This document shows positions 1-64,000 of a stretch of 64,000 nt of DNA, piece by piece; positions within the stretch are counted from its first letter, which is position 1, and the number at the start of each line of letters is the position of its first letter. Source of the stretch: Salinimicrobium sediminilitoris. Lineage in GTDB: Bacteria; Bacteroidota; Bacteroidia; Flavobacteriales; Flavobacteriaceae. The notes under the pieces are model-generated. The model searched no databases and had not been told where the DNA came from. It saw nothing but the letters and a program-made list of their open reading frames with translations. The position numbers and the translations under genes were made by a program. The stretch covers positions 153,148-217,147 of the forward strand of contig NZ_JAIVCC010000001.1 of the NCBI RefSeq assembly GCF_020866905.1, given 5' to 3'.

Positions 1-59
1 TATCCTGCAATTTTTCTTCTGAGAATTAGAAAATGGACGTTACTTGCTGCTTCCTCACC

Positions 60-89
60 TTGCATAGAACCTTGCAAGTACTATATTTG
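60..89 (+). promoter_or_regulatory. Bacteroidota-type promoter of the alanine symporter gene
   Basis: A TTG at 60-62 and a TATATTTG -7 box at 82-89 are 19 bases apart, matching the known Bacteroidota promoter consensus (-33 TTG, -7 TAnnTTTG). The ATG of the symporter is at 94, only four bases past the box, so the transcript would begin at or just after the start codon region and be leaderless or nearly so. Confidence 0.5.
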
Positions 90-93
90 CTTT

Positions 94-1488
94 ATGGCTA
101 AACTAGATGAGTTTGTAGCTGAATTCGCCTCCTTCGTTTGGGGCCTTCCGCTTTTAATTTTACTTACCGGAGGTGGATTATATCTCCTTATACTTTCCAG
201 ATTTCTCCCTTTTCGATATCTACGGCATTCTATTGAAGTGCTGCGGGGAAAATATGATGACCCCAATGATCCCGGGGAGATCAATCACTTTAAAGCACTT
301 TCTACTGCTTTGTCGTCTACCATAGGAATGGGAAATATTGCCGGGGTTGCAGTGGCGATTGCTATTGGAGGTCCCGGTGCGATGTTCTGGTTGTGGATAA
401 GTGCCGTTATTGGGATGGCAACAAAATTTTTCACCAATACCCTGGCGGTCATGTACCGTGGAAAAGATTCTGAAGGAAAACTGCAGGGTGGTCCCATGTA
501 TTTCATTACCGAAGGTCTTGGAAAGAAATGGTGGATCATGGCAGCCTTTTTTAGTGTTGCCGGTCTGGTAGGAGCCCTGCCGGTGTTTAATGTAAATCAA
601 CTTACCCAGGCCATCAATTATATCCTCTTAAGTCCCAATGGGGTGGAGGTGACTTTTACTTCCAATTTGATCATTGGGATCATTCTGGCGATAATTACGG
701 CAGTGGTGATCTATGGAGGACTGGCCCGCATAAGTAGTACGGTGTCCAAAATGGTACCGGTTATGGTTGCGCTTTATTTTGTATCTGTGCTCATAATACT
801 TATTGTGAATTTTGATCAGGTGCCATATTATTTCGGACTCATTTTTACAGATGCTTTTGCTGCAGAAAATTACGCCGGAGAGCCATTTTTAGGAGGTATG
901 TTGGGCGGACTCATTATTCTGGGTATACGCCGTGGCGCTTTCTCTAATGAGGCGGGAATAGGGACTGCTCCCATGGCTCACGGGGCCGCCAAAACTGCCG
1001 AGCCTGTAAGGGAAGGTCTAGTGGCTATGCTGGGACCGGCCATTGACACTCTTATCGTTTGTTCCTTAACGGGAATGGCTATCCTTGTGACGGGGGTGTG
1101 GCAAACGCATGACGTTAATGGGGTGAGTTTAACCGCTGCTGCTTTTAATGACTCAATCCCGGTCTATGGAAATTACCTGCTGTTGGTGTGCATCGCCATC
1201 TTTAGTATTTCCTCTTTGTTCTCCTATTCTTACTACGGAAGCAAATGTCTTTCTTTCCTAATTGGAGCTAAGAACAAGCATTATTACAATTATTTTTATA
1301 TCCTGAGTATACTTCTGGGGGCGACAACTTCTCTAAGCTTAATGATCAATCTCATTGACGGATTTTTCGCTTTAATGGCAATTCCAACCATGACTGCGAC
1401 TCTTATTATGGCACCCAGAGTGCTGAAGGAAGCAAAAAGATACTTCTTAAACCTGAAGGCTTCTTCTAATCCTGTTAACCAAAAGTAA
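94..1488 (+). CDS. AGCS-family sodium:alanine symporter
   Basis: A 464-residue inner-membrane secondary transporter that couples uptake of alanine or a related small amino acid to Na+. It has about ten hydrophobic spans. The family signature GPGAMFWLWISAVIGM lies near residue 90, and RRGAFSNEAGIGTAPMAHG lies near residue 276, the most conserved AGCS segment. Length is normal for the family (440-540). The ATG at 94 sits directly behind a TATATTTG box. The 3' end overlaps the convergent oxidoreductase gene by 14 bases, so the two genes share their termination zone. Family membership is clear; the exact substrate and ion are inferred. Confidence 0.92.
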   Translation: MAKLDEFVAEFASFVWGLPLLILLTGGGLYLLILSRFLPFRYLRHSIEVLRGKYDDPNDPGEINHFKALSTALSSTIGMGNIAGVAVAIAIGGPGAMFWLWISAVIGMATKFFTNTLAVMYRGKDSEGKLQGGPMYFITEGLGKKWWIMAAFFSVAGLVGALPVFNVNQLTQAINYILLSPNGVEVTFTSNLIIGIILAIITAVVIYGGLARISSTVSKMVPVMVALYFVSVLIILIVNFDQVPYYFGLIFTDAFAAENYAGEPFLGGMLGGLIILGIRRGAFSNEAGIGTAPMAHGAAKTAEPVREGLVAMLGPAIDTLIVCSLTGMAILVTGVWQTHDVNGVSLTAAAFNDSIPVYGNYLLLVCIAIFSISSLFSYSYYGSKCLSFLIGAKNKHYYNYFYILSILLGATTSLSLMINLIDGFFALMAIPTMTATLIMAPRVLKEAKRYFLNLKASSNPVNQK

Positions 1489-2533
1489 TCACTCTTCGTT
1501 CATCCTGGCTCTGTTGCGCAGCCTCTATGATCCTTATGACATCACGGGCCTGTTCTGGTTTAACCGCTAAGGCTTCACCTGCCGTGATCGCATTATAAAG
1601 ATTCTGGTAAATTACCGTGTAGTTTCCGCGTTCACTCTCGATTAAATTTTCTTCTTGTACGGTTTTCAGTTTTCCCCAGATATTCTTGGGCTCCACTCCC
1701 CATTCCGAAGTGTCTATTGGTCTTTTTCCCTCTTTAAGAGCTTCTTCCTGTACATCTGCGCCAAACTTTACAAAGCTCCCTTTGGTCCCAAAAACCTGGA
1801 ATGTAGGTCCTTTATCTTTGACCAGCATTCCTGCCTTTAAGGTGACCTTGAGGTTAGGGTAAAAGAGCAGGAGTTCAAAAGCATCGGGTACTGTCGCACC
1901 TTCCCGCTGTGTCCTTATATCGGCAAAAACTTCTTTTGGGTTGCCAAACAGGTTTAGCGCCTGGTCGATGAGGTGACTGCCCAGGTCGTAGAGAATTCCG
2001 CTGCCGGGATTTTCTTTTTTCTCTTTCCAGCCGGGTTTAACTTCATTTCTAAACCGGTCGAAGTGGGCCTCATATTCCACTACCTTTCCTAAAAGGCCAT
2101 TTTTGACGATCTTTTTTACGGTCTGGAAATCACTGTCCCACCGGCGGTTGTGATTTACACCAAGAACCAATTTTTTTTGATGAGCCAGCTTTATAAGGTC
2201 ATTGGCCTCTCTTGAATGTGGTGTAAAGGGTTTTTCTGCCATTACATTTTTATTCGCTTCAAGAGCCTGTTTTGCAAAGGTATAATGCAGGTGGTTAGGT
2301 AAAACCAGGACAACAAGATCAATATCTGGATCTTCAATAATTGCTGAATATTCTTTCACCACTTTTACCTGCGGAAAATCTTTTTTGGCGGCCTTGATGT
2401 TTTTGGGGCTGGAGGTGAGGACTTTAGTTACATTAAATCCTTCAACACTGGATAGAATAGGGGCATTGTAGATGCTTCCACCGGAACCATAGCCGGCAAA
2501 GGCAGTATTTACCTGCTTCATTTTTATTTTCAA
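1475..2533 (-). CDS. Gfo/Idh/MocA family NAD(P)-dependent oxidoreductase
   Basis: A 352-residue cytosolic oxidoreductase, probably acting on a sugar or cyclitol derivative. The N-terminal Rossmann fold has the nucleotide-binding motif GYGSGGSIYNAP (near residue 14), and the catalytic-lysine motif AEKPF follows near residue 100, as in YhhX-like members. The C-terminal half is the usual alpha/beta substrate domain. Two possible starts, Met1 (2533) and Met5 (2521), give nearly the same protein. It lies downstream of the receiver/sensor pair on the same strand, separated by about 50 bases that hold a short AAAAATGGCATTTTT palindrome. Substrate cannot be read from the sequence. Confidence 0.88.
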   Translation of the reverse strand: MKIKMKQVNTAFAGYGSGGSIYNAPILSSVEGFNVTKVLTSSPKNIKAAKKDFPQVKVVKEYSAIIEDPDIDLVVLVLPNHLHYTFAKQALEANKNVMAEKPFTPHSREANDLIKLAHQKKLVLGVNHNRRWDSDFQTVKKIVKNGLLGKVVEYEAHFDRFRNEVKPGWKEKKENPGSGILYDLGSHLIDQALNLFGNPKEVFADIRTQREGATVPDAFELLLFYPNLKVTLKAGMLVKDKGPTFQVFGTKGSFVKFGADVQEEALKEGKRPIDTSEWGVEPKNIWGKLKTVQEENLIESERGNYTVIYQNLYNAITAGEALAVKPEQARDVIRIIEAAQQSQDERRVITFG

Positions 2534-2559
2534 GGTAGAAATTTCCGCAGAATTTCACC

Positions 2560-2582
2560 CCCTAAAAATGGCATTTTTGGAA
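2560..2582. terminator. weak palindrome of the AAAAATGnCATTTTT family
   Basis: The sequence AAAAATGGCATTTTT (2564-2578), flanked by CC and GG, forms a short A/T-rich hairpin just past the receiver-gene stop (2584, minus strand). Related palindromes lie at other gene ends in the window (20227, 28243, 33229). It may be a weak terminator or a processing site. Confidence 0.35.
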
Positions 2583-2583
2583 C

Positions 2584-3039
2584 CTATTTTTCAGTTTCCT
2601 TTGTTTCTTCAACTCCTCTTAAAAAGAACTGTCGCACCGGCTCCAGCTTTTTAATTTTCAATATGCATTCCGGGCTTAGGGGTTTGCGACAAAAGTGAAT
2701 GACCTGGTCATACGTTTGAGCTTTGAGATAATCCTGTTGATTTATGGAAGAGGTCACTACGATAACATACACCTGGGCCTGCGGCGGATTTTTCTTTAAT
2801 TTATTCAGGAATTTCCAGCCGTCGAGAACGGGCATATTGAGATCGAGTAAAATGAGAAAATGCTTGTCGGGCCTGTCATTTTTCTGAAGATAATCCAGGG
2901 CCTCCTTTCCGTTATAGCACAACACCGGTAGATGTTCAATACGAGAGGACTTCAGGCTGTTCTTGTGCAAAAGGGTAACCACCTTGTCATCATCTACTAC
3001 CAATACTTCTAACCGGCCTGCATTACCTGACTTCAACAT
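2584..3039 (-). CDS. single-domain response regulator (receiver only)
   Basis: A 151-residue protein consisting of one REC domain and no output domain. All receiver landmarks are present: acidic pocket DDD at 16-18, phospho-acceptor Asp66 in LLDLNMP, the conserved Thr near 96 (VTSS) and the Lys at 119 (RKPL). Its start overlaps the end of the upstream PAS/GAF sensor gene by 17 bases, so the two are translationally coupled and almost certainly partners. The lone REC suggests a phosphorelay or protein-interaction role rather than direct DNA binding. Confidence 0.9.
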   Translation of the reverse strand: MLKSGNAGRLEVLVVDDDKVVTLLHKNSLKSSRIEHLPVLCYNGKEALDYLQKNDRPDKHFLILLDLNMPVLDGWKFLNKLKKNPPQAQVYVIVVTSSINQQDYLKAQTYDQVIHFCRKPLSPECILKIKKLEPVRQFFLRGVEETKETEK

Positions 3040-5776
3040 TAATCTTTTCAGTTTTTTCTACAATACTTCGAATGATGCTGTCCAGCTCATTTGCCGAATC
3101 TTTTATGTGAAACAGGATCTCTTCTTGTGACATATCTTCAAAAACCTCTTCATCCAGCAGGTGAAGAAGGCCTTTTATTCGTGCCAAGGGAGCCCTCACT
3201 ACATGAGACTGCTCCCAGGCGATCTCCTTTAAAACCTTGTTTTGACTCTGTATTTTCCGAAGTAATTTTCTCGAATTGGTGACGTCCAGCACAGCACCTA
3301 TCATCCTGGTCGCCTTTTTGTTCTGGTCTCTCAGAATATATCCGCGATCGGTAATGTGGGCAATCTTTCCATCGGCTTTTACGATACGATATTCCAGCTT
3401 CCATTTATCGACTTCAGGATCTGCTATGGCGCAGGCAAGGGAGCGTTGAACTTTTTCTCTGTCCTCATCGGGCACTTTGGTGAGCCAGAAAGAATGAACC
3501 GAGGTGGCTTCATTGGTGTCATACCCAAAGATCTTTTTATAACCTTTGCTACGCGTCACCGAATCTGTAGCAATATCCCAGTCCCAAATCATTTCATTGG
3601 TTGCTTTCATGGCCATTTTAAAGCGCTTATTAGCGATCCTTAAAGCCTCTCTTTTTGCTGTAATTTCTGAAATATCACTAGTGGCCCCAATAAGCCTTAG
3701 GGCTTTGCCGGTGTGGTCCCGCAGGATATATCCACGGTCCACTACCCTGGCATAAGTGCCATCGGCCTTTCTAAAGCGGTATTCTGTCTTTATAAAATCT
3801 TCATTAGGATTCGAAATTATATCGGCCAGTTTCTTTTTTTCTACAGGCTTATCTTCGGGATGTATATTAATTTTCCAGAAATCTCTCTTATTAACAACAT
3901 CTGCAGGATAACCGAACAACTCACGAGGGCCCCTGTGAAAACGGGTAACGTCGTTGCTGGTAAGATCCCAATCATAAATTAGATCCTGGGTGGCAGTTGC
4001 TGCCAGTTGGTACCTTTCATTAATATGTTCTATTTCACGTGCCTGTTCAATAACCGTAGTGATATCCCTGGAATTGGCAACAATACCTTTAACCGCCGAA
4101 TCATTCATTAGATTGGTGGCCGTGGTTTGGACCCAGCGATATTCTCCCTTTTTATTTTTAAACCTGAAAGGAGAGATCCTTACCTGCTTTTTGTCCTTAA
4201 GCTGGTAAAATTGTTCTTTAACCCTTTCCCAGTCATCACAATGGATAAAATGGTAGGCATTCTTTCCTATAAGTTCTTTTGGATCAAATCCCAGGATGGA
4301 TTTATAATTTTCGCTTACAAAGGAGTAATAACCATCAATATCCAAAATCCCGATAAGATCTGACCCTTCCTGGACCATGGATCTGAATTTCTGCTCACTA
4401 AGTTTAAGTTCTTCCTCTCTTTTCTTAACTTTTTTCAAAGCCGCATTTTTCTCGAAAGCATTGGTAAGGTTTTGGGTAAGGCTTTTGAGAAAACTAATTT
4501 CTTCTTCTTTCCAGATACGCTGAACAGAACAGTCGTCGAAACCAACAAATCCTGAAAGATTTTCCTCCACAAAAATTGGAAGTAATAACATGGACTTAAT
4601 ATGCTGTTCCTGGAAAATGTCTTTTAAGGTGCCGGGAGACAGTTCTTCTAAGGTAGCAGTAAAGGGAAGGTTTTTAATTAAGGGCGCTGTGATCTCCTCA
4701 ACTTTTTTTATTGGCATATTCTGCATCTCCTGGTTGTCGATCTGCGGAAAAGCTCTTTCACTGCACCATTCCACTTTCTGACTAATGAGGATTTCTCCTG
4801 TTTCGGGATGGGTATCGGCACCAAAATAATACATTCTGTCTGCTTCAACGGTTTCGGCTATGACACCAAAAGTTTCATGAAGAACTTCATTATTGATCTC
4901 ATTCTCGAGGAGCGAACTTACAAATGCAGCGTTGACCTCCAGGAAACGACTTTTTTCTATAATTACTTTTTCACTCTGCTTGAGCTGGGTAACATCCTTG
5001 GCAATACCGTGAACCTCCACAACCTTTCCCTCGAGGAACATTGGCATTAAAAGAATCTTAAGTACAACCGTGTTTCCTGCGGCCGAATTAAAATCAGCTT
5101 CAAAGGAAGTGATTTGACCACCCACTGCTTTGTTAAAATGATCCAGGATGAGTTGCTTGTGATAAGGGGCGCAAAATGGTAGGAAATTGGAGTTTATTAA
5201 TTCTTCGAAAGGAAGTTCTGCTAACTTTACGAGGCTGTCGTTGGCATGCAAAAAATTACCTTCCAGGTCGAGCCTGTAAAGACCATCCGGATTTTCCCTG
5301 ATAAAATTTTTGAATTGTTGCCTGTTGGCATTGAGTTCTTCCTCAATTTCCCGATCGCGTTTTTTACGTTTGTTTTCCAGAGTGACATCCTGGGTAGTAT
5401 GGAGAATAGCCTCTACTTTTCCCCCTTCATTTTTTACCGGTACATTTTGAGAGGTGAAATAGCGTTCTTCAAACTTTCCCGTCCTCTTGTTTTTAATATC
5501 ATAGCGAAGATCTTTGGCTTCGGCTTTTTTTCCGGTCTGGATTACTTTCTCCAGTGCGAGATTGAAATGATCATGACCGTATTCTTGAAGATCGGGATTG
5601 GGAGGAAAAGCTTCTTTGCTGTTTTTGTTTATAAGCTCTTCTCTTGTAGTGCCGGTTAACTCAAGATAGGCCGGGTTTACTTCAACAACTGTGAACGCTC
5701 CGGAATCTTCGAGTTTTAACACCAGGCACGCAAATGGAATAGCTTCAAAAATGTCTTTCCAGCAGTTTTCTCTCAT
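3023..5776 (-). CDS. multi-PAS/GAF sensor ending in a HisKA-like helix pair, no ATPase domain
   Basis: A 917-residue cytosolic sensor; no transmembrane segment is visible. Order as read: PAS (~8-130), PAS (~160-265), GAF (~285-440), PAS (~460-580), PAS/PAC (~590-715), PAS/PAC (~720-840), then a dimerisation helix with the H-box EQSHVVRAPLARIKGLL. The candidate phospho-His is residue 858. Only 59 residues follow it, so there is no room for the N, G1, F and G2 boxes of a HATPase domain. The next gene is a lone receiver that overlaps the stop codon. The protein therefore cannot autophosphorylate by itself; it may be a phosphotransfer scaffold or work with a catalytic domain supplied in trans. 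The reading frame looks intact up to the stop. Confidence 0.85.
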   Translation of the reverse strand: MRENCWKDIFEAIPFACLVLKLEDSGAFTVVEVNPAYLELTGTTREELINKNSKEAFPPNPDLQEYGHDHFNLALEKVIQTGKKAEAKDLRYDIKNKRTGKFEERYFTSQNVPVKNEGGKVEAILHTTQDVTLENKRKKRDREIEEELNANRQQFKNFIRENPDGLYRLDLEGNFLHANDSLVKLAELPFEELINSNFLPFCAPYHKQLILDHFNKAVGGQITSFEADFNSAAGNTVVLKILLMPMFLEGKVVEVHGIAKDVTQLKQSEKVIIEKSRFLEVNAAFVSSLLENEINNEVLHETFGVIAETVEADRMYYFGADTHPETGEILISQKVEWCSERAFPQIDNQEMQNMPIKKVEEITAPLIKNLPFTATLEELSPGTLKDIFQEQHIKSMLLLPIFVEENLSGFVGFDDCSVQRIWKEEEISFLKSLTQNLTNAFEKNAALKKVKKREEELKLSEQKFRSMVQEGSDLIGILDIDGYYSFVSENYKSILGFDPKELIGKNAYHFIHCDDWERVKEQFYQLKDKKQVRISPFRFKNKKGEYRWVQTTATNLMNDSAVKGIVANSRDITTVIEQAREIEHINERYQLAATATQDLIYDWDLTSNDVTRFHRGPRELFGYPADVVNKRDFWKINIHPEDKPVEKKKLADIISNPNEDFIKTEYRFRKADGTYARVVDRGYILRDHTGKALRLIGATSDISEITAKREALRIANKRFKMAMKATNEMIWDWDIATDSVTRSKGYKKIFGYDTNEATSVHSFWLTKVPDEDREKVQRSLACAIADPEVDKWKLEYRIVKADGKIAHITDRGYILRDQNKKATRMIGAVLDVTNSRKLLRKIQSQNKVLKEIAWEQSHVVRAPLARIKGLLHLLDEEVFEDMSQEEILFHIKDSANELDSIIRSIVEKTEKINVEVR

Positions 5777-5835
5777 TGTAGGGGATATGAAAAATAAAAC
5801 CTGCCTTTGGGCTTATTTTTTTGTTAAAGGCACAA

Positions 5836-5843
5836 CAAATATA
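5836..5843 (-). promoter_or_regulatory. -7 box upstream of the sensor/receiver operon
   Basis: On the minus strand the sequence reads TATATTTG, a perfect TAnnTTTG box, about 60 bases upstream of the sensor start codon. It is the best promoter candidate in the 230-base gap between the sensor and uspA. Confidence 0.45.
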
Positions 5844-6009
5844 ATCAAAAAATAATGTCTGGAGCTATTGAAAATTACCATGTTAGCCCTTTAGGCGACA
5901 AAATTATCCCCTTTAACTGACAAAATGAAGATTTATGTAAGAATATTCCTTCATTAATTGGGGTAATGAAGGATAAGCATATTTTTTATTTTAATAAATT
6001 ACTTCCCAA

Positions 6010-6450
6010 TCAGTGTTTTACAGGTACCAAGAGTACTGGAATACCTAGATCATCAATAAGATCCTGTTCTAAACTGCCTACGAACATTTGATAGAAGAAA
6101 TTCTTTTTATGGTGGCCTGCAATCACAATATCTGCATTGATCTTTTGAACTTCCTTTTTAATCATTTTTGCTGTAGATCCTTCTAATTGAACAGCTTCGG
6201 CTTCAATGTTTTTTTGTCGGAGATCTTCCGCTAAACGTTTAACAAGGGCACCTTCTATTTTACGTTTTTCTACCCTTTTGTCTTGTGCAAATTGAGGGCC
6301 GGCTTCCAGACCCAGGAAGTCATCTGGATCGGGTTCGCTAACGTGAAGGATCCATATCTTGGATCCAAAGGCTTGTGCTAATTCTTCGGCTTTGGCTAAT
6401 AAACGACCGGCATTTTTCTCAATGTTGATCGCTACAAGGATCTTTTTCAT
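6010..6450 (-). CDS. universal stress protein (UspA family)
   Basis: A 146-residue single-domain Usp protein. It starts with the typical beta strand KKILVAINIE and has an acidic DPDD loop. The C-terminal nucleotide-binding loop runs from VIAGHHKK to VGS (near residues 110-125), followed by the strand IPVLLVPV. This glycine/serine pattern fits the ATP-binding type of Usp, though the first glycine spacing is slightly atypical. Usp proteins act in stress survival; no specific partner is evident. It is probably a single-gene unit, preceded by the terminator of the S9 peptidase gene. Confidence 0.85.
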   Translation of the reverse strand: MKKILVAINIEKNAGRLLAKAEELAQAFGSKIWILHVSEPDPDDFLGLEAGPQFAQDKRVEKRKIEGALVKRLAEDLRQKNIEAEAVQLEGSTAKMIKKEVQKINADIVIAGHHKKNFFYQMFVGSLEQDLIDDLGIPVLLVPVKH

Positions 6451-6524
6451 GTTGGTTTGGATTAGGGAAATAAAGTTAGGGAAAATACTCGGTTTTTAAA
6501 AGTCACCAGAGCTCCGGAATAAGA

Positions 6525-6550
6525 AAAACCGGCCCAAAAGGGTCCGGTTT
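6525..6550 (-). terminator. intrinsic terminator of the S9 peptidase gene
   Basis: AAACCGGCCC, loop AAAA, then GGGTCCGGTTT form a stem with one bulged base. Read on the minus strand, downstream of the stop at 6570, it is followed by a T-rich run. Confidence 0.7.
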
Positions 6551-6569
6551 CTTGTCATTTTTCAGGAGT

Positions 6570-8933
6570 TTAATCAATTAAGGTTTCATTGAATAACTTC
6601 AGTATCCTTTTATACTCATCGGTCCAGCTACTGGGCTGTGTGAAACCGTGATCTTCTACAGGATATACTGCCATTTCCCAATTGTCTTTCTCCAGTTCTA
6701 TCAGCCTTTGAGCCAGCCTCACCACATCCTGGAAATGGACGTTGATATCGATCATTCCGTGCGCGATCAAAAGATTCCCTTCTAAACCTTCAGCAAAATA
6801 AATAGGGGAGGAGCGCCTGTAGGCTAGTGGGTCATTGACCGGTTCGTTAAGTATGTTTGAGGTGTAGCCATGGTTGTAGTGGGCCCAATCTGTAACCGAA
6901 CGTAAGGCTGCGCCAGATTCAAATGATTCGGCTTCAGTAAACATAGCCATCAGGGTGATGAAGCCACCATAACTGCCGCCATAAATCCCTACTTTTTCGG
7001 GGTCTACACCATGTTCAGCTATAAGATATTTTACCCCGTCCACCTGGTCGCTGAGGTCTTTGCCGCCCATATGCCTGTAGATACCGGTGCGCCAGTCCCT
7101 GCCGTAGCCCGCACTTCCGCGGTAATCAATATCGAGTACCGTGTAACCGAGATCTGTGAGCAGGTTGTGAAACATATATTCCCTAAAATAACTTGACCAC
7201 CATTTGTGCACATTCTGAAGATAACCTGCCCCGTGAACAAAGACTACGGCAGCACCATTTTTCGCCTCCTGCGTAGGTTTATATAACCTGGCCGGTACCA
7301 TTGCACCATCTTCAGCTTTAAATTTCACAAGTTGAGGATCACGCCAGTTGTAATTCTTAAATTCCGGAGACTGGCCCGATGTTACCTGCTTTGCCTGAGC
7401 CTCTGCCGAAGTTTCCTTCACGTAAAGCTCCCAGGGCTTATTGGAGTAGGAATATCTTATAGCCATGTATTTTTCATTGGGCGATAGGTTTACCTCATTA
7501 TTTCCGGTGAGGCTGGTGAGCTGCTGCATCTTGCCGCCGCGCACAGGCATTTTGTAAAAGTGCCTCTCGCCCGAATGAACTTTTGAGGTCGTTAAATAAA
7601 AAGTTTTTCCATCATTCGAAAGTTTTGGATCAAACACTTCAAAATCCCCTTTTGTCAGCTGTTTCTTTTTTCCGGAGTTAACATTAAGAAGATAAAGATG
7701 GGAATAGCCGCTCTCTTCGCTTTGGAAGTAAATGTTCTCATTGTCATTTAACCAGCCAATATCGCCTCCACTCCAGGAATAGCCGATTCCGGGACCTGCG
7801 ATCCAAGCTTCGTCCCTTTGTCTGTCCAGGGATTTTAATTCCCCTGTTTCAAGATCCAGCCTTGCAATCCAACGATCCTTATTGTCCTGGGAACGAATTA
7901 CCATAACCGCTTTCTTTCCGTCATTGGAAAACCACGGGCCATAGGAATATACCTCCCGCACTTCCTCTGCCCATACCTTTTCGGGATAGTCCTGAACATA
8001 ATCGGGTAGATCTTTGATGCCGGGTAAATTTTCGGTCCTTACCTGGTAAACCGTATCTTTTTCAAGATTATAGATCATAGCTTCCATTGTAGTCTGCCCG
8101 CCGCCTACTTTGCTCCGTGCAGGCAGGTTCACGGTAAAACCCGAGAGGTCGGTGTAATCCGGAACACCAGTATCCTTTGCATCTGTGCTGGAGATCAACT
8201 GGAAAGTGACGTAATTTCCGGTTGGTGATACCGTTAAATTTCTTACCTGTTTACCGCCGGTGTAAAATGTAAATGGTTTAGGCCCGGCAGTAAGATCACG
8301 ATAAGTTTTTTGTGATTTCTTATTTTCATGGCGTTTCCTGACTTCTTCGAGGAGTTCAAGATTTTCATCCTGTAGCCATTGCTCTTGTGCAGAAAGTTCT
8401 TTTTCTTTCTTTTCTTCTTTTGTGCCTGAATTTATATTGGTCAGTTTTTTTATACCACCCGACTCGAGATCAAAAACAAATGCATTGTCGGCCAGAATAA
8501 AGCTAAGGCGGGTTTCGTCATTTAAAAATTGCGGATTTGAAATACTACCATTCAGCTCAAGGAGTTTTTGCTCTTCCTGCTTCTCGAGCTTATAAAGATA
8601 AAGGTCTCCATCGCGGGTATAGACCTTCATGTTTCGTGCTTTATTGAAATCGCCCGAACTTGGGAGTAGCTTATTCTCCTCCTGCCATGAAACTTTTTTT
8701 ATTTGCTTCGGGTTTTCAATGCTCACCCTGTATAGTGAGTCTGAAGGATTTTTGTCGGGATTATAGTCAAAGTAAATGTAATCATTATTAGGTCCCCACG
8801 TAATGTTCGAAGGAAATGTTCCCATCCAGGAAGGATCCTGCATTATTTTTTCTACCGTTAGATCTGATGTTTGGGCGTGGATAACCTGAAGGCTTAAAAA
8901 AGCCAGAATGAAGAGAAAATACTTGTTGGTCAT
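6570..8933 (-). CDS. secreted S9 prolyl-oligopeptidase family peptidase (DPP IV-like)
   Basis: A 787-residue periplasmic peptidase. I chose the ATG at 8933 because it begins a clean signal peptide (MTNKYFLFILAFLSLQVIHA); a start at 8999 would add 22 implausible residues. The N-terminal two-thirds carry repeated WD40/TolB-like beta-propeller segments. The C-terminal alpha/beta hydrolase domain has the nucleophile motif GGSYGG, the Asp in GMIDINVHF and the His in EDHGF, a complete Ser-Asp-His triad. Typical role: release of dipeptides from peptides in the periplasm, feeding amino-acid catabolism. Terminators on both sides make it a single-gene unit. Confidence 0.9.
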   Translation of the reverse strand: MTNKYFLFILAFLSLQVIHAQTSDLTVEKIMQDPSWMGTFPSNITWGPNNDYIYFDYNPDKNPSDSLYRVSIENPKQIKKVSWQEENKLLPSSGDFNKARNMKVYTRDGDLYLYKLEKQEEQKLLELNGSISNPQFLNDETRLSFILADNAFVFDLESGGIKKLTNINSGTKEEKKEKELSAQEQWLQDENLELLEEVRKRHENKKSQKTYRDLTAGPKPFTFYTGGKQVRNLTVSPTGNYVTFQLISSTDAKDTGVPDYTDLSGFTVNLPARSKVGGGQTTMEAMIYNLEKDTVYQVRTENLPGIKDLPDYVQDYPEKVWAEEVREVYSYGPWFSNDGKKAVMVIRSQDNKDRWIARLDLETGELKSLDRQRDEAWIAGPGIGYSWSGGDIGWLNDNENIYFQSEESGYSHLYLLNVNSGKKKQLTKGDFEVFDPKLSNDGKTFYLTTSKVHSGERHFYKMPVRGGKMQQLTSLTGNNEVNLSPNEKYMAIRYSYSNKPWELYVKETSAEAQAKQVTSGQSPEFKNYNWRDPQLVKFKAEDGAMVPARLYKPTQEAKNGAAVVFVHGAGYLQNVHKWWSSYFREYMFHNLLTDLGYTVLDIDYRGSAGYGRDWRTGIYRHMGGKDLSDQVDGVKYLIAEHGVDPEKVGIYGGSYGGFITLMAMFTEAESFESGAALRSVTDWAHYNHGYTSNILNEPVNDPLAYRRSSPIYFAEGLEGNLLIAHGMIDINVHFQDVVRLAQRLIELEKDNWEMAVYPVEDHGFTQPSSWTDEYKRILKLFNETLID

Positions 8934-8991
8934 ATATAAGAGTTGGAATTGAACCGGCAATATAAAAAATCCCCGGGAAAGGGGTAAAAGC

Positions 8992-9024
8992 AAAAGCACC
9001 CTCGCCGGGGCTAAGGGTGCTTTT
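8992..9024 (-). terminator. intrinsic terminator of the PA2169-family gene
   Basis: AAAAGCACCCT at 8992-9002 and AGGGTGCTTTT at 9014-9024 form a perfect 11-bp stem with an 11-base loop, followed on the minus strand by a T-rich stretch. It lies between the stop at 9058 and the start of the S9 gene. Confidence 0.75.
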
Positions 9025-9057
9025 ATTATGGCAGATATTATAATAAAAAGCAGGTTT

Positions 9058-9534
9058 TTATGAATTACTGCGAATCTCGTCTAATTCTTCTTCTTTTGGC
9101 ACCACATATCTAAGCAGTGTTTTGAGGGATTTAAGTTCAAAGATGCAATTTTCAATATATGCTTTGTGCCTAATTAGAACTTCACGGCATGAGCCGTCAT
9201 GAATTCGGCAAAGTGCTTCCTGGTATTTTAGCAGACTATTTTTATTTGCTTTTAATGCTTTTTTAATGCATTTCATCTTATTTTCCTGGCAATTACTTTC
9301 CATTTTTCTCGGGTAAGAAACAGAAGGGATAAAAGGTTTTTTTCCACTGAAAAAGTAAATTTCTTCACTTATTTCTATTGCGAACTGAGAGCGGCGGGAA
9401 GCCAGTTTTTGAAAATAAGATTTTAGAGAAGCCTCTTCCAAAGCCTCTGTAAATTTGCGTAACCGTTTTGAACTTTTGAAATTATCTTCCAGAAGTTGTC
9501 GCAATGTTAGTTCTCTTACCGCCTCATTACTCAT
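9058..9534 (-). CDS. PA2169-family four-helix-bundle protein (DUF2383-like)
   Basis: A 158-residue, all-helical cytosolic protein. The pattern of a short N-terminal helix, then KSYFQKLASRRSQFAIEISEEI, then a long helix pair ending in YIENCIFELKSLKTLL, fits the PA2169/DUF2383 ferritin-like family, though it is divergent. The usual GG..P segment is only partly kept (SGKKPFIPS). Family members are induced by stress in other Bacteroidota; function is unknown. Its neighbour at 9808 is another ferritin-like protein on the same strand, suggesting a common stress role, but each has its own terminator. Confidence 0.65.
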   Translation of the reverse strand: MSNEAVRELTLRQLLEDNFKSSKRLRKFTEALEEASLKSYFQKLASRRSQFAIEISEEIYFFSGKKPFIPSVSYPRKMESNCQENKMKCIKKALKANKNSLLKYQEALCRIHDGSCREVLIRHKAYIENCIFELKSLKTLLRYVVPKEEELDEIRSNS

Positions 9535-9695
9535 GACATTCTTACATTAATTTTTGTTCTTATTAGGAGACATTAAATTAAGGAATTTACTCAAACGTTT
9601 TCGTTAAAAAAGGAGGCTTAACTCTTATTTGGCATTTGAAGAAAAACCTGACAAAAAGTTTCATAAATTTTTCTTTTTTGTCCCTTATTTTTTAG

Positions 9696-9785
9696 CAAAA
9701 AGAGGCTGTCTTAAAGTAAATTTTTAACGTAAGTTCCTGAAGCAAATCTGAACAACGTTTAGAATAAATTTTTAAGACAGCCTCT
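9696..9785 (-). terminator. long inverted repeat / terminator after the DUF892 gene
   Basis: AGAGGCTGTCTTAAA (9701-9715) is exactly complementary to TTTAAGACAGCCTCT (9771-9785). Inner arms (AAATTT, AACGT) extend the pairing imperfectly, giving an ~85-base hairpin. On the minus strand it follows the stop at 9808 and is itself followed by TTTTTGC, so it probably terminates that transcript. The rest of the 273-base gap (9535-9807) is A/T-rich and shows nothing else. Confidence 0.55.
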
Positions 9786-9807
9786 TGAAAATAAATTATT
9801 TAAACAG

Positions 9808-10293
9808 TTAGGATTTAGCCTTTTTGTTTAAGCGGTCTTCGGCCATATCTGTAAGAAGATTATCGGCTTTATATTCTTCATCCAGCGTTTTTTGAAGTTT
9901 ATCGGCAATGTCATCGTGGCCCAGTTCTTTTGCATAACGCACAGCTGTACCATAACCTGAGATCTCATAATGCTCCACCCGCTGGGCTTCTGCGATTAGA
10001 CCTGCATCGCGTACATCTTTTTCGGTATCCTCTTTAAGAAAAGACTCTGCCTCCTTTACCAGACCTTCCATGGCCTTGCATTTTTCGCCGGTTGGTTTTA
10101 TGCCAAGCTTTTCTGTGATCTCCTCAAGACGCTTTACATGCCCTTTAGTTTCTTTGAGATGATTTTCAAAAGCTTTTTTCAGTTTATCGTCTGTAGCGTG
10201 CTTCTGCATTTTAGGAAGAGCTTCCACCAGTTGATTCTCGGCGCTGTACAAATCCTTTAATTGATGTTCAAATAGGTCTTTTAAATTTTTCAT
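9808..10293 (-). CDS. DUF892 (YciE/YciF-type) ferritin-like protein
   Basis: A 161-residue helical protein starting MKNLKDLFEHQLKDLYSAENQLVEALPKM, the hallmark opening of DUF892 (the E. coli YciE/YciF family). The two ExxH-type helical repeats, around KAFENHLKETKGHVKRLEEI and EAQRVEHYEISGYGTAVRYA, supply the carboxylate and histidine ligands expected of a di-iron ferritin-like fold. Members are osmotic, envelope or desiccation-stress proteins. Length is normal. A long terminator hairpin lies just downstream. Confidence 0.9.
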   Translation of the reverse strand: MKNLKDLFEHQLKDLYSAENQLVEALPKMQKHATDDKLKKAFENHLKETKGHVKRLEEITEKLGIKPTGEKCKAMEGLVKEAESFLKEDTEKDVRDAGLIAEAQRVEHYEISGYGTAVRYAKELGHDDIADKLQKTLDEEYKADNLLTDMAEDRLNKKAKS

Positions 10294-10429
10294 TTTTCTG
10301 GTTTTAATTGTTTTTTTATAAATGTATACTCCATAACAGTTTATACCAGTTAAATGAGTAATAAATCTTTGTTGGTTTTTTACTAAAGAAGTAGTGGAAG
10401 ATAGGCTTCCGGAACACTGATTTTCTTAT

Positions 10430-10437
10430 TAACTTCG
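10430..10437 (+). promoter_or_regulatory. -7 box of apt
   Basis: TAACTTCG, a one-base variant of TAnnTTTG, ends 16 bases before the apt start codon. The same variant appears before the exchanger gene (11449) and the O-methyltransferase gene (54160). Confidence 0.4.
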
Positions 10438-10453
10438 CAAATAAACCCTATAC

Positions 10454-10969
10454 ATGTTCAAAATTGAAGACTACATTCGTGACATAAAAGATTTTCCGAA
10501 ACAAGGGATCGTCTATAAGGATATTACTCCTCTCCTCGAAGATCCTGTTGCCACCCGAAATACACTGGATGCTTTTTTGTCTTTTTTGGAAGGTCATAAC
10601 ATTGATAAAGTGGTGGGGATTGAATCCCGGGGCTTCTTTTTTGCAACACTTTTAGCACAGGAATTGAATGCAGGCTTCGTCCCCATAAGAAAACCCGGAA
10701 AACTGCCGTTTGACACCCATCGAGAAAGTTATTCCCTGGAATATGGAGAAGATATTCTGGAAATTCACAGTGATGCAATTCAACAAGGGGAAAAAGTGCT
10801 GGTACACGATGATGTTTTGGCAACCGGAGGAACTGCAGCTGCAGCATGTAAACTGGTTGAAAAGCTTGGAGGTGAAATCGTGCAGTGTAATTTCCTTATG
10901 GACCTGTCCTTCCTAAACGGAAAGGAAAAAATCAGTTCTTATAAAGTAGTGTCGCTTATTAGTTATTAG
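10454..10969 (+). CDS. apt: adenine phosphoribosyltransferase
   Basis: A 171-residue cytosolic salvage enzyme converting adenine and PRPP to AMP. It opens with the APT signature (DIKDFPKQGIVYKDITPLL) and has the flexible-loop region RKPGKLP near residue 79. The PRPP-binding motif VLVHDDVLATGGTAAA lies near residue 115. Length matches bacterial APTs (170-180). The ATG is 16 bases behind a -7 box. It stands alone between divergent neighbours. Confidence 0.95.
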   Translation: MFKIEDYIRDIKDFPKQGIVYKDITPLLEDPVATRNTLDAFLSFLEGHNIDKVVGIESRGFFFATLLAQELNAGFVPIRKPGKLPFDTHRESYSLEYGEDILEIHSDAIQQGEKVLVHDDVLATGGTAAAACKLVEKLGGEIVQCNFLMDLSFLNGKEKISSYKVVSLISY

Positions 10970-11081
10970 TTAATGGTGAATTGGTGACTGGTCAAAGGGT
11001 CTATGAAGCCTTTTCAGTTTATTACCGATGAACTGAAGTGAAATTATGCTATTTGGAATTTGGTGCTTGTAATTTGTTTAT

Positions 11082-11231
11082 TTACAAAGAATTCTTAGTC
11101 ACCCAAATCTTCCATCCTATGATAGCTTTCTGAAATTTAGTGGCTTTAGCCAGATCCAATTGCCGTTTGGAATAATTTGGGAGCACTTTCTTGTTCACTT
11201 TGGCCAGAACTCTAAAAAGGTTCTTTTTCAT
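11082..11231 (-). CDS. 49-residue basic small protein, conserved in Flavobacteriia
   Basis: An ATG-initiated frame of 49 codons, starting MKKNLFRVLAKVNKKVLPNY and ending GWKIWVTKNSL. It is rich in Lys/Arg and has two short amphipathic helices. From memory it resembles short flavobacterial proteins often labelled SsrA-binding protein, although it is far too short for SmpB; that label is probably a misannotation. A perfect TATATTTG box on the minus strand (11255 to 11248) ends 16 bases before the ATG, which supports real expression. Function unknown. Confidence 0.7.
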   Translation of the reverse strand: MKKNLFRVLAKVNKKVLPNYSKRQLDLAKATKFQKAIIGWKIWVTKNSL

Positions 11232-11247
11232 AAAAGGTGGTTTCCAT

Positions 11248-11255
11248 CAAATATA
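11248..11255 (-). promoter_or_regulatory. -7 box of the 49-residue protein gene
   Basis: The minus strand reads TATATTTG, an exact TAnnTTTG match, 16 bases upstream of the ATG at 11231. Confidence 0.5.
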
Positions 11256-11448
11256 AAGATAAGTTCTGAATTTTCTCTTTTTGAAGTCTATAGGAAAAGG
11301 TGGCCCTTTTCCTGAAGGAATTCTTCCAAAAAGGTCAAATCAAATTCTATTTCTCAAGAGTATCAAAAGATCCTCATATCATTTACCCCTTGAATTATTT
11401 ATTGATCCTCCAAAAAAGCCGGACTTCATCCATTCAATGAGAATCTGT

Positions 11449-11456
11449 TATCTTCG
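11449..11456 (+). promoter_or_regulatory. -7 box of the cation exchanger gene
   Basis: TATCTTCG, a TAnnTTTG variant, ends 12 bases before the ATG at 11469. Confidence 0.4.
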
Positions 11457-11468
11457 CAAAAAAAATTA

Positions 11469-12416
11469 ATGAGCGTATTTTATATTATCCTTGGTTTCAT
11501 CCTGTTAGTAGTGGGAGGGGAATTCCTTGTAAGATCATCTGTTGCGATTTCTTTAAAATTAAAGCTTTCCCGTATGGTAATTGGGCTTACCGTGGTCTCT
11601 TTTGCCACCTCGGCACCCGAGCTGCTGGTTAGTTTGCAAGCGGCCTTAGATGGATTTTCAGATATTTCTTTGGGTAATGTAATTGGTTCTAATATTGCCA
11701 ATATTGGTCTTGTTCTGGGGATAACCGCTATGATCTCCCCATTGGCTATTGACCGCGAATTCTACAGGTTTAACTGGCCTATCATGATGCTCTTTTCCCT
11801 GGCACTCTTTTATTTTCTCTCAACCGAAAAAATTCTTTCCCGACCCGAAGGCATATTTTTATTGATAGGAATTGTTTTGTACCTCTTTATCTTAATTCGG
11901 CGGGCCCGTATTAAACCAGAATTACAACCCGATGAGGTGGATCCAGATCTACAGGTAGCATCCAACTTTAAGACAATACTCTGGTTGATTATTGGTGGTG
12001 CGGCGCTCTACTTTGGTTCAGAATTTTTGGTGTCGGGTGCTGTAGACCTTGCATCGGCTTTAGGAGTGAGTGAAAGGGTGATCTCGGTAACTATGATCGC
12101 AATAGGTACGAGTGTGCCCGAGCTTGCAGCATCTGTCATTGCCGCTATGAAGCATGAAAAAGCCATTTCTCTTGGAAATTTAATAGGCTCCAATATTTTC
12201 AATATTGCATCGGTGTTGGGAATTACTGCGATCATTCAGCCTATCGCAGTAAGTTCTGAAGCTATACTTACCAGTGACATTTTCTGGATGATTGGAATAG
12301 CCTTTATCTTAATTCCGCTTGCCTTTCTTCCGAAGAGATATTCCATGAATCGCTGGAAAGGTTTTTTCCTGGTTGCGGGATATGCCGCATTTGTGAGTCT
12401 TGCATTCTTGAATTAA
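11469..12416 (+). CDS. CaCA-family calcium/sodium antiporter (YrbG-like)
   Basis: A 315-residue inner-membrane protein with about ten spans. It contains the two inverted alpha-repeats of the Ca2+:cation antiporter family: TSAPELLVSLQAALDGFSD...GNVIGSNIANIGLVLG in the first half and GTSVPELAASVIAAMKHEK...GNLIGSNIFNIASVLG in the second. The Glu and Asn residues of the ion site are present in both. Length is normal for the bacterial YrbG type. Probable role: export of Ca2+ in exchange for Na+ or H+. Confidence 0.93.
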   Translation: MSVFYIILGFILLVVGGEFLVRSSVAISLKLKLSRMVIGLTVVSFATSAPELLVSLQAALDGFSDISLGNVIGSNIANIGLVLGITAMISPLAIDREFYRFNWPIMMLFSLALFYFLSTEKILSRPEGIFLLIGIVLYLFILIRRARIKPELQPDEVDPDLQVASNFKTILWLIIGGAALYFGSEFLVSGAVDLASALGVSERVISVTMIAIGTSVPELAASVIAAMKHEKAISLGNLIGSNIFNIASVLGITAIIQPIAVSSEAILTSDIFWMIGIAFILIPLAFLPKRYSMNRWKGFFLVAGYAAFVSLAFLN

Positions 12417-12494
12417 ATAGGGGGTTATCATAAGAAAAACAAAAATTATTATAAACATACCCCAAAATTTTAGGGGGTGTGTCTAAAAATAAAA

Positions 12495-12502
12495 TATATT
12501 TG
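12495..12502 (+). promoter_or_regulatory. -7 box of glnA
   Basis: TATATTTG, a perfect TAnnTTTG match, ends 32 bases before the glutamine synthetase ATG, implying a short leader of about 25 bases. Confidence 0.5.
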
Positions 12503-12534
12503 TTGCCGTTAACCCATAAAAAACAAAATTACTC

Positions 12535-14721
12535 ATGGCAACATTAAGATTCCAGGCACTCAAGGAAACCCTGAACCGTAAACCTGTTGAGGTTGAAGAA
12601 AAGGAAAGGCGTTCAGAATTGTTCGGCCGCAATGTCTTTACAGAAAGTGTAATGCGACAGTTCCTTACAAAGGAAGCCTACCAGAGCGTATTGGAAGCCA
12701 ATGCCACCGGAAAGAAGATCGATCGTACTATCGCCGATCATATCTCTACCGGAATGAAAGAGTGGGCGATCTCTAAGGGCGCTACTCACTACACCCACTG
12801 GTTTCAACCTTTAACCGGAACCACTGCCGAAAAGCATGATGCGTTCTTTGAAACTATTGGGGACGGACTCGCAATTGAAAAATTTGGCGGAGGTCAACTT
12901 GTACAACAGGAACCCGATGCTTCAAGTTTTCCACACGGTGGGATAAGAAATACTTTCGAAGCACGCGGTTATACCGCTTGGGATCCTACATCCCCCGCTT
13001 TTATTTACGGAACTACATTATGTATTCCCAGTGTTTTTGTTTCCTATACAGGAGATGCGCTGGATTATAAGACACCATTGTTAAGAGCATTACAGGCAGT
13101 TGACCAGGCAGCTACAGATGTAGCAAAATATTTTGATAAGAATGTAAATAAGGTACAGGCAACCCTTGGTTGGGAGCAGGAATATTTCCTCATCGACTCC
13201 GCTTTGGCTGCTTCAAGACCCGATATCCAACTTGCAGGAAGAACTCTTTTAGGACATTCCCCGGCTAAAGGTCAGCAATTGGATGATCACTATTTTGGCT
13301 CTATTCCTTCACGGGTTCTCGCTTACATGAGAGACCTGGAAAAGGAGTGTATGCTGCTGGGAATTCCTGTAAAAACAAGACATAACGAGGTGGCTCCAAA
13401 CCAGTTTGAGCTCGCCCCAATTTTTGAAGAGGCTAACCTGGCAGTGGATCACAATTCCCTGCTTATGGATATCATGTCAAGAGTGGCCGAACGTCACAAT
13501 TTTGTAGTGTTGTTTCATGAAAAACCTTTTGCAGGAATTAATGGAAGCGGGAAACACAACAACTGGTCTTTGAGTACAGATACCGGAGTAAACCTTCTTG
13601 GTCCTGGTTCTACGCCAATGAAGAACCTTCAGTTTTTGACATTTTTCATCAATACCATAAAGGCCGTCCATGACAACGAAGAATTGTTGAGAGCAACCAT
13701 TGCCAGTGCTTCAAACGATTTTAGGCTTGGTGCCAACGAAGCTCCGCCGGCCATCATTTCTACCTTTATAGGTTCCCAGCTAACTGAAGTTCTTGATGAA
13801 CTGGAAAAAGTGACTGACGGGAAACTTTCTCCGGCAGAAAAGACCGAACTTAAGTTAAACGTAGTCGGAAAAATCCCAGAAATTCTGCTGGACAACACCG
13901 ACAGGAACAGGACTTCCTCTTTTGCCTTTACCGGGAATAAATTTGAATTCCGTGCTGTAGGATCCACGGCAAACTGTGCCGAGCCTATGACCGCTTTGAA
14001 CTCAATTGTTGCCAAGCAACTTAAGGATTTCAAAAAAGAGGTTGACAGTCTTATCAAAGGCAAGAAAATGAAGAAGGATGATGCCATCTTCAATGTCTTG
14101 AGAGAATACATTAAAGATTCCAAAAACATACGTTTTGAAGGAGATGGTTATTCTGAAGAATGGGAAAAAGAAGCCGAAAAACGTGGACTAAGTAATAATC
14201 GTAATACTCCCGAAGCACTTAAGGCTCTTGTAAGCCAAAAGACCATTGAGATGTACAATGAACTTGGGGTTATGAACAAGGTGGAGGTTGAGGCACGCCA
14301 CGAGATCGAGCTGGAAGAATACATCATGAGAGTTCAAATCGAGAGCCGTATTCTTGGGGATATCGCCCGCAACCACGTTATCCCTACTGCGATTCGATAT
14401 CAAAATATCTTGATCAAAAACGTACGCGGACTAAAAGATATCTTTGGTGATGGTTTCCAGACCCATTCCAGGGAACAACTGGAGATCATTAAAGAAATTT
14501 CCGAGCATATTGAAAAGATCAATTCGGGAATTACAGATATGATCGAGGCACGTAAAAAGGCTAATAAACTTGAAGATGCCGAAGAAAAAGCATTTGCATA
14601 CTGCAATGAGGTTAAACCATTTTTCAATATAATTCGCTACAACTGCGACAAGCTGGAGTTGTTGATCGATGACGAGATCTGGCCATTGACCAAATATCGT
14701 GAATTACTCTTTACCAGATAA
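12535..14721 (+). CDS. glnA: glutamine synthetase type III (GlnN family)
   Basis: A 728-residue cytosolic enzyme making glutamine from glutamate, ammonia and ATP. Type III is shown by the length (~730 versus ~450 for type I) and by the N-terminal segment TGMKEWAISKGATHYTHWFQPLTG. Catalytic motifs: VNKVQATLGWEQEYFLID (metal-binding Glu), PVKTRHNEVAPNQFELAP, FHEKPFAGINGSGKHNNWS (ATP/glutamate site) and ANEAPPAIISTF. Its own promoter and terminator make it monocistronic. It is the main ammonium-assimilation enzyme visible in the window. Confidence 0.96.
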   Translation: MATLRFQALKETLNRKPVEVEEKERRSELFGRNVFTESVMRQFLTKEAYQSVLEANATGKKIDRTIADHISTGMKEWAISKGATHYTHWFQPLTGTTAEKHDAFFETIGDGLAIEKFGGGQLVQQEPDASSFPHGGIRNTFEARGYTAWDPTSPAFIYGTTLCIPSVFVSYTGDALDYKTPLLRALQAVDQAATDVAKYFDKNVNKVQATLGWEQEYFLIDSALAASRPDIQLAGRTLLGHSPAKGQQLDDHYFGSIPSRVLAYMRDLEKECMLLGIPVKTRHNEVAPNQFELAPIFEEANLAVDHNSLLMDIMSRVAERHNFVVLFHEKPFAGINGSGKHNNWSLSTDTGVNLLGPGSTPMKNLQFLTFFINTIKAVHDNEELLRATIASASNDFRLGANEAPPAIISTFIGSQLTEVLDELEKVTDGKLSPAEKTELKLNVVGKIPEILLDNTDRNRTSSFAFTGNKFEFRAVGSTANCAEPMTALNSIVAKQLKDFKKEVDSLIKGKKMKKDDAIFNVLREYIKDSKNIRFEGDGYSEEWEKEAEKRGLSNNRNTPEALKALVSQKTIEMYNELGVMNKVEVEARHEIELEEYIMRVQIESRILGDIARNHVIPTAIRYQNILIKNVRGLKDIFGDGFQTHSREQLEIIKEISEHIEKINSGITDMIEARKKANKLEDAEEKAFAYCNEVKPFFNIIRYNCDKLELLIDDEIWPLTKYRELLFTR

Positions 14722-14743
14722 TTCCTTTTAAAAATGTCATCTT

Positions 14744-14774
14744 AAAGCCACTTCTTTTTGGAGTGGCTTTTATA
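14744..14774 (+). terminator. intrinsic terminator of glnA
   Basis: AAAGCCACT (14744-14752) and AGTGGCTTT (14762-14770) form a perfect 9-bp stem followed by TTTAT. Confidence 0.7.
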
Positions 14775-14810
14775 TTTAAAGAAACTGAAGGTCAAAAATC
14801 TTAAACTAAT

Positions 14811-14818
14811 TATCTTTG
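14811..14818 (+). promoter_or_regulatory. -7 box of purM
   Basis: TATCTTTG, a perfect TAnnTTTG match, ends 19 bases before the purM ATG. Confidence 0.5.
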
Positions 14819-14837
14819 ACCCGCAAAATCGATCTAC

Positions 14838-16019
14838 ATGAACCAGGAAATAAGTAAAAGATATGCCGGTCGCGGAGTTTCAGCCGGAAAGGAAGATGTT
14901 CACAACGCCATAAAGAATGTCGACAAAGGCTTATTTCCAAAGGCCTTCTGTAAAATTGTCCCCGATCATCTTACCGGGGACGAAGACTACTGTCTCATTA
15001 TGCATGCCGATGGTGCCGGTACAAAATCTTCCCTGGCTTACATGTACTGGAAAGAGACTGGTGACCTTAGCGTTTGGAAAGGCATCGCGCAGGACGCACT
15101 AATTATGAATATTGATGACCTTCTTTGCGTGGGTGCAGTGGATAACATCATGCTTTCTTCCACAATTGGCCGCAACAAAAATCTGGTGCCGGGAGAAGTA
15201 ATTTCCGCTATCATCAACGGTACCGAAGAACTGCTGGAGGATTTAAAAGGCTTCGGAATTAATATCCATTCCACAGGCGGTGAAACGGCCGATGTGGGTG
15301 ACCTCGTTCGTACGATTATCGTCGATTCCACTGTAACTGCAAGAATGAAGCGCAGCGAAGTGATCGATAATGCCAACATCAAACCCGGAAATGTAATCGT
15401 TGGACTTGCCTCCTTTGGACAGGCGAGCTATGAAAAAGAATACAACGGCGGCATGGGCAGTAACGGACTTACTTCTGCGCGTCATGATGTCTTCGGAAAA
15501 AGTCTCGCTAAAAAATACCCTGAAAGTTTTGATCCTGCAGTACCTGAAGATTTAGTGTACAGCGGCTCCAAAAACCTTACTGATGCTATAGAAGAAAGTC
15601 CGCTGGATGCCGGGAAGCTTGTGCTTTCGCCAACCCGCACTTATGCTCCCGTCATTAAGAAGGTCCTGGAAAAATATTCTAAAAACGACATTTCTGGGAT
15701 GGTTCATTGCAGCGGCGGGGCACAAACCAAGGTGCTCCATTTTGTGGACGGGGTGCACGTGATCAAAGACAATCTTTTCGCGGTTCCACCTTTGTTCAAA
15801 TTGATACAGGAGCAAAGCAAAACCGATTGGAAGGAAATGTACCAGGTGTTCAACATGGGGCATAGAATGGAATTGTATATTGATGAAAATATTGCAGAGG
15901 ATATCATCTCCATTTCCAAATCCTTTAATGTGGATGCGAAAATCGTTGGAAGAGTAGAGGCTTCAGAAGAGAAAAAGCTGACCATTAAATCTGAATATGG
16001 GTCTTTTGAGTATTGTTGA
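14838..16019 (+). CDS. purM: phosphoribosylformylglycinamidine cyclo-ligase (AIR synthetase)
   Basis: A 393-residue cytosolic enzyme of de novo purine synthesis that closes the imidazole ring of FGAM to give AIR using ATP. The PurM/AIRS fold is recognised from MHADGAGTKSSLAYMYW, the QDALIMNIDDLLCVGA metal/ATP segment, the glycine-rich GGETADVGDLVRTI and the C-terminal MVHCSGGAQTKV and FNMGHRMELY motifs. It is slightly longer than proteobacterial PurM (~345), as expected of Bacteroidota forms. It has its own -7 box and is followed closely by the DUF2156 gene. Confidence 0.93.
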   Translation: MNQEISKRYAGRGVSAGKEDVHNAIKNVDKGLFPKAFCKIVPDHLTGDEDYCLIMHADGAGTKSSLAYMYWKETGDLSVWKGIAQDALIMNIDDLLCVGAVDNIMLSSTIGRNKNLVPGEVISAIINGTEELLEDLKGFGINIHSTGGETADVGDLVRTIIVDSTVTARMKRSEVIDNANIKPGNVIVGLASFGQASYEKEYNGGMGSNGLTSARHDVFGKSLAKKYPESFDPAVPEDLVYSGSKNLTDAIEESPLDAGKLVLSPTRTYAPVIKKVLEKYSKNDISGMVHCSGGAQTKVLHFVDGVHVIKDNLFAVPPLFKLIQEQSKTDWKEMYQVFNMGHRMELYIDENIAEDIISISKSFNVDAKIVGRVEASEEKKLTIKSEYGSFEYC

Positions 16020-16069
16020 TTTAGTCTTTTACGCGAATATTTGTAATTAATTGCTAAAGATCTTTTTAA

Positions 16070-17065
16070 ATGGAAATGACAGCTTCCCATGTTTTTAAAA
16101 ATTACATTAAACCATACAGTGAGGGTAGTTGTATGCATTATTCAATTCTTCAGCCTCAAATGCAATATTTCCAACATGAGTATGGCTTGATTTCCTTTAT
16201 CAAGAAATACGGATGTTACTTTGTTTTATCTGATCCTTTATTTAAACTTCCTGAGAAGGAATCCAGGATAATTTTAATTCGGGATTTTTTAAGGAAGTAT
16301 AATCGAGTTTCGTTTGTGCAGGCTTCTAAAGAATTTGCAGAACTACTTCATTTTGAATTTGGTTATTTTTCTACACAGATTGGCAATGAAAGATTGATTA
16401 ATATTCAGGAATGGGAAATAAGTGGAAAGAGAAAACAAGTTATTCGAACTTCTTACAACCAGGCAGCCAAAAAGAATATCAAAATTATAGAGAATCCTCA
16501 TGAAAATGATTTTGAGGCAATATCCTCTAAGTGGCTAAATACAAGACGGGTTAGTAAGAAGGAACTAAATTTTCTTGTCCGCATACATCCATATTTTGAA
16601 AAAGGTACAAGAACATTTTGCGCATACGATTCAGAAGGAGATCTTATTGCATATATAATATTTGATCCAATTTTTGAAAATGGAAGTTGTGTTGGATATA
16701 TTCCAGATATATCAAGGTCAAGTCCTAGTTTTAAGCAAGGCATTTACTATGCAATAATTGTTGAAGCCATTAAAAAATTTAAAATGGAAGGCTTGCAATA
16801 TTTAAACCTTGGCTTGTCACCCCTTATTTTATCAGATGATTCTAAATCCTATGAATGTGGTAAATTACGTTATGTTTTAAAACTGGTTAGGAGGTATGGT
16901 AAGAATTGGTATAATTACAATGGAATTAATTATACAAAGTCCAGGTTCATAGATGAGTCTGCAAAACCCAATGAAGGTGTTACTTCTCCAGTGTTTTTAT
17001 GCCATAAAAAATCACTCCCTTTATTTCAGGTGACAGCAATATTTAGAGCTTCAAATGTGATTTAA
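16070..17065 (+). CDS. DUF2156 / MprF C-terminal-like acyltransferase-fold protein
   Basis: A 331-residue soluble protein without membrane spans. The opening HYSILQPQMQYFQHEYGLISF, the FVLSDPLF strand and VGYIPDISRSSPS...GIYYAIIVEAIKKFKMEGLQYLNLGLSPL match the double-GNAT fold of DUF2156, the lysyl-phosphatidylglycerol synthase C-terminal family. No flippase domain is present, so this is the stand-alone type; donor and acceptor are unknown. The DNA is visibly more A/T-rich than purM before it, suggesting transfer. Met1 (16070) and Met3 are both possible starts. It may be read through from purM, 50 bases upstream. Confidence 0.7.
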   Translation: MEMTASHVFKNYIKPYSEGSCMHYSILQPQMQYFQHEYGLISFIKKYGCYFVLSDPLFKLPEKESRIILIRDFLRKYNRVSFVQASKEFAELLHFEFGYFSTQIGNERLINIQEWEISGKRKQVIRTSYNQAAKKNIKIIENPHENDFEAISSKWLNTRRVSKKELNFLVRIHPYFEKGTRTFCAYDSEGDLIAYIIFDPIFENGSCVGYIPDISRSSPSFKQGIYYAIIVEAIKKFKMEGLQYLNLGLSPLILSDDSKSYECGKLRYVLKLVRRYGKNWYNYNGINYTKSRFIDESAKPNEGVTSPVFLCHKKSLPLFQVTAIFRASNVI

Positions 17066-17111
17066 TTAATTGGTTATTAAACTGTTTGGGTTCTAACAAA
17101 AGTCCGGATTT

Positions 17112-17660
17112 TCACCATTTTCTTTCCTTTAGCCTTTCCAGCTTTGGCTCAATATATCGCTTACAAAATGGAGCATCTGGATTTTTTCTGTAATAATCCT
17201 GTATCTGTTCTCTTGAAGCCTTAAATTTCCGGAAGGACAGAATTTCTGTTACAAGTTTCTTTTCAAACTCCTTCTGCAACTTGTCCAGTATTGCTTTTGC
17301 TGAAAATTTATCTTCCGTAGAGAAATAATAAATCGCACTTCGGTATTTTTTCCTGAAGGAATGATTGAAAGTGGAATTATGCGTGTGTAGGTGAATCTCC
17401 AGAAGCCGCTCCATTTTTACCCTTTTTGGAAGGTAATGAACAATGACTGCTTCAGAGAATTCTTCTGCAGGAGCTTCTGAAGCAATATAACCCTGCTCGA
17501 CCTTCACTACACCATCTACCGATTGAAAAATGGCTTCGGTACACCAGTGACAACCTCCGCCGAGGCCAATTTTAAGAGAATCTTCCACTTCAATAAATTT
17601 TAAAATTGGATTAAAAAATAGCACCGGCTTTGCATGGTGATAAGGAGTAAAAAAAGACAT
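17112..17660 (-). CDS. divergent peptide-methionine sulfoxide reductase (MsrA family)
   Basis: A 182-residue protein from the ATG at 17660 (MSFFTPYHHAK). An open frame continues to 17756, but that extension reads through the inverted repeat of the neighbouring element and is unlikely to be coding. The MsrA motif appears as GLGGGCHWCTEAIFQSVDGV, with the catalytic Cys near residue 37 and His replacing the usual Phe of GCFW. The later family segment around HDPTQ is degenerate, but KYRSAIYY is kept. The C-terminal FCKRYIEPKLERL could supply the resolving Cys. Expected role: repair of methionine-S-sulfoxide. The substitutions make full activity uncertain. Confidence 0.72.
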   Translation of the reverse strand: MSFFTPYHHAKPVLFFNPILKFIEVEDSLKIGLGGGCHWCTEAIFQSVDGVVKVEQGYIASEAPAEEFSEAVIVHYLPKRVKMERLLEIHLHTHNSTFNHSFRKKYRSAIYYFSTEDKFSAKAILDKLQKEFEKKLVTEILSFRKFKASREQIQDYYRKNPDAPFCKRYIEPKLERLKERKW

Positions 17661-17690
17661 TTTCATGTACATAGAAAAATGATCATTAAA

Positions 17691-18151
17691 TTTCCCGCAG
17701 ATCACGCTGATTTTCACAGATCTAAAGTTCATTAATCTTTCTAGGAATTCCTTCAATAATGTTGTCTACATTGAAATTCACGAGAATTCCCAGTTTTAAT
17801 CCGGTTAGTTTTAAATATGTAAGAGTCTGTTTATGATGAACCGGAGCAATTGCCTCTATAGATTTCACTTCAATCAAAACCTTCTCTTGTATAAGAAGGT
17901 CCATTCGAAACCCCACCTCCAATTTTTCATTATTGAAAATTACAGGTACAGCCACTTCTTTTCTTACACTAAGCCCTTCTTTTCTCAATTCCGACGCGAG
18001 AGCTGCGACATAAACAGATTCTAATAAACCCGGCCCAAAGGAATTAAATACCTTAAAAATAGGACCTCGAATCTTATATGAAATTTCATTTTCGTCCATG
18101 AAGAATTAAGATAATATATTATCTGCGGTGATCTGCGAAATCTGCGGGAAA
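17691..18151. mobile_element. 461-bp cassette: GxxExxY gene between 31-bp imperfect inverted repeats
   Basis: The left end (17691-17721, starting TTTCCCGCAGAT) and right end (18121-18151, ending ATCTGCGGGAAA) are inverted copies: the outer 12 bases match exactly, and 23 of 31 bases overall by eye. The left repeat ends one base before the stop codon of the GxxExxY gene (17722), and the right repeat begins 22 bases upstream of its ATG (18099). The gene and its repeats thus form one compact unit, placed about 30 bases upstream of the MsrA-like start. No transposase is encoded. That it is mobile is inference. Confidence 0.5.
17722..18099 (-). CDS. GxxExxY family protein (PD-(D/E)XK nuclease-like)
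   Basis: A 125-residue protein with the defining motif GPGLLESVY (GxxExxY) near residue 23. A nuclease-like core follows: VGFRMDLLIQEKVLIEVKS supplies the Asp and the E-x-K of a PD-(D/E)XK fold, and LGILVNFN is the terminal strand. Length and order match the family. No biochemical function is established for it. It is enclosed by inverted repeats (see the cassette entry) that leave almost no extra DNA, which suggests the gene travels or amplifies together with its ends. Confidence 0.88.
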   Translation of the reverse strand: MDENEISYKIRGPIFKVFNSFGPGLLESVYVAALASELRKEGLSVRKEVAVPVIFNNEKLEVGFRMDLLIQEKVLIEVKSIEAIAPVHHKQTLTYLKLTGLKLGILVNFNVDNIIEGIPRKINEL

Positions 18152-18233
18152 CAATTTTGAAAACCAATCCTATTCCTGCATAAGATTTTTTATGCCTTCA
18201 GAAATCCTTTTAAGAAATCCGACGGATTTATTG

Positions 18234-18254
18234 TAAATTTGGCCTTTTAAGGAG
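18234..18254 (+). promoter_or_regulatory. -7 box and Shine-Dalgarno site of prfA
   Basis: TAAATTTG (18234-18241) is a perfect TAnnTTTG box. AAGGAG at 18249-18254 is a strong ribosome-binding site six bases before the ATG, which is unusual for this lineage and fixes the start. Confidence 0.5.
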
Positions 18255-18259
18255 ATGTT

Positions 18260-19336
18260 ATGATCGAGAAATTAAATATTGTAAAGCAGCGTTTTGACGA
18301 GGTGAATGATCTTATCATTCAACCCGATGTGATCGCCGATCAAAAGCGCTATATAGAGCTGAACAAGGAGTACAAGGATTTGAAAAAATTGATGGAGGTT
18401 CGTGAAGAATACATGAGCCTAATCAACAATAGAAAGGAAGCTGAAGAGATCATTGCCGATGGCAGCGATCCCGAAATGATCGATATGGCCAAGATGCAAC
18501 TGGAAGAGGCCAAAGAGCAGATTCCGGGGATGGAGGAGAAGATAAGAATGATGCTGGTGCCAAAGGATCCTGAAGACGCCAAAAATGTCGTGATGGAGAT
18601 TCGTGCAGGTACCGGTGGAGATGAAGCCAGTATTTTTGCAGGAGACCTTTACCGTATGTACACCAAATATATTGAGAGTAGAGGCTGGAAACATAATATT
18701 GTAGATTTTAGCGAAGGAACCAGCGGCGGATTCAAAGAAATAATTTTTGACGTCACCGGGGAAGATGTCTACGGAACTTTAAAATTTGAAGCGGGAGTGC
18801 ACCGGGTGCAACGTGTACCACAAACCGAAACTCAGGGGCGCGTGCATACTTCGGCGGCTACAGTGATGGTATTGCCCGAAGCTGAAGAATTTGACGTGGA
18901 GATCGACCCTAAGGATGTGCGTATTGATTACTTCTGTTCTTCGGGACCGGGAGGACAGTCGGTAAACACAACTTACTCGGCGGTGCGATTGACGCATACC
19001 CCTACAGGATTGGTGGCGCAGTGCCAGGATCAAAAATCCCAGCACAAGAACAAAGAAAAGGCTTTCCGAGTTTTGAGATCCAGGCTTTATGAGCAGGAAC
19101 TTGCAAAAAAGATGGAAGCAGATGCAGCCAAAAGGAACTCTATGGTTTCCAGTGGGGACAGGAGTGCCAAGATTCGAACTTATAATTATGCTCAGGGCAG
19201 GGTGACAGATCACCGTATAGGCCTTACGCTTTATGACCTTGGGAACATTATCAACGGAGATATCCAGAAGATCCTAGATGAGTTACAACTTGTAGAAAAC
19301 ACAGAGAAACTGAAAGAGAATTCAGACGTTTTTTAA
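18260..19336 (+). CDS. prfA: peptide chain release factor 1
   Basis: A 358-residue class I release factor that ends translation at UAG and UAA. The GGQ motif that enters the peptidyl-transferase centre lies in [20 protein letters not shown]. The codon-recognition tripeptide is of the RF1 PxT type (VPQTETQG) rather than the RF2 SPF type. Full length is normal. It is preceded by a -7 box and a strong ribosome-binding site, and followed by its own terminator 13 bases before the pyrF start. Its presence means UAG should be read as stop here, relevant to the in-frame TAG at 58737. Confidence 0.97.
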
Positions 19337-19350
19337 ATAATAAAACCACT

Positions 19351-19378
19351 AAAGCTGCCGCACCCCGGCAGCTTTTTT
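19351..19378 (+). terminator. intrinsic terminator of prfA
   Basis: AAAGCTGCCG (19351-19360) and CGGCAGCTTT (19366-19375) form a perfect 10-bp stem with a five-base loop, then a T run. It ends 12 bases before the pyrF ATG, so pyrF expression would depend on partial read-through or on a promoter overlapping the hairpin. Confidence 0.75.
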
Positions 19379-19389
19379 ATTTCCAGCCC

Positions 19390-20199
19390 ATGACCACTTC
19401 CCAGTTAACTGAGCAAATACGCCTTAAAAATTCCTTTTTGTGTATAGGTCTTGATGTAGATCTCAATAAGATCCCGGAATTTCTTCTGAATGAGGAAGAT
19501 CCAATTTTCGCTTTTAATAAGGCGATCATTGATGCCACTCAACATTTGGCTGTAGCTTATAAGCCTAATCTCGCTTTTTACGAGGCACATGGACTTAAGG
19601 GTTGGAAAGCTCTTGAGAAAACGATCAATTACCTGAATGAAAATTTCCCGGACCTTTTCACCATTGCCGATGCAAAAAGGGGAGATATTGGCAACACCTC
19701 GGGCATGTATGCAAAAGCCTTTTTTGAGGATCTAAATTTTGATTCGGTTACGGTGGCCCCGTATATGGGAAAAGATTCAATAGAACCCTTTCTGGCTTAC
19801 CAGAACAAACATACCATTCTCCTGGCCTTAACTTCTAACGCAGGCGCCTATGATTTTCAGACGCAAACTGTGGAAGGAGAGGAGCTGTATAAAAAGGTGA
19901 TCAAAACCTCCAGAAACTGGACCAACGGTCAAAATTTGATGTATGTGGTAGGTGCGACCAAGGCAGAATATCTGCGTGAAATTAGAAAAATCATTCCCGA
20001 AAATTTCCTTTTAGTGCCGGGAGTGGGAGCGCAGGGGGGAAGTTTAAAAGAGGTTTGTGAATATGGAATGAGTCGCAATGTGGGCTTGCTTATTAATGCT
20101 TCCCGGGCCGTAATTTATGCCTCCAATGCTGAAGATTTTGCTGAAGCCGCTGCTGCCGAAGCCGGAAAATTACAGCAGGAAATGGCCGGTTACCTGTAA
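19390..20199 (+). CDS. pyrF: orotidine-5'-phosphate decarboxylase
   Basis: A 269-residue cytosolic enzyme converting OMP to UMP, the last step of de novo pyrimidine synthesis. The catalytic Asp/Lys array is [21 protein letters not shown] (near residue 92). [13 protein letters not shown] at the N terminus, [14 protein letters not shown] and the phosphate-binding VPGVGAQGG complete the type 2 OMP decarboxylase pattern; the length (~270) also fits type 2. It starts just behind the prfA terminator. A short AAAAATGTCATTTTT palindrome follows its stop. Confidence 0.95.
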
Positions 20200-20216
20200 C
20201 CGGAATTACTTCTGAA

Positions 20217-20245
20217 AAGGCTGTCAAAAATGTCATTTTTGGCAC
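20217..20245 (+). terminator. palindrome after pyrF
   Basis: CAAAAATGTCATTTTTGGC, centred near 20234, belongs to the AAAAATGnCATTTTT family seen at several gene ends. GGCTGTC precedes it. The stem is A/T-rich, so termination may be weak. Confidence 0.4.
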
Positions 20246-20264
20246 CTCATAAATTCCCCGATCT

Positions 20265-21062
20265 ATGAAAGTTTTTTACGATCAACTAAATCGCAAACTT
20301 GAGCTGAAGGATCTTCTACGGCGAATCGTGAGTCTGGTGCCAAGCCAGACAGAGCTATTGGTGGATCTGGGACTTCGAAAAAAGATCGTGGGGGTAACTA
20401 AATTCTGTGTACATCCGGAAGACCTTCGAAAGGAAAAAAAGGTGGTAGGAGGCACCAAACAGGTACATTACGACCGTATCAAAGCCCTTGCACCAGATAT
20501 TATACTCTGCAACAAAGAAGAAAATACCGAAGAAATGGTAACTGAGCTTGAAAAGATAGCTCCTGTCCATGTTTCCAATGTTATGACTATTGAGGATTCC
20601 CTTGAGCTTATTCTGCAGTACGGGGAAATTTTCGGGGTAACTGAGAAAGCTTCAGAAATATCAGAGAAAATAGCATTCTTGAAGAACGAATTTCAGAAGG
20701 AAATGGAAAAGGTTCCGGAACGTAAGGTGGCTTATTTTATCTGGAAAAATCCGTGGATGGTGGCAGGAAAAGACACTTTTATAGATCATCTCCTCGAACT
20801 TAACCGCTTTAAAAATGCCTTTTCCGAGAAAGATTCCCGTTATCCTGAAATTGAGTTGGAACAGTTAGAACAGCAAAATGTAGAGCTGGTGCTTCTTTCG
20901 ACAGAACCTTTTCCCTTTAAATTGAAAGTTAGAGATGCGTTTAAAAAAGAGGTGAAGATGGACCGGGTCCACATTGTGGACGGAGAATATTTTAGCTGGT
21001 ACGGGTCGCGTCTGATTTCAGCTTTTGCTTACTTCAGAAAACTTCAGGCAGTCCTTTCCTGA
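20265..21062 (+). CDS. helical-backbone metal-receptor family protein (BtuF-like), no signal peptide
   Basis: A 265-residue protein of the ABC-transporter substrate-binding fold with a long central helix: RIVSLVPSQTELLVDLGL, VVGGTKQVHYDRIKALAPDIILCNKEE and the long helix near residues 115-150. It resembles BtuF and other cobalamin or heme/siderophore receptors. Unlike periplasmic receptors it begins MKVFYDQLNRKLEL with no signal peptide or lipobox, so it should be cytosolic. No permease or ATPase genes are adjacent. A B12-related role would fit the B12-dependent mutase gene 3 kb away, but this is only context. Its 3' end overlaps the next, convergent gene by 19 bases. Confidence 0.72.
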   Translation: MKVFYDQLNRKLELKDLLRRIVSLVPSQTELLVDLGLRKKIVGVTKFCVHPEDLRKEKKVVGGTKQVHYDRIKALAPDIILCNKEENTEEMVTELEKIAPVHVSNVMTIEDSLELILQYGEIFGVTEKASEISEKIAFLKNEFQKEMEKVPERKVAYFIWKNPWMVAGKDTFIDHLLELNRFKNAFSEKDSRYPEIELEQLEQQNVELVLLSTEPFPFKLKVRDAFKKEVKMDRVHIVDGEYFSWYGSRLISAFAYFRKLQAVLS

Positions 21063-21229
21063 TTCTTTTCCATGCGACGGATCTCCTTTAGGATTTTGCA
21101 GGCCTTTTCATTGAGCAAATCGCTGCGGGATTTGTCCACTAAGGCGAGTTCAAACGACCTGCGCATTAGGAAAGTATATTTTTCCTGTAGGCGCTCCAGC
21201 GTAGATCTTGGTTCAAATAATCGAAACAT
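21044..21229 (-). CDS. Lacal_2735-family small protein
   Basis: A 61-residue protein beginning MFRLFEPRSTLERLQEKYTF, rich in charged helix-forming residues. The MF-x-LF start, the LERLQEKY helix, the SR-x-D turn and the C-terminal KILKEIR helix match the short Bacteroidota family named Lacal_2735. It is probably a two-helix hairpin; function unknown. It ends inside the 3' end of the BtuF-like gene, on the opposite strand. Confidence 0.7.
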   Translation of the reverse strand: MFRLFEPRSTLERLQEKYTFLMRRSFELALVDKSRSDLLNEKACKILKEIRRMEKNQERTA

Positions 21230-21826
21230 AGGGTTTTTCTTATTACCACAAAGATATCTTTCACAATTTCGAACATGTGCTAACCTAAAGTTAACATTTT
21301 GGTAAAAGTGGGTTTTATACCGGCTTCTCTTGTTAAAAACTCAACTTTTAGCATCACATATTTGAGGTTCTACCATTGTTCCCGGAGTTTTTCGACTGTT
21401 CATAACCCTATAAATTGGAGTAAGAATGTGCTAAAAGAAAGGTTTGCAACTTCTAGAGGGAAATTTTTAAATACCTAATTAGTAGCCGAAGTAAAGAAGT
21501 CAGTGGTGAGATTTCCTGAACATTTAAAGTTTCTATATCAACCTGGTAAGAGGTGAGACAGAACAGTGAATAAATTGCATCATCTTGCTGATTTTTAGTA
21601 TTTTAATTTTGTTTGTTTTGGTGTCGGCTGCAAATTTGCTAATATAGCATTCTTAAATTTTTAAGTTATTCTGAAATTAGGTGGATTTTTCTATTGATAT
21701 TTCATCAAAGATTTATTTTTTACACGATTCTTTAATTCGTAGCCCTAAACGTTAAATATGTGGTTTGTAAAGGATTACATCTATATCTTGTTCCTTTCTA
21801 AAACATTAACCATTTATTTAATAATT
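21230..21826. other. A/T-rich intergenic region before the S8 protease
   Basis: About 600 bases with no convincing gene. A TAATTTTG box at 21604-21611 could be a promoter for the protease, giving a leader of roughly 200 bases. CTTAAATTTTTAAG near 21651 is a small palindrome. The open frame from 21758 merely extends the protease upstream of its lipoprotein signal. Confidence 0.4.
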
Positions 21827-23251
21827 ATGACGAAAAAATTAAACTTTTCAAAAATCATGTTGTCGGCTCTTGCAATGGGTCTGGTTTTTACCTCCTGCCA
21901 AAAGGAAGAGGTTGTGAACGAGGAGGAAACTGCTAATATTCAATTAGAAGATGCGCCTTTTACCAATTATATGGTAATTACGGAAACTAATGGAGTAAAT
22001 GAATCTGCAGAAAGTCCTTCGGTAATAAATGGGGAGGTGATTTCAAGTATTCCTGAATTAGGTATAGCTCTGGTTAGCAGTAAAGATCTTGATTTTGCAA
22101 AAAATACCATGAAAAGTAAGGAGGTAGTTGCAGTTATTCCCGACTACGAGATAGCATGGATACCTTCAGCACAAAACCAGGAGGTGACTTCGATGGAAGT
22201 TTCCTCGGAAGCCTTGACCCCTAGCCCGGGTTCTACTGAGACATCATATATTCGTTTGTGGGGTATGGAGGCAATTGAAGCACCAGAAGCATGGAATGCT
22301 GGTTTTACGGGTAAAGGTGCAAGAGTTTTTATTCTTGATTCCGGGATAGATAGAGATAATGTGGAATTTTCTCAAAACCTGAATAAGGACCTTTCTGCTT
22401 CCTTCGTTCCGGGCGAGCCGTACTGGACCAGTCCTGGGCGTTTTGCCAACCACGGGACCCATGTTGCAGGGACTATAGCTGCAAATAAAAATGATTTTGG
22501 AGTGATAGGAGTTGCCTATGAGGCAGAAATAGCTGCAGTAAAAGTTCTTAAGGAGGTTGATGGCACTGGTTCAATGAGTTCCATCTACTATGGAATAATA
22601 CATGCAGGTCAAAATGGAGCCGATGTTATTAACATGAGTTTGGGTACTACCTTTAACAAAAATGGAGGTTATGTCATAGATGCTAACGGCAAAAAACTAA
22701 ACATTCCTGCTAATGATATTCAGGCTTTAATTAATATTCTACAACAGGCTATTGACTTTGCTCACGGACAGGGGTCTACTATTATTGCTTCAGCGGGAAA
22801 TGATCCTATTAATTTTGATGGGAATAGATCTTATTTGAAATTTCCAGCGGGATTTAATAACGTAATCTCAATTTCCGCTACAGCTCCTGAAGGATGGCAT
22901 CCCTATTCCAATCCATATACCAATTTTGATGTGCCTACTCACTATACTACCTATGGAAGATCTTTAATAGATTTTGCTGCACCGGGTGGAGACTGGGATG
23001 TATCTTCATTGGACATGATTTGGAGTGTTGCAAGTGGGGAAAATGCCTTTAATTACAATGCAGGGACAAGTATGGCAGCGCCGCATGCCTCTGGTGTAGC
23101 GGCACTTATTATTGCTAAGAACGGAGGTTCTATGGATCCTTTTGAAGTTGAAAAGCAAATGATCAAAACAGCTGATCATGTAGCTGGCAACGGGCAAACT
23201 CTTTATTTTGGTACAGGAAGAGTTAATGCTTATCGTGCAGTTACTGAATAG
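21827..23251 (+). CDS. secreted S8 (subtilisin-family) serine protease, lipoprotein
   Basis: A 474-residue protein. I start it at 21827 (MTKKLNFSKIMLSALAMG), which gives a lipoprotein signal with lipobox FTSC; the frame is open from 21758 but that stretch is not signal-like. A prodomain of the inhibitor I9 type is followed by the catalytic domain. Asp in VFILDSGIDRDN, His in NHGTHVAGTIAANK, oxyanion Asn in IIASAGND and Ser in GTSMAAPHASGVAAL make a complete triad. No C-terminal sorting domain follows, so it is probably anchored by its lipid. Likely role: extracellular or surface proteolysis. A strong terminator follows. Confidence 0.92.
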   Translation: MTKKLNFSKIMLSALAMGLVFTSCQKEEVVNEEETANIQLEDAPFTNYMVITETNGVNESAESPSVINGEVISSIPELGIALVSSKDLDFAKNTMKSKEVVAVIPDYEIAWIPSAQNQEVTSMEVSSEALTPSPGSTETSYIRLWGMEAIEAPEAWNAGFTGKGARVFILDSGIDRDNVEFSQNLNKDLSASFVPGEPYWTSPGRFANHGTHVAGTIAANKNDFGVIGVAYEAEIAAVKVLKEVDGTGSMSSIYYGIIHAGQNGADVINMSLGTTFNKNGGYVIDANGKKLNIPANDIQALINILQQAIDFAHGQGSTIIASAGNDPINFDGNRSYLKFPAGFNNVISISATAPEGWHPYSNPYTNFDVPTHYTTYGRSLIDFAAPGGDWDVSSLDMIWSVASGENAFNYNAGTSMAAPHASGVAALIIAKNGGSMDPFEVEKQMIKTADHVAGNGQTLYFGTGRVNAYRAVTE

Positions 23252-23274
23252 TTGTAGATAAATTTAATCCTAAA

Positions 23275-23318
23275 AAGAAACCGGCTTCCTAAAATTAAGG
23301 AAGCCGGTTTCTTTTTTT
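23275..23318 (+). terminator. strong intrinsic terminator of the S8 protease gene
   Basis: A perfect 16-bp stem (23275-23290 with 23298-23313; core ACCGGCTTCCT/AGGAAGCCGGT), a seven-base loop and a seven-T tail. Confidence 0.88.
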
Positions 23319-23422
23319 ACAATTTTGGTTCAATAGATAAAATTCCAGGTTAGCAATATGAAAAGCGCCAACCCAATTCGGACTCCAAACTTCATGAACC
23401 TTAAAAACTTTAAACCTTGCCA

Positions 23423-24130
23423 TCAGTCCTGTAAAGCAAACACTCTCTGTAATAGATTGGTTGTTCTGGAGGCGAAATTGTTCCTGATTTCTTTTTCTTC
23501 TACAGCTATCATAGTGTATACTCCGTCGAGAGCCTCCTGTGTCACGTAGTCGGCAAGATCGGGGTTGACGTCGTTAGTGAGAGGCAGAGCATTGTACCGG
23601 TTGATGATGTTGGTCCATATTTGTGTGGCTCCTACGCGGTCAAGGGAATTGGTGATGACCGGGTTGAACCGGGTGTAAAGTGGATCTGTAGTTTTTTGAA
23701 CGAGGTAGGAGGTAGCGGCGGTGTCGTCTCCTAAAAGAATATTGCGGGCATCGGTAAAGGTGATCTGTTTTACCGCGTCTACAAAAATGGGAGTCGCTTC
23801 TTTTACGGCATCTTCGGCGGCACGGTTCAGCACTTTTAAACCTTCATCTGCCAGGGAGCTCATTCCCAGGTCCCGAAGGGTCCTGTCCACCTTTTGCAAT
23901 TCCGGCGGAAGATTAATACGCACAAGTTCATTGCTGAAAAATCCATCCTCCTGTGCAAGTTTGGTCACCTGTTTTTCAATTCCAAAATCCAGCGCCTGGC
24001 GTAGACCTGCGGCAACTTCGGTATTGGTGACGCCGGTACCTTCCTGGGGCAGGGAATCGGCTATTTGTTGTAATTCTGCACAACCTGTAAGTAATGGAGC
24101 CATGATAAGGAGGAGGAAAAATTTCTTCAT
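23423..24130 (-). CDS. DUF4197 lipoprotein
   Basis: A 235-residue exported lipoprotein: the signal MKKFFLLLIMAPLLTGC has a lipobox (LTGC). The mature part is mostly helical. The segments GLRQALDFGIEKQVTKLAQEDGFFSN, ALDGVYTMIAVEEKEIR and the C-terminal RTTNLLQRVFAL are characteristic of DUF4197, found in many Gram-negatives. Function unknown. It is transcribed divergently from icmF. Confidence 0.88.
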   Translation of the reverse strand: MKKFFLLLIMAPLLTGCAELQQIADSLPQEGTGVTNTEVAAGLRQALDFGIEKQVTKLAQEDGFFSNELVRINLPPELQKVDRTLRDLGMSSLADEGLKVLNRAAEDAVKEATPIFVDAVKQITFTDARNILLGDDTAATSYLVQKTTDPLYTRFNPVITNSLDRVGATQIWTNIINRYNALPLTNDVNPDLADYVTQEALDGVYTMIAVEEKEIRNNFASRTTNLLQRVFALQD

Positions 24131-24311
24131 AATTCTGTTTTTGTCAAAGTTACTTATTAGCCGGGGATTAAAGTCATAAACAAAAGTTATCCTGCTGTTC
24201 CCTTTTTTTAGTAATATTCAGGAATTAGCCTTGTGAGTTTATTATCTACTTCAAAATGGCAACTTCGTTTCTAAATTCGTAAATTGCACGCCCTAAAACG
24301 TTTTCGAAAAA

Positions 24312-27300
24312 ATGGAACAACAAGCTCCTTATAAACCCAAGAACAAAGTAAGAATAGTAACCGCAGCTTCCCTTTTTGACGGGCACGATGCCGCAATAAA
24401 TATCATGAGACGCATCATACAGTCTACCGGAGTGGAGGTGATCCACCTGGGACATGACCGTAGTGTGGAAGAGGTTGTGAATTGTGCAATACAGGAAGAT
24501 GCGAATGCGATTGCAATGACTTCGTACCAGGGTGGGCATACCGAGTATTTTAAATATATGTATGACCTTCTTAAAGAAAAAGGTGCAGAACACATCAAGA
24601 TCTTCGGCGGCGGCGGCGGAGTGATCCTGCCCGAGGAGATCAGGGAACTTGAAGATTACGGCATTACAAGGATCTATTCTCCCGATGACGGTCGCGAACT
24701 AGGTCTGCAGGGAATGATCAACGATCTTGTAAAGCAAGCAGATTATCCGCTGGGTGATAGCCTTAACGGAGAGATAAAGGAGCTGGAAAACAAAACTGCG
24801 GGTGCAATTGCCAGGGTAATTTCGGCTGCAGAAAACTTTCCTGAAATAGCAAAAGACACCCTTGAGAAAATACATTCAGAAAATAAAGAAAGAGATATTC
24901 CGGTCCTTGGAATCACCGGAACAGGTGGTGCTGGAAAATCATCCCTGGTTGACGAGCTTGTTCGTCGTTATTTGATGGATTTTCCGGAAAAGACCATTGG
25001 AATTATTTCTGTTGACCCTTCAAAAAGGAAGACCGGAGGTGCCCTTTTAGGAGATCGCATCAGGATGAATTCCATTAATAACTCACGGGTTTATATGAGA
25101 TCTTTGGCAACCCGCCAGTCAAACCTTGCTTTATCAAAATATGTTGCTGAAGCTATTGAGGTATTAAAAGCCGCGAATTATGATCTTATTGTATTGGAAA
25201 CTTCAGGAATTGGGCAATCGGATACCGAAATCCTGGAACATTCTGATGTTTCACTTTATGTAATGACCCCTGAATTTGGTGCTGCCACTCAGCTGGAAAA
25301 AATTGACATGCTGGACTTTGCCGATCTGGTTGCGATCAACAAATTTGACAAGCGTGGGGCATTGGACGCCCTTCGGGACGTGAAGAAACAATATCAACGC
25401 AATCATGGATTATGGCACGAGAATGTGGATAACCTTCCTGTTTTTGGAACTATTGCTTCCCAATTCAATGATCCGGGGATGAATACCCTCTATAAACAGA
25501 TCATGGATATGATCGATGAAAAAGCAGGAGGTCATTTCAACTCTACATTCAACATCTCAAAAGAGATGAGCGAAAAGATTTTTGTGATCCCGCCAAACAG
25601 AACGAGGTATCTTTCAGAAATTTCTGAAAATAATCGCTCTTATGACGAGAAAGCAGCTTCCCAGGCCGAGGTGGCTCAAAAACTTTACGGCATTTTTAAA
25701 ACAATAGAATCTGTTACGGGAGTAAAGCTGGGATTGAACCAGTATGGACTTGATGAAGATGATCTTAATAATGCCACAACTTCAGAAAATAAAGAACTTA
25801 CCGAACTTTTAAAGAAAGAATTCGATAAAGTAAAAATGGACCTCGATCCATATAACTGGGAAGTAATTACCGGGTGGGACGAAAAAGTCAATAAATACAA
25901 GCAGCCTGTCTACAGCTTTAAGGTTCGTGATAAGGAAATAAAAATCGAAACCCACACCGAATCTCTTTCACATACACAGATCCCTAAAGTAGCACTTCCA
26001 AAATATGAAGCATGGGGAGACATTTTGCGCTGGTGCCTTCAGGAAAATGTGCCGGGAGAATTCCCGTATACTGCGGGACTTTATCCTTTTAAAAGGCAGG
26101 GAGAAGATCCAACAAGAATGTTCGCGGGAGAAGGCTCTCCGGAGAGAACCAACCGTCGTTTCCATTACGTAAGTATGGGCTTACCGGCAAAAAGGCTTTC
26201 CACGGCATTCGATTCGGTGACCTTATATGGAAATGACCCCGACCACCGACCAGATATCTACGGAAAGATTGGGAACGCAGGAGTTTCTATTTGCTGTCTT
26301 GACGATGCCAAAAAATTATATTCGGGGTTTGATCTTGCAGATCCTATGACTTCGGTGAGTATGACCATTAACGGTCCTGCTCCAATGCTGCTCGGATTTT
26401 TCATGAATGCTGCTATCGACCAGCAATGTGAGAAATACATCAAAGAGAACGGCCTGGAAAAAGAGGTGCAGAAGAAGATCGATAAACTCTATTCCGAAAA
26501 AGGAATGGGGCAGCCAAAATACAGAGGTGAACTGCCGGAAGGAAATGACGGCCTCGGATTAATGTTGCTTGGTGTGACCGGAGACCAGGTTTTGCCTGCA
26601 GATGTTTATGCCGATATTAAAAAGAGGACTTTAAGTCAGGTTCGGGGAACTGTGCAGGCGGATATTCTTAAGGAAGATCAGGCACAAAACACCTGTATTT
26701 TTTCTACAGAATTTGCATTGAGGTTAATGGGAGACGTGCAGGAATATTTTATCGAGGAGAATGTGCGGAATTTTTATTCGGTTTCCATTTCTGGCTATCA
26801 CATTGCCGAAGCCGGAGCTAATCCTGTTACCCAGCTCGCTCTCACCCTTGCTAATGGATTCACATATGTAGAATATTACCTGAGCAGGGGAATGGACATC
26901 AATAAATTCGGACCTAACCTTTCTTTCTTCTTTTCTAATGGAATTGATCCGGAATATGCGGTTATTGGAAGAGTTGCCAGGAAGATCTGGGCTAAAGCCT
27001 TAAAGCATAAATACGGAGCGAACCCAAGGGCGCAAATGCTGAAGTACCACATCCAGACTTCAGGAAGATCCCTTCATGCGCAGGAGATCGACTTTAACGA
27101 TATCAGGACAACACTTCAGGCACTTTATGCGATCTATGACAATTGTAATTCATTGCATACAAATGCTTATGATGAGGCCATCACTACGCCAACAGAAGCT
27201 TCAGTAAGAAGGGCTATGGCCATACAGTTGATCATCAATAAGGAATTAGGATTGACCAAGAATGAAAACCCAATTCAGGGTGCCTTTATTATTGAAGAAC

Positions 27301-27743
27301 TCACAGATCTTGTGGAAGAAGCCGTTCTTTTGGAATTCGACCGAATTACCGAAAGAGGGGGTGTCTTGGGAGCCATGGAAACCATGTATCAACGCAGTAA
27401 GATCCAGGAAGAAAGTCTTTATTATGAAACTCTGAAGCACAACGGGGAATTTCCCATAATCGGGGTAAACACATTCCTTAGTTCTACAGGATCCCCAACA
27501 GTGACTCCCGGCGAAGTTATAAGGGCCACAGAAGAGGAGAAACAGGCACAGATAAATACTTTGAAGGACCTTCATGAAGCCAAAAAAGAACTGGAGCATG
27601 AAACGCTGGAAAAGGTGAAACAGGCAGCTATTCAAAATGAAAACATTTTTGAAGTCCTTATGGAAGCGACCAAAGTTTGCTCCCTTGGCCAGATCACTAC
27701 AGCTTTGTTTGAAGTAGGAGGACAGTATAGAAGAAATATGTAA
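24312..27743 (+). CDS. icmF: fused B12-dependent acyl-CoA mutase with G-protein chaperone (IcmF)
   Basis: A 1143-residue fusion, cytosolic. Order: B12-binding domain (~15-145; base-off motif SLFDGHDAA contains the D-x-H signature), MeaB-like P-loop GTPase (~190-420; [25 protein letters not shown]-like switch region, NKFDKRG), then the TIM-barrel acyl-CoA mutase (~550-1143; [40 protein letters not shown]). This is the IcmF architecture, carrying out isobutyryl-/butyryl-CoA or methylmalonyl-CoA carbon-skeleton rearrangement with its own cofactor-loading GTPase. I cannot decide substrate preference from the residues alone. The gene is followed by duplicated repeats and hairpins. Confidence 0.93.
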
Positions 27744-28095
27744 GCAGGTCGCCCTTTTTCTCAACCGAAGGGCAGAGAAAAAGGTGCAGGCTGCTTATCC
27801 CGATGAGCGGTAGCGAGATCGGGATCTATTTAAAACGGAATTTCGTTTGTGTTGTGAAAGCCGTGCGAATCGCTTATCCCGATGAGCGGTAGCGATATCG
27901 GATCTCTTTAAACCGGAATTTCGTTTGTGTGGTAAAAGCAGATCGCCCTTTTTCTCAAGCGAAGGGCAGAGAAAAAGGTGCAGGCTGCTTATCCGGATGA
28001 GCGGTAGCGATATCGGGATCTATTTAAAACAGAATTTTCATTGTTTTGTGAAAGCCGTGCGAATCGCTTATCCCGATGACGGATAGCGATGACTA
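27743..28095. repeat. 194-bp imperfect tandem duplication with CCCGAT...ATCGGG hairpins
   Basis: A unit starting AGCAGGTCGCCCTTTTTCTC at 27743 recurs at 27937 (AGCAGATCGCCC...). Each unit holds two copies of a small hairpin, CCCGATGAGCGGTAGCGANATCGGG or a variant, near 27799, 27878, 27991 and 28070. The second copy is truncated at about 28095. There is no coding potential. Confidence 0.75.
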
Positions 28096-28102
28096 AATCA
28101 TT

Positions 28103-28136
28103 AACCCTTTCAGGGTTTTAAACCCCTGAAAGGGTT
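28103..28136. repeat. 13-bp-stem hairpin
   Basis: AACCCTTTCAGGG (28103-28115) pairs with CCCTGAAAGGGTT (28124-28136). There is no U tract, so it is more likely a repeat element than a terminator. Confidence 0.55.
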
Positions 28137-28144
28137 TCACCTTT

Positions 28145-28180
28145 AAACCTCACAAGTGTTCAAAACTTGTGAGGTTTTTA
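28145..28180 (+). terminator. intrinsic terminator downstream of icmF
   Basis: AAACCTCACAAGT (28145-28157) and ACTTGTGAGGTTT (28165-28177) form a perfect 13-bp stem with a seven-base loop, followed by further Ts. Confidence 0.6.
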
Positions 28181-28232
28181 TATTCCCGTTTAGCAGGGTT
28201 TAAATGCGGTTATCCAAGAGCCAAAAACAGGA

Positions 28233-28268
28233 AGGAGTCTCAAAAATGGCATTTTGAGACTCCTTTTT
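28233..28268. terminator. bidirectional terminator between icmF and the LigD operon
   Basis: AGGAGTCTCAAAA (28233-28245) and TTTTGAGACTCCT (28252-28264) form a perfect 13-bp stem with loop ATGGCA, followed by TTTTT. The loop region contains the AAAAATGGCATTTT core shared with other gene ends in the window. It separates the convergent icmF and 28316 genes. Confidence 0.78.
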
Positions 28269-28315
28269 CCGAAGCACTTTATATCTAAATCTTTATTTAA
28301 TCCGAGATTTCCGGT

Positions 28316-28792
28316 TTAATCTTCCTCATCAAAAGGATTATCAAATGGAATATTGTCATCGGGATCGACATCATCATAATTAACCCCGGGCGGATTAAAT
28401 AATCCCCAGCGGTCAATGATGTAGTTCCATTGATCAAAGGTTTGTACCCATTCGGCAAAAAGCACCCGAAATTCCTCGACTTCTGCCCGTAACATTTCCA
28501 GGTATTCCACTTCTTTAAATCCTTCCATGATGAACCCGTTGCAGCCTACATAGATCTCGCGGGCACACTTCCGGATTATTGCGGCATTTTCCATTTTTAT
28601 GTCGTAGAGGTCAACGCCTTCTGCTCCCGCTATTTTAGGTGCAAGTTGTAGGGCATCGGCATACATGTTATGGGCAACCGCGGTGGTGAATTCGTTATCT
28701 TCGGGAACCAGTTGTTTAATTCGTACAACGATCTCCAGGATCTCCATGGCCTTTTGGTATAAAGGCATGCGCTCCAGTTTGTTCTTATTCAT
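28316..28792 (-). CDS. hypothetical helical protein with acidic tail
   Basis: A 158-residue protein not recognised with confidence. It opens LERMPLYQKAMEILEIVVRI and has several amphipathic helices, including VEYLEMLRAEVEEFRVLFAEWVQTFD; the layout recalls four-helix-bundle proteins of the 23S-rRNA-intervening-sequence type, but the match is weak. The last ~25 residues are strongly acidic (DDVDPDD, DNPFDEED). It is the last gene of the LigD-PE / LigD-Pol / DUF1232 operon, nine bases behind the DUF1232 gene, so it is probably co-expressed with them. Confidence 0.6.
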   Translation of the reverse strand: MNKNKLERMPLYQKAMEILEIVVRIKQLVPEDNEFTTAVAHNMYADALQLAPKIAGAEGVDLYDIKMENAAIIRKCAREIYVGCNGFIMEGFKEVEYLEMLRAEVEEFRVLFAEWVQTFDQWNYIIDRWGLFNPPGVNYDDVDPDDNIPFDNPFDEED

Positions 28793-28801
28793 TTACAGGA
28801 G

Positions 28802-29242
28802 TTATATAAGTGAGTCCTCTTCGTTGTTGTTGACTACATTATCCTGGTGGAGTTTCCACTTCTCATAATCTACCAGATCATCGCTTACCAGTGTAAGGCA
28901 GGCAGCAATAACGCCTGCATCATCTAAAAAGCCGGCCACGGGAATAAAATCGGGAATAAGATCAAATGGCATGAGCACATAAAGTAAGGCTCCTGCCACA
29001 GCAGCTATTGTCTTCCAGGGCACCTGCCTGTAATTGCCGTTCCAGTAGTCGCGAATAAGCCCAAACATACTTTTTGCCTTAGCCAGATACCCACTCATGG
29101 AATCATTATTTCGAAATTTGTCTTCAATTTTTTGCTCTTTGGCCAATACTTTTTCCAGGTCTTTTCGCTCAACTTTTTCTGCCTGTTCATTAAGTGCTTG
29201 TTTAGCCTCTTCGGGGGTGATTTCTTTCATTTTATTCTTCAT
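28802..29242 (-). CDS. DUF1232 (YkvA-family) membrane protein
   Basis: A 146-residue protein: a charged N-terminal coiled-coil-like part (to ~60), then the DUF1232 core with the signature LMPFDLIPDFIPVAGFLDDAGV near residue 90. One or two short hydrophobic segments suggest membrane association. The family is of unknown function. The ATG at 29242 overlaps the end of the LigD polymerase gene by 11 bases; a second Met lies at 29230. Confidence 0.85.
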   Translation of the reverse strand: MKNKMKEITPEEAKQALNEQAEKVERKDLEKVLAKEQKIEDKFRNNDSMSGYLAKAKSMFGLIRDYWNGNYRQVPWKTIAAVAGALLYVLMPFDLIPDFIPVAGFLDDAGVIAACLTLVSDDLVDYEKWKLHQDNVVNNNEEDSLI

Positions 29243-30059
29243 TATTTCGGTTTAACTGTGCTGTCCTTCTAAATATATTTTCAATATGATATTGAGATGC
29301 GCTTTTGATCCTTGAGAGTTCTTCCCATTCAATTGGAGTGGCAACTCCTGCCTCTTCGGTAGCCCTTAATGAATAAGGACAAACTGCAGTTTGAGCATAA
29401 GAATTCCGCAGGTAATCAACGAAAATCTTTCCTTCGCGCTTGTCTTTTCTTAATTGGGTCGTGAATAATCCGGGTTCTTTTTTCTCTGCTTCTTCAGCAA
29501 TATCTCGGGTTAGTGCCTTAACCTTATCAAAGTCTTTCCCCCGTCTTATATTATAATATAAATGTAAGCCGCTTTTTCCGCTGGTCATAAGAGAAGGATC
29601 AATTTCTTTGCTCTTCAGGAGAAACCTCATAATTTTCGCTCCTTCTTTTATCTTTTCAAAATCATCGTCAGATGGATCAAGATCGAACACCACCCTGTCC
29701 GGCTGGCGCAACTTATCTTTTTTGCTTAGCCATATGTGAAAAGCCACGGTTCCCTGGTTTGCCAGATAAACAAGACTTTTCCTGTCATTGCATAAAACCT
29801 GGGTATTTGTTCCTTCCTCTGTTTCTATTTTAATTGTTTTAATAAAAGAGGGGAAATAATCTGAAGCGTTTTTTTGATAAAAACCACTTTCGGTAATTCC
29901 ACCCGGAAAACGGTGCAAGGTGAGCGGCCGGTCTTTGAGAAATGGTAACATCAACGGCGCGATCCTCTCATAATAGGAAATCATATCACCTTTAGTGATC
30001 TCTTTCTCTGGGAAAAGTACTTTTTCGGGATGTGAGATCTCAACTCCGGCTATCTGCAT
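29232..30059 (-). CDS. stand-alone LigD polymerase (primase-type) domain protein
   Basis: A 275-residue archaeo-eukaryotic-primase-fold polymerase of the NHEJ LigD type. Visible motifs: HPEKVLFPEKEITKGDMISYY at the start, LHRFPGGI, the catalytic D-x-D in RVVFDLDPSDDDF and SGKSGLHLYY with the motif-II His. A third catalytic acid is likely in GKIFVDYLRNSY. In most bacteria this domain is fused to ligase and phosphoesterase modules; here it is a separate gene 14 bases behind the phosphoesterase gene. No ATP-dependent ligase or Ku gene is in the window. Confidence 0.92.
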   Translation of the reverse strand: MQIAGVEISHPEKVLFPEKEITKGDMISYYERIAPLMLPFLKDRPLTLHRFPGGITESGFYQKNASDYFPSFIKTIKIETEEGTNTQVLCNDRKSLVYLANQGTVAFHIWLSKKDKLRQPDRVVFDLDPSDDDFEKIKEGAKIMRFLLKSKEIDPSLMTSGKSGLHLYYNIRRGKDFDKVKALTRDIAEEAEKKEPGLFTTQLRKDKREGKIFVDYLRNSYAQTAVCPYSLRATEEAGVATPIEWEELSRIKSASQYHIENIFRRTAQLNRNNEE

Positions 30060-30072
30060 TTATTATTCTTTT

Positions 30073-30657
30073 TCAAGATTCTTCCTTTTCAATTTGCTTC
30101 AAGGTCCTTCCTGAAACTACACTTTTTGCCTGAGTGCTTACAGGATTGCGGCGGGCATCGGCTTCCCCGTCGTCTTGCTTCATGAGCAGCCAGTTACCTT
30201 TCATTTTTCCTCCTTTCATTTCCACAAGGTTATAGCCGCCGGTGAGTTTTTTGCCATGCAGGGTTACTTCTACACTTCCTGCTTTAAAGCTATCTTCTAG
30301 GGAAATTATATTGCCGTCTTCATCTTTTTTATTGCTCTCAATGGTGCCGGTATCCCAAATCATTACCGTACCCCCGCCATACTCGCCCTGCGGAATAACC
30401 CCCTCAAAATCGGCATAGCTCAAAGGGTGATCTTCTGTGGGGATAGCCATCCTTTTTACTGAAGGATCTGTGCTTGGGCCTTTAGGAACAGACCAGGATT
30501 TGAGGGTGTTGTCGATCTCCAGCCGAAAATCGTAATGAAGGTTTGTTGCGTCGTGCTTCTGTATTACGAAAATGGGTTTTTCATTCTTCTTACCCGAGGG
30601 AACATCCCTGGGTTCTTTGGTTTTGCTGAAATCTCTTTTTTCGTTATAAGTCTTCAT
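30073..30657 (-). CDS. stand-alone LigD 3'-phosphoesterase domain protein
   Basis: A 194-residue protein from ATG 30657 (MKTYNEKRDFSKTKEP); an upstream Met at 30705 would add 16 poorly conserved residues. The PE-domain motif FVIQKHDATNLHYDFRLE carries the His and Asp residues that bind Mn2+. It is followed by WSVPKGPSTDP, DHPLSYADFEGVIPQGEYGGG and KGNWLLMK, all characteristic. The domain trims 3'-phosphate and ribonucleotide ends during NHEJ-type repair. It is first in a four-gene operon with the polymerase module. Confidence 0.92.
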   Translation of the reverse strand: MKTYNEKRDFSKTKEPRDVPSGKKNEKPIFVIQKHDATNLHYDFRLEIDNTLKSWSVPKGPSTDPSVKRMAIPTEDHPLSYADFEGVIPQGEYGGGTVMIWDTGTIESNKKDEDGNIISLEDSFKAGSVEVTLHGKKLTGGYNLVEMKGGKMKGNWLLMKQDDGEADARRNPVSTQAKSVVSGRTLKQIEKEES

Positions 30658-30832
30658 TGATCCAGTAGTTCCTGAGGCCAAAATGTACAAAAATTGCGCC
30701 TTCACCTTCGTTAAAGAAGTCTCAAAACTTAGCTGAAAGCTCAGGCTTTATAGAAAGGATCCGGTGCACTTTTACAGGTTGTTTATTTTAAATACTTTTA
30801 CCCCTTATAATTAGTAGAAGCAAAAAAAATAA

Positions 30833-31447
30833 ATGGAAGGGATCTGGGTATTTGCCATTGCAGTTTTTACGGGGTTTATTGCGATCAATAACCCGGTTGG
30901 GAACGTGCCTATATTTTTAAGCCTCACCCGGCAAGCCGATCGCCCTACCAGGAAAAATATCTCCAAAAAAGCCACTTTTACAGCCTTTATTATTGTTTCA
31001 GGTTTTATTATTCTGGGGAAGTATATTTTTGATTTTTTTGGATTGACCATCCCTGCCTTTAAGATCACAGGAGGAATCCTTGTTTTCTTTGTAGGCTTTG
31101 AAATGATAAGGGCGCAGGTTTCAAGTATTGATAACCAGAAGGAAGTGAACTTTAATGAAGAGATTTCCATTTCACCACTGGGTATTCCTATTCTTGCCGG
31201 TCCCGGAACCATAGTAACCGCCATGAACTTTACCACTACGGCTACTTATCTACAGCTGGGAATTATATTGGTCATGTTTGCACTGGTAATGTGGCTCAAC
31301 CACCTTGCTTTTCTTTCAAGTGAATATTTGGTGAGGTACATAGGAGCAAATAAGATCGTGGTAGTGGAGAAAATAATGGGATTAATTATTGCCATTATTG
31401 GAGTTAATATGTTGATACAGGGGATTCACATTGCCTTTATGGAATAA
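30833..31447 (+). CDS. MarC-family integral membrane protein
   Basis: A 204-residue protein with six hydrophobic segments. The MarC family pattern is clear: an N-terminal FTGFIAINNPVGNVPIFLSLT, KITGGILVFFVGFEMIRAQ, and the conserved SPLGIPILAGPGTIVTAM in the middle. The original link of MarC to multidrug resistance in E. coli has been withdrawn and the function is unknown; it may be a transporter. It is divergent from the LigD operon. Confidence 0.92.
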   Translation: MEGIWVFAIAVFTGFIAINNPVGNVPIFLSLTRQADRPTRKNISKKATFTAFIIVSGFIILGKYIFDFFGLTIPAFKITGGILVFFVGFEMIRAQVSSIDNQKEVNFNEEISISPLGIPILAGPGTIVTAMNFTTTATYLQLGIILVMFALVMWLNHLAFLSSEYLVRYIGANKIVVVEKIMGLIIAIIGVNMLIQGIHIAFME

Positions 31448-31470
31448 GAAAATAATAAATTGACTTTTAG

Positions 31471-31500
31471 TTGGTTATCCATCCTTTAATTGTATATTTG
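31471..31500 (+). promoter_or_regulatory. promoter of the cold-shock gene
   Basis: TTG at 31471-31473 and TATATTTG at 31493-31500 are 19 bases apart, a textbook Bacteroidota promoter. The ATG is 21 bases further on. Confidence 0.6.
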
Positions 31501-31521
31501 CATTCAATTTAATTTTATATA

Positions 31522-31713
31522 ATGAATAAAGGTACAGTTAAGTTCTTTAACGAATCAAAAGGTTACGGATTTATTAAAGACGAAGAATCAAATGATGAGT
31601 ATTTCGTACATGCTAATGGTCTTGTTGATGAGATCAGACAGGATGACGAAGTAACTTTCGACCTTGAAGAAGGTAGAAAAGGTGTAAATGCAGTAAACGT
31701 GAGACAAGCTTAG
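31522..31713 (+). CDS. cold-shock domain protein
   Basis: A 63-residue single CSD protein binding single-stranded RNA/DNA. RNP1 is KGYGFI (near 13) and RNP2 is YFVHA (near 27). The aromatic surface (F9, Y15, F17, F28) is kept, and the body is very acidic. It has its own promoter and terminator, as expected for a highly expressed single gene. Confidence 0.95.
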   Translation: MNKGTVKFFNESKGYGFIKDEESNDEYFVHANGLVDEIRQDDEVTFDLEEGRKGVNAVNVRQA

Positions 31714-31740
31714 TCTCAATTTTTGATATTTATATTCCTG

Positions 31741-31768
31741 AGCCTTACATTTATGTAAGGCTTTTTTT
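31741..31768 (+). terminator. intrinsic terminator of the cold-shock gene
   Basis: AGCCTTACAT (31741-31750) and ATGTAAGGCT (31753-31762) form a perfect stem followed by a seven-T run. Confidence 0.82.
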
Positions 31769-31823
31769 ATACCCTAAATCGAAATTCTACATTGGATTTT
31801 AGAAAATTCACTAACTTAATTCC

Positions 31824-33236
31824 ATGAAAAAAATAATCTTTTTTTTATTCCTGGGTCTTCAGCTTTCTGCGCAGGAGTTAGTAGTTAAAAAGGGAATAGT
31901 GGTGGATGACCTGAAAGTGTCAGACACTCTGGATGAAAGCTATGCCTTATATCTTCCCACAACATATCAAAATGGAAAACTCTGGCCGGTGCTTTTCGTT
32001 CTTGACGGAGAAGGACGTGGGAAGGCTGCTGCCCATCTTTTCCAGTCCACTGCCGAGGAGCAGGGTTATATAATAGTCGCTTCTAATAATATTAGTCGTC
32101 AAAAAGATCTGGAACAAAATGTCCTTACATCTGCAAGGCTAATACAACACGTGGCAGGAATTCTCCCTATTGATTCCACCCAAATCTCCAGTGTGGGATC
32201 GATGACCGGGGGAAGGGTGGCGAGTACTGTGCCGCTTATCTTTGATAATATTCTTGGCGTAATCGCAGTGGGAGATCACTGGGTTAACTTCAACTTGTTA
32301 GATGATAAAAAGAATTTTGCCTTTATCGGGATCGTTGGAGATGAACAATTCTCCACCTCGGGAATGCAGAATACCGCTAATACCCTTTCCCGCCTCAGGT
32401 TTCCTACCCAGATCTATACCTATTCGGGAGATGAAGACTGGCCCCAACCCGAAATAATCAACAGTGCAGTTGGATCACTTACCCTGGAAGCCATGCGGAA
32501 AAAATTTCGTCCTGTAGATCCACAATTGGTGGAACAGTTATACCGGCAGGATCTTGCCCGGTCAAATAAATTGATGAGTCTAAATCAACTTATGAATGCC
32601 AATGCGCTTCTGGAGATCATGGAAGAAAAATATGAAGGATTTATAAGCACAGCCGAAATAAGAAATAAACAGAACCAACTTTCCCGTTCCCGTAACTATT
32701 CCCAGCAGAAACGGGAACAAACTGCCGTCACACAAAAGGAGACAAGGCTTATAGACGATTTCATCTATTATTTGGAAGAGGATATTCGCACAGCTAATTT
32801 TGAAAACCTGGGCTGGTGGAATTACCAAAAAAATCAACTGGACTCTTTGGCGCAAAAGAGTAATGCTGAAAGCAAAATGGCGAAGAGACTTCAGGATTTT
32901 ATTAGTGAATATGTACGGCTCAAGCGACAGGACATGGAAGAGAGGCGTACTCCTCTGGAGAGCAAGCTGGTGGCAAATATGATCCAAACAATCTTTGATC
33001 CCCAGGCCTTTGATGCCTACCGAAAAATTATTTCTTTAAGTGCGCAAGACAATGATTTTCAAACGGCCTATTTTTATCTTGAAGAAATGCTCAAGCACGG
33101 TTACAAGGACATGGCAAATCTCTATAATATAGAAGGAACGCTGGGTTTGAGATTAACGCCGGAATATAACCAGATAATTGAAAATCACCTTGGAAAATCA
33201 AAATTTTACGATGCCTCAGAGGGAGCTCAAAAATGA
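31824..33236 (+). CDS. secreted alpha/beta-hydrolase (esterase-like) protein with altered nucleophile elbow
   Basis: A 470-residue exported protein (signal MKKIIFFLFLGLQLSAQ). Residues ~40-240 have the alpha/beta-hydrolase pattern YALYLPTTYQNGKLWPVLFVLDGEG, as in dienelactone-hydrolase and esterase relatives. At the nucleophile elbow it reads GSMTGGRVAS (125-134), where relatives read GxSxGGRxAS; the central Ser is replaced by Met, so normal serine-hydrolase chemistry is doubtful. Residues ~240-470 are helical, with TPR-like segments. A role as a binding or regulatory protein is possible. The stop codon lies inside a terminator hairpin. Confidence 0.65.
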   Translation: MKKIIFFLFLGLQLSAQELVVKKGIVVDDLKVSDTLDESYALYLPTTYQNGKLWPVLFVLDGEGRGKAAAHLFQSTAEEQGYIIVASNNISRQKDLEQNVLTSARLIQHVAGILPIDSTQISSVGSMTGGRVASTVPLIFDNILGVIAVGDHWVNFNLLDDKKNFAFIGIVGDEQFSTSGMQNTANTLSRLRFPTQIYTYSGDEDWPQPEIINSAVGSLTLEAMRKKFRPVDPQLVEQLYRQDLARSNKLMSLNQLMNANALLEIMEEKYEGFISTAEIRNKQNQLSRSRNYSQQKREQTAVTQKETRLIDDFIYYLEEDIRTANFENLGWWNYQKNQLDSLAQKSNAESKMAKRLQDFISEYVRLKRQDMEERRTPLESKLVANMIQTIFDPQAFDAYRKIISLSAQDNDFQTAYFYLEEMLKHGYKDMANLYNIEGTLGLRLTPEYNQIIENHLGKSKFYDASEGAQK

Positions 33237-33255
33237 CATTTTTGAAGCTCCTTAT
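33222..33255 (+). terminator. terminator overlapping the stop of the esterase-like gene
   Basis: GGAGCTCAAAAA (33222-33233) pairs with TTTTTG-AGCTCC (33239-33251, one bulged A) around loop TGACA, which includes the TGA stop. It shares the AAAAATGnCATTTTT core. Confidence 0.65.
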
Positions 33256-33345
33256 TTTTCTGACTTTTGCCGGGCAGGTTTTGCACAGCAGGTGAAATAA
33301 GTTTGTGCTTGTGTGGCATTTTTAGGAGCCAAATAAATTTCCAAT

Positions 33346-33717
33346 TTAAAAAATTCTTGAAAGCCACATTCCTATAAGAACTGCAGCGATCCCCAAAAAA
33401 ATACTTCCGGCCGAGTAGATCCCGAAGTTGACATAATCTCCTGCTTTCAACAGCGCCTGATTTTCAAAGCTGAAAGCCGAAAAAGTAGTGAATCCCCCGC
33501 AAAATCCGGTAGCGAGGAGTAAAGTAGTGTTGGGAGAAAGCATTTCCTGTTTTAGGCCTAATCCTAAAATTAAGCCTATCAATAAACTTCCGGAGAAATT
33601 CACCAGCAGTGTTCCCAGGGGAATCGAAGAAACCTGATTGAGGTTCTTCGAGATGAGGAAACGCAAGGCACTGCCAAGACCACCACCTATAAAAACAAGT
33701 AAAACCTGTTTCATCAT
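33346..33717 (-). CDS. crcB: fluoride channel CrcB/Fluc
   Basis: A 123-residue, four-span membrane protein exporting fluoride as a dual-topology dimer. Signature segments are present: GGGLGSALRFLIS, GTLLVNFSGSLLIG (with the pore Asn) and GFCGGFTTFSAFSFE (Na+ site and phenylalanine box). The start at 33717 gives an ATGA overlap with the stop of the upstream gene, so the two are translationally coupled. No fluoride riboswitch was recognised upstream of the operon. Confidence 0.93.
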   Translation of the reverse strand: MMKQVLLVFIGGGLGSALRFLISKNLNQVSSIPLGTLLVNFSGSLLIGLILGLGLKQEMLSPNTTLLLATGFCGGFTTFSAFSFENQALLKAGDYVNFGIYSAGSIFLGIAAVLIGMWLSRIF

Positions 33718-34742
33718 TCTACCGGAATGTAAATTTCGGTTACCCAAAGAGCGGGATTATCGATTTCGGCAGGATCTGTAATAAGAAGTTCAAAAGGTTG
33801 CCCGTTAGGATCTACAATAAGCCCGTTCTCTTCTATATATCTATAGGTGCTTTCCCATGCTTCCGCAGCATTTTTATGATGTCCGTTTAAAGTTGTCTTA
33901 ACCACTTTTTGAGGTTCAAGATACCCGTTAAGAACCTCGCTGCCAGCCGGCGTAATCACCTGGCTGGGTGTTGGTACTCCGGTAGAAAAAATGGTAGTGC
34001 CGTTGCGATCATCCCGTTGATTATAAATAATAAGAGGTTGGCCGCTTATGGAAATGTTGTTCTGTTTCATATAAAGCCTAACCTGTTTGATCATGTCTGC
34101 CGCACGCATATTCACTTCTCCCAGCCTGGAGGCTGTTGTAGTATACATATAATAACCGCCTCCATGTTCGGTCACACCATCTACGTTAATAGAATATGCT
34201 TCCATTTTCTGTATCACGTTTTGCTCGAGATTGGTAAGGCTTTCCTCAAAAATGGGTAAGAAAACTTCGCCTAGATCCTGGTCCTGTATGGTAAAGGCTA
34301 GCTTCTCTTTAAAACTTTGTTCGCCCTCCAGGGTCCAATTTACCCTGGTACCACCATCTTCGGGGGTAAAAGTCCAGGTGATTTCGCCTTCAGCTTCTCC
34401 AATTATGGTTTGCATGGTAAGGGCCTGTTGCAGCCTGGAATATGGAATAACAGCTGTAGTGACGATCCTGCCGTCCCTTATTTGATCTGCATGCCAGCTT
34501 ATGGCTGCATTTGCACCTGTAGGTTCCCCCGTCAAGTCCATGTCCATTCCTTCTATTTTACTCCACGCATTCCAGGTTTTCCAATTGGAAAGATCGGCCA
34601 CTTCCCTAAAGAGCAGGGGAGCAGGTGCATTAATGACTTTAGAACTTTCGATTTTATAGGTGCCATCTTTGGTGGCTATATAAATAGATCCTGCAATGAT
34701 AACAATTAGCAGTAAAAACAGGAGGTATTTAAGGATCTTCAT
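33714..34742 (-). CDS. membrane-anchored SRPBCC + GyrI-like domain protein
   Basis: A 342-residue protein: an N-terminal hydrophobic segment (ILKYLLFLLLIVIIAGSIYIA) acts as signal anchor, followed by a START/polyketide-cyclase-like SRPBCC domain (~30-175, with LSNWKTWNAWSKI and GGTRVNWTLEGEQ). A GyrI-like effector-binding domain (~190-342) ends AWESTYRYIEENGL and ELLITDPAEID. Both domains bind small hydrophobic ligands in other proteins. Ligand unknown. It is co-transcribed with crcB through a 4-base overlap. Confidence 0.8.
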   Translation of the reverse strand: MKILKYLLFLLLIVIIAGSIYIATKDGTYKIESSKVINAPAPLLFREVADLSNWKTWNAWSKIEGMDMDLTGEPTGANAAISWHADQIRDGRIVTTAVIPYSRLQQALTMQTIIGEAEGEITWTFTPEDGGTRVNWTLEGEQSFKEKLAFTIQDQDLGEVFLPIFEESLTNLEQNVIQKMEAYSINVDGVTEHGGGYYMYTTTASRLGEVNMRAADMIKQVRLYMKQNNISISGQPLIIYNQRDDRNGTTIFSTGVPTPSQVITPAGSEVLNGYLEPQKVVKTTLNGHHKNAAEAWESTYRYIEENGLIVDPNGQPFELLITDPAEIDNPALWVTEIYIPVE

Positions 34743-34804
34743 CTTGCTTGGCAGGTTTGTTGTATTAATTAGGCTAATATAAATAATTTGAAGTTGTTAA
34801 TTCT

Positions 34805-34812
34805 TACATTTG
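34805..34812 (+). promoter_or_regulatory. -7 box of the dipeptidyl-peptidase III gene
   Basis: TACATTTG, a perfect TAnnTTTG match, implies a leader of about 90 bases before the ATG at 34910; no riboswitch-like structure was recognised in it. Confidence 0.4.
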
Positions 34813-34909
34813 TTAGCAAATGGTGAAGCCCTCCCGCCAGGACCTGCTGTTATTTTTTCTGCGGAAGATCTCACCCAAATTAATTTAATACACCATTAAT
34901 TTTAAGAAA

Positions 34910-36949
34910 ATGAAAATTAAATTCTTTTTGATGCCATTGTTGGCGTCAATGATCCTTATTTCCTGCGCCGACTCCATAGGGGAGAATCCGGCAGAAGTGG
35001 GAGAAGTTGCACAAACTAACGATTTTGATTATCAGGTAGATGAATTTGCCGATATTAAAGTACTCAGGTACCAGATTCCAGGCTGGGAAGATCTTAGTCT
35101 TAAAGAGCAGAAGCTTGTATATTACCTAACACAAGCCGGTCTTAGCGGTAGAGATATCATCTGGGACCAAAACTACAAACACAATTTAAAGATTCGCGAA
35201 GCCCTTGAGAATATCTACACCACTTATGAAGGTGACAAGACTACCGAAGACTGGAAGAATTTTGAGACTTACTTAAAACGAGTATGGTTTGCAAACGGTA
35301 TCCACCATCATTATTCTATGGATAAATTGAAGCCTGCTTTCAGTAAAGAATATTTCGATACATTATTGGCTGAAACCGGAACAGAGCTTACCGGGGAAGC
35401 TTACGAGGTGATCTTTAACGATGTGGATGCCAAAAAAGTAAACCTGGATGAGTCTAAAGGTCTTGTGGAAGGATCTGCAGTGAATTTCTATGGGGAAGGC
35501 GTTACCGCACAGGATGTGGAGCGGTTTTATGCTAATAAAAAATCTCCAAACCCCAACAGGCCTCTTGCTTTTGGTATTAACTCCAAGCTGGTAAAAGAAA
35601 ATGGACAGTTGGTTGAAAAAGTTTACAAAAGCGGTGGAATGTATGGCCCGGCGATCGATAAGATTGTATTCTGGCTTGAAAAGGCACAAGGTGTTGCCGA
35701 AAATAAGCAACAGGCAGATGCGCTTGGAATTTTAATTGACTATTATAAGACCGGTGACCTTGAGACATGGGATGATTACAATATTGCATGGGTAGAGGCA
35801 ACCGATGGAAACATTGATTACATCAACAGCTTTATTGAGGTTTATAATGACCCTCTGGGTTACACAGGATCTTACGAAACTATCGTGCAGATCAAGGATT
35901 TTGATATGAGCAAGAAGATGCAGGTACTGGAGGAAAACGTGCAGTGGTTTGAAGACAATGCACCTTTGATGGAGGAACACAAAAAAGATTCTGTTGTAGG
36001 AGTAACCTATAAAACTGTGATTGTTGCAGGAGAAGCAGGAGATGCCTCACCGGCTACGCCGATTGGTGTGAACCTGCCAAACTCCAACTGGATTAGAAAA
36101 GAGCACGGAAGTAAATCTGTATCTCTGGGGAATATTATTGAAGCATATAACAATGCGGGTAGTACCGGAAGGCTTCAGGAATTTGCACATGATGAGGAAG
36201 AAGTAGCTCTTGAAGAAGAGTATGGGGAACTTGCCGATAAACTTCACACCGCACTTCACGAAGTTGTGGGACACGCTTCTGGTCAACTTAACCCTGGAGT
36301 AGGAGAGACAAAGGAAACTTTGAAAAGTTATGCTTCTACTTTAGAAGAAGGCCGTGCCGATCTTGTGGGGCTTTACTATTTGATGGATCCTAAACTGGAA
36401 GAGCTTGGTTTGGTGGACGATTATGAAAAAATGGGTAAGGCAGCTTATGACGGTTATATCAGAAATGGTTTGATGACGCAGCTTATAAGACTTGAACCGG
36501 GAGCTAACATTGAAGAAGCTCACATGAGAAACCGCCAGTGGGTTAGCGCCTGGGTGTTTGAAAAAGGCCAGGAAAAAGGTATTATTGAAAAAGTGACCAG
36601 AGACGGAAAAACTTATTTTAATATTACAGATTATGCTGCTTTGCGTGGGCTTTTCGGGGATCTACTTAAAGAGACCCAGAGAATTAAATCTGAAGGTGAT
36701 TACCAGGCAGCCAAAGACCTTGTAGAGAACTACGGAGTTAAAGTTGATCAGGATATTCACAGGGAAGTGCTTGAGAGAAACAAACAATTCAAATCTGCAC
36801 CTTACAGCGGATTCGTAAACCCTGTTCTTGTGCCCGAAACAGATGCTAACGGTGAGATCACTGCAATTAAAGTGGTACAACCAACATCTTTTGAGGAGCA
36901 AATGATGGACTACTCAGAGAAATTTGATGTACTTCCGCTGGAGAACTAG
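34910..36949 (+). CDS. dipeptidyl-peptidase III (M49 family), lipoprotein
   Basis: A 679-residue exported zinc exopeptidase that removes dipeptides from N termini. The lipoprotein signal is MKIKFFLMPLLASMILISC. The M49-specific zinc motif HEVVGH is at 450-455 (the six-residue HExxGH variant) and the third ligand motif EEGRAD at 479-484. Length is normal. Together with the S9, S8 and M1 enzymes in this window it suggests peptide feeding. A strong terminator follows. Confidence 0.95.
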   Translation: MKIKFFLMPLLASMILISCADSIGENPAEVGEVAQTNDFDYQVDEFADIKVLRYQIPGWEDLSLKEQKLVYYLTQAGLSGRDIIWDQNYKHNLKIREALENIYTTYEGDKTTEDWKNFETYLKRVWFANGIHHHYSMDKLKPAFSKEYFDTLLAETGTELTGEAYEVIFNDVDAKKVNLDESKGLVEGSAVNFYGEGVTAQDVERFYANKKSPNPNRPLAFGINSKLVKENGQLVEKVYKSGGMYGPAIDKIVFWLEKAQGVAENKQQADALGILIDYYKTGDLETWDDYNIAWVEATDGNIDYINSFIEVYNDPLGYTGSYETIVQIKDFDMSKKMQVLEENVQWFEDNAPLMEEHKKDSVVGVTYKTVIVAGEAGDASPATPIGVNLPNSNWIRKEHGSKSVSLGNIIEAYNNAGSTGRLQEFAHDEEEVALEEEYGELADKLHTALHEVVGHASGQLNPGVGETKETLKSYASTLEEGRADLVGLYYLMDPKLEELGLVDDYEKMGKAAYDGYIRNGLMTQLIRLEPGANIEEAHMRNRQWVSAWVFEKGQEKGIIEKVTRDGKTYFNITDYAALRGLFGDLLKETQRIKSEGDYQAAKDLVENYGVKVDQDIHREVLERNKQFKSAPYSGFVNPVLVPETDANGEITAIKVVQPTSFEEQMMDYSEKFDVLPLEN

Positions 36950-36969
36950 AATTAATTAAGAAGATTTAT

Positions 36970-37005
36970 AAGCCGCCATTCTGAAAAGAGTGGCGGCTTT
37001 TTTTT
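36970..37005 (+). terminator. intrinsic terminator of the DPP III gene
   Basis: AAGCCGCCA (36970-36978) and TGGCGGCTT (36991-36999) form a 9-bp stem followed by a run of Ts. Confidence 0.82.
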
Positions 37006-37013
37006 GCTGAAGC

Positions 37014-37208
37014 CTATCCTTTTAAATAAGTTTTTAGAAGGAATAACAGCGCTATAAAAGCAATAAATCCAAAAAGGATGTAGAGTGTTCCTTTATAGTA
37101 CTTGCGGTGGAGTTTGAGGTCCTTGCGATAGCTGAAGAAGATCACTACGACAAAAGCCACGAAAAATAATGCGGCAAAAATTATTTGTCCTGTGCTAAAC
37201 ATTTCCAT
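37014..37208 (-). CDS. small two-span membrane protein
   Basis: A 64-residue protein with hydrophobic helices at about 8-26 and 41-61, separated by a basic loop (SYRKDLKLHRKYYKG), so both termini probably face the same side. Not recognised as a named family, though similar short proteins are common in Flavobacteriia. A TAAATTCG box on the minus strand (37242 to 37235) lies upstream, which supports expression. It is divergent from the MazG-like gene. Met1 (37208) and Met3 (37202) are both possible starts. Confidence 0.65.
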   Translation of the reverse strand: MEMFSTGQIIFAALFFVAFVVVIFFSYRKDLKLHRKYYKGTLYILFGFIAFIALLFLLKTYLKG

Positions 37209-37234
37209 TGGGCCCTAAGTTTTATAAATTTATG

Positions 37235-37242
37235 CGAATTTA
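37235..37242 (-). promoter_or_regulatory. -7 box of the two-span membrane protein gene
   Basis: The minus strand reads TAAATTCG, a TAnnTTTG variant, ending 26 bases upstream of the start at 37208. Confidence 0.35.
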
Positions 37243-37252
37243 AAGTATTAGA

Positions 37253-37639
37253 ATGGAAAAAGCCTTAGCCGCCGTACAGGAGTTTCATAAAGCATTTGGT
37301 CTGGGAATTCAACAGCAGCCCACGGCAGCTCTTGCGGCTGAAAAAGTGCATTTAAGATATGAGTTGATGAAAGAGGAGAATGAGGAATACCTTGAGGCTG
37401 CAAAGAACGGAGACCTGGTTGAGGTGGCAGATGCGCTGGGAGATATGCTCTACATTTTATGTGGAACCATAGTGGAACATGGGCTACAACATAAAATATC
37501 TGAAGTCTTTGAAGAGATTCAGCGCAGCAATATGAGCAAACTGGGCAAAGACGGGAAACCGGTTTATCGCGAAGATGGGAAAGTGCTAAAAGGCCCGGAT
37601 TACTCACAGCCGGACCTTCAAAAGATTCTTAAGTTCTAG
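37253..37639 (+). CDS. MazG/PRA-PH superfamily nucleotide pyrophosphohydrolase
   Basis: A 128-residue all-alpha NTP pyrophosphatase. The Mg2+-binding pattern ExxE...ExxD is seen as ELMKEENEEYLEA followed by EVADALGDMLYIL. The C-terminal SNMSKLGKDGKPVYREDGKVLKG is typical of the family's phage and bacterial short forms. Likely role: hydrolysis of non-canonical or excess NTPs. Confidence 0.85.
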   Translation: MEKALAAVQEFHKAFGLGIQQQPTAALAAEKVHLRYELMKEENEEYLEAAKNGDLVEVADALGDMLYILCGTIVEHGLQHKISEVFEEIQRSNMSKLGKDGKPVYREDGKVLKGPDYSQPDLQKILKF

Positions 37640-37906
37640 GATTCGAGCACCAGGATTGAAAAGCAAATTGTTCATTGTTAGGGGAGCTTCTGCGGAGCGA
37701 GGGATCTTTTAATTTTCATCAAATTATATGTGAACTGAAGGAGATCTCTCGTTGCACTTTCTTTGGCGAAATTAACTACTCTGTCGAGATGACAAAAGAA
37801 TACGCAACTGGCAACCCGCAACCCGGGAACCTGCAACAATCTTGACGCAGAACCCGTAACTCGCAACCTCTTGACTCTTGTTGCTCATTTTTACTACCTT
37901 GTTAGT
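37640..37906. other. repeat-bearing gap before the Gmad2 lipoprotein
   Basis: No gene is seen. At 37741-37794 there is a degenerate copy of the GAGATCTCTCGTCG...CTCTGTCGAGATGACA element found again around 59.6-61.1 kb. Low-complexity GCAACCCGCAACC and AACCCGTAACTCGCAACC strings follow. Confidence 0.6.
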
Positions 37907-38917
37907 ATGAGAGCACTAATTTTTCTACTACTCGGTTTAATTATTATTTCCTGTCGAAATTCAGGAGAGAAGGAACAGCAGGACCAGGAACCTGCCATGC
38001 CAGCGCCAAAGCCTGTTGAAAGCACGACAGAATACACTTCTGAAAAATGGCATTTTTCAGCAGAAATTCCGCTGGGGTTTGAGGTTTTTGAAGGAGAACT
38101 TCCCGGCGAAGCACCTGTTGTAAATTTCTACGACAGCAGCATTGAGAAGCAGCCTCCTTTTGGTATCCACAATGATGCTTCCATGGCATATATCACCGTT
38201 TTACCAAAAGGATTTGGAGTTGATGGTCCCGGTGGCCCGCGAGAATCACTTGAAGATTGGGAGGGAGATCTGCCTTTGTCTTTTAATGTTGATCGCCGGA
38301 ATTCCTATGTCTATTTGATGGAGAACGGACAGCCATGGGCAGCAGGCCTTAGCTTTCATTCCCCGCCACCGGGCTGGAATGAGTATGGCGGAATTTACAT
38401 TTTCTACCAGGTAGATGATTTTAGGGCTGAATGCTTCAGCAGTAATACGGGTGAAGAGATCCCAATGGATCAATGCAACCCCATGGAAGGCGATGCCATG
38501 AAGTTTTACGGGGATGTTTCAGCAGAAAAAAAGGCCGCCCTAAATGCTATTTTAGAGAGTTTTTATTTTACAGATCCTAACCGGGAACGTGAAGATACAG
38601 GAGATCTTATAAAAGTTGAAATGCCGCAGGAAAATGCAACTGTAAGTTCTCCCCTGGAAATTAAAGGCGAGGCAAAAGGCTATTGGTTCTTTGAGGCTAC
38701 TGCACCTGTGAGGCTGGTAACCGAAAGTGGGAAAGTACTCGCAGAAAAATATATAGAAGCACAAGGGGAGTGGATGACCAAAGACTGGGTGCCATTCCGG
38801 GGACAGCTTGAATTTGATACAAAAGAAAAGCGCGGCTATTTGATCTTTAGCCGCGCCAATGCTTCAGGAAAACCGGAGCATGACAGGATGCTTCGAATTC
38901 CGGTGGTATTTGATTAG
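37907..38917 (+). CDS. lipoprotein with C-terminal Gmad2 immunoglobulin-like domain
   Basis: A 336-residue lipoprotein from ATG 37907 (MRALIFLLLGLIIISC, lipobox IISC); the frame is open from 37871 but the added residues are not signal-like. After a Pro/Glu-rich linker comes a domain of unknown type (~35-220). The C-terminal ~95 residues match Gmad2: VEMPQENATVSSPLEIKGEA, GYWFFEATAPVRLV, GEWMTKDWVPFRGQLEF. Gmad2 domains occur in envelope proteins and probably bind other surface proteins or sugars. The 3' end overlaps ilvE, convergent, by 4 bases. Confidence 0.75.
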   Translation: MRALIFLLLGLIIISCRNSGEKEQQDQEPAMPAPKPVESTTEYTSEKWHFSAEIPLGFEVFEGELPGEAPVVNFYDSSIEKQPPFGIHNDASMAYITVLPKGFGVDGPGGPRESLEDWEGDLPLSFNVDRRNSYVYLMENGQPWAAGLSFHSPPPGWNEYGGIYIFYQVDDFRAECFSSNTGEEIPMDQCNPMEGDAMKFYGDVSAEKKAALNAILESFYFTDPNREREDTGDLIKVEMPQENATVSSPLEIKGEAKGYWFFEATAPVRLVTESGKVLAEKYIEAQGEWMTKDWVPFRGQLEFDTKEKRGYLIFSRANASGKPEHDRMLRIPVVFD

Positions 38918-39987
38918 TTCTTTTTTACAAGATATCTCCAGCCAAATTTATCTTCGGCTTTGTTGTATTGAATTTCCATTAACTTCTTCTTGAAAAAGGA
39001 AGCGTAGGAATCTTCAAGTTGTGGCAGTTCGTATTTTTTGCCTTTGTTTCCAAAACCTTTTACGGGGTTGATAGTCGCAGCAGTACCCGAACCAAAGATC
39101 TCTTTTAGTTCTCCTTTTTCGGCAGCTTCAACAATTTCGGAAACTTTGATTCGCCTTACTTCAGCTTCAATTCCAAATTCTTCGGCAAGGGTAAGGACGC
39201 TTTTACGTGTTACTCCGTCCAGAATACGGTCGCTGGTTGGGGCTGTAAGAAGTTTGTCTCCAACTCTAAAGAAGATATTCATGGTTCCTGCTTCTTCCAG
39301 GTACTCATGTGAATTGGCATCTGTCCAGACGATTTGCTGGTAACCTTCTTCCTTGGCCAGATTGGTTGGATAGAATTGGGCACCGTAGTTACCGGCAGCT
39401 TTTGCATATCCCACACCACCATCGGCAGCACGACTAAACTTATCTGCAAAGAACACCCGCACTTCGCCGCTGTAATAAGCCTTGGCAGGAGAACAAATGA
39501 TCATGAATTTATACTTTTTTGAAGGCGATGCCGAGACTCCTGTCTCTGTAGCAATCACAAAAGGACGTATGTAAAGTGAAGTTCCAAAGCCTTTTTTCAC
39601 CCAGTCACGATCAAGGTCGATAAGTGTTTCAAGACCTTCTAGAAATAGATCTTCGGGAAATTCGGGTATTGCAAGTCTTTTCGAAGATTTATTAAAGCGC
39701 TCGATATTCGCCATAGGACGAAAAAGCCACACCTGGTCCTCGTCATCTTTAAAAGCTTTCATACCTTCAAAAATAGCCTGCCCGTAATGGAAAACTTTTG
39801 CTGAAGGATCTAACTGAATGGGACCATAAGGTTTTATAACAGGATTTTGCCATTGCCCATCGATATAATCACATTCCATCATATGATCTGTGAAGACATT
39901 ACCGAATACTAAATTGTCAAAATCAACCGAATCGATCTTTGAGGTTTTTGCTTCAACTACATCGATTGCGAGAGGTAAATTTTTCAT
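38914..39987 (-). CDS. ilvE: branched-chain amino-acid aminotransferase
   Basis: A 357-residue class IV PLP aminotransferase interconverting Leu/Ile/Val and their keto acids with 2-oxoglutarate. Motifs: FHYGQAIFEGMKAF at the N-terminal part, RPFVIATETGVSASPSKKYKF, the PLP-lysine segment GYAKAAGNYGAQ, and EEAGTMNIFF with GVTRKSVLTLAEEFG. Length is that of the long (eukaryote-like) BCAT branch common in Bacteroidota. A TAAATTTG box lies 16 bases upstream. Confidence 0.95.
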   Translation of the reverse strand: MKNLPLAIDVVEAKTSKIDSVDFDNLVFGNVFTDHMMECDYIDGQWQNPVIKPYGPIQLDPSAKVFHYGQAIFEGMKAFKDDEDQVWLFRPMANIERFNKSSKRLAIPEFPEDLFLEGLETLIDLDRDWVKKGFGTSLYIRPFVIATETGVSASPSKKYKFMIICSPAKAYYSGEVRVFFADKFSRAADGGVGYAKAAGNYGAQFYPTNLAKEEGYQQIVWTDANSHEYLEEAGTMNIFFRVGDKLLTAPTSDRILDGVTRKSVLTLAEEFGIEAEVRRIKVSEIVEAAEKGELKEIFGSGTAATINPVKGFGNKGKKYELPQLEDSYASFFKKKLMEIQYNKAEDKFGWRYLVKKN

Positions 39988-40003
39988 GCTTTTATATTTG
40001 TTG

Positions 40004-40011
40004 CAAATTTA
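40004..40011 (-). promoter_or_regulatory. -7 box of ilvE
   Basis: The minus strand reads TAAATTTG, a perfect TAnnTTTG match, 16 bases upstream of the ATG at 39987. Confidence 0.5.
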
Positions 40012-40093
40012 CCTAAATTAATACAGCTTCTAAAGGTGGGATTTAACTAATTTTATCTTAATTTGATTTTTTTAAACCTTTAACAGGAACATA

Positions 40094-40585
40094 ATGAAAA
40101 ATATTAGGTTTATACTGCTGATTGCTTCCATAATGATAACTTTTTCGGGTTTTTCTCAGGAAATAAATTCGGGTAAAAATGACGCTTATTTTTCTGTGGG
40201 AGAGGAAGTTGAAGTTTCTAATATTCTTTCTGCTCATCACATGCAGGAGCGCTATCAAAACCTGAAGCCGGGGGACACTTTAAACGTTACTTTTAGAGGG
40301 GAGGTTGCTTCTGTTTGTAAGAACAAAGGTTGCTGGATGAAAGTCGCTCTGGAAGGCGGAAACGAAGTGATGGTGAAATTTAAAGACTATGCTTTTTTTG
40401 TGCCTAAAGATATTGAAAACAAGGAGGTTACTCTGGAAGGTAAGGCATATGTGACCGAAATGTCTGTGGAAGATCAAAAGCATTATGCCCAGGATGCAGG
40501 AAAATCGGAAGAGGAGGTCAGCTCCATTATTTCGCCAGCTGTTACCCTTTCCTTTCTGGCCGATGGCGTGAAGATCAAAAAATAG
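40094..40585 (+). CDS. DUF4920 exported protein
   Basis: A 163-residue exported protein (signal MKNIRFILLIASIMITFSGFSQ). The core VTFRGEVASVCKNKGCWMKV has the two conserved Cys of DUF4920, followed by VMVKFKDYAFFVPKDIENKEVTLEGKA, an OB-like beta pattern. The Cys pair and Met may bind a metal; function unknown. MnmD begins four bases after its stop, so the genes are probably co-translated. Confidence 0.85.
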   Translation: MKNIRFILLIASIMITFSGFSQEINSGKNDAYFSVGEEVEVSNILSAHHMQERYQNLKPGDTLNVTFRGEVASVCKNKGCWMKVALEGGNEVMVKFKDYAFFVPKDIENKEVTLEGKAYVTEMSVEDQKHYAQDAGKSEEEVSSIISPAVTLSFLADGVKIKK

Positions 40586-40588
40586 CTT

Positions 40589-41263
40589 TTGAAACGAGAA
40601 ATTATCAAAACCGGGGACGGTTCTGCCACTATTTTTATTCCCGAGTGGAATGAGCACTATCATTCTAAACATGGTGCATTACAGGAGGCGTTGCATGTTT
40701 TTATCAAAACAGGATTTTATCATTTTCTTGAAAAAAATAAACCTACTCAGCTGTCAATTCTTGAGATTGGATTTGGTACGGGTCTAAATGCCCTTCTTAC
40801 CTTTTTTGAAGCTGAAAGGAATGAGGTGAAAGTGAACTATACCGGCGTGGAAGCTTATCCGGTTTCTGCGGAAGAACTTTCGGCTTTGGATTATGCTGAA
40901 GTTGTTTCAGAAAATAATGCTTCAGAAGTTTTTCAAAAATTACATGGGACCGACTGGGAGAAATGGAATGATATTTCGCCATTGTTCAGCCTTCAGAAGG
41001 AGAAGAAATTTTTTAGTGAGATTTCAGAAAGTGAAGAATTCGACCTCATATTTTTTGATGCATTTGGTCCCCGGGTACAACCGGAACTATGGAGCGAAGA
41101 AGTCTTTAGAAATATGTACAGGACTTTAAAGGAAAATGGAGTTCTGGTAACCTATTCAGCCAAAGGTGATGTGAGACGGGCGATGCAGGCTGCAGGCTTT
41201 GTCGTGGAGAGATTACCCGGGCCACCGGGAAAACGGGAAATGCTGCGGGCGACAAAAGTTTGA
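40589..41263 (+). CDS. mnmD: tRNA U34 methyltransferase MnmD (MnmC N-terminal-type domain)
   Basis: A 224-residue SAM-dependent methyltransferase completing the mnm5(s2)U modification at the tRNA wobble position. It is the MnmC1-like domain without the oxidase half. Motifs: FGTGLNALLTF (SAM loop in LEIGFGTGLNALL), FDLIFFDAFGPRVQPELWSEE and GVLVTYSAKGDVRRAMQAAGF with PGPPGKREMLRA. No ATG is available; the start is a TTG at 40589 giving LKREIIKTGDG, four bases past the preceding stop. Confidence 0.9.
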   Translation: MKREIIKTGDGSATIFIPEWNEHYHSKHGALQEALHVFIKTGFYHFLEKNKPTQLSILEIGFGTGLNALLTFFEAERNEVKVNYTGVEAYPVSAEELSALDYAEVVSENNASEVFQKLHGTDWEKWNDISPLFSLQKEKKFFSEISESEEFDLIFFDAFGPRVQPELWSEEVFRNMYRTLKENGVLVTYSAKGDVRRAMQAAGFVVERLPGPPGKREMLRATKV

Positions 41264-41327
41264 CCTTGTTAAACCTTTGATAAACCGGCTCGTACTCCCG
41301 TTTATATCCATTAAATTAAAAAGAAAA

Positions 41328-42245
41328 ATGCGTATTCTCATCACCGGAGCCACCGGCCTAGTAGGTTCTGAAATTACACGGCAATGTCATGCACAGGGAA
41401 TAAATGTAAATTTCCTCACCACAAGTAAAGGCAAGATTGAAAAAAGCGAAACTTACCGCGGGTATTACTGGAATCCTTCTTCGGGAGAGATTGATGTGAA
41501 ATGTCTGGAAGGGGTTGGCGCTATTATTAACCTGGCAGGTGCCAGTGTTTTTCAACCCTGGACAGATTCGAACAAGAAAAAGATTCTTAATAGCCGGATA
41601 GAATCTTTAAATCTCCTGTACAAAACTTTAAAGGAAAATAGTCATGAGGTAGGACAATTGATCTCGGCCAGTGCTATAGGGATCTATCCCAGCTCCAGGA
41701 GTAAGATGTATGAGGAAGATGATAATCTGATTGCAGATGATTTCCTGGGAGAAGTCTCTGAAAAATGGGAAGCTGCCGCCGACAAATTTGAAGATCTAAA
41801 GCTTCGGGTTGCAAAAGTACGCATTGGGATCGTACTCTCGGCAGATGGCGGAGCATTGCCGCAGATCATGAAACCGGTCAAATTTAATTTGGGAGCATCT
41901 CTGGGCTCAGGGAAGCAATGGCAATCCTGGATACATGTTCGGGATCTCGCACGGATCTTTCTTTATATTATTTCGAATGGGCTTACCGGAATTTATAATG
42001 GCGTAGCACCCAATCCTGCAACCAATGAGGAGCTCACAAAAGAAGTCGCATATGCGCTTGATAAAAAACTCTGGCTTCCAAAAGTTCCCGGGCTGGCATT
42101 GAAAGCTGCAATGGGAGAAATGTCCAGTGTAGTGCTGGGAAGTCAATTGGTGAGCAGCGGAAAAATTCAGGATGAAGGTTTTGATTTTCATTTTGTCAAC
42201 CTAAGACCTGCAATCCAGGATTTATTGAACAAAAAACCCGGCTGA
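41328..42245 (+). CDS. TIGR01777-family NAD-dependent epimerase/dehydratase (YfcH-like)
   Basis: A 305-residue extended-SDR protein starting MRILITGATGLVGSEI (Rossmann GATGLVG). The upstream frame to 41199 overlaps mnmD and is rejected. Family motifs: IINLAGASVF, the LISASAIGIYPS segment with the catalytic-site Tyr, RIGIVLSADGGALP and WIHVRDLARI. The C-terminal DUF1731-like part is LPKVPGLALKAAMGEMSSVVLGSQLVSSGK. Related to E. coli YfcH; function unknown. Its stop codon lies within a terminator hairpin. Confidence 0.9.
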   Translation: MRILITGATGLVGSEITRQCHAQGINVNFLTTSKGKIEKSETYRGYYWNPSSGEIDVKCLEGVGAIINLAGASVFQPWTDSNKKKILNSRIESLNLLYKTLKENSHEVGQLISASAIGIYPSSRSKMYEEDDNLIADDFLGEVSEKWEAAADKFEDLKLRVAKVRIGIVLSADGGALPQIMKPVKFNLGASLGSGKQWQSWIHVRDLARIFLYIISNGLTGIYNGVAPNPATNEELTKEVAYALDKKLWLPKVPGLALKAAMGEMSSVVLGSQLVSSGKIQDEGFDFHFVNLRPAIQDLLNKKPG

Positions 42246-42263
42246 AAAAGAGCCGGGTTTTTG
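42231..42263. terminator. bidirectional terminator between the epimerase and YceI genes
   Basis: AAACCCGGCT (42234-42243) and AGCCGGGTTT (42251-42260) form a perfect stem with T runs on either strand. It overlaps the epimerase stop codon and serves two convergent genes. Confidence 0.82.
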
Positions 42264-42282
42264 TCATTTTTGATGAGAAGAA

Positions 42283-42963
42283 TTATTCAGCTCTTCTAGC
42301 GGTAACGTTAATGGTCAATTCCATTTCATCACTAATGAATTTATCTCCCAGGTTATCAAATACAGATTTAGATCCATAATTCACACCCCAGTCTGTCCTG
42401 TCAATAGTGAAAGTTTCACTTTCAAGAGTGATAGTTTCTCCATCAAGATTTGAATTTACCGGGAACTGGATATTTTTAGTCTCTTCTTTAAGAGTAAGAT
42501 TTCCCTGTAACATTTTCTGTCCATTCTCTTCGGTCACTCCTGTGATCTCGAAAGTGGCAGTTGGAAATTTGTTTACATTAAAGAAGTCTGTTTCTTTACC
42601 TTCAACAGTTCCTTTAAGGTGATTTTCCAGACTTGTTTTATCATCCGGGGCTATTCCTTCGTCTGTCACGTTAATAGAATTCATATCTATTACAACACGG
42701 CCACTGGTGATCTCTTCCGTCGTAGCCATTAAAGTTCCATCCTGTATGTTGATGGTTCCCTGGTGTTCCCCAGTAGGCTTGGTTCCTCTCCATTCAATGG
42801 TAGATTGAGTTGTATCAATCTCATAGGTCATAGCCTCTTCACCGGCAACTGCAGCTTGTTGGGCCTCTCCCGGTTCAACTTTATTTTCTTTATCGTTTTT
42901 GCAGGCAACGCTTCCAAAGGTAATTCCTGCTACCAGTACAAAATTTAATACTCTTTTTTTCAT
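42283..42963 (-). CDS. YceI-family lipocalin-like lipoprotein
   Basis: A 226-residue exported protein (MKKRVLNFVLVAGITFGSVAC, lipobox SVAC). The YceI beta-barrel is recognised from YEIDTTQSTIEWRGTKPTGEHQGTINI at the start, LENHLKGTDFFN-type motifs (TSLENHLKG, ETDFFNVNKFPTATFEITG) and DRTDWGVNYGSKSVFDNLGDKFISDEMELTI at the end. YceI proteins bind isoprenoid-like lipids in a hydrophobic cavity. A TAATTTTG box lies 25 bases upstream. Confidence 0.93.
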   Translation of the reverse strand: MKKRVLNFVLVAGITFGSVACKNDKENKVEPGEAQQAAVAGEEAMTYEIDTTQSTIEWRGTKPTGEHQGTINIQDGTLMATTEEITSGRVVIDMNSINVTDEGIAPDDKTSLENHLKGTVEGKETDFFNVNKFPTATFEITGVTEENGQKMLQGNLTLKEETKNIQFPVNSNLDGETITLESETFTIDRTDWGVNYGSKSVFDNLGDKFISDEMELTINVTARRAE

Positions 42964-42988
42964 TGTTGTTGAAGTTTAATTAAGCTGG

Positions 42989-42996
42989 CAAAATTA
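42989..42996 (-). promoter_or_regulatory. -7 box of the YceI gene
   Basis: The minus strand reads TAATTTTG, a perfect TAnnTTTG match, 25 bases upstream of the ATG at 42963. Confidence 0.45.
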
Positions 42997-43114
42997 AAAT
43001 TTTAACATTCACTTTTTCCCAATAGAATACTAAAAGTTTCCCGTGACATTTTGGCATTTCAGTTTTCTTGGCAGTACTTTTGCCAACTGTCTCACAGAAT
43101 AAAATTTGTATCAC

Positions 43115-43708
43115 ATGAGCGATAAAGAACATAACTACGAGAATAACTCAGAAGAAGAAAGTATAAAAGATCAGGTAGAGGAAATACTTGATGACGCAAT
43201 AGAAGAAGCCGAAAGTAAGGAGAACAACGAAGGGGACACTGCGCAGGAAGGGACTACTTCAGAAAAAGAGCAACTTAAAGCCGACCTGGAGAAGGAAAAG
43301 GATAAGTTCCTGCGATTATTCGCCGAGTTTGAAAATTACAAACGCCGTACCAGCAAGGAGCGAATAGAAATGTTCAAAACTGCCAGCCAGGACGTCATTG
43401 TGGCAATGTTGCCTGTGCTTGATGATTTTGATCGCGCCATTAATGAGATCAATAAAGCTAAAGACAAGGAATTGTTGAAAGGTGTTGAGCTCATTAGCAA
43501 TAAATTCAGGGAAACATTGCGTTCAAAGGGATTGGAGCAGATGACGGTAAAAGAAGGAGATACCTTTGATCCCGAGATCCATGAAGCAATTACACAGATC
43601 CCTGCACCAAAAGACAAATTAAAAGGCAAGGTTGTTGACGTAGTGGAGAGAGGTTATAAACTTGGTGACCGCATCATACGTTATCCAAAGGTGGTGACCG
43701 GCAAGTAA
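43115..43708 (+). CDS. grpE: nucleotide-exchange factor GrpE
   Basis: A 197-residue DnaK co-chaperone releasing ADP. I use the ATG at 43115 (MSDKEHNYENN) rather than an upstream in-frame TTG. The N-terminal ~60 residues are a very acidic low-complexity segment. The long helix is LEKEKDKFLRLFAEFENYKRRTSKERIEMFK, and the C-terminal beta-wing GDTFDPEIHEAI...VVDVVERGYKLGDRIIRYPKVVTGK is complete. dnaJ follows 28 bases later in the same operon. Confidence 0.95.
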   Translation: MSDKEHNYENNSEEESIKDQVEEILDDAIEEAESKENNEGDTAQEGTTSEKEQLKADLEKEKDKFLRLFAEFENYKRRTSKERIEMFKTASQDVIVAMLPVLDDFDRAINEINKAKDKELLKGVELISNKFRETLRSKGLEQMTVKEGDTFDPEIHEAITQIPAPKDKLKGKVVDVVERGYKLGDRIIRYPKVVTGK

Positions 43709-43736
43709 CTTTTAATTTGAGAATTTTAAAGATATC

Positions 43737-44864
43737 ATGAAACAGGATTATTACGAAATATTAGGGATTAGCAAGAATGCGACCACAGCCGAAATCAAAA
43801 AGGCGTACCGCAAGAAGGCCATAGAATATCACCCCGATAAGAACCCGGGAGACACCAAGGCAGAAGAGCTGTTTAAAAAGGCTGCCGAGGCTTACGAAGT
43901 TCTAAGCAATGAAGACAAGCGGGCGAGATATGACCGTTTTGGTCACCAGGCTTTCGAGAATGGCGGCTTTGGCGGCGGTGGCGGAATGAACATGGATGAT
44001 ATTTTTAGCCAGTTTGGAGATATTTTTGGCGGTGCCTTTGGCGGCGGCGGAGGATTTTCGGGCTTTGGCGGCGGCTTTGGAGGCGGCGGCCAGCGCAGGG
44101 TTAAAGGTAGTAACCTGAGAATTCGTGTAGCTCTTACCCTGGAAGAAATAGCCAATGGAACAGAGAAGAAAATAAAAGTTAAGCGCAAAGTGCAGGCGCC
44201 GGGAACGACCTATAAAACCTGTTCAACCTGTAATGGTACAGGACAGGTGACCAGGGTGACCAATACCATACTGGGACGCATGCAAACTGCCACTCCATGT
44301 ACCACCTGTGGTGGAAGCGGACAAATGATCGATCAACGTCCTGCCGATGCCGATGCACAAGGTCTAGTAGTGAACGAGGAGACCGTTTCAATTAAAATTC
44401 CTGCGGGAGTAGTTGAAGGAATGCAGCTTAAAGTTTCTGGTAAAGGAAATGAAGCGCCCGGTAACGGAGTTCCGGGGGACCTGCTGGTCGCTATAGAGGA
44501 AAAAGAACATCCGGTCCTGCAACGGGAAGGAGACAACCTGCACTATGACCTTTACATTAGCCTTTCTGAAGCTGTATTAGGAACCTCGAGAGAGATAGAT
44601 ACCGTATCCGGCAAGGTGCGTATAAAGATTGATGAAGGAGTACAGTCTGGTAAGATCTTGCGCCTTCGTGGCAAAGGTATTCCAAACATTAATGGCTACG
44701 GAAGGGGAGATCTTTTGGTGCACGTAAATGTATGGACGCCAAAAACTTTGAACAGGGAACAACGTGATTTCTTCGAGCGTATGGCAAGTGATGAACACTT
44801 CCAGCCGAAACCGGAAAAATCGGATAAATCATTTTTTGAAAAAGTTAAAGATATGTTTACATAA
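43737..44864 (+). CDS. dnaJ: chaperone DnaJ with two zinc-finger repeats
   Basis: A 375-residue Hsp40. The J domain (~1-70) carries HPD at 32-34; a long Gly/Phe-rich region (~75-120) follows. The zinc region has only two CxxCxGxG repeats, CSTCNGTG (162-169) and CTTCGGSG (188-195), where most DnaJ have four; the repeats expected to form the other zinc centre are missing. This is, to my knowledge, usual in Flavobacteriaceae. The C-terminal substrate-binding domains (TVSIKIPAGVVEGMQLKVSGKGNEAPG) are intact. Co-transcribed with grpE. Confidence 0.95.
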   Translation: MKQDYYEILGISKNATTAEIKKAYRKKAIEYHPDKNPGDTKAEELFKKAAEAYEVLSNEDKRARYDRFGHQAFENGGFGGGGGMNMDDIFSQFGDIFGGAFGGGGGFSGFGGGFGGGGQRRVKGSNLRIRVALTLEEIANGTEKKIKVKRKVQAPGTTYKTCSTCNGTGQVTRVTNTILGRMQTATPCTTCGGSGQMIDQRPADADAQGLVVNEETVSIKIPAGVVEGMQLKVSGKGNEAPGNGVPGDLLVAIEEKEHPVLQREGDNLHYDLYISLSEAVLGTSREIDTVSGKVRIKIDEGVQSGKILRLRGKGIPNINGYGRGDLLVHVNVWTPKTLNREQRDFFERMASDEHFQPKPEKSDKSFFEKVKDMFT

Positions 44865-44870
44865 TTTTTA

Positions 44871-44897
44871 TTTGTTAAAAATTTTTGCATATATTTG
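44871..44897 (+). promoter_or_regulatory. candidate promoter of a short leader transcript
   Basis: TATATTTG (44890-44897) is a perfect -7 box; TTTG at 44871-44874 is a possible -33 element, though the 15-base spacing is short. It sits just past dnaJ. Confidence 0.4.
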
Positions 44898-44911
44898 AGC
44901 ATCACTAATTC

Positions 44912-44941
44912 ATGTTAGTGGTAAATTTTTCTTTTTCATAG
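44912..44941 (+). CDS. candidate nine-residue leader peptide ahead of the ABC exporter
   Basis: An ATG at 44912, 14 bases past a perfect -7 box, opens a frame reading MLVVNFSFS and stopping at TAG (44939-44941). Eleven bases later a terminator hairpin begins. Promoter, mini-ORF and terminator in 90 bases resemble an attenuator leader, or alternatively a small RNA of about 80 nucleotides. No known family is recognised. Low confidence as a real peptide. Confidence 0.25.
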   Translation: MLVVNFSFS

Positions 44942-44951
44942 CAATTTTTTT

Positions 44952-44986
44952 CCCATCCTTAAGTAATTAAGGGTGGGTTTTGCTTT
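44952..44986 (+). terminator. hairpin and T-rich tail upstream of the ABC exporter
   Basis: CCCATCCTTAA (44952-44962) pairs with TTAAGGGTGGG (44967-44977) with one G-T pair and a GTAA loop, followed by TTTTGCTTTT. It could terminate grpE-dnaJ, or act as an attenuator for the exporter genes 100 bases downstream. Confidence 0.6.
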
Positions 44987-45083
44987 TAAGGGAATAAGGT
45001 TTTGACAGCCTGCAGGATTCTTAAATTCTTCCCAATGCCGTCATGGCTTTTTTTAAAACTATATCTTTATACAAACAACCTTT

Positions 45084-46013
45084 ATGGATCACCTCCTGGT
45101 AGCAGAAAATGTTTCAAAACAATTTGGTGAATTTACTGCACTTAATGATGTCTCTCTGGAGATCCCAAGAGGTAGTATTTTTGGTCTTTTGGGACCTAAT
45201 GGAGCCGGGAAAACTACCTTTTTAAGGATCATTAACCAAATAACCCTACCCGACAAAGGAGGAATAATGCTAGATGGTCATGCTCTGCAACCCGATGATA
45301 TAAGGCATATAGGTTACCTGCCAGAAGAGCGGGGGCTTTATAAATCTATGAAAGTAGGGGAGCAGGCTTTGTATTTGGCACAATTAAAAGGATTGTCCAA
45401 AGCTGAAGCCAAAGAAAGGCTTAAATACTGGTTTGAGCGCCTGCAAATAGAGGACTGGTGGGGAAAAAAGATCCAGGAGCTTTCAAAGGGAATGGCTCAA
45501 AAAGTGCAATTTGTGGTAACCGTTTTGCACCGCCCTAAATTATTGATCTTTGATGAGCCTTTTAGCGGTTTTGATCCGGTCAATGCTAATCTTATCAAGG
45601 ATGAGATCCTGCAACTTCGGAAGGAAGGGGCGACAATACTTTTTTCTACCCACCGTATGGAAAGTGTGGAAGAAATGTGTGATTATATGGCTTTGATCCA
45701 CCGCGGAAACAAATTGCTCGATGGAGAAGTGAATGAAATAAAACGCCGTTACAAATCCAATACCTATGAAGTGGGATTGATGGCTGCGAATCCTGAAGGT
45801 CTTCGGAAGGAACTGGAGGAGAGATTCCGTATTTCCGATACCGAATTTAAGAGCATTAATGACGACCTGAAACTACAGATACAGATAGGAGAAAAATCCT
45901 CTCCCAATGATCTGCTTACTTTTCTAACCTCCCGGGCAGAGGTGAACCATTTCGTGGAGGTGATCCCATCTGTAAATGATATTTTCATTAAAACCGTGAC
46001 CACCAATGCGTAA
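45084..46013 (+). CDS. ABC-2 type exporter, ATP-binding subunit
   Basis: A 309-residue cytosolic ATPase. Walker A GPNGAGKTTF (~36), Q-loop in the RIINQIT region, signature LSKGMAQKVQ, Walker B LLIFDEPFSGFDP and H-loop LFSTHRM are all present. The C-terminal ~80 residues resemble the DUF4162 extension of NatA-like exporters. The permease gene overlaps its end by eight bases. Probably exports Na+, a drug or a peptide. Confidence 0.93.
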   Translation: MDHLLVAENVSKQFGEFTALNDVSLEIPRGSIFGLLGPNGAGKTTFLRIINQITLPDKGGIMLDGHALQPDDIRHIGYLPEERGLYKSMKVGEQALYLAQLKGLSKAEAKERLKYWFERLQIEDWWGKKIQELSKGMAQKVQFVVTVLHRPKLLIFDEPFSGFDPVNANLIKDEILQLRKEGATILFSTHRMESVEEMCDYMALIHRGNKLLDGEVNEIKRRYKSNTYEVGLMAANPEGLRKELEERFRISDTEFKSINDDLKLQIQIGEKSSPNDLLTFLTSRAEVNHFVEVIPSVNDIFIKTVTTNA

Positions 46014-47298
46014 CCTGAAGCTTATAATTAAGAGGGAATACCTGGCAAGGGTGAAAAATAAAGCCTTTGTTGTAATGACATTTTTGAGCCCTCTCATCCT
46101 GGTGGGGATGATCGTGCTCATCGCTTATCTCGTCAATCTAAATTCTAACGAACAGCGCGTTGTAGCCATCAATGATGAAAGCAAACAGTTCGTAGGAGAT
46201 TTTAATGATTCTGAAGATGTCAGGTTTATTGATCTTTCCAGTATTGATCTTGAAGCAGCCAAGGCAATTGTTAAAGAGCAGGAATATTTTGGGCTGCTGT
46301 ACATTCCGAAATTTCAGAACAATACAATTCCTAATATTCAATTTTTCGCCAAGGAAGCCCCTGCTTTTGGGTTTCTTTCTCAGGTGGAGAAGACAATAGG
46401 GGACAAACTTACCAATCAGCAGCTGCTGGCCCGTGGCATAGACGTGAATTTAATTGAAGCTTCCCAAACAAAGGTGGATATAGGGATCCAGAACTTTTCG
46501 GGAGAAAAAACCTCGAAGATGTCTACTTATGTAAAGATGATCTTTGGCGGGGCAGCCGGTTACCTTTTGATGATGTTCATAATCATCTACGGAAATATGG
46601 TGATGCGGAGTGTGATCGAGGAAAAAACGAACAGGATCATTGAGATCATAATTTCTTCGGTAAAACCCATTCATCTTATGCTTGGAAAAATACTGGGCAC
46701 TTCCCTTGCCGGAATTACCCAGTTTATAATCTGGGTGATCCTGGGAGGAGTAATGTTAAGCCTGGTGTCCATTATTGCCGGTGTTGATATAGGAGAGGTC
46801 CATGGCCCACAGCAGCAGGCGATGGAGCAGATATCCGACAATGAACTCCAGCAGCTCGTAATTGATATAGCAAAACTACCTATGCTGTTATTGCTTGTGA
46901 GCTTCCTGATCTATTTTATTGGAGGATACTTTCTTTACAGCGCTATTTATGCGGCTATTGGCGCAGCTGTTGATAATGAGACCGATACGCAGCAATTCAT
47001 GCTTCCGGTTATACTTCCGCTTATGCTTGGCATCTACGTTGGCTTTTTTGCGGTGATCGAAAATCCGCATGGGGTGGTTTCCACCGTGTTCTCCATGGTG
47101 CCACTTACATCACCCATAGTCATGCTCATGAGGATTCCTTTTGGAGTGGCGTGGTGGGAGCTGGCGCTTTCAATTGGGATACTCATTCTTACTATAGCGG
47201 GAGTGGTATGGATAGCAGCTAAGATTTACAGAGTCGGGATCCTTATGTATGGGAAAAAACCTGGATACAAGGATCTGTACAAGTGGCTCAAATATTAA
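46006..47298 (+). CDS. ABC-2 type exporter, permease subunit (NatB-like)
   Basis: A 430-residue inner-membrane protein. One N-terminal span (TFLSPLILVGMIVLIAYLV) is followed by a ~150-residue extracytoplasmic domain and then about five or six spans. The ABC-2 motif VIEEKTNRIIEIIISSVKPIHLMLGKILG lies near residue 205, just before the transmembrane block. The C-terminal KIYRVGILMYGKKPGYKDLYKWL is typical of Bacteroidota NatB-type permeases. Coupled to the ATPase by overlap. Confidence 0.92.
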   Translation: MRNLKLIIKREYLARVKNKAFVVMTFLSPLILVGMIVLIAYLVNLNSNEQRVVAINDESKQFVGDFNDSEDVRFIDLSSIDLEAAKAIVKEQEYFGLLYIPKFQNNTIPNIQFFAKEAPAFGFLSQVEKTIGDKLTNQQLLARGIDVNLIEASQTKVDIGIQNFSGEKTSKMSTYVKMIFGGAAGYLLMMFIIIYGNMVMRSVIEEKTNRIIEIIISSVKPIHLMLGKILGTSLAGITQFIIWVILGGVMLSLVSIIAGVDIGEVHGPQQQAMEQISDNELQQLVIDIAKLPMLLLLVSFLIYFIGGYFLYSAIYAAIGAAVDNETDTQQFMLPVILPLMLGIYVGFFAVIENPHGVVSTVFSMVPLTSPIVMLMRIPFGVAWWELALSIGILILTIAGVVWIAAKIYRVGILMYGKKPGYKDLYKWLKY

Positions 47299-47480
47299 GA
47301 TTTTTTTGAGAGGGTTCCCAAAAGAGGTTGTGTTACTTTACAAGGCCAACCGGTCAAACAATTAAAAATCTTAGTATATTACCTGTATACCGGCCATACA
47401 TTTATGAATGACATCAGGTTTCGGAACTAAAAAAAATATTTTTTATGGCCGAAGCGGGGTAAAATTTAAAATTAAAAAGC

Positions 47481-48644
47481 ATGCCAAAAATACTGTTGAT
47501 CGAAGACGAAGCAGCCATTAGAAGGGTACTTATTAAGATCCTTACCGAAGAAAATTCTTCTTATGAGGTGGAGGAAGCTGCCGACGGACTTGAGGGAATC
47601 GAAAAAATTAAGGATCAGGAATACGATCTTATTCTGTGCGATATCAAAATGCCGAAGATGGATGGAGTAGAGGTGCTGGAGGCAGTAAAGAAGATCAAGC
47701 CGGAAATTCCGATCGTGATGATCTCCGGCCACGGCGACCTCGATACAGCAGTAAACACTATGCGCATGGGGGCTTTTGATTATATCTCCAAACCCCCAGA
47801 TCTCAACAGGCTTTTGAATACTGTTCGAAACGCCCTCGACCGCAAGGAACTAATGGTTGAAAACACCCGACTTAAGAAAAAGGTGGGTAAGAACTTCGAA
47901 ATGATCGGGGAATCTGAAGCGATTACAAAGATCAAAGACATAATTGAAAAAGTTGCGCCTACAGATGCAAGGGTGCTTATAACAGGTCCTAACGGAACCG
48001 GAAAAGAGCTGGTAGCACATTGGTTGCACCAAAAAAGTGACCGTTCTGCCGGGCCTATGATCGAGGTAAACTGTGCAGCAATCCCTTCAGAATTAATAGA
48101 AAGTGAACTTTTTGGGCATGTAAAAGGAGCCTTTACCTCGGCCAACAAAGATAGGGCGGGGAAATTTGAAGCTGCCAATGGGGGTACTATTTTTCTTGAT
48201 GAGGTTGGGGATATGAGCCTCTCAGCTCAGGCCAAGGTGCTGCGGGCACTGCAGGAGAGCAAGATCTCAAGGGTTGGAAGTGATAAAGATATTAAAGTCA
48301 ATGTACGTGTAATTGCCGCAACAAATAAAGATCTTAAAAAAGAAATCGAGGAGAATAAATTTCGGGAGGACCTTTATCACAGGTTGGCCGTAATCCTTAT
48401 ACAGGTTCCAGGGCTAAACGAAAGAAAAGAGGATATTCCGTTACTGGTGAATTTCTTTGCTGATAAGATTTCGGAAGAACAGGGAGTACCTAAAAAGACC
48501 TTTACCGAAGGTGCTTTGAATTTACTCAAGGAATACAACTGGACAGGAAACATACGGGAACTGCGAAATGTCGTGGAACGTTTGATCATCCTCGGCGGAC
48601 AGGAAGTAAGCGAGGAGGATGTAAGGTTGTTTGCAAGTAAATAA
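47481..48644 (+). CDS. NtrC-type response regulator (REC-AAA+) without HTH domain
   Basis: A 387-residue protein. REC domain: acidic residues at 8-9, phospho-acceptor Asp54 in LILCDIKMP, Lys104 in SKPP. AAA+ domain (~140-370): Walker A GPNGTGKE (169-176), Walker B TIFLDEVGD (~236-244), arginine finger region NKFREDLYHRLAV and sensor II NWTGNIRELRNVVERL. The sigma-54 contact loop reads GAFTSA (216-221) in place of GAFTGA. The protein stops at VRLFASK, so the Fis-type DNA-binding domain is absent. It would have to act from solution or through a partner. A long repeat array follows. Confidence 0.93.
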   Translation: MPKILLIEDEAAIRRVLIKILTEENSSYEVEEAADGLEGIEKIKDQEYDLILCDIKMPKMDGVEVLEAVKKIKPEIPIVMISGHGDLDTAVNTMRMGAFDYISKPPDLNRLLNTVRNALDRKELMVENTRLKKKVGKNFEMIGESEAITKIKDIIEKVAPTDARVLITGPNGTGKELVAHWLHQKSDRSAGPMIEVNCAAIPSELIESELFGHVKGAFTSANKDRAGKFEAANGGTIFLDEVGDMSLSAQAKVLRALQESKISRVGSDKDIKVNVRVIAATNKDLKKEIEENKFREDLYHRLAVILIQVPGLNERKEDIPLLVNFFADKISEEQGVPKKTFTEGALNLLKEYNWTGNIRELRNVVERLIILGGQEVSEEDVRLFASK

Positions 48645-50311
48645 GAAGTTAAATTTTAGAAGTTAGAATTACGAGGTTCCGAACTCGGGTCCCGGCACGG
48701 TTTGTAAATCCGCGCCAGCTGATCTTTACACCGTCTTTGCTAACTTCTGGAAGGAAGCGCGGCAATCTCACAGTAGTTGAATTAAAATTCTATTTGAACT
48801 GCGCTATCATTAACTCAAAACTTTCTCGGTAATCGTCCCCTCCTGCGGAGGGGTGTCCGCAGGAGGGGGTGGGGAATTGACTGCCGCCTCTCTGGTCTCT
48901 CTCTTCCTCTAACCAGTCCAGACATTCCAAGTTTTTTATCAAGAAAAGTAGTAAATGAATTTCTTCCGAGGCTCACAACAAGGAACTTTGGCAGGTCTCC
49001 ACGGCGTAGTCTCGTAATTCTGTTGCAACACTATTCCCCAAGTGAGAATTTCAGTATTTCCCGGCACGGATTGCAAATCCGCGCCAGCTGATCTTTACAC
49101 CGTCTTTGCGGAACTATTAGAAGGAAGCGCGGCAATCTCCCAGTAGTTGAATTAAAATTCTATTTGAACTGCGCTATCATTAACTCAAAACTTTCTCGAT
49201 AATCGTCCCCTCCTTCGGAGGGGTGTCCGCAGGACGGGGTGGGGAATTGTCTGCCGCCTCTCTGGTCTCTCTCTTCCTCTAACCAGTCCAGACATTCCAA
49301 GTTTTTTATCAAGAAAAGTAGTAAATGAATTTCTTCCGAGGCTCACAACAAGGAACTTTGGCAGGTCTCCACGGCATAATCCCATAATTCTGTTGTAACA
49401 ATAGTCTCAAAGGGAGAATTTCAGTATTTCCCGGCACGGATTGCAAATCCGCGCCAGCTGATCTTTACACCGTCTTTGCCGAACTATTGGAAGGAAGCGT
49501 GGCAATCTCCCAGTAGTTGAGTGAAAAAATCTTTTTCAACTACGCCATCTTTACCTCAAAACTTTCTCGATAATCGTCCCCTCATTGGGAGGGGTGTCCG
49601 CAGGTCGGGGTGGGGAATTGACTGCCGCCCCTCTGGTCTTTCTCTTTCTCTAACCAGTCCAGACATTCCAAGTTTTTTATCAAGAAAAGTAGTAAATGAA
49701 TTTCTTCCGAGGCTCACAACAAGGAACTTTGGCAGGTCTCCACGGCATAATCCCATAATTCTGTTGTAACAATAGTCTCAAAGGGAGAATTTCAGTATTT
49801 CCCGGCACGGATTGCAAATCCGCGCCAGCTGATCTTTACACCGTCTTTGCCGAACTATTGGAAGGAAGCGTGGCAATCTCCCAGTAGTTGAGTGAAAAAA
49901 TCTTTTTCAACTACGCCATCTTTACCTCAAAACTTTCTCGATAATCGTCCCCTCCTTCGGAGGGGTGTCCGCAGGACGGGGTGGGGAATTGTCTGCCGCC
50001 CCTGTGGTCTCTCTCTTCCTCTAACCAGTCCAGACCTGCCAAAGTTTTCATATACTGAAGAGAAGAATGATTTTAGTTGGGAGGCTTATAATTCATAACA
50101 GACCTGCCAAAGTTTTCATCAGGTGAAGAAGTAATTGAATTTCTTCCGAGGCTCACAAAATGGAACTTTGGCAGGTCTCTCTTCCTTAAGCCAAAAAACT
50201 ACCTGCCGCAACTAATATTAAACCTTTTCCAATTCTCCCAGTCTTATACACTATACCTGCTGTGGAACAGTCTTTGTAGTTAAGGTGATAACTTCAGGTA
50301 CAAATCAATTC
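48645..50311. repeat. array of four ~370-bp tandem repeats plus a partial unit
   Basis: Units begin CCCGGCACGG at 48691, 49060, 49430 and 49801 (spacing 369, 370 and 371 bases) and are nearly identical by eye; the fourth runs to about 50034, and a partial end lies at 50100-50178. Each unit joins three motifs: the palindrome GGCACGGATTGCAAATCCGC, a CCCCTCC...GGAGGGGTGTCCGC...GGGGTGGGG block, and a pair of arms AGACnTnCCAAgTT / AACTTTGGCAGGTCT. The open frames read across units on both strands are repeat translations, not genes. No gene in this stretch. Confidence 0.85.
50100..50178. repeat. perfect 15-bp inverted repeat at the end of the array
   Basis: AGACCTGCCAAAGTT (50100-50114) and AACTTTGGCAGGTCT (50164-50178) are exact inverted copies about 50 bases apart, enclosing TTTCTTCCGAGGCTCACAA. 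The same arms recur, less perfectly, in each ~370-bp unit. Confidence 0.75.
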
Positions 50312-50815
50312 ATGAAAAAGACAATACTACTTATTCTGGCGCTCCTGCCGCTTCTGGCATTCACGGCTGCACATAAATTCTATGTTAGTGCGACCGACAT
50401 TGAATACAATGAACAGCAAAAATCCCTACAGATCATCTCGCACGTATTTACAGATGATATGGAGAAACTCCTTCAGGCGCGCTATAGTGATAAACTTGCT
50501 TTAGTAAAAGGAGATGAACATCCGGCAGCCGATGATTTTATTGAGAAGTACTTTAATGATAAATTCCGCGTAAGCGTAAATGGGAAAGACAGGATGATTA
50601 ATTACATCGGGAAAGAGTACGATAAAGATCAGCTACTTGTGTACCTGGAGATTGAAGACGTGGAGCCAATAAAAAATATACGTGTTGAAAATGCCGTTTT
50701 AACCGATCTTTTTCCGGAGCAAAAGAATGTCGTGAAGGTGGAACAACAGGGGAAAATTAAAAGTCTGCTGCTAATGAGGGACAACCTTAGCGGTACGATA
50801 AATTTCAGCAATTAA
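50312..50815 (+). CDS. DUF6702 exported protein
   Basis: A 167-residue exported protein from ATG 50312 (MKKTILLILALLPLLAFTAAHKFYVS); the frame open from 50285 is ignored because the signal peptide starts here. The mature AHKFYVSATDIEYNEQQKSLQIISHVFTDD opening and LLVYLEIEDVEPIKNIRVENAVLTDLFPEQ match the Bacteroidota family DUF6702. It usually sits next to an M1 metallopeptidase, as here (54 bases to that start). Function unknown; probably periplasmic. Confidence 0.85.
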   Translation: MKKTILLILALLPLLAFTAAHKFYVSATDIEYNEQQKSLQIISHVFTDDMEKLLQARYSDKLALVKGDEHPAADDFIEKYFNDKFRVSVNGKDRMINYIGKEYDKDQLLVYLEIEDVEPIKNIRVENAVLTDLFPEQKNVVKVEQQGKIKSLLLMRDNLSGTINFSN

Positions 50816-50869
50816 ATTGTGAAACTTCAGAATTCAATTATTTTTAGCAACCTAAACTTAAATTCATAT

Positions 50870-53179
50870 ATGAGATCAATTAGAACTGCCTTTGCAGCTT
50901 TTTTTATTCTGTTTTCGGCAGGCGTTTTTGCCCAGGAGACTGAACAACAAACGGAGCAAACAGAAGGAGGACACATTAATGAGAATAAATTCCGACAACT
51001 GTATCAGGAATTTTCAACTCCAAATCAATACCGCACAGGTAGTGGAGCGCCAGGTCCTGCTTACTATCAAAATGAGGCCGATTATAAAATGGATATCGAG
51101 CTTGATGATCGTAATCAAAAATTGACCGGTCACGAAACCATTACTTACCACAATAATTCCCCCGATGACCTGGAGTACCTATGGGTACAACTGGATCAAA
51201 ATATACGTTCTAAAGATGCTGTAGCAAAATTAAAAGATGGGAATGGTATTTCACCAGTGGCCCAGCCGGGAGATTTTGTTTCAGAATATATGAAGGAACC
51301 ATTTGACGGCGGGTTTAATATTACTGAAGTGAGCGCCGACGGCAAACCTCTTAAAACAGTGATCAATAACACCATGATGAGGGTGGACCTTCCGCAGCCA
51401 TTAAAGGCAGGAGAGAAATTCACCTTTGATATTGGATGGTGGTACAACATTAACAACCACATTACAGATCGTGCCCGCTCGGGATATGAAAGCTTTGAGA
51501 AGGATGGGAACAATGCTTATGTTATTGCCCAGTTCTTTCCACGTATGGCCGTTTACAATGATGTAGAGGGATGGCAAAATTACCAGTTTTGGGGGAATGG
51601 AGAATTCGCGCTTCCTTTTGGGGATTACGAGGTGAATATTACTGTTCCTGCAGATCATATTCTTGACGGAACCGGGGAACTGGTAAACCGCAAGGAAGTA
51701 TTTTCAAAAGAAATGATGCGTCGTTACGAGGAGGCTAAGAAATCTTATGATAAGCCTGTGATGATCGTAACTCAGGAAGAAGCGGAAGCTGCCGAAAAAG
51801 GCTTTTCTGATAAGAAAAAAACCTGGAAACTCAAGGCCGAAATGGTAAGGGATTTTGCCTTTGCCACTTCTCGAAAGTTTATATGGGACATGATGGCTGT
51901 TGATTTGGGAGAAAAAGATGTCATGGCAGTGTCCCTTTACCCAAAAGAAGGAAATCCTCTGTGGGAAGATTATTCAACCAAAGTAGTTGCACATACTTTA
52001 AAGTCTTTTTCAGACCATACTTTTACCTATCCTTATCCCAAGTCGATTTCAGTTCATGCTAAAAATCAGGGAATGGAATATCCCATGATCTCATGGAACT
52101 ATGGTCGTCCAAATGAAGATGGTACCTATAGCGACCGTGTGAAGTATGGAATGATGAGTGTAATTATTCATGAGGTAGGACATAACTTCTTTCCTATGAT
52201 CGTAAACTCAGATGAGCGTCAATGGGGCTGGATGGATGAAGGTCTTGATACCTTTATGCAATACGTGGCCGAGCAGGAGTACGGTGAGAAATATCCTGAA
52301 GATATAGCGCCGCACACCAAATATCCTTCGAGAAGAGGAGAGCCTGCCAGGATCGTAAACTATATGAAAGGAGATCAAAAATATATTGCTCCCATCATGT
52401 CAAATCCCGAAAATGTTTATCAGCTGGGGAATAATGCCTACGGAAAACCCGCGACCGCATTAAATATCCTTAGGGAGACAGTAATGGGGAAAGAGCTTTT
52501 TGACCATGCATTTAAGACATACGCCCAAAGATGGATGTTCAAGCACCCAACCCCCGAAGATTTCTTTAGAACTATGGAAGACGCCTCGGCTGTTGATCTT
52601 GACTGGTTCTGGAGAGGTTGGTTCTATTCTACAGATTTTGTCGATATAGGAGTAGAGGAAGTTAAGAAGTTTCACGTGACAGATAAACCTACCAAACAAG
52701 GTACCGAATTGCTTAAACGCTATGGAGTTGAAGATCCATCTTCTATGGACCTGGTTTATGTGGTGGAAGAAGGCAGTGAAGAGTTTGATGCAAATATGAA
52801 AGGAAAAACTCCTGCGGAAAATGCACCGACTCTTAATGAATACATGATGGATAATTTCACTCCGCAGCAAAGAGCAGAGATGAAGATGCCGAAGTATTTC
52901 TATCAGGTGACTTTTAATAAACCAGGCGGATTGATTATGCCTGTGATAGTGGAATATACTTATGCCGATGGTACTTCTGAAAAAGTAACCTATCCGGCGC
53001 AAATCTGGAGAAAGAACGACCAGCAGGTAAGCAGGGCATTGGCTACAGATAAGGAGATCACTAAAATAGTAGTAGATCCCGATCTGGAGACTGCCGATGT
53101 GAATGTAAACAACAATTCATGGCCTAAAGAGGCAGAGGTGGATAAGTTCCAGGAGTTCAAGGAGAAGAACCAGGGCTAG
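50870..53179 (+). CDS. M1-family zinc metallopeptidase (gluzincin), exported
   Basis: A 769-residue exported protein from ATG 50870 (MRSIRTAFAAFFILFSAGVFAQ). After an N-terminal beta domain (LTGHETITYHNNSPDDLEYLWVQLDQN) the catalytic domain has GMEYPMISW (the exopeptidase GxMEN position is changed) and the zinc motif HEVGH at 434-438 with the third ligand Glu457 in WMDEG, the HExxH-x18-E spacing. Because GAMEN is not conserved, it may be an endo- or specialised aminopeptidase. The C-terminal ~150 residues are a beta domain. Operon with DUF6702; a terminator follows. Confidence 0.9.
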   Translation: MRSIRTAFAAFFILFSAGVFAQETEQQTEQTEGGHINENKFRQLYQEFSTPNQYRTGSGAPGPAYYQNEADYKMDIELDDRNQKLTGHETITYHNNSPDDLEYLWVQLDQNIRSKDAVAKLKDGNGISPVAQPGDFVSEYMKEPFDGGFNITEVSADGKPLKTVINNTMMRVDLPQPLKAGEKFTFDIGWWYNINNHITDRARSGYESFEKDGNNAYVIAQFFPRMAVYNDVEGWQNYQFWGNGEFALPFGDYEVNITVPADHILDGTGELVNRKEVFSKEMMRRYEEAKKSYDKPVMIVTQEEAEAAEKGFSDKKKTWKLKAEMVRDFAFATSRKFIWDMMAVDLGEKDVMAVSLYPKEGNPLWEDYSTKVVAHTLKSFSDHTFTYPYPKSISVHAKNQGMEYPMISWNYGRPNEDGTYSDRVKYGMMSVIIHEVGHNFFPMIVNSDERQWGWMDEGLDTFMQYVAEQEYGEKYPEDIAPHTKYPSRRGEPARIVNYMKGDQKYIAPIMSNPENVYQLGNNAYGKPATALNILRETVMGKELFDHAFKTYAQRWMFKHPTPEDFFRTMEDASAVDLDWFWRGWFYSTDFVDIGVEEVKKFHVTDKPTKQGTELLKRYGVEDPSSMDLVYVVEEGSEEFDANMKGKTPAENAPTLNEYMMDNFTPQQRAEMKMPKYFYQVTFNKPGGLIMPVIVEYTYADGTSEKVTYPAQIWRKNDQQVSRALATDKEITKIVVDPDLETADVNVNNNSWPKEAEVDKFQEFKEKNQG

Positions 53180-53300
53180 ACCACCCCGTCAGGCTTTCGC
53201 TTGCCACCCCTCCTTGAAAAAAAGAGGGGAGCGGATTGGGGTTCAAAACACCTGAAGGTGTTTTCCTCCTTCGGAGGAATTCAAGTAAGAAATTTAAAAG

Positions 53301-53325
53301 ACCCTCCCTTTTGGAGGGTTTTTTT
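53301..53325 (+). terminator. intrinsic terminator after the M1 peptidase gene
   Basis: ACCCTCC (53301-53307) and GGAGGGT (53313-53319) form a 7-bp stem with a five-base loop, followed by a T run. Confidence 0.75.
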
Positions 53326-53709
53326 GTGCTCATCCTCCCCCGGCCCCTTCAAGAGGGGAAGTGAGGTTTTAGCGCTGATTTTAGACGCTTGTGCTGCCGC
53401 AGGCAGGGGGTGTCAAAGGCACCCTGTGAGTTCCCCTCCTTACTAAGAGGGGTGCCCGCCGCAGGCGGGTGGGGTGGTCCGAAGACAGGTTACTCCGTAG
53501 GAGGTGCGTAGCTGTTGAAAACCAGTTTTGGCTCTTATTTTTGTAGCTCAGCGGCCACTAATCTATTTTCCACTCATCCTCCCCCAGCCCTCCAGGGAAG
53601 AATGCCCATTGGGCGAGGTGTTTCAAGTCTTGATTCTTGACTCTTGCACCACAATAGTCTTTCATCTTGTTTTTAACAAGGCACTCTTTTTAGTGATTGG
53701 AATAGTGAG

Positions 53710-53717
53710 TATATTTG
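53710..53717 (+). promoter_or_regulatory. -7 box of tatA
   Basis: TATATTTG, a perfect match, ends only six bases before the ATG at 53724, predicting a leaderless or near-leaderless mRNA. Confidence 0.5.
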
Positions 53718-53723
53718 CAACGT

Positions 53724-54005
53724 ATGCAAACACTTCCGTTATTTATTAGTGGTGCCGAGATTGGCTTTATCATGTTTATCCTGGTAATGGTTTTTGGTGC
53801 CGACAAGATTCCAGAGATCGCCCGTGGTCTGGGAAAAGGCATGCGCAGCATAAAAAATGCTACCAACGATATTAAATCGGAAGTAATGCGCAGCGCCGAA
53901 AAGAATGGAATGGATACTTCTGTAGGAGATGATGTCAAAAAAGAAGTTGATAAGGTAAAAGAAGAAATTGAGGAGCTAACCGGCTCTATCAAACGAAGAT
54001 TTTAA
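53724..54005 (+). CDS. tatA: Sec-independent protein translocase subunit TatA
   Basis: A 93-residue protein of the twin-arginine export pore. A single N-terminal span (AEIGFIMFILVMVF) is followed by the FG hinge (FGADKIPEIARGLGKGMRSIK) and an amphipathic helix, then a charged tail. I start it at ATG 53724 rather than at the in-frame TTG nine bases upstream. No tatC is nearby, which is common in this phylum. Confidence 0.92.
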   Translation: MQTLPLFISGAEIGFIMFILVMVFGADKIPEIARGLGKGMRSIKNATNDIKSEVMRSAEKNGMDTSVGDDVKKEVDKVKEEIEELTGSIKRRF

Positions 54006-54159
54006 TCCTTCAGGCACAAAATTCCACTCCCGAATTCAGCACATCAACCGCCCTTTTTGAAATCTTTTATATGAACCCTTTGACCTGTTGCAAGGATGAC
54101 AGGGAATAAAAATGCCAACAGCTAAGGCTTAATTGCGAACAGCTCTTCAAAAGAAATAT

Positions 54160-54167
54160 TAACTTCG
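54160..54167 (+). promoter_or_regulatory. -7 box of the O-methyltransferase gene
   Basis: TAACTTCG, a TAnnTTTG variant, ends 24 bases before the ATG at 54192. Confidence 0.35.
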
Positions 54168-54191
54168 TAATTCTAACTTTTAAACTTCCAA

Positions 54192-54833
54192 ATGCATTTT
54201 CTTCCACAAGAAATAGACGATTACGTTGTGGCACACTCAGCCAAAGAACCAGAATTACTTCAGCAACTAAACCGGGAAACGAATCAAAAGGTCCTGCAAC
54301 CGAGGATGCTCAGCGGACATTACCAGGGCAGGTTACTGAGCCTGTTGTCTAAATTGATTAATCCACAGAACATTTTAGAGATTGGCACTTACACCGGGTA
54401 TTCGGCTTTATGTTTAGCAGAAGGAATGAAAAACGATGGCGTACTTCACACCATTGACATCAATGAAGAATTGATAGATCTTCAAAAAAGGTATTTTGAA
54501 GCCTCTCCCTGGAAAGAACAGATCGTACAACATTTAGGTGACGCTACAGAGATCATTTCCTCCCTAAAGGTGGATTTTGACCTAGTGTTTATAGATGCCG
54601 ATAAACCAAATTATCCCACTTATTTTCAGCAGATCATGGAGAAGCTTCGACCCGGCGGGGTCATACTTTCAGATAATGTGCTTTGGAGCGGGAAGGTAGT
54701 GGAGCCGGTCAAAGAAGACGATGAATCTACCAAAGCTCTTTTGGAATACAATAAATTACTGGCAGAAGATGAAAGATTGGAAACGGTGATGTTGCCCGTG
54801 AGGGATGGGTTGACTATTTCAAGGAGGAAATAG
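54192..54833 (+). CDS. class I SAM-dependent O-methyltransferase (caffeoyl-CoA OMT family)
   Basis: A 213-residue soluble enzyme of the PF01596 type (as COMT and YrrM-like proteins). The SAM-binding motif is ILEIGTYTGYSALCLAEGM (near 65), the acidic DINEE loop follows, then the metal-binding DLVFIDADKPNYPTYF and GGVILSDNVLWSGKVV. Substrate unknown; a catechol or a hydroxyl group in an aromatic compound is typical. Kynureninase lies nearby, but the two are separated by a DUF559 gene on the opposite strand. Confidence 0.92.
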   Translation: MHFLPQEIDDYVVAHSAKEPELLQQLNRETNQKVLQPRMLSGHYQGRLLSLLSKLINPQNILEIGTYTGYSALCLAEGMKNDGVLHTIDINEELIDLQKRYFEASPWKEQIVQHLGDATEIISSLKVDFDLVFIDADKPNYPTYFQQIMEKLRPGGVILSDNVLWSGKVVEPVKEDDESTKALLEYNKLLAEDERLETVMLPVRDGLTISRRK

Positions 54834-54919
54834 CCTTTAGCTTTTAGCTGTTGGCCATTAGCTTCTGGCCGTTTGCTTTTTCCGTTTTGCCCCGGCCCTA
54901 AAGGGAGCCGGAAAAAGGT

Positions 54920-55309
54920 TTAGGAATTGATCTTTTCAGAAATAATTTTTAAAACTTTCTCCATATTTTGAATCACCTGCTGATTTGTGAAGCGAATAAC
55001 ATTTATGTCTTGAAACTGAATTAGTTCAGTACGGGTTTGATCTTTTATTTTTTGCTCTGAACTTTCGTGATATTCTCCATCCACTTCAATTACTAATTTC
55101 AGTTGATGTGAGTAAAAATCAGCAATGAAATGATTTATGGGGTGTTGCCTTCTAAAATGGTATGTTTTGAAAGGATCACAAATTAATTTTTCCCACAGAA
55201 GTTTTTCTGCCTCTGTCGGGTTGTTGCGAAGGTTCTCTGCCCGCTTGAAAATTTCAGATTGAGCACCTTTCCACATGCTGTTGTCATGATATGGATTATC
55301 TTTTTTCAC
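54920..55309 (-). CDS. DUF559-family (Vsr-like) endonuclease-fold protein
   Basis: A 129-residue protein. The sequence NLRNNPTEAEKLLWEKL, FRRQHPINHFIADFYSHQLKLVIEVDGEYH and INVIRFTNQQVIQNMEKVLKII is the DUF559 pattern, a Very-Short-Patch-Repair-like PD-(D/E)XK fold; the acidic residues and Lys in ADFYSHQLKLVIEVDG are the presumed catalytic centre. These proteins are scattered in repeat-rich areas of Bacteroidota genomes; function unproven. Here it sits between short repeat fragments (54834-54919, 55310-55460). Confidence 0.88.
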   Translation of the reverse strand: MKKDNPYHDNSMWKGAQSEIFKRAENLRNNPTEAEKLLWEKLICDPFKTYHFRRQHPINHFIADFYSHQLKLVIEVDGEYHESSEQKIKDQTRTELIQFQDINVIRFTNQQVIQNMEKVLKIISEKINS

Positions 55310-55466
55310 TACAGTAAATTTAGGAAAAACTAATTCTCACCCTTTAGGGAGGGGCCAAAGAATTTGTTTTTCCAGTGTTTACAATTTTTTTGGATTCTCT
55401 TGTGTGGTTCTGCCTCAACCCTAAAGCGGCCAGGAAAAAGTGTTATCCATCCCTCCAAAAAAAACG

Positions 55467-55474
55467 TATTTTTG
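55467..55474 (+). promoter_or_regulatory. -7 box of kynU
   Basis: TATTTTTG, a TAnnTTTG match, ends 16 bases before the ATG at 55491. Confidence 0.45.
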
Positions 55475-55490
55475 AACCAAACTTTCAGGA

Positions 55491-56792
55491 ATGACTTTCG
55501 AAAACACTAAAGAATCCGCTCAACAACTCGATCAGCAAGACCCTCTTCAATCCTATAGAGATCAATTTCTCTTTCCTAAAGTCAATGGCAAAGAAGTAAT
55601 TTACTTCACAGGGAATTCTCTGGGTCTGCAGCCAAAGAATGCAAAGAAATATGTGGATGAGATCATGACCGACTGGGCGGAGCTTGCGGTGGAAGGGCAT
55701 TTTGAGGCAGAGAAGCCCTGGTGGGACTATCATGAAAGATTTGCCGGGAAGCTGGCTCCTGTTGTAGGGGCAAAACCTTCGGAAGTTACGGTCATGAATA
55801 CCTTGACGGTAAACCTGCATTTATTGATGGTTTCTTTTTACCGGCCCACGAAGCAGCGTTTTAAGATCATTATGGAGGAGAAGGCTTTTCCCAGCGACCA
55901 GTATATGGTGGCGAGTCAGGTGCGGTTTCATGGATTGGATCCGGAGGAGGCAATTGTGGAGGTCAAAAAAAGGGAAGGAGAACATCATTTCAGGAAGGAA
56001 GATATTCTACAGACCATTGAAGAAGTAGGTGAGGAGTGTGCGCTGGTGTTGATGGGTGGCGTGAATTACTACAACGGTCAGGTGCTGGATATGGAAGTGA
56101 TTACAAAAGCCGGAAAAGAGGTAGGGGCTTTTGTGGGATGGGATCTTGCACATGCCGCCGGCAATGTCCAGCTGAAGCTTCATGAGTGGGGAGTGGATTT
56201 TGCCGCCTGGTGTAGTTATAAATATATGAACTCGGGCCCTGGAAATGCGTCGGGTTGTTATGTTCACGAACAATATCATGGTAAAAAAGATATCCCGCGT
56301 TTTGAGGGCTGGTGGGGGCACAATAAAGGAAGACGCTTTTTAATGGAACCGGAATTCCAACCCGAACCAAACGCCAACGCCTGGCAGATCTCTAATGCTC
56401 CAGTGTTGGCTTTAGCGCCTTACCTGGCGTCACTGGAATTATTTGAAGAGGTCGGAATGCCGGCCTTGATCGAAAAAAGAAATAAGATCGTAGCTTACCT
56501 CGAATTCATCCTGCAGGAGGTTGCAAAGGAAGTTGGAGGTAATTTCGAAATAATTACTCCGGAAGAAAGAGGTACTCAACTTTCCGTGTTTCTCCATGGG
56601 CAGGGGAAGGAGCTGTTTCATTATCTTATGAAGAATGGTGTAGTAACCGACTGGCGGGAACCGAATGTTATACGCTTAGCACCGGCACCTTTTTATTGTT
56701 CTTTTCAGGATATGTGGGAGTTTGGAAAGGTGTTGAAGGGATATTTTAAGAAGCAAGAGGCAAGAGCCAAGACTAAAAAATTCAGGATTTGA
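55491..56792 (+). CDS. kynU: kynureninase
   Basis: A 433-residue PLP enzyme of tryptophan breakdown that cleaves kynurenine (or 3-hydroxykynurenine) to anthranilate (or 3-hydroxyanthranilate) and alanine. Visible: IYFTGNSLGLQPKNAKKYVDE, the phosphate-binding VMNTLTVNLHLLM, the Asp/His segment GWDLAHAAGNVQL, and the PLP lysine in WCSYKYMNSGPG. Arg in VTDWREPNVIRLAPAP binds substrate. Length is normal. No other kynurenine-pathway gene is in the window. Confidence 0.96.
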   Translation: MTFENTKESAQQLDQQDPLQSYRDQFLFPKVNGKEVIYFTGNSLGLQPKNAKKYVDEIMTDWAELAVEGHFEAEKPWWDYHERFAGKLAPVVGAKPSEVTVMNTLTVNLHLLMVSFYRPTKQRFKIIMEEKAFPSDQYMVASQVRFHGLDPEEAIVEVKKREGEHHFRKEDILQTIEEVGEECALVLMGGVNYYNGQVLDMEVITKAGKEVGAFVGWDLAHAAGNVQLKLHEWGVDFAAWCSYKYMNSGPGNASGCYVHEQYHGKKDIPRFEGWWGHNKGRRFLMEPEFQPEPNANAWQISNAPVLALAPYLASLELFEEVGMPALIEKRNKIVAYLEFILQEVAKEVGGNFEIITPEERGTQLSVFLHGQGKELFHYLMKNGVVTDWREPNVIRLAPAPFYCSFQDMWEFGKVLKGYFKKQEARAKTKKFRI

Positions 56793-58664
56793 AGATGTGG
56801 GGGTGAAGATAAAGATTTTTTGGTGATCCCGAGAAAAATGGGTGAACGAGAGTGCAAGACATTTATGAAGGCTTTATTCCTTATTTTGTCCCGTAGGGAC
56901 GGTATATTGGTAAAAACAATATAACCTAGAACAAGGAGTGCCATAGGTACGGCAATATATCTTACGTACCAGTGGATTGCAACATGAAGACCCTGATACA
57001 AGTTCAGGGTGACGTTAGCTTGTCCTTTATCCACTGACCTTCGTGCATTAATTAAGCTAGTAGCTAATGGCCAAAAGCCAACATCAAAAGCTTTTCCATG
57101 TCACTCCATTACTCGGTCACTCCGTCACAACATCACAGAAAGGAACGGACACCTCACAACCGACAACTGATCCTTTGTCATTCCGAGCGCAGCTTTTGCG
57201 GAGCGAAGAATCTCTTTTATTTCTTACGTACAAGTGGATTGCATCGTGAAGACCCTGAAACAAGTTCAGGGTGACGTTAGCACAAAAGTTTTAAATCCTG
57301 GTTTTTTCTCTGTTTTTTGTCCACCTATCTCTATCCACTAATTAGAAGCTAACCAAAAGGCTTTTCTACCGACAGTCAGAATCGGTCGATTATTTCTCGC
57401 AGATCCCGAAGATTTTCCTAAATGCTTTTCCCGGCTCCCTTTAGGGAGGGGCAAAACGGGAAAAGAGAATGCTAATTGGATTAAAAAAAAGACCCTGAAA
57501 CAAGTTCAGGGTGACGTTAGCTTGTCCTCTGTCCACGGACCTCAGTGCATTAATTAAGCTGGCAGCTAATGGCCAAAAGCCAACAGCCAAAAGCTTTTCC
57601 ATGTCACTCCATTACTCGGTCACTCCGTCACAACATCACAGAAAGGAACGGACACCTCACAACCGACAACTGATCCTTTGTCATTCCGAGCGCAGCTTTT
57701 GCGGAGCGAAGAATCTCTTGATCTCCTTTTTTTACAAGTGGATTGCAACGAAAAGACCCTGAAACAAGTTCAGGGTGACGTTAGCTTGTCCTTTGTCCAC
57801 TGACCTTCGTGCATTATTAAGCTAGTAGCTAATGGCCAAAAGACAACAGCCAAAAGCTTTTCCATGTCACTCTATTACTCGGTCACTCCGTCACAACATC
57901 ACAGAAAGGAACGGACACCTCACAACCGACAACTGATCCTTTGTCATTCCGAGCGCAGCTTTTGCGGAGCGAAGAATCTCTTTATCTCCTTTTTTTACAA
58001 GTGGATTAAAAATGAAGACCCTGAAACAAGTTCAGGGTGACGTTAGCACAAAAGTCTTACATCCTCGATTTTTCTATGGATATTCAGAAACATTAACTGA
58101 TTATTTCTCGCAGATCCCGAAGATTTTTCAAATGCTTTTCCCGGCTCCCTTTAGGGAGGGGCAAAACGGGAAAAGAGAATGCTAAGTGTATTAAAAAAAA
58201 GACCCTGAAACAAGTTCAGGGTGACGTTAGCACAAAAGTCTTACATCCTCGATTTTTCTACGGATATTCAGAAACATTAACTGATTATTTCTCGCAGATC
58301 CCGAAGATTTTCCAAAATGCTTTTCCCGGCTCCCTTTAGGGAGGGGCAAAACGGGAAAAGAGAATGCTAATTGGATTAAGAACATGAAGACCCTGAAACA
58401 AGTTCAGGGTGACGTTCGCTGTTTTTTCCGTCCTCTGCCCACCGACCACCGTCCATTAATTAACAGTCAACAGCTTCACAACATCACTGCATCACTTCTT
58501 CACAGCGTTAAAACGTCATTCCATCACTCCATCACTCTGCCCAAATATCAAATAAATTTTAACTAACTGGTTGTAATTCAATAATTTATTTATAAATTTA
58601 ACATTCTTCCCCCTTTTTTACTATTCCCTCATCATTTGGATTATTAACCCTATAAATATGAATT
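56793..58664. repeat. 1.4-kb mosaic repeat array, units A and B separated by a 31-bp palindromic element
   Basis: Seven copies of GACCCTGAAACAAGTTCAGG + GTGACGTTAGC begin at 56989, 57251, 57491, 57755, 58017, 58201 and 58389. The spacings (262, 240, 264, 262, 184, 188) resolve two unit types. A contains GTCATTCCGAGCGCAGC and TCACTCCATTACTCGGTCAC; B contains CTCGCAGATCCCGAAGATTT and CCCGGCTCCCTTTAGGGAGG. The order is A-B-A-A-B-B. Flanks (56793-56988 and 58420-58664) hold fragments only. No gene is seen; open frames in it are repeat translations. Confidence 0.85.
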
Positions 58665-59441
58665 ATGAAAAAGTTGGTGTACTGGTTATTCCTGATCCCA
58701 TTGATGGTAATAGCCCAAAATTCGGAACAAAGCAATTAGCCTTACGCTGTATTTGAAAATGCCATTCTAACCCCTCAACCTGACAAAGTTCAGCAGTTCG
58801 AGCAGGGATTGGCTGCGCACAACAAAAACTTTCACGCTTCCGAACCTTATGGAGCGCGGGTTTACCATATCTCTAATGGACCCAATGTGGGTAAATATAT
58901 GTGGACCATGGGACCACTGCCGTGGGGTGCTATGGATGAAAGACCTGCTGATAAGGCACATGATGATGACTGGATCAATAACGTTGTAAAGTACATGACA
59001 GCAGATTCTGATCAGTCTTACTGGAAGTTTAACAATCAGCTGTCCAATTTCCTAAAAGATTTTAAAGTGAATAAGTTACTGGTAGATATGTACGATGTTA
59101 AGCGTTTTAAGGATGAAGGAGTGATGGCAGCGGTGGAAAAAGTGGCTAAGGTGATGAAGGAGAAATTTCCAGACATGACCTTTGGAATATACACCAATGA
59201 AATGCCTTCCACTAAAGATGGCCGGGATCTCTCCATGGTCTTCTTTTTTGACGATATGGCCTGGCTGGGAGAAGATCCCAAATTCGTTCAAGCCTATGAA
59301 GAGATGTATGGACAGGACAGCTGGAAGGATTTTATGAAAGAGTGGGGCGAGACAACAGATGGAAAACAATCTGAACTCTGGATCTTTGATCCCGAACTCA
59401 GCGGGCTGGGAGCTGATGTCAAGGCTATGGAAAGGCAGTAA
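58665..59441 (+). pseudogene. secreted protein gene interrupted by an in-frame TAG
   Basis: From ATG 58665 the frame gives a clean signal peptide (MKKLVYWLFLIPLMVIAQNS), then at codon 25 a TAG (58737-58739), and continues in the same frame as PYAVFENAILTPQPDKVQQF into a 210-residue open frame to 59441. One base change would restore a 258-codon secreted protein. No Met lies between the stop and residue 49. The body (YHISNGPNVGKYMWTMGPLPWG) is not a family I can name; it resembles exported flavobacterial proteins of unknown function. Either a nonsense mutation, a sequencing error or stop-codon readthrough. A good terminator still follows. Confidence 0.7.
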
Positions 59442-59460
59442 AATGATGTAGATCAATAAA

Positions 59461-59487
59461 AAATCCACTTTTAAAAAGTGGGTTTTT
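59461..59487 (+). terminator. intrinsic terminator after the interrupted secreted-protein gene
   Basis: CCACTTTT (59465-59472) and AAAAGTGG (59474-59481), followed by GTTTTTCTTTT, form a hairpin with A/T-rich inner pairs. It lies 20 bases past the stop. Confidence 0.7.
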
Positions 59488-59976
59488 CTTTTGCAATTAT
59501 GTCTAATTGATAACTGTCATTTCGAAGGAGCTGCTTCGGCGACTGAGAAATCTGCCACAATGATAGTATGAGGCGATTTTCTCTGTTAAGAATGCTGTTT
59601 GCTACTATTGGTGAGATCTCTCGTCGTGTGTTCTTTCTGCCGAAAGAAAACGCTCTGTGGAGATGACAAAGGATTTTGACCGACAACCGATAACTTACAA
59701 CTGCTTAAGCCAACAGCTAAAAGACTTATAATGCATTGCGAATTATCTCAATCTTCATACTTCTAAAATCTTACTTCCTCCTGCCTCTGTTCTCAATACA
59801 TTTCACTTCGCTCCAGCTCAGGAAAAAACCTCGAACTGACTACACTTCTACCTTTTCACTTCTAAAATCTAACTTCAAACGAGATCTCTCGTCGTGTGTT
59901 CTTTCTGCCGAAAGAAAACGCTCTGTCGAGATGACAAAGGATTTTGACCAACACCTATAACTCACAACCGAAAACT
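59488..59976. repeat. dispersed hairpin repeats between the interrupted gene and the OMP gene
   Basis: Copies of the GAGATCTCTCGTCGTGTGTT...CTCTGTCGAGATGACA element lie at 59613-59668 and 59881-59936. A related GTCATTTCGAAGGAGC...GAGAAATCT element lies near 59517. No gene is supported; the 74-codon frame at 59736 is composed largely of repeat. Confidence 0.7.
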
Positions 59977-60636
59977 CTAAAAATAACAACTCCTCTTTCT
60001 TCTCCAGAGATTGGCAGAGTCAAAGATTTTAAAGTTGATGCTCAGCATGAACTGGTTTAAGCGGCCGTCATCAAAATAGGCATTATTCATCACTCCCGGA
60101 ATATTAATTCTCTGGTTCTCACGGGAGTCAAAAGTGATATCGTAGCGCAGATCAAATTGGAATTTTTTCAGCTCCCACAAAATCCCCAGTTGAAAGGCCC
60201 AGTTATTTTGCTGGTTGACGGGTTGGGGATTTACATTTTCAATCCTGGTTTTCAGGAAAGTTTGATAGGCAGGACCGGCGAAAGCCCTTAGTGGTCTATA
60301 TATATCATGACCCACCAGGACAGGGATACTCAATTTGTCTATGCTGTAGAGAGAAGGATTTTCGGGAAAAGGGAATTCTCCTCTCGCATGGCTGTAAAAG
60401 ATTTCGGGACGAACAAAAAAGTTTCCGAATTCTAACTGTGCGAAGGCTCCTCCCTGATATCCAATGCGGGAATCGGTTGAAAAATTTCCGGCACTCCCGT
60501 CGATCTGGGCAGAAAGTTTATTGACGCTGTAATTGCCACCACCTTTCAATCCCAGGCTAAATTCCTGAGCTCTAGCAACTATACCTCCAAATAAAAAGAA
60601 AGAGAAAAAAATTATATAGTTTCTAAAAAATTGCAT
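59977..60636 (-). CDS. outer-membrane beta-barrel protein (PorT-like family)
   Basis: A 219-residue exported protein (signal through FFLFGGIVARAQ). Alternating beta-strand pattern with FSLGLKGGGNYSV, GYQGGAFAQLEFGNFFVRPEIFYSH, LSIPVLVGHDIYRPLRAFAGPAYQTFLK and FQFDLRYDITF is typical of the OMP_b-brl_2 family of Bacteroidota. The last true strand seems to be LNQFMLSINFKIFD; the final residues SANLWRRKRSCYF are basic and unlike an outer-membrane end, so the original stop may have been lost, perhaps when the adjacent repeats arrived. Ligand unknown. Confidence 0.75.
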   Translation of the reverse strand: MQFFRNYIIFFSFFLFGGIVARAQEFSLGLKGGGNYSVNKLSAQIDGSAGNFSTDSRIGYQGGAFAQLEFGNFFVRPEIFYSHARGEFPFPENPSLYSIDKLSIPVLVGHDIYRPLRAFAGPAYQTFLKTRIENVNPQPVNQQNNWAFQLGILWELKKFQFDLRYDITFDSRENQRINIPGVMNNAYFDDGRLNQFMLSINFKIFDSANLWRRKRSCYF

Positions 60637-61325
60637 TCAGAGAATGTTTCTACAAAGAAAAAAATATATATTAACATAAAACGCTAAGAGTATGAAAATA
60701 ATTGCAGCAGTAGCAGTTTTATTTTTTCTTTAGTAAAAACAGGAAGGTATTGTGCAGTAACAAGGAAGGATATAAATTCGGTAAGTAAATGAGATTCAAG
60801 ATCTGGCAGGGGGCTGAACCCGGTTTAACCTGCTGACAGAGATCTGCGGAGCAATACGGAGATTCCTCCTTCGTCTGAACGACAAGAATCTAAAGAACTA
60901 TAATGGTAATTTATAAATGGTCGACGATAGACAAAAGATGAGATCTCTCGTCGCATCATCTTTCTGACGAAAGAAAGTGCTCTGTCGAGATGACAGAAGA
61001 ACCCGTAACTCGAAACCCGCAACAGTATGTACCTTCTTCACTCCGTCACTCCGTCACACCATCACTTAATTGAACAACAACTCCAATGATGAAATCTCTC
61101 GTCGCTTCCTCTTTCTGCCGAAAGAAAACGCTCTGTCGAGATGACAATATTGAGAAACAAGAAATAAGAGACTAGAGCCAAGACTGGCTTCAATAGATCA
61201 CTTCGTCACAGCTTATCACAGCCAAAAGCCAAACAGCCAAAGGCTTCAAAATAGTACAGCTCCATGTTATTACTTCATTAATGCATAACAACAGCACAAC
61301 ACCACTTGATCACGACAACACAACA
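60637..61325. repeat. repeat-rich gap between outer-membrane protein genes
   Basis: Elements of the GAGATCTCTCGTCG...GTCGAGATGACA family lie at 60940-60995 and 61091-61146. Low-complexity CACTCCGTCACTCCGTCACACC and GCCAAAAGCC strings fill much of the rest. At 60692 an ATG opens MKIIAAVAVLFFL and stops at once, possibly a signal-peptide remnant. No other coding potential is seen. Confidence 0.65.
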
Positions 61326-62636
61326 TCACTCAACCACGTACTTTAAACTTACTCCCGCAGCATAGTTAGGATTTGCCATGTTACTGTAGTCGGTGGCAAA
61401 AAGAAAATTGATATGAAAATTGTCATAGATGCTGTTGAAGATCCTGATATCGAAAAGAATTGAAAGTTTATGCTCGATAACGTCACCGGGGAAGAGGGAA
61501 GTTCCGAAAGTGCCTTCGTTTTGAGCAAAGGAAAGCAGGAACCGGTAAGGGTAAATATCGTAAGAAGAGGGTAGATTGCCGCTGACTCCGAAATGATGGA
61601 CCAGGAATTTATTGCTAATGATCTGATCCTTTACTTTATCATATAGAAAAAAAGGAGCGCCAATTACCTTTTCATGGAAGGTCCAGCCTGACTGATATAA
61701 GTAGCTATTAAAATATTGATCATAAAGATGTGGTCCAGTGCGGCTTTGATCCCGGGTATAGTAGAACTCGTAAATAAAAGCTGAAAATAAAACTTCGCTG
61801 TCCAATTTTTGAAGAAACAAGCCATAGCGGCCATCGGGAAAATTGGCAAGGCGACTGCCGGAGCCATCTTCAAAAATACTGTTGTATAAAAGTTCAAGAG
61901 AGAAGTCTCTATACTTCCTTTGTACATTTAGTTCCCAGGAGCCGAGATGGTTTCCGAGTGTATTTTGCTGCTCAGTTGCAATGGCTGCTTCTCCACCATG
62001 TCTTCCGGTGATGATCTTGAGATAATCCTGCAGGCCCGAGGGTTGTGGTCCAAAATCCGGAGAATTGCCTCCCCATTGAGCGAAGTGCAGCAATCCCGCT
62101 TTGATCATCCAGTCATCTGCAGGTCGTATGACCATTTGAAAACTTTTGTGATGAACTCTGGTCCATGGAATATATCGGTCTTCTTCAAGTATGTATTCAC
62201 CCCATTTAGCTTCAAAGCCCAACCAGGGAGCTAAGAAAACTGGTCTCACTGTACCAATTTCCAGTCCGGGAAGGGGCCTGGCATTAAGGGAATGGAGGAT
62301 GCTTCTGTTGGTTCCGCTAAGGCCTGCGTAAAGCTCTTCCTGCTGTTTTGCACCTGCAGTGATCTGGAACCAATCCTTACTATATCTTAGATAAGCCTCG
62401 TCTATTGCCACAGGGTTATCCTGTTGATCTCCGGTAAAAAAGCCTATTCCTGCTTCTAAGCGGCCTCCATTCCGGAAGTCGTAGACAGAAGACAGTGTGG
62501 CCGCCACAAGAGCATTAGTTCCTTTAGAAAGCCGGCCGCGACTGTTGCTGTACATCCAAAAAGGAAGTTCCTCGCCGGTACCACCCTGGACAAGACCTTC
62601 AACCTTTCCGTAGAAATCGAGTTCCTGCCCACGCAA
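61326..62636 (-). CDS. Wzi-type capsule assembly outer-membrane protein, no recognisable ATG
   Basis: About 436 residues of an 18-stranded-type outer-membrane barrel: LDFYGKVEGLVQGG, the SNSRGRLSKG segment, PVAIDEAYLRYSKDWFQITAGAKQQE, NARPLPGLEIGTVRP, HFAQWGGNSPDFG and NHLGSWELNVQRKYRDFSLELLYNSIFEDGSG. It is a paralogue of the next gene. The first possible start in the frame is a TTG at 62636, inside or after the signal peptide: in-frame codons upstream read RIFTLIIFCILTGLNLRGQ, a good signal peptide, but without an ATG, GTG or TTG before it. The start may be a rare codon or lost. Wzi proteins help anchor capsular polysaccharide. Confidence 0.78.
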   Translation of the reverse strand: MRGQELDFYGKVEGLVQGGTGEELPFWMYSNSRGRLSKGTNALVAATLSSVYDFRNGGRLEAGIGFFTGDQQDNPVAIDEAYLRYSKDWFQITAGAKQQEELYAGLSGTNRSILHSLNARPLPGLEIGTVRPVFLAPWLGFEAKWGEYILEEDRYIPWTRVHHKSFQMVIRPADDWMIKAGLLHFAQWGGNSPDFGPQPSGLQDYLKIITGRHGGEAAIATEQQNTLGNHLGSWELNVQRKYRDFSLELLYNSIFEDGSGSRLANFPDGRYGLFLQKLDSEVLFSAFIYEFYYTRDQSRTGPHLYDQYFNSYLYQSGWTFHEKVIGAPFFLYDKVKDQIISNKFLVHHFGVSGNLPSSYDIYPYRFLLSFAQNEGTFGTSLFPGDVIEHKLSILFDIRIFNSIYDNFHINFLFATDYSNMANPNYAAGVSLKYVVE

Positions 62637-62710
62637 ATTAAGACCGGTTAAAATGCAGAAAATGATGAGTGTAAATATTCTTGAGGGGAAAATAAGAAGG
62701 GCTGTTATGG

Positions 62711-62745
62711 TTAAAAAAAAGATCCTTCAAATATAATGAAGGATC
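62711..62745 (-). terminator. terminator between the two Wzi-type genes
   Basis: GATCCTTCA (62721-62729) and TGAAGGATC (62737-62745) form a perfect 9-bp stem with a seven-base loop, followed on the minus strand by eight Ts. On that strand the loop and descending arm also spell TATATTTG (62735 to 62728), a possible promoter for the downstream paralogue. Confidence 0.75.
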
Positions 62746-62774
62746 GGTTGCTAATTTAGGTTGAGGGAAAAGAT

Positions 62775-64000
62775 TTAAAAATCTTGCGGTTCTATTTCAT
62801 AAACGAGGTGTAGGCCTGCGCCAAAATTAGAACCCGCATCTGCCCCCAGATCGGCTCCAGCTTCAAGATTGACCTTGAGTGCACGATCGTAAACTGTAGC
62901 ATTTACATAGGTGTGAATTACATTTTCATTTGGAATTATGTGATTGGTCCAGGAGCCTTCTCTGTGGTCATAGGTCACCAGTAATTTATAAGGGAGGTTA
63001 TAGGTTCCAAAAGGCAGTCTTCCTCCGGTGCCGAAATGAATGGTGCTAAACTTATTGTTATCGATTCCCATTCCGTCGGGAGCAGGAGTAAAGAAAGGCG
63101 CTCCCATGATCCTGTCCATATAAGTCCATCCCGAACGATAGATCCCGTGAGAGAAATATTCTCTTAATTGACCTGGTTGCCGTTGATTTCGGGTAGTGTA
63201 GTATTCTAAAATGAAAGAGTTGAATAATCTTTCTGTATCTACGTCTTCATAGTAGATCCCGTAGCGGCCATCAGGAAAATTTCCAAAGCCCATCCCCCAG
63301 GAATCTTCAAAAATGTGGTTATAGATAAATTGTAATCTGTAGTTCAGAAATTGTTTAGAAACGAAGAATTCGTAGCTTCCAAGATGGTTTGCGAGTACAT
63401 CTGCATCCTCTGCCAATCCTGATTCTCCGCCCTGTCCTGTGATTACCTCAAGATAATCGGAAAAAGAAGATGGCCTTTTTTCTGAATCATCACCTCCCGG
63501 TTTGCCGCCCCACTGGGCGAAGTGGTGGATCCCTGCCTTGACCTCCCAATCATTTGAAGACCTGTAAACCAGGCGAAGGTTTTTATGGTGAAGCATTGCG
63601 CCTTCCACATATCGATCATTACCCAAAAAATATTCTTCCCAGGCAGCTTCTATTCCCAGCCCCTGAGGTTCTTCATATTGGTTTGAAGAAAAGAAGATTG
63701 GTCGATTTGTGGCTATCTGTAAGCCGGGAAGGGGCCGGTGATTAAGAGACCATAGCATATTCTCATTTGTGGCACTCAGGCCATTATATAAAATGGGTTC
63801 ATGCTTCTGCCCGGCGGTGATCTGTAGCCATTTATATTCATAATGAGCATAAAGCTCATCTATGGCAAACTCATCATTTACCCCATCAAAATATACCAGC
63901 CCTGCACCTACTTCGATAAAGCTATCCAGGTTTAAGTAAGTGAGAGCTTTTCCAGTAATCCATGTAGAAATATTAGAATCCGGAGCTACCCTGCCGACTT
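62775..64000 (-). CDS. Wzi-type capsule assembly outer-membrane protein (5' end outside window)
   Basis: The minus-strand frame is open from the stop at 62775 to the window edge, at least 408 residues; an internal Met at 63758 is not the start. It aligns along its length with the gene downstream: FAIDELYAHYEYKWLQITAGQKHE, NHRPLPGLQIATNRP, HHFAQWGGKPGGDD, NHLGSYEFFVSKQFLNYRLQFIYNHIFEDSWG, GNFPDGRYGIYYEDVD. This is the Caps_assemb_Wzi family. The two genes form a tandem duplication in an operon-like array, probably linked to surface polysaccharide. A terminator follows its stop. Confidence 0.82.
   Translation of the reverse strand, partial: VGRVAPDSNISTWITGKALTYLNLDSFIEVGAGLVYFDGVNDEFAIDELYAHYEYKWLQITAGQKHEPILYNGLSATNENMLWSLNHRPLPGLQIATNRPIFFSSNQYEEPQGLGIEAAWEEYFLGNDRYVEGAMLHHKNLRLVYRSSNDWEVKAGIHHFAQWGGKPGGDDSEKRPSSFSDYLEVITGQGGESGLAEDADVLANHLGSYEFFVSKQFLNYRLQFIYNHIFEDSWGMGFGNFPDGRYGIYYEDVDTERLFNSFILEYYTTRNQRQPGQLREYFSHGIYRSGWTYMDRIMGAPFFTPAPDGMGIDNNKFSTIHFGTGGRLPFGTYNLPYKLLVTYDHREGSWTNHIIPNENVIHTYVNATVYDRALKVNLEAGADLGADAGSNFGAGLHLVYEIEPQDF

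Follow-up and report, generated by a model that had tools for sequence, protein, structure and literature searches.

A GxxExxY nuclease-fold gene between inverted heptamer arrays in Salinimicrobium: a probable self-contained repeat element

Results

Structure of the element and its neighbourhood

The element spans positions 17691 to 18151 (461 bp) of the window, that is, of the whole 64,000-nucleotide stretch of DNA analysed here, and lies between an MsrA-like gene (PF01625) and prfA (TIGR00019). Its gene, on the reverse strand (17722-18099), encodes a 125-aa protein of the GxxExxY / PDDEXK_3 nuclease fold and is enclosed by two arms, both directed at it. The stop codon directly adjoins the left arm (17691-17721, forward strand), and the right arm (18121-18151, reverse strand) lies upstream of the gene, 21 bases from the ATG. 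In both arms a TTTCC end (18147-18151 in the right one) precedes three heptamers with spacers of 2 and 3 nt. These are CGCAGAT (17696-17702), CGCTGAT (17705-17711) and CACAGAT (17715-17721), separated by CA and TTT, on the left, and CGCAGAT three times (18140-18146, 18131-18137 and 18121-18127), separated by TT and CAC, on the right. The heptamer class and the 2,3 spacing of the left arm are as in other members.

The first-pass annotation had described the arms as 31-bp terminal inverted repeats, the left one at the stop codon. Re-comparison of both arms confirmed that placement, the imperfect inverted copies and their identical outer 12 bases, and corrected the match to 24 of 31 positions (77%) from 23 and the distance between right arm and ATG to 21 bases from 22. 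A match of 24/31 is not beyond chance at this locus, as 28 of 300 dinucleotide shuffles of positions 17601-18250 also gave a 31-nt inverted match of at least 24. Since the imperfect arms alone are within chance, comparison across relatives decides. CGCAGAT occurred 13 times in the window against 4.4 expected, a count that 0 of 100 shuffles reached. In the 3.59 Mb genome TTTCCCGCAGAT was present 7 times, and CGCAGAT pairs within 12 nt of each other 8 times; the pairs include overlapping ones, and one lies in apparently coding DNA. Reversed control patterns gave 0. The arms are best read as three heptamers each, of the CGCAGAT type, inverted around the gene, rather than as the unique 31-bp repeat proposed earlier.

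The long MsrA-like frame (17112-17756) crosses the left arm, and its start is probably artificial because its TTG lies inside the neighbouring gene; the extension into the arm had been regarded as artificial before. The same insertion is present in genome G006, in a region 98% identical, and in G010 a relative adjoins prfA, where the other neighbours differ; both stretches are letter-identical to parts of Salinimicrobium records. A search of RNA families gave no match at the element. Just after prfA (19313-19381) there is a sub-threshold Phe_leader match (31.9 bits, gathering threshold 55), which is probably only a terminator. A 331-aa frame with an LPG_synthase_C (PF09924) match lies at 16070-17065, between the purM-like and MsrA-like genes, and several species of the same genus carry a differently typed GxxExxY element in that slot.

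The encoded protein has a PD-(D/E)XK-type fold

The protein matched TIGR04256 at 129.4 bits (cut-off 35, E 8e-38) and PF13366 at 128.8 bits (cut-off 22, E 2e-37). E27, D67 and E77-x-K79 were invariant in 39 aligned proteins. The AlphaFold2 model reached a pLDDT of 95, and the best solved folds returned by Foldseek were SSO0001 (4ic1, TM 0.58), lambda exonuclease and LHK exonuclease. The protein is a full member of GxxExxY (TIGR04256) / PDDEXK_3 (PF13366) with residues of PD-(D/E)XK catalytic type and the corresponding fold.

Searches of Pfam and NCBIfam gave no match of the protein to DDE, HUH, serine or tyrosine recombinase families. PF04754 (Rpn / transposase_31) did not match at E 0.001, PF13366 being the only family returned by Pfam. 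The PADLOC models, used as the criterion for anti-phage defence, returned 0 families at E 0.1, and a weak PHROG match to a CRISPR-associated family was obtained (E 0.004). In four of 45 near relatives (L042, L045, L068 and L069) the matched stretch of the nuclease gene is interrupted by a stop or a frameshift.

Inverted heptamers accompany GxxExxY genes

We collected 45 loci by similarity to the window protein and 110 more among the best HMM matches (30 automatic and 80 roughly by rank, some being passed over because of a contig end or a stop); good family members are therefore favoured in the sample. From 167 loci scanned, 160 were usable and held 163 genes, 159 without identical proteins; 16 of 23 further genes of the genus brought the total to 175. 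The general heptamer was written as CRCDRAK, which replaced a narrower CRCARAK that had missed types with G at the fourth position (34 of 159 genes typed 'none'). All headline figures use CRCDRAK; as it was widened after the data had been seen, the within-genome test described below is the fairer one.

Similar arrays flanked most of the 45 relatives; the nearest carried CGCAGAT, and those further away CGCAAAG. A motif-free count of 7-mers common to the upstream and the reverse-complemented downstream flanks of the 159 genes ranked CGCAAAG first, and the top 12 also held CGCAGAT, CACAGAG, CGCAGAG and CACAAAG; A/T runs were found among the shared 7-mers as well. Comparing the flanks of other GxxExxY genes, as the first-pass annotation had advised, showed inward heptamers on both sides within 200 bp in 147 of the 175 genes, against 18 of 175 for the reversed-motif control. 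At least two inward heptamers on both sides were found in 115 genes (control 1), and at least three within 200 bp in 166, outward ones being counted where inward ones were fewer; the remaining nine genes had fewer than three, four of them none. Across 78 genes, inward heptamers had a density of 28 per kb up to 50 bp from the gene and of about 2 per kb at distances above 500 bp. Heptamer number and spacing vary among element ends, the spacing patterns being few (e.g. 2,3; 1,1; 3,4,3; 2,4,2), and by eye additional arrays lie beyond the gene's own in some cases. Outside Bacteroidota, one Geobacter locus (L067) shows, by eye, an array resembling CGCGAAG. Inverted heptamer ends are typical of GxxExxY genes.

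Heptamer type follows the protein clade

Among 166 typed genes, the letters at heptamer positions 2, 4, 5 and 7 correlated with those of the gene for the most closely related protein from a different genome at 0.69, 0.56, 0.77 and 0.88, against a permutation maximum of 0.38. When flanks were shuffled within genomes (87 genes, 34 genomes), the observed values were reached in 0, 4, 0 and 0 of 5000 permutations; with the narrower CRCARAK, they were reached in 3, 32 and 2 of 3000 at positions 2, 5 and 7. On a tree of 89 representative proteins the letters changed 14, 15, 12 and 8 times, compared with shuffled means of 29, 18, 30 and 24, position 4 being the weakest. Protein clades differ in their heptamer, which goes with the protein rather than with the genome. 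In the purM-msrA-prfA neighbourhood of Salinimicrobium, elements of CGCAGAT, CGCAAAG, CACAAAG and CACGAAG type occur in different species. Two other GxxExxY genes of the window's genome, L008 (G000:C13:248306-248650) and L010 (G000:C14:301296-301637), belong to a different protein clade and are flanked by CGCGAAT or CACGAAT heptamers, not CGCAGAT.

Part of the match between protein and heptamer is simple linkage, the gene and its flanks being inherited together. That both arms have changed in concert speaks against linkage as the only cause, short of proof of binding. In 64 elements the two arms agreed at 84% of 624 variable heptamer positions and at 50% of 217 spacers (chance 33%); we considered the arms as pure protein sites and as pure pairing sequences, and neither view accounts for them. 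Taken together, the sequence comparisons strongly suggest that the protein recognises the heptamers. Because heptamer type follows the protein, no candidate for a factor that acts on the ends is better than the protein itself, which the first-pass annotation had named as a possibility, and any cutting of them is our inference. Candidate specificity residues were helix-1 positions 7, 8, 11, 14, 18 and 19 and C-terminal positions 103, 113, 122 and 123, whose scores ranked near the top for heptamer positions 5, 7 and 2; a tree-aware test of residue and specificity offered 3 supported independent pairs each, which is too few.

Presence, absence and exchange at orthologous sites

In the window's genus, 9 of 12 genomes have GxxExxY genes, 26 in all; they occupy 7 sites, and several types occur at one of these. 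The gene and its ends are thus found together, as a unit, in different places, and to this extent the idea of a mobile cassette is supported. In genus g30, probably Flavobacterium, we compared the gap between the type I methionyl aminopeptidase (map) and methyltransferase genes at 39 loci chosen from 121 genomes (10 more loci with the gene were looked at separately, and two were unparsed). This slot was filled at 18 loci, empty at 17 and intermediate at 4. All 18 filled slots held a GxxExxY frame, with three heptamer types and two evident protein clades among them. The empty slots comprised a 1-base gap in 6 species, in which the neighbouring genes overlap (TAATG) with no array, and gaps of 19-29 bases in 11. 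Among the intermediate ones, G384 has array pairs without a gene, G345 and G324 appear remnant-like by eye, and one is unclear. As 6 of 11 g30 gene loci examined share one slot, much vertical inheritance in g30 is suggested.

The check for an empty site proposed earlier was borne out in that orthologous places without the element exist; of the target duplication expected with it, or of a clean junction, no convincing case was found in 70 elements, where old decayed copies could hide one. The junctions of the empty g30 slots have diverged, and the species are too distant for exact borders. Within the window's genus clean empty sites were not found, the intergenic DNA, including the msrA-prfA gap, being too diverged between species for comparison. 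No excision or movement was seen among the compared genomes, all of which are different species. Other possible sources of strain-level pairs gave none, with 5 plasmid records, all below 60% identity, no phages and 1 locus on viral contigs.

Dispersed arrays and gene-less hairpins

Array sites, defined as pairs of CGCAGAT or CGCAAAG, were counted in 247 genomes drawn from the window's phylum, the arrays that flank a GxxExxY gene itself being included. The gene was present in 122 of these genomes, and at least 4 array sites were found in 52 of the 122 with the gene versus 2 of the 125 without it (8 and 5 sites). In a within-family permutation 0 of 20000 trials reached the observed count at at least 4 sites, and with one large gene-poor family removed the figures were 52/119 versus 0/74. 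Repeats away from the gene, which the first-pass annotation had named as evidence against its cassette, do occur, but they concentrate in gene-bearing genomes. Genome G259, for example, has 99 CGCAAAG pairs and 5 GxxExxY genes, and so many of its arrays lie away from the gene.

At 20 array sites of the g30 genomes G259 and G243, an inward partner lay within 80 nt at 17 (a count made without a shuffled control) and an outward partner additionally at 4; both a TTTAAC and a GTTAAA end were present at 8. No GxxExxY frame was found in these 20 stretches, and three sites folded as DNA gave strong hairpins (z -9 to -15). The gene-bearing element L246 of G259 has the same TTTAAC ends, adjoining a one-letter variant of the heptamer. 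Under a strict criterion, 59 array sites from many genomes, 4 of them with a GxxExxY frame, had 6 inward, 4 outward and 9 tandem partners. By these counts hairpins are common in g30, and the signal in the mixed sample is weak.

The gene-less hairpins were present or absent at orthologous places, and two adjoin terminator-like hairpins by eye: L398 and L409 closely follow terminator-like hairpins that have T runs, and the compared genomes without them retain the terminator. At L412 (G243:C1:1345130-1345580) the heptamer hairpin is nested within a second, unrelated palindrome (ACCATATAAGTGAT...ATCACTTATATGGT), and two related genomes have other palindromic sequence at this place. A separate dispersed family of low-complexity repeats (ATTTGGAACTTGGAATTT and GATTTGAAGATTTGAGG types) occupies many intergenic regions of the window's genome (G000) and its relatives, e.g. 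at L003 and L004.

Discussion

Interpretation of the element

The association of gene and heptamers, the matching by clade, the g30 hairpins, the presence or absence of elements and the differing types at one site are observed. We think it reasonably probable that what lies at this locus is a single copy of a self-contained and widespread repeat element, which resembles the REPIN-RAYT system and is built on an unrelated PD-(D/E)XK nuclease. The 125-aa GxxExxY protein, encoded between inverted heptamer arrays (C-R-C-D-R-A-K, mostly 2-4 intact copies per arm), would itself recognise the arrays. Several subunits may bind, one to each heptamer at intervals of 8-11 bp, and may then nick or cut the hairpin or the array ends. 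Host repair or replication would then join the freed or broken ends to new places or copy them there, and the gene-less hairpins would be spread in trans by the nuclease. If the host does the joining, neither an integrase domain nor a target duplication is to be expected. The label 'non-autonomous' given earlier to the whole unit does not fit, as the unit carries its own nuclease; it suits the gene-less hairpins better.

The main rival is a homing-type selfish gene, which we consider unlikely. Here the heptamer palindromes would be older and independently spread, and the nuclease gene would invade array loci, and replace what lies within them, by cutting and repair from a gene-bearing copy. 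Different GxxExxY types in the same slot of related species would fit such invasion, as would the lack of target duplication in 70 elements, the further arrays seen by eye outside the own arrays of some genes, and a modelled fold that would suit cutting. However, the six g30 species whose slot genes overlap (TAATG) have no array between them, which indicates that insertion at this slot need not have required one, unless loss restored the overlap, and gene-free genomes are rarely rich in arrays. A homing endonuclease gene would interrupt its own recognition site, and the site would be intact in the empty allele; empty slots do occur in g30, with diverged junctions.

That the element is a conventional cut-and-paste transposon with the GxxExxY protein as its whole transposase seems distinctly improbable. 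Terminal inverted repeats, several sites and gene-less derivatives are what such a transposon would have. DDE elements, however, have fixed ends, and here the ends vary in heptamer number and spacing; the fixed-length target duplication by which DDE insertion sequences and MITEs are recognised was not found in 70 elements, and Pfam and NCBIfam gave no DDE, HUH, serine or tyrosine recombinase match.

Slightly less credible again is a host regulatory or repair factor, with the heptamers as operators or chromosomal binding sites and a gene that is immobile by itself. An autoregulatory role is conceivable for arrays that precede the start codon, and the gene keeps to one slot in part of g30; the inverted arrays at both ends, the variable occupancy of orthologous sites and the exchange of types there, and the stop in the matched stretch in 4 of 45 near relatives speak against it. 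Finally, that the arrays are ordinary dispersed repeats of an unrelated process, with GxxExxY genes merely among them, is very improbable and already disfavoured: other dispersed repeats do occur in intergenic regions of these genomes, but the clade-specific matching holds within genomes and gene and arrays co-occur within families.

Under the REPIN-RAYT-like reading, a very common protein family of unknown function (122/247 genomes sampled from the phylum) would gain a probable role and a DNA target that can be tested, and a class of dispersed intergenic hairpins would be explained. The family would also provide, as a natural series, small nucleases that are each matched to a clade-specific recognition sequence. 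The classification of mobile elements goes by the enzyme, and a single-gene element on a PD-(D/E)XK nuclease would add a class to them. In full-text literature, mostly without subscription papers, the family name and accessions gave incidental mentions only, a remark on flanking repeats, for example in the curators' notes on TIGR04256, being possible, and a search for the array sequences gave no relevant match. For TIGR04256 / PF13366, a family named for its motif, no function, repeats or mobility were found in the literature searched.

Comparison with known systems

The model of the window protein resembles Cas4 (SSO0001, 4ic1, which we take to be a Cas4) and lambda exonuclease in fold, whereas the protein itself has 125 aa in a single domain and negligible sequence similarity to them (E 0.85). 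TnsA of Tn7 is a nuclease of the same superfamily that takes part in transposition and works with the DDE transposase TnsB; in contrast, the GxxExxY element has no partner gene inside it. For the Rpn proteins we know of no cognate flanking repeats. They share the PD-(D/E)XK nuclease with the present protein and differ in Pfam family (PF04754 versus PF13366). Rpn / YhgA-like proteins (PF04754) are described as horizontally spread PD-(D/E)XK nucleases that promote RecA-independent recombination; independent insertions of rpnC at the same place are reported, and RpnA is reported to have little if any sequence specificity (PMC5350276).

The closest likeness is to REPIN-RAYT systems. As described for these systems, RAYTs are HUH/tyrosine enzymes related to IS200/IS605, associated with GT(A/G)G-headed palindromes; their genes are flanked by two inverted cognate repeats, and gene-less REPIN doublets form hairpins (PMC2817692, PMC3116915). 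Set against these accounts, the GxxExxY protein differs in having a PD-(D/E)XK fold without an HUH motif or tyrosine transposase domain, and its arms, without a GT(A/G)G head, consist of TTTCC or TTTAAC followed by spaced heptamer arrays. The two systems are alike in a gene between two inverted cognate repeats (147/175 against 18 in the control), in gene-less inverted doublets with hairpins (17 of 20 g30 sites, and weakly in the mixed sample, 6 at 59 sites), in the several types of gene and repeat and in their intergenic location. With slightly less than even confidence, we suggest that GxxExxY elements form a separate class of autonomous mobile DNA, in which one small nuclease of Cas4/lambda-exonuclease fold would read a fast-evolving heptamer code at its ends and be accompanied by a swarm of non-autonomous hairpins; the lifestyle of REPIN-RAYT would then have been invented independently.
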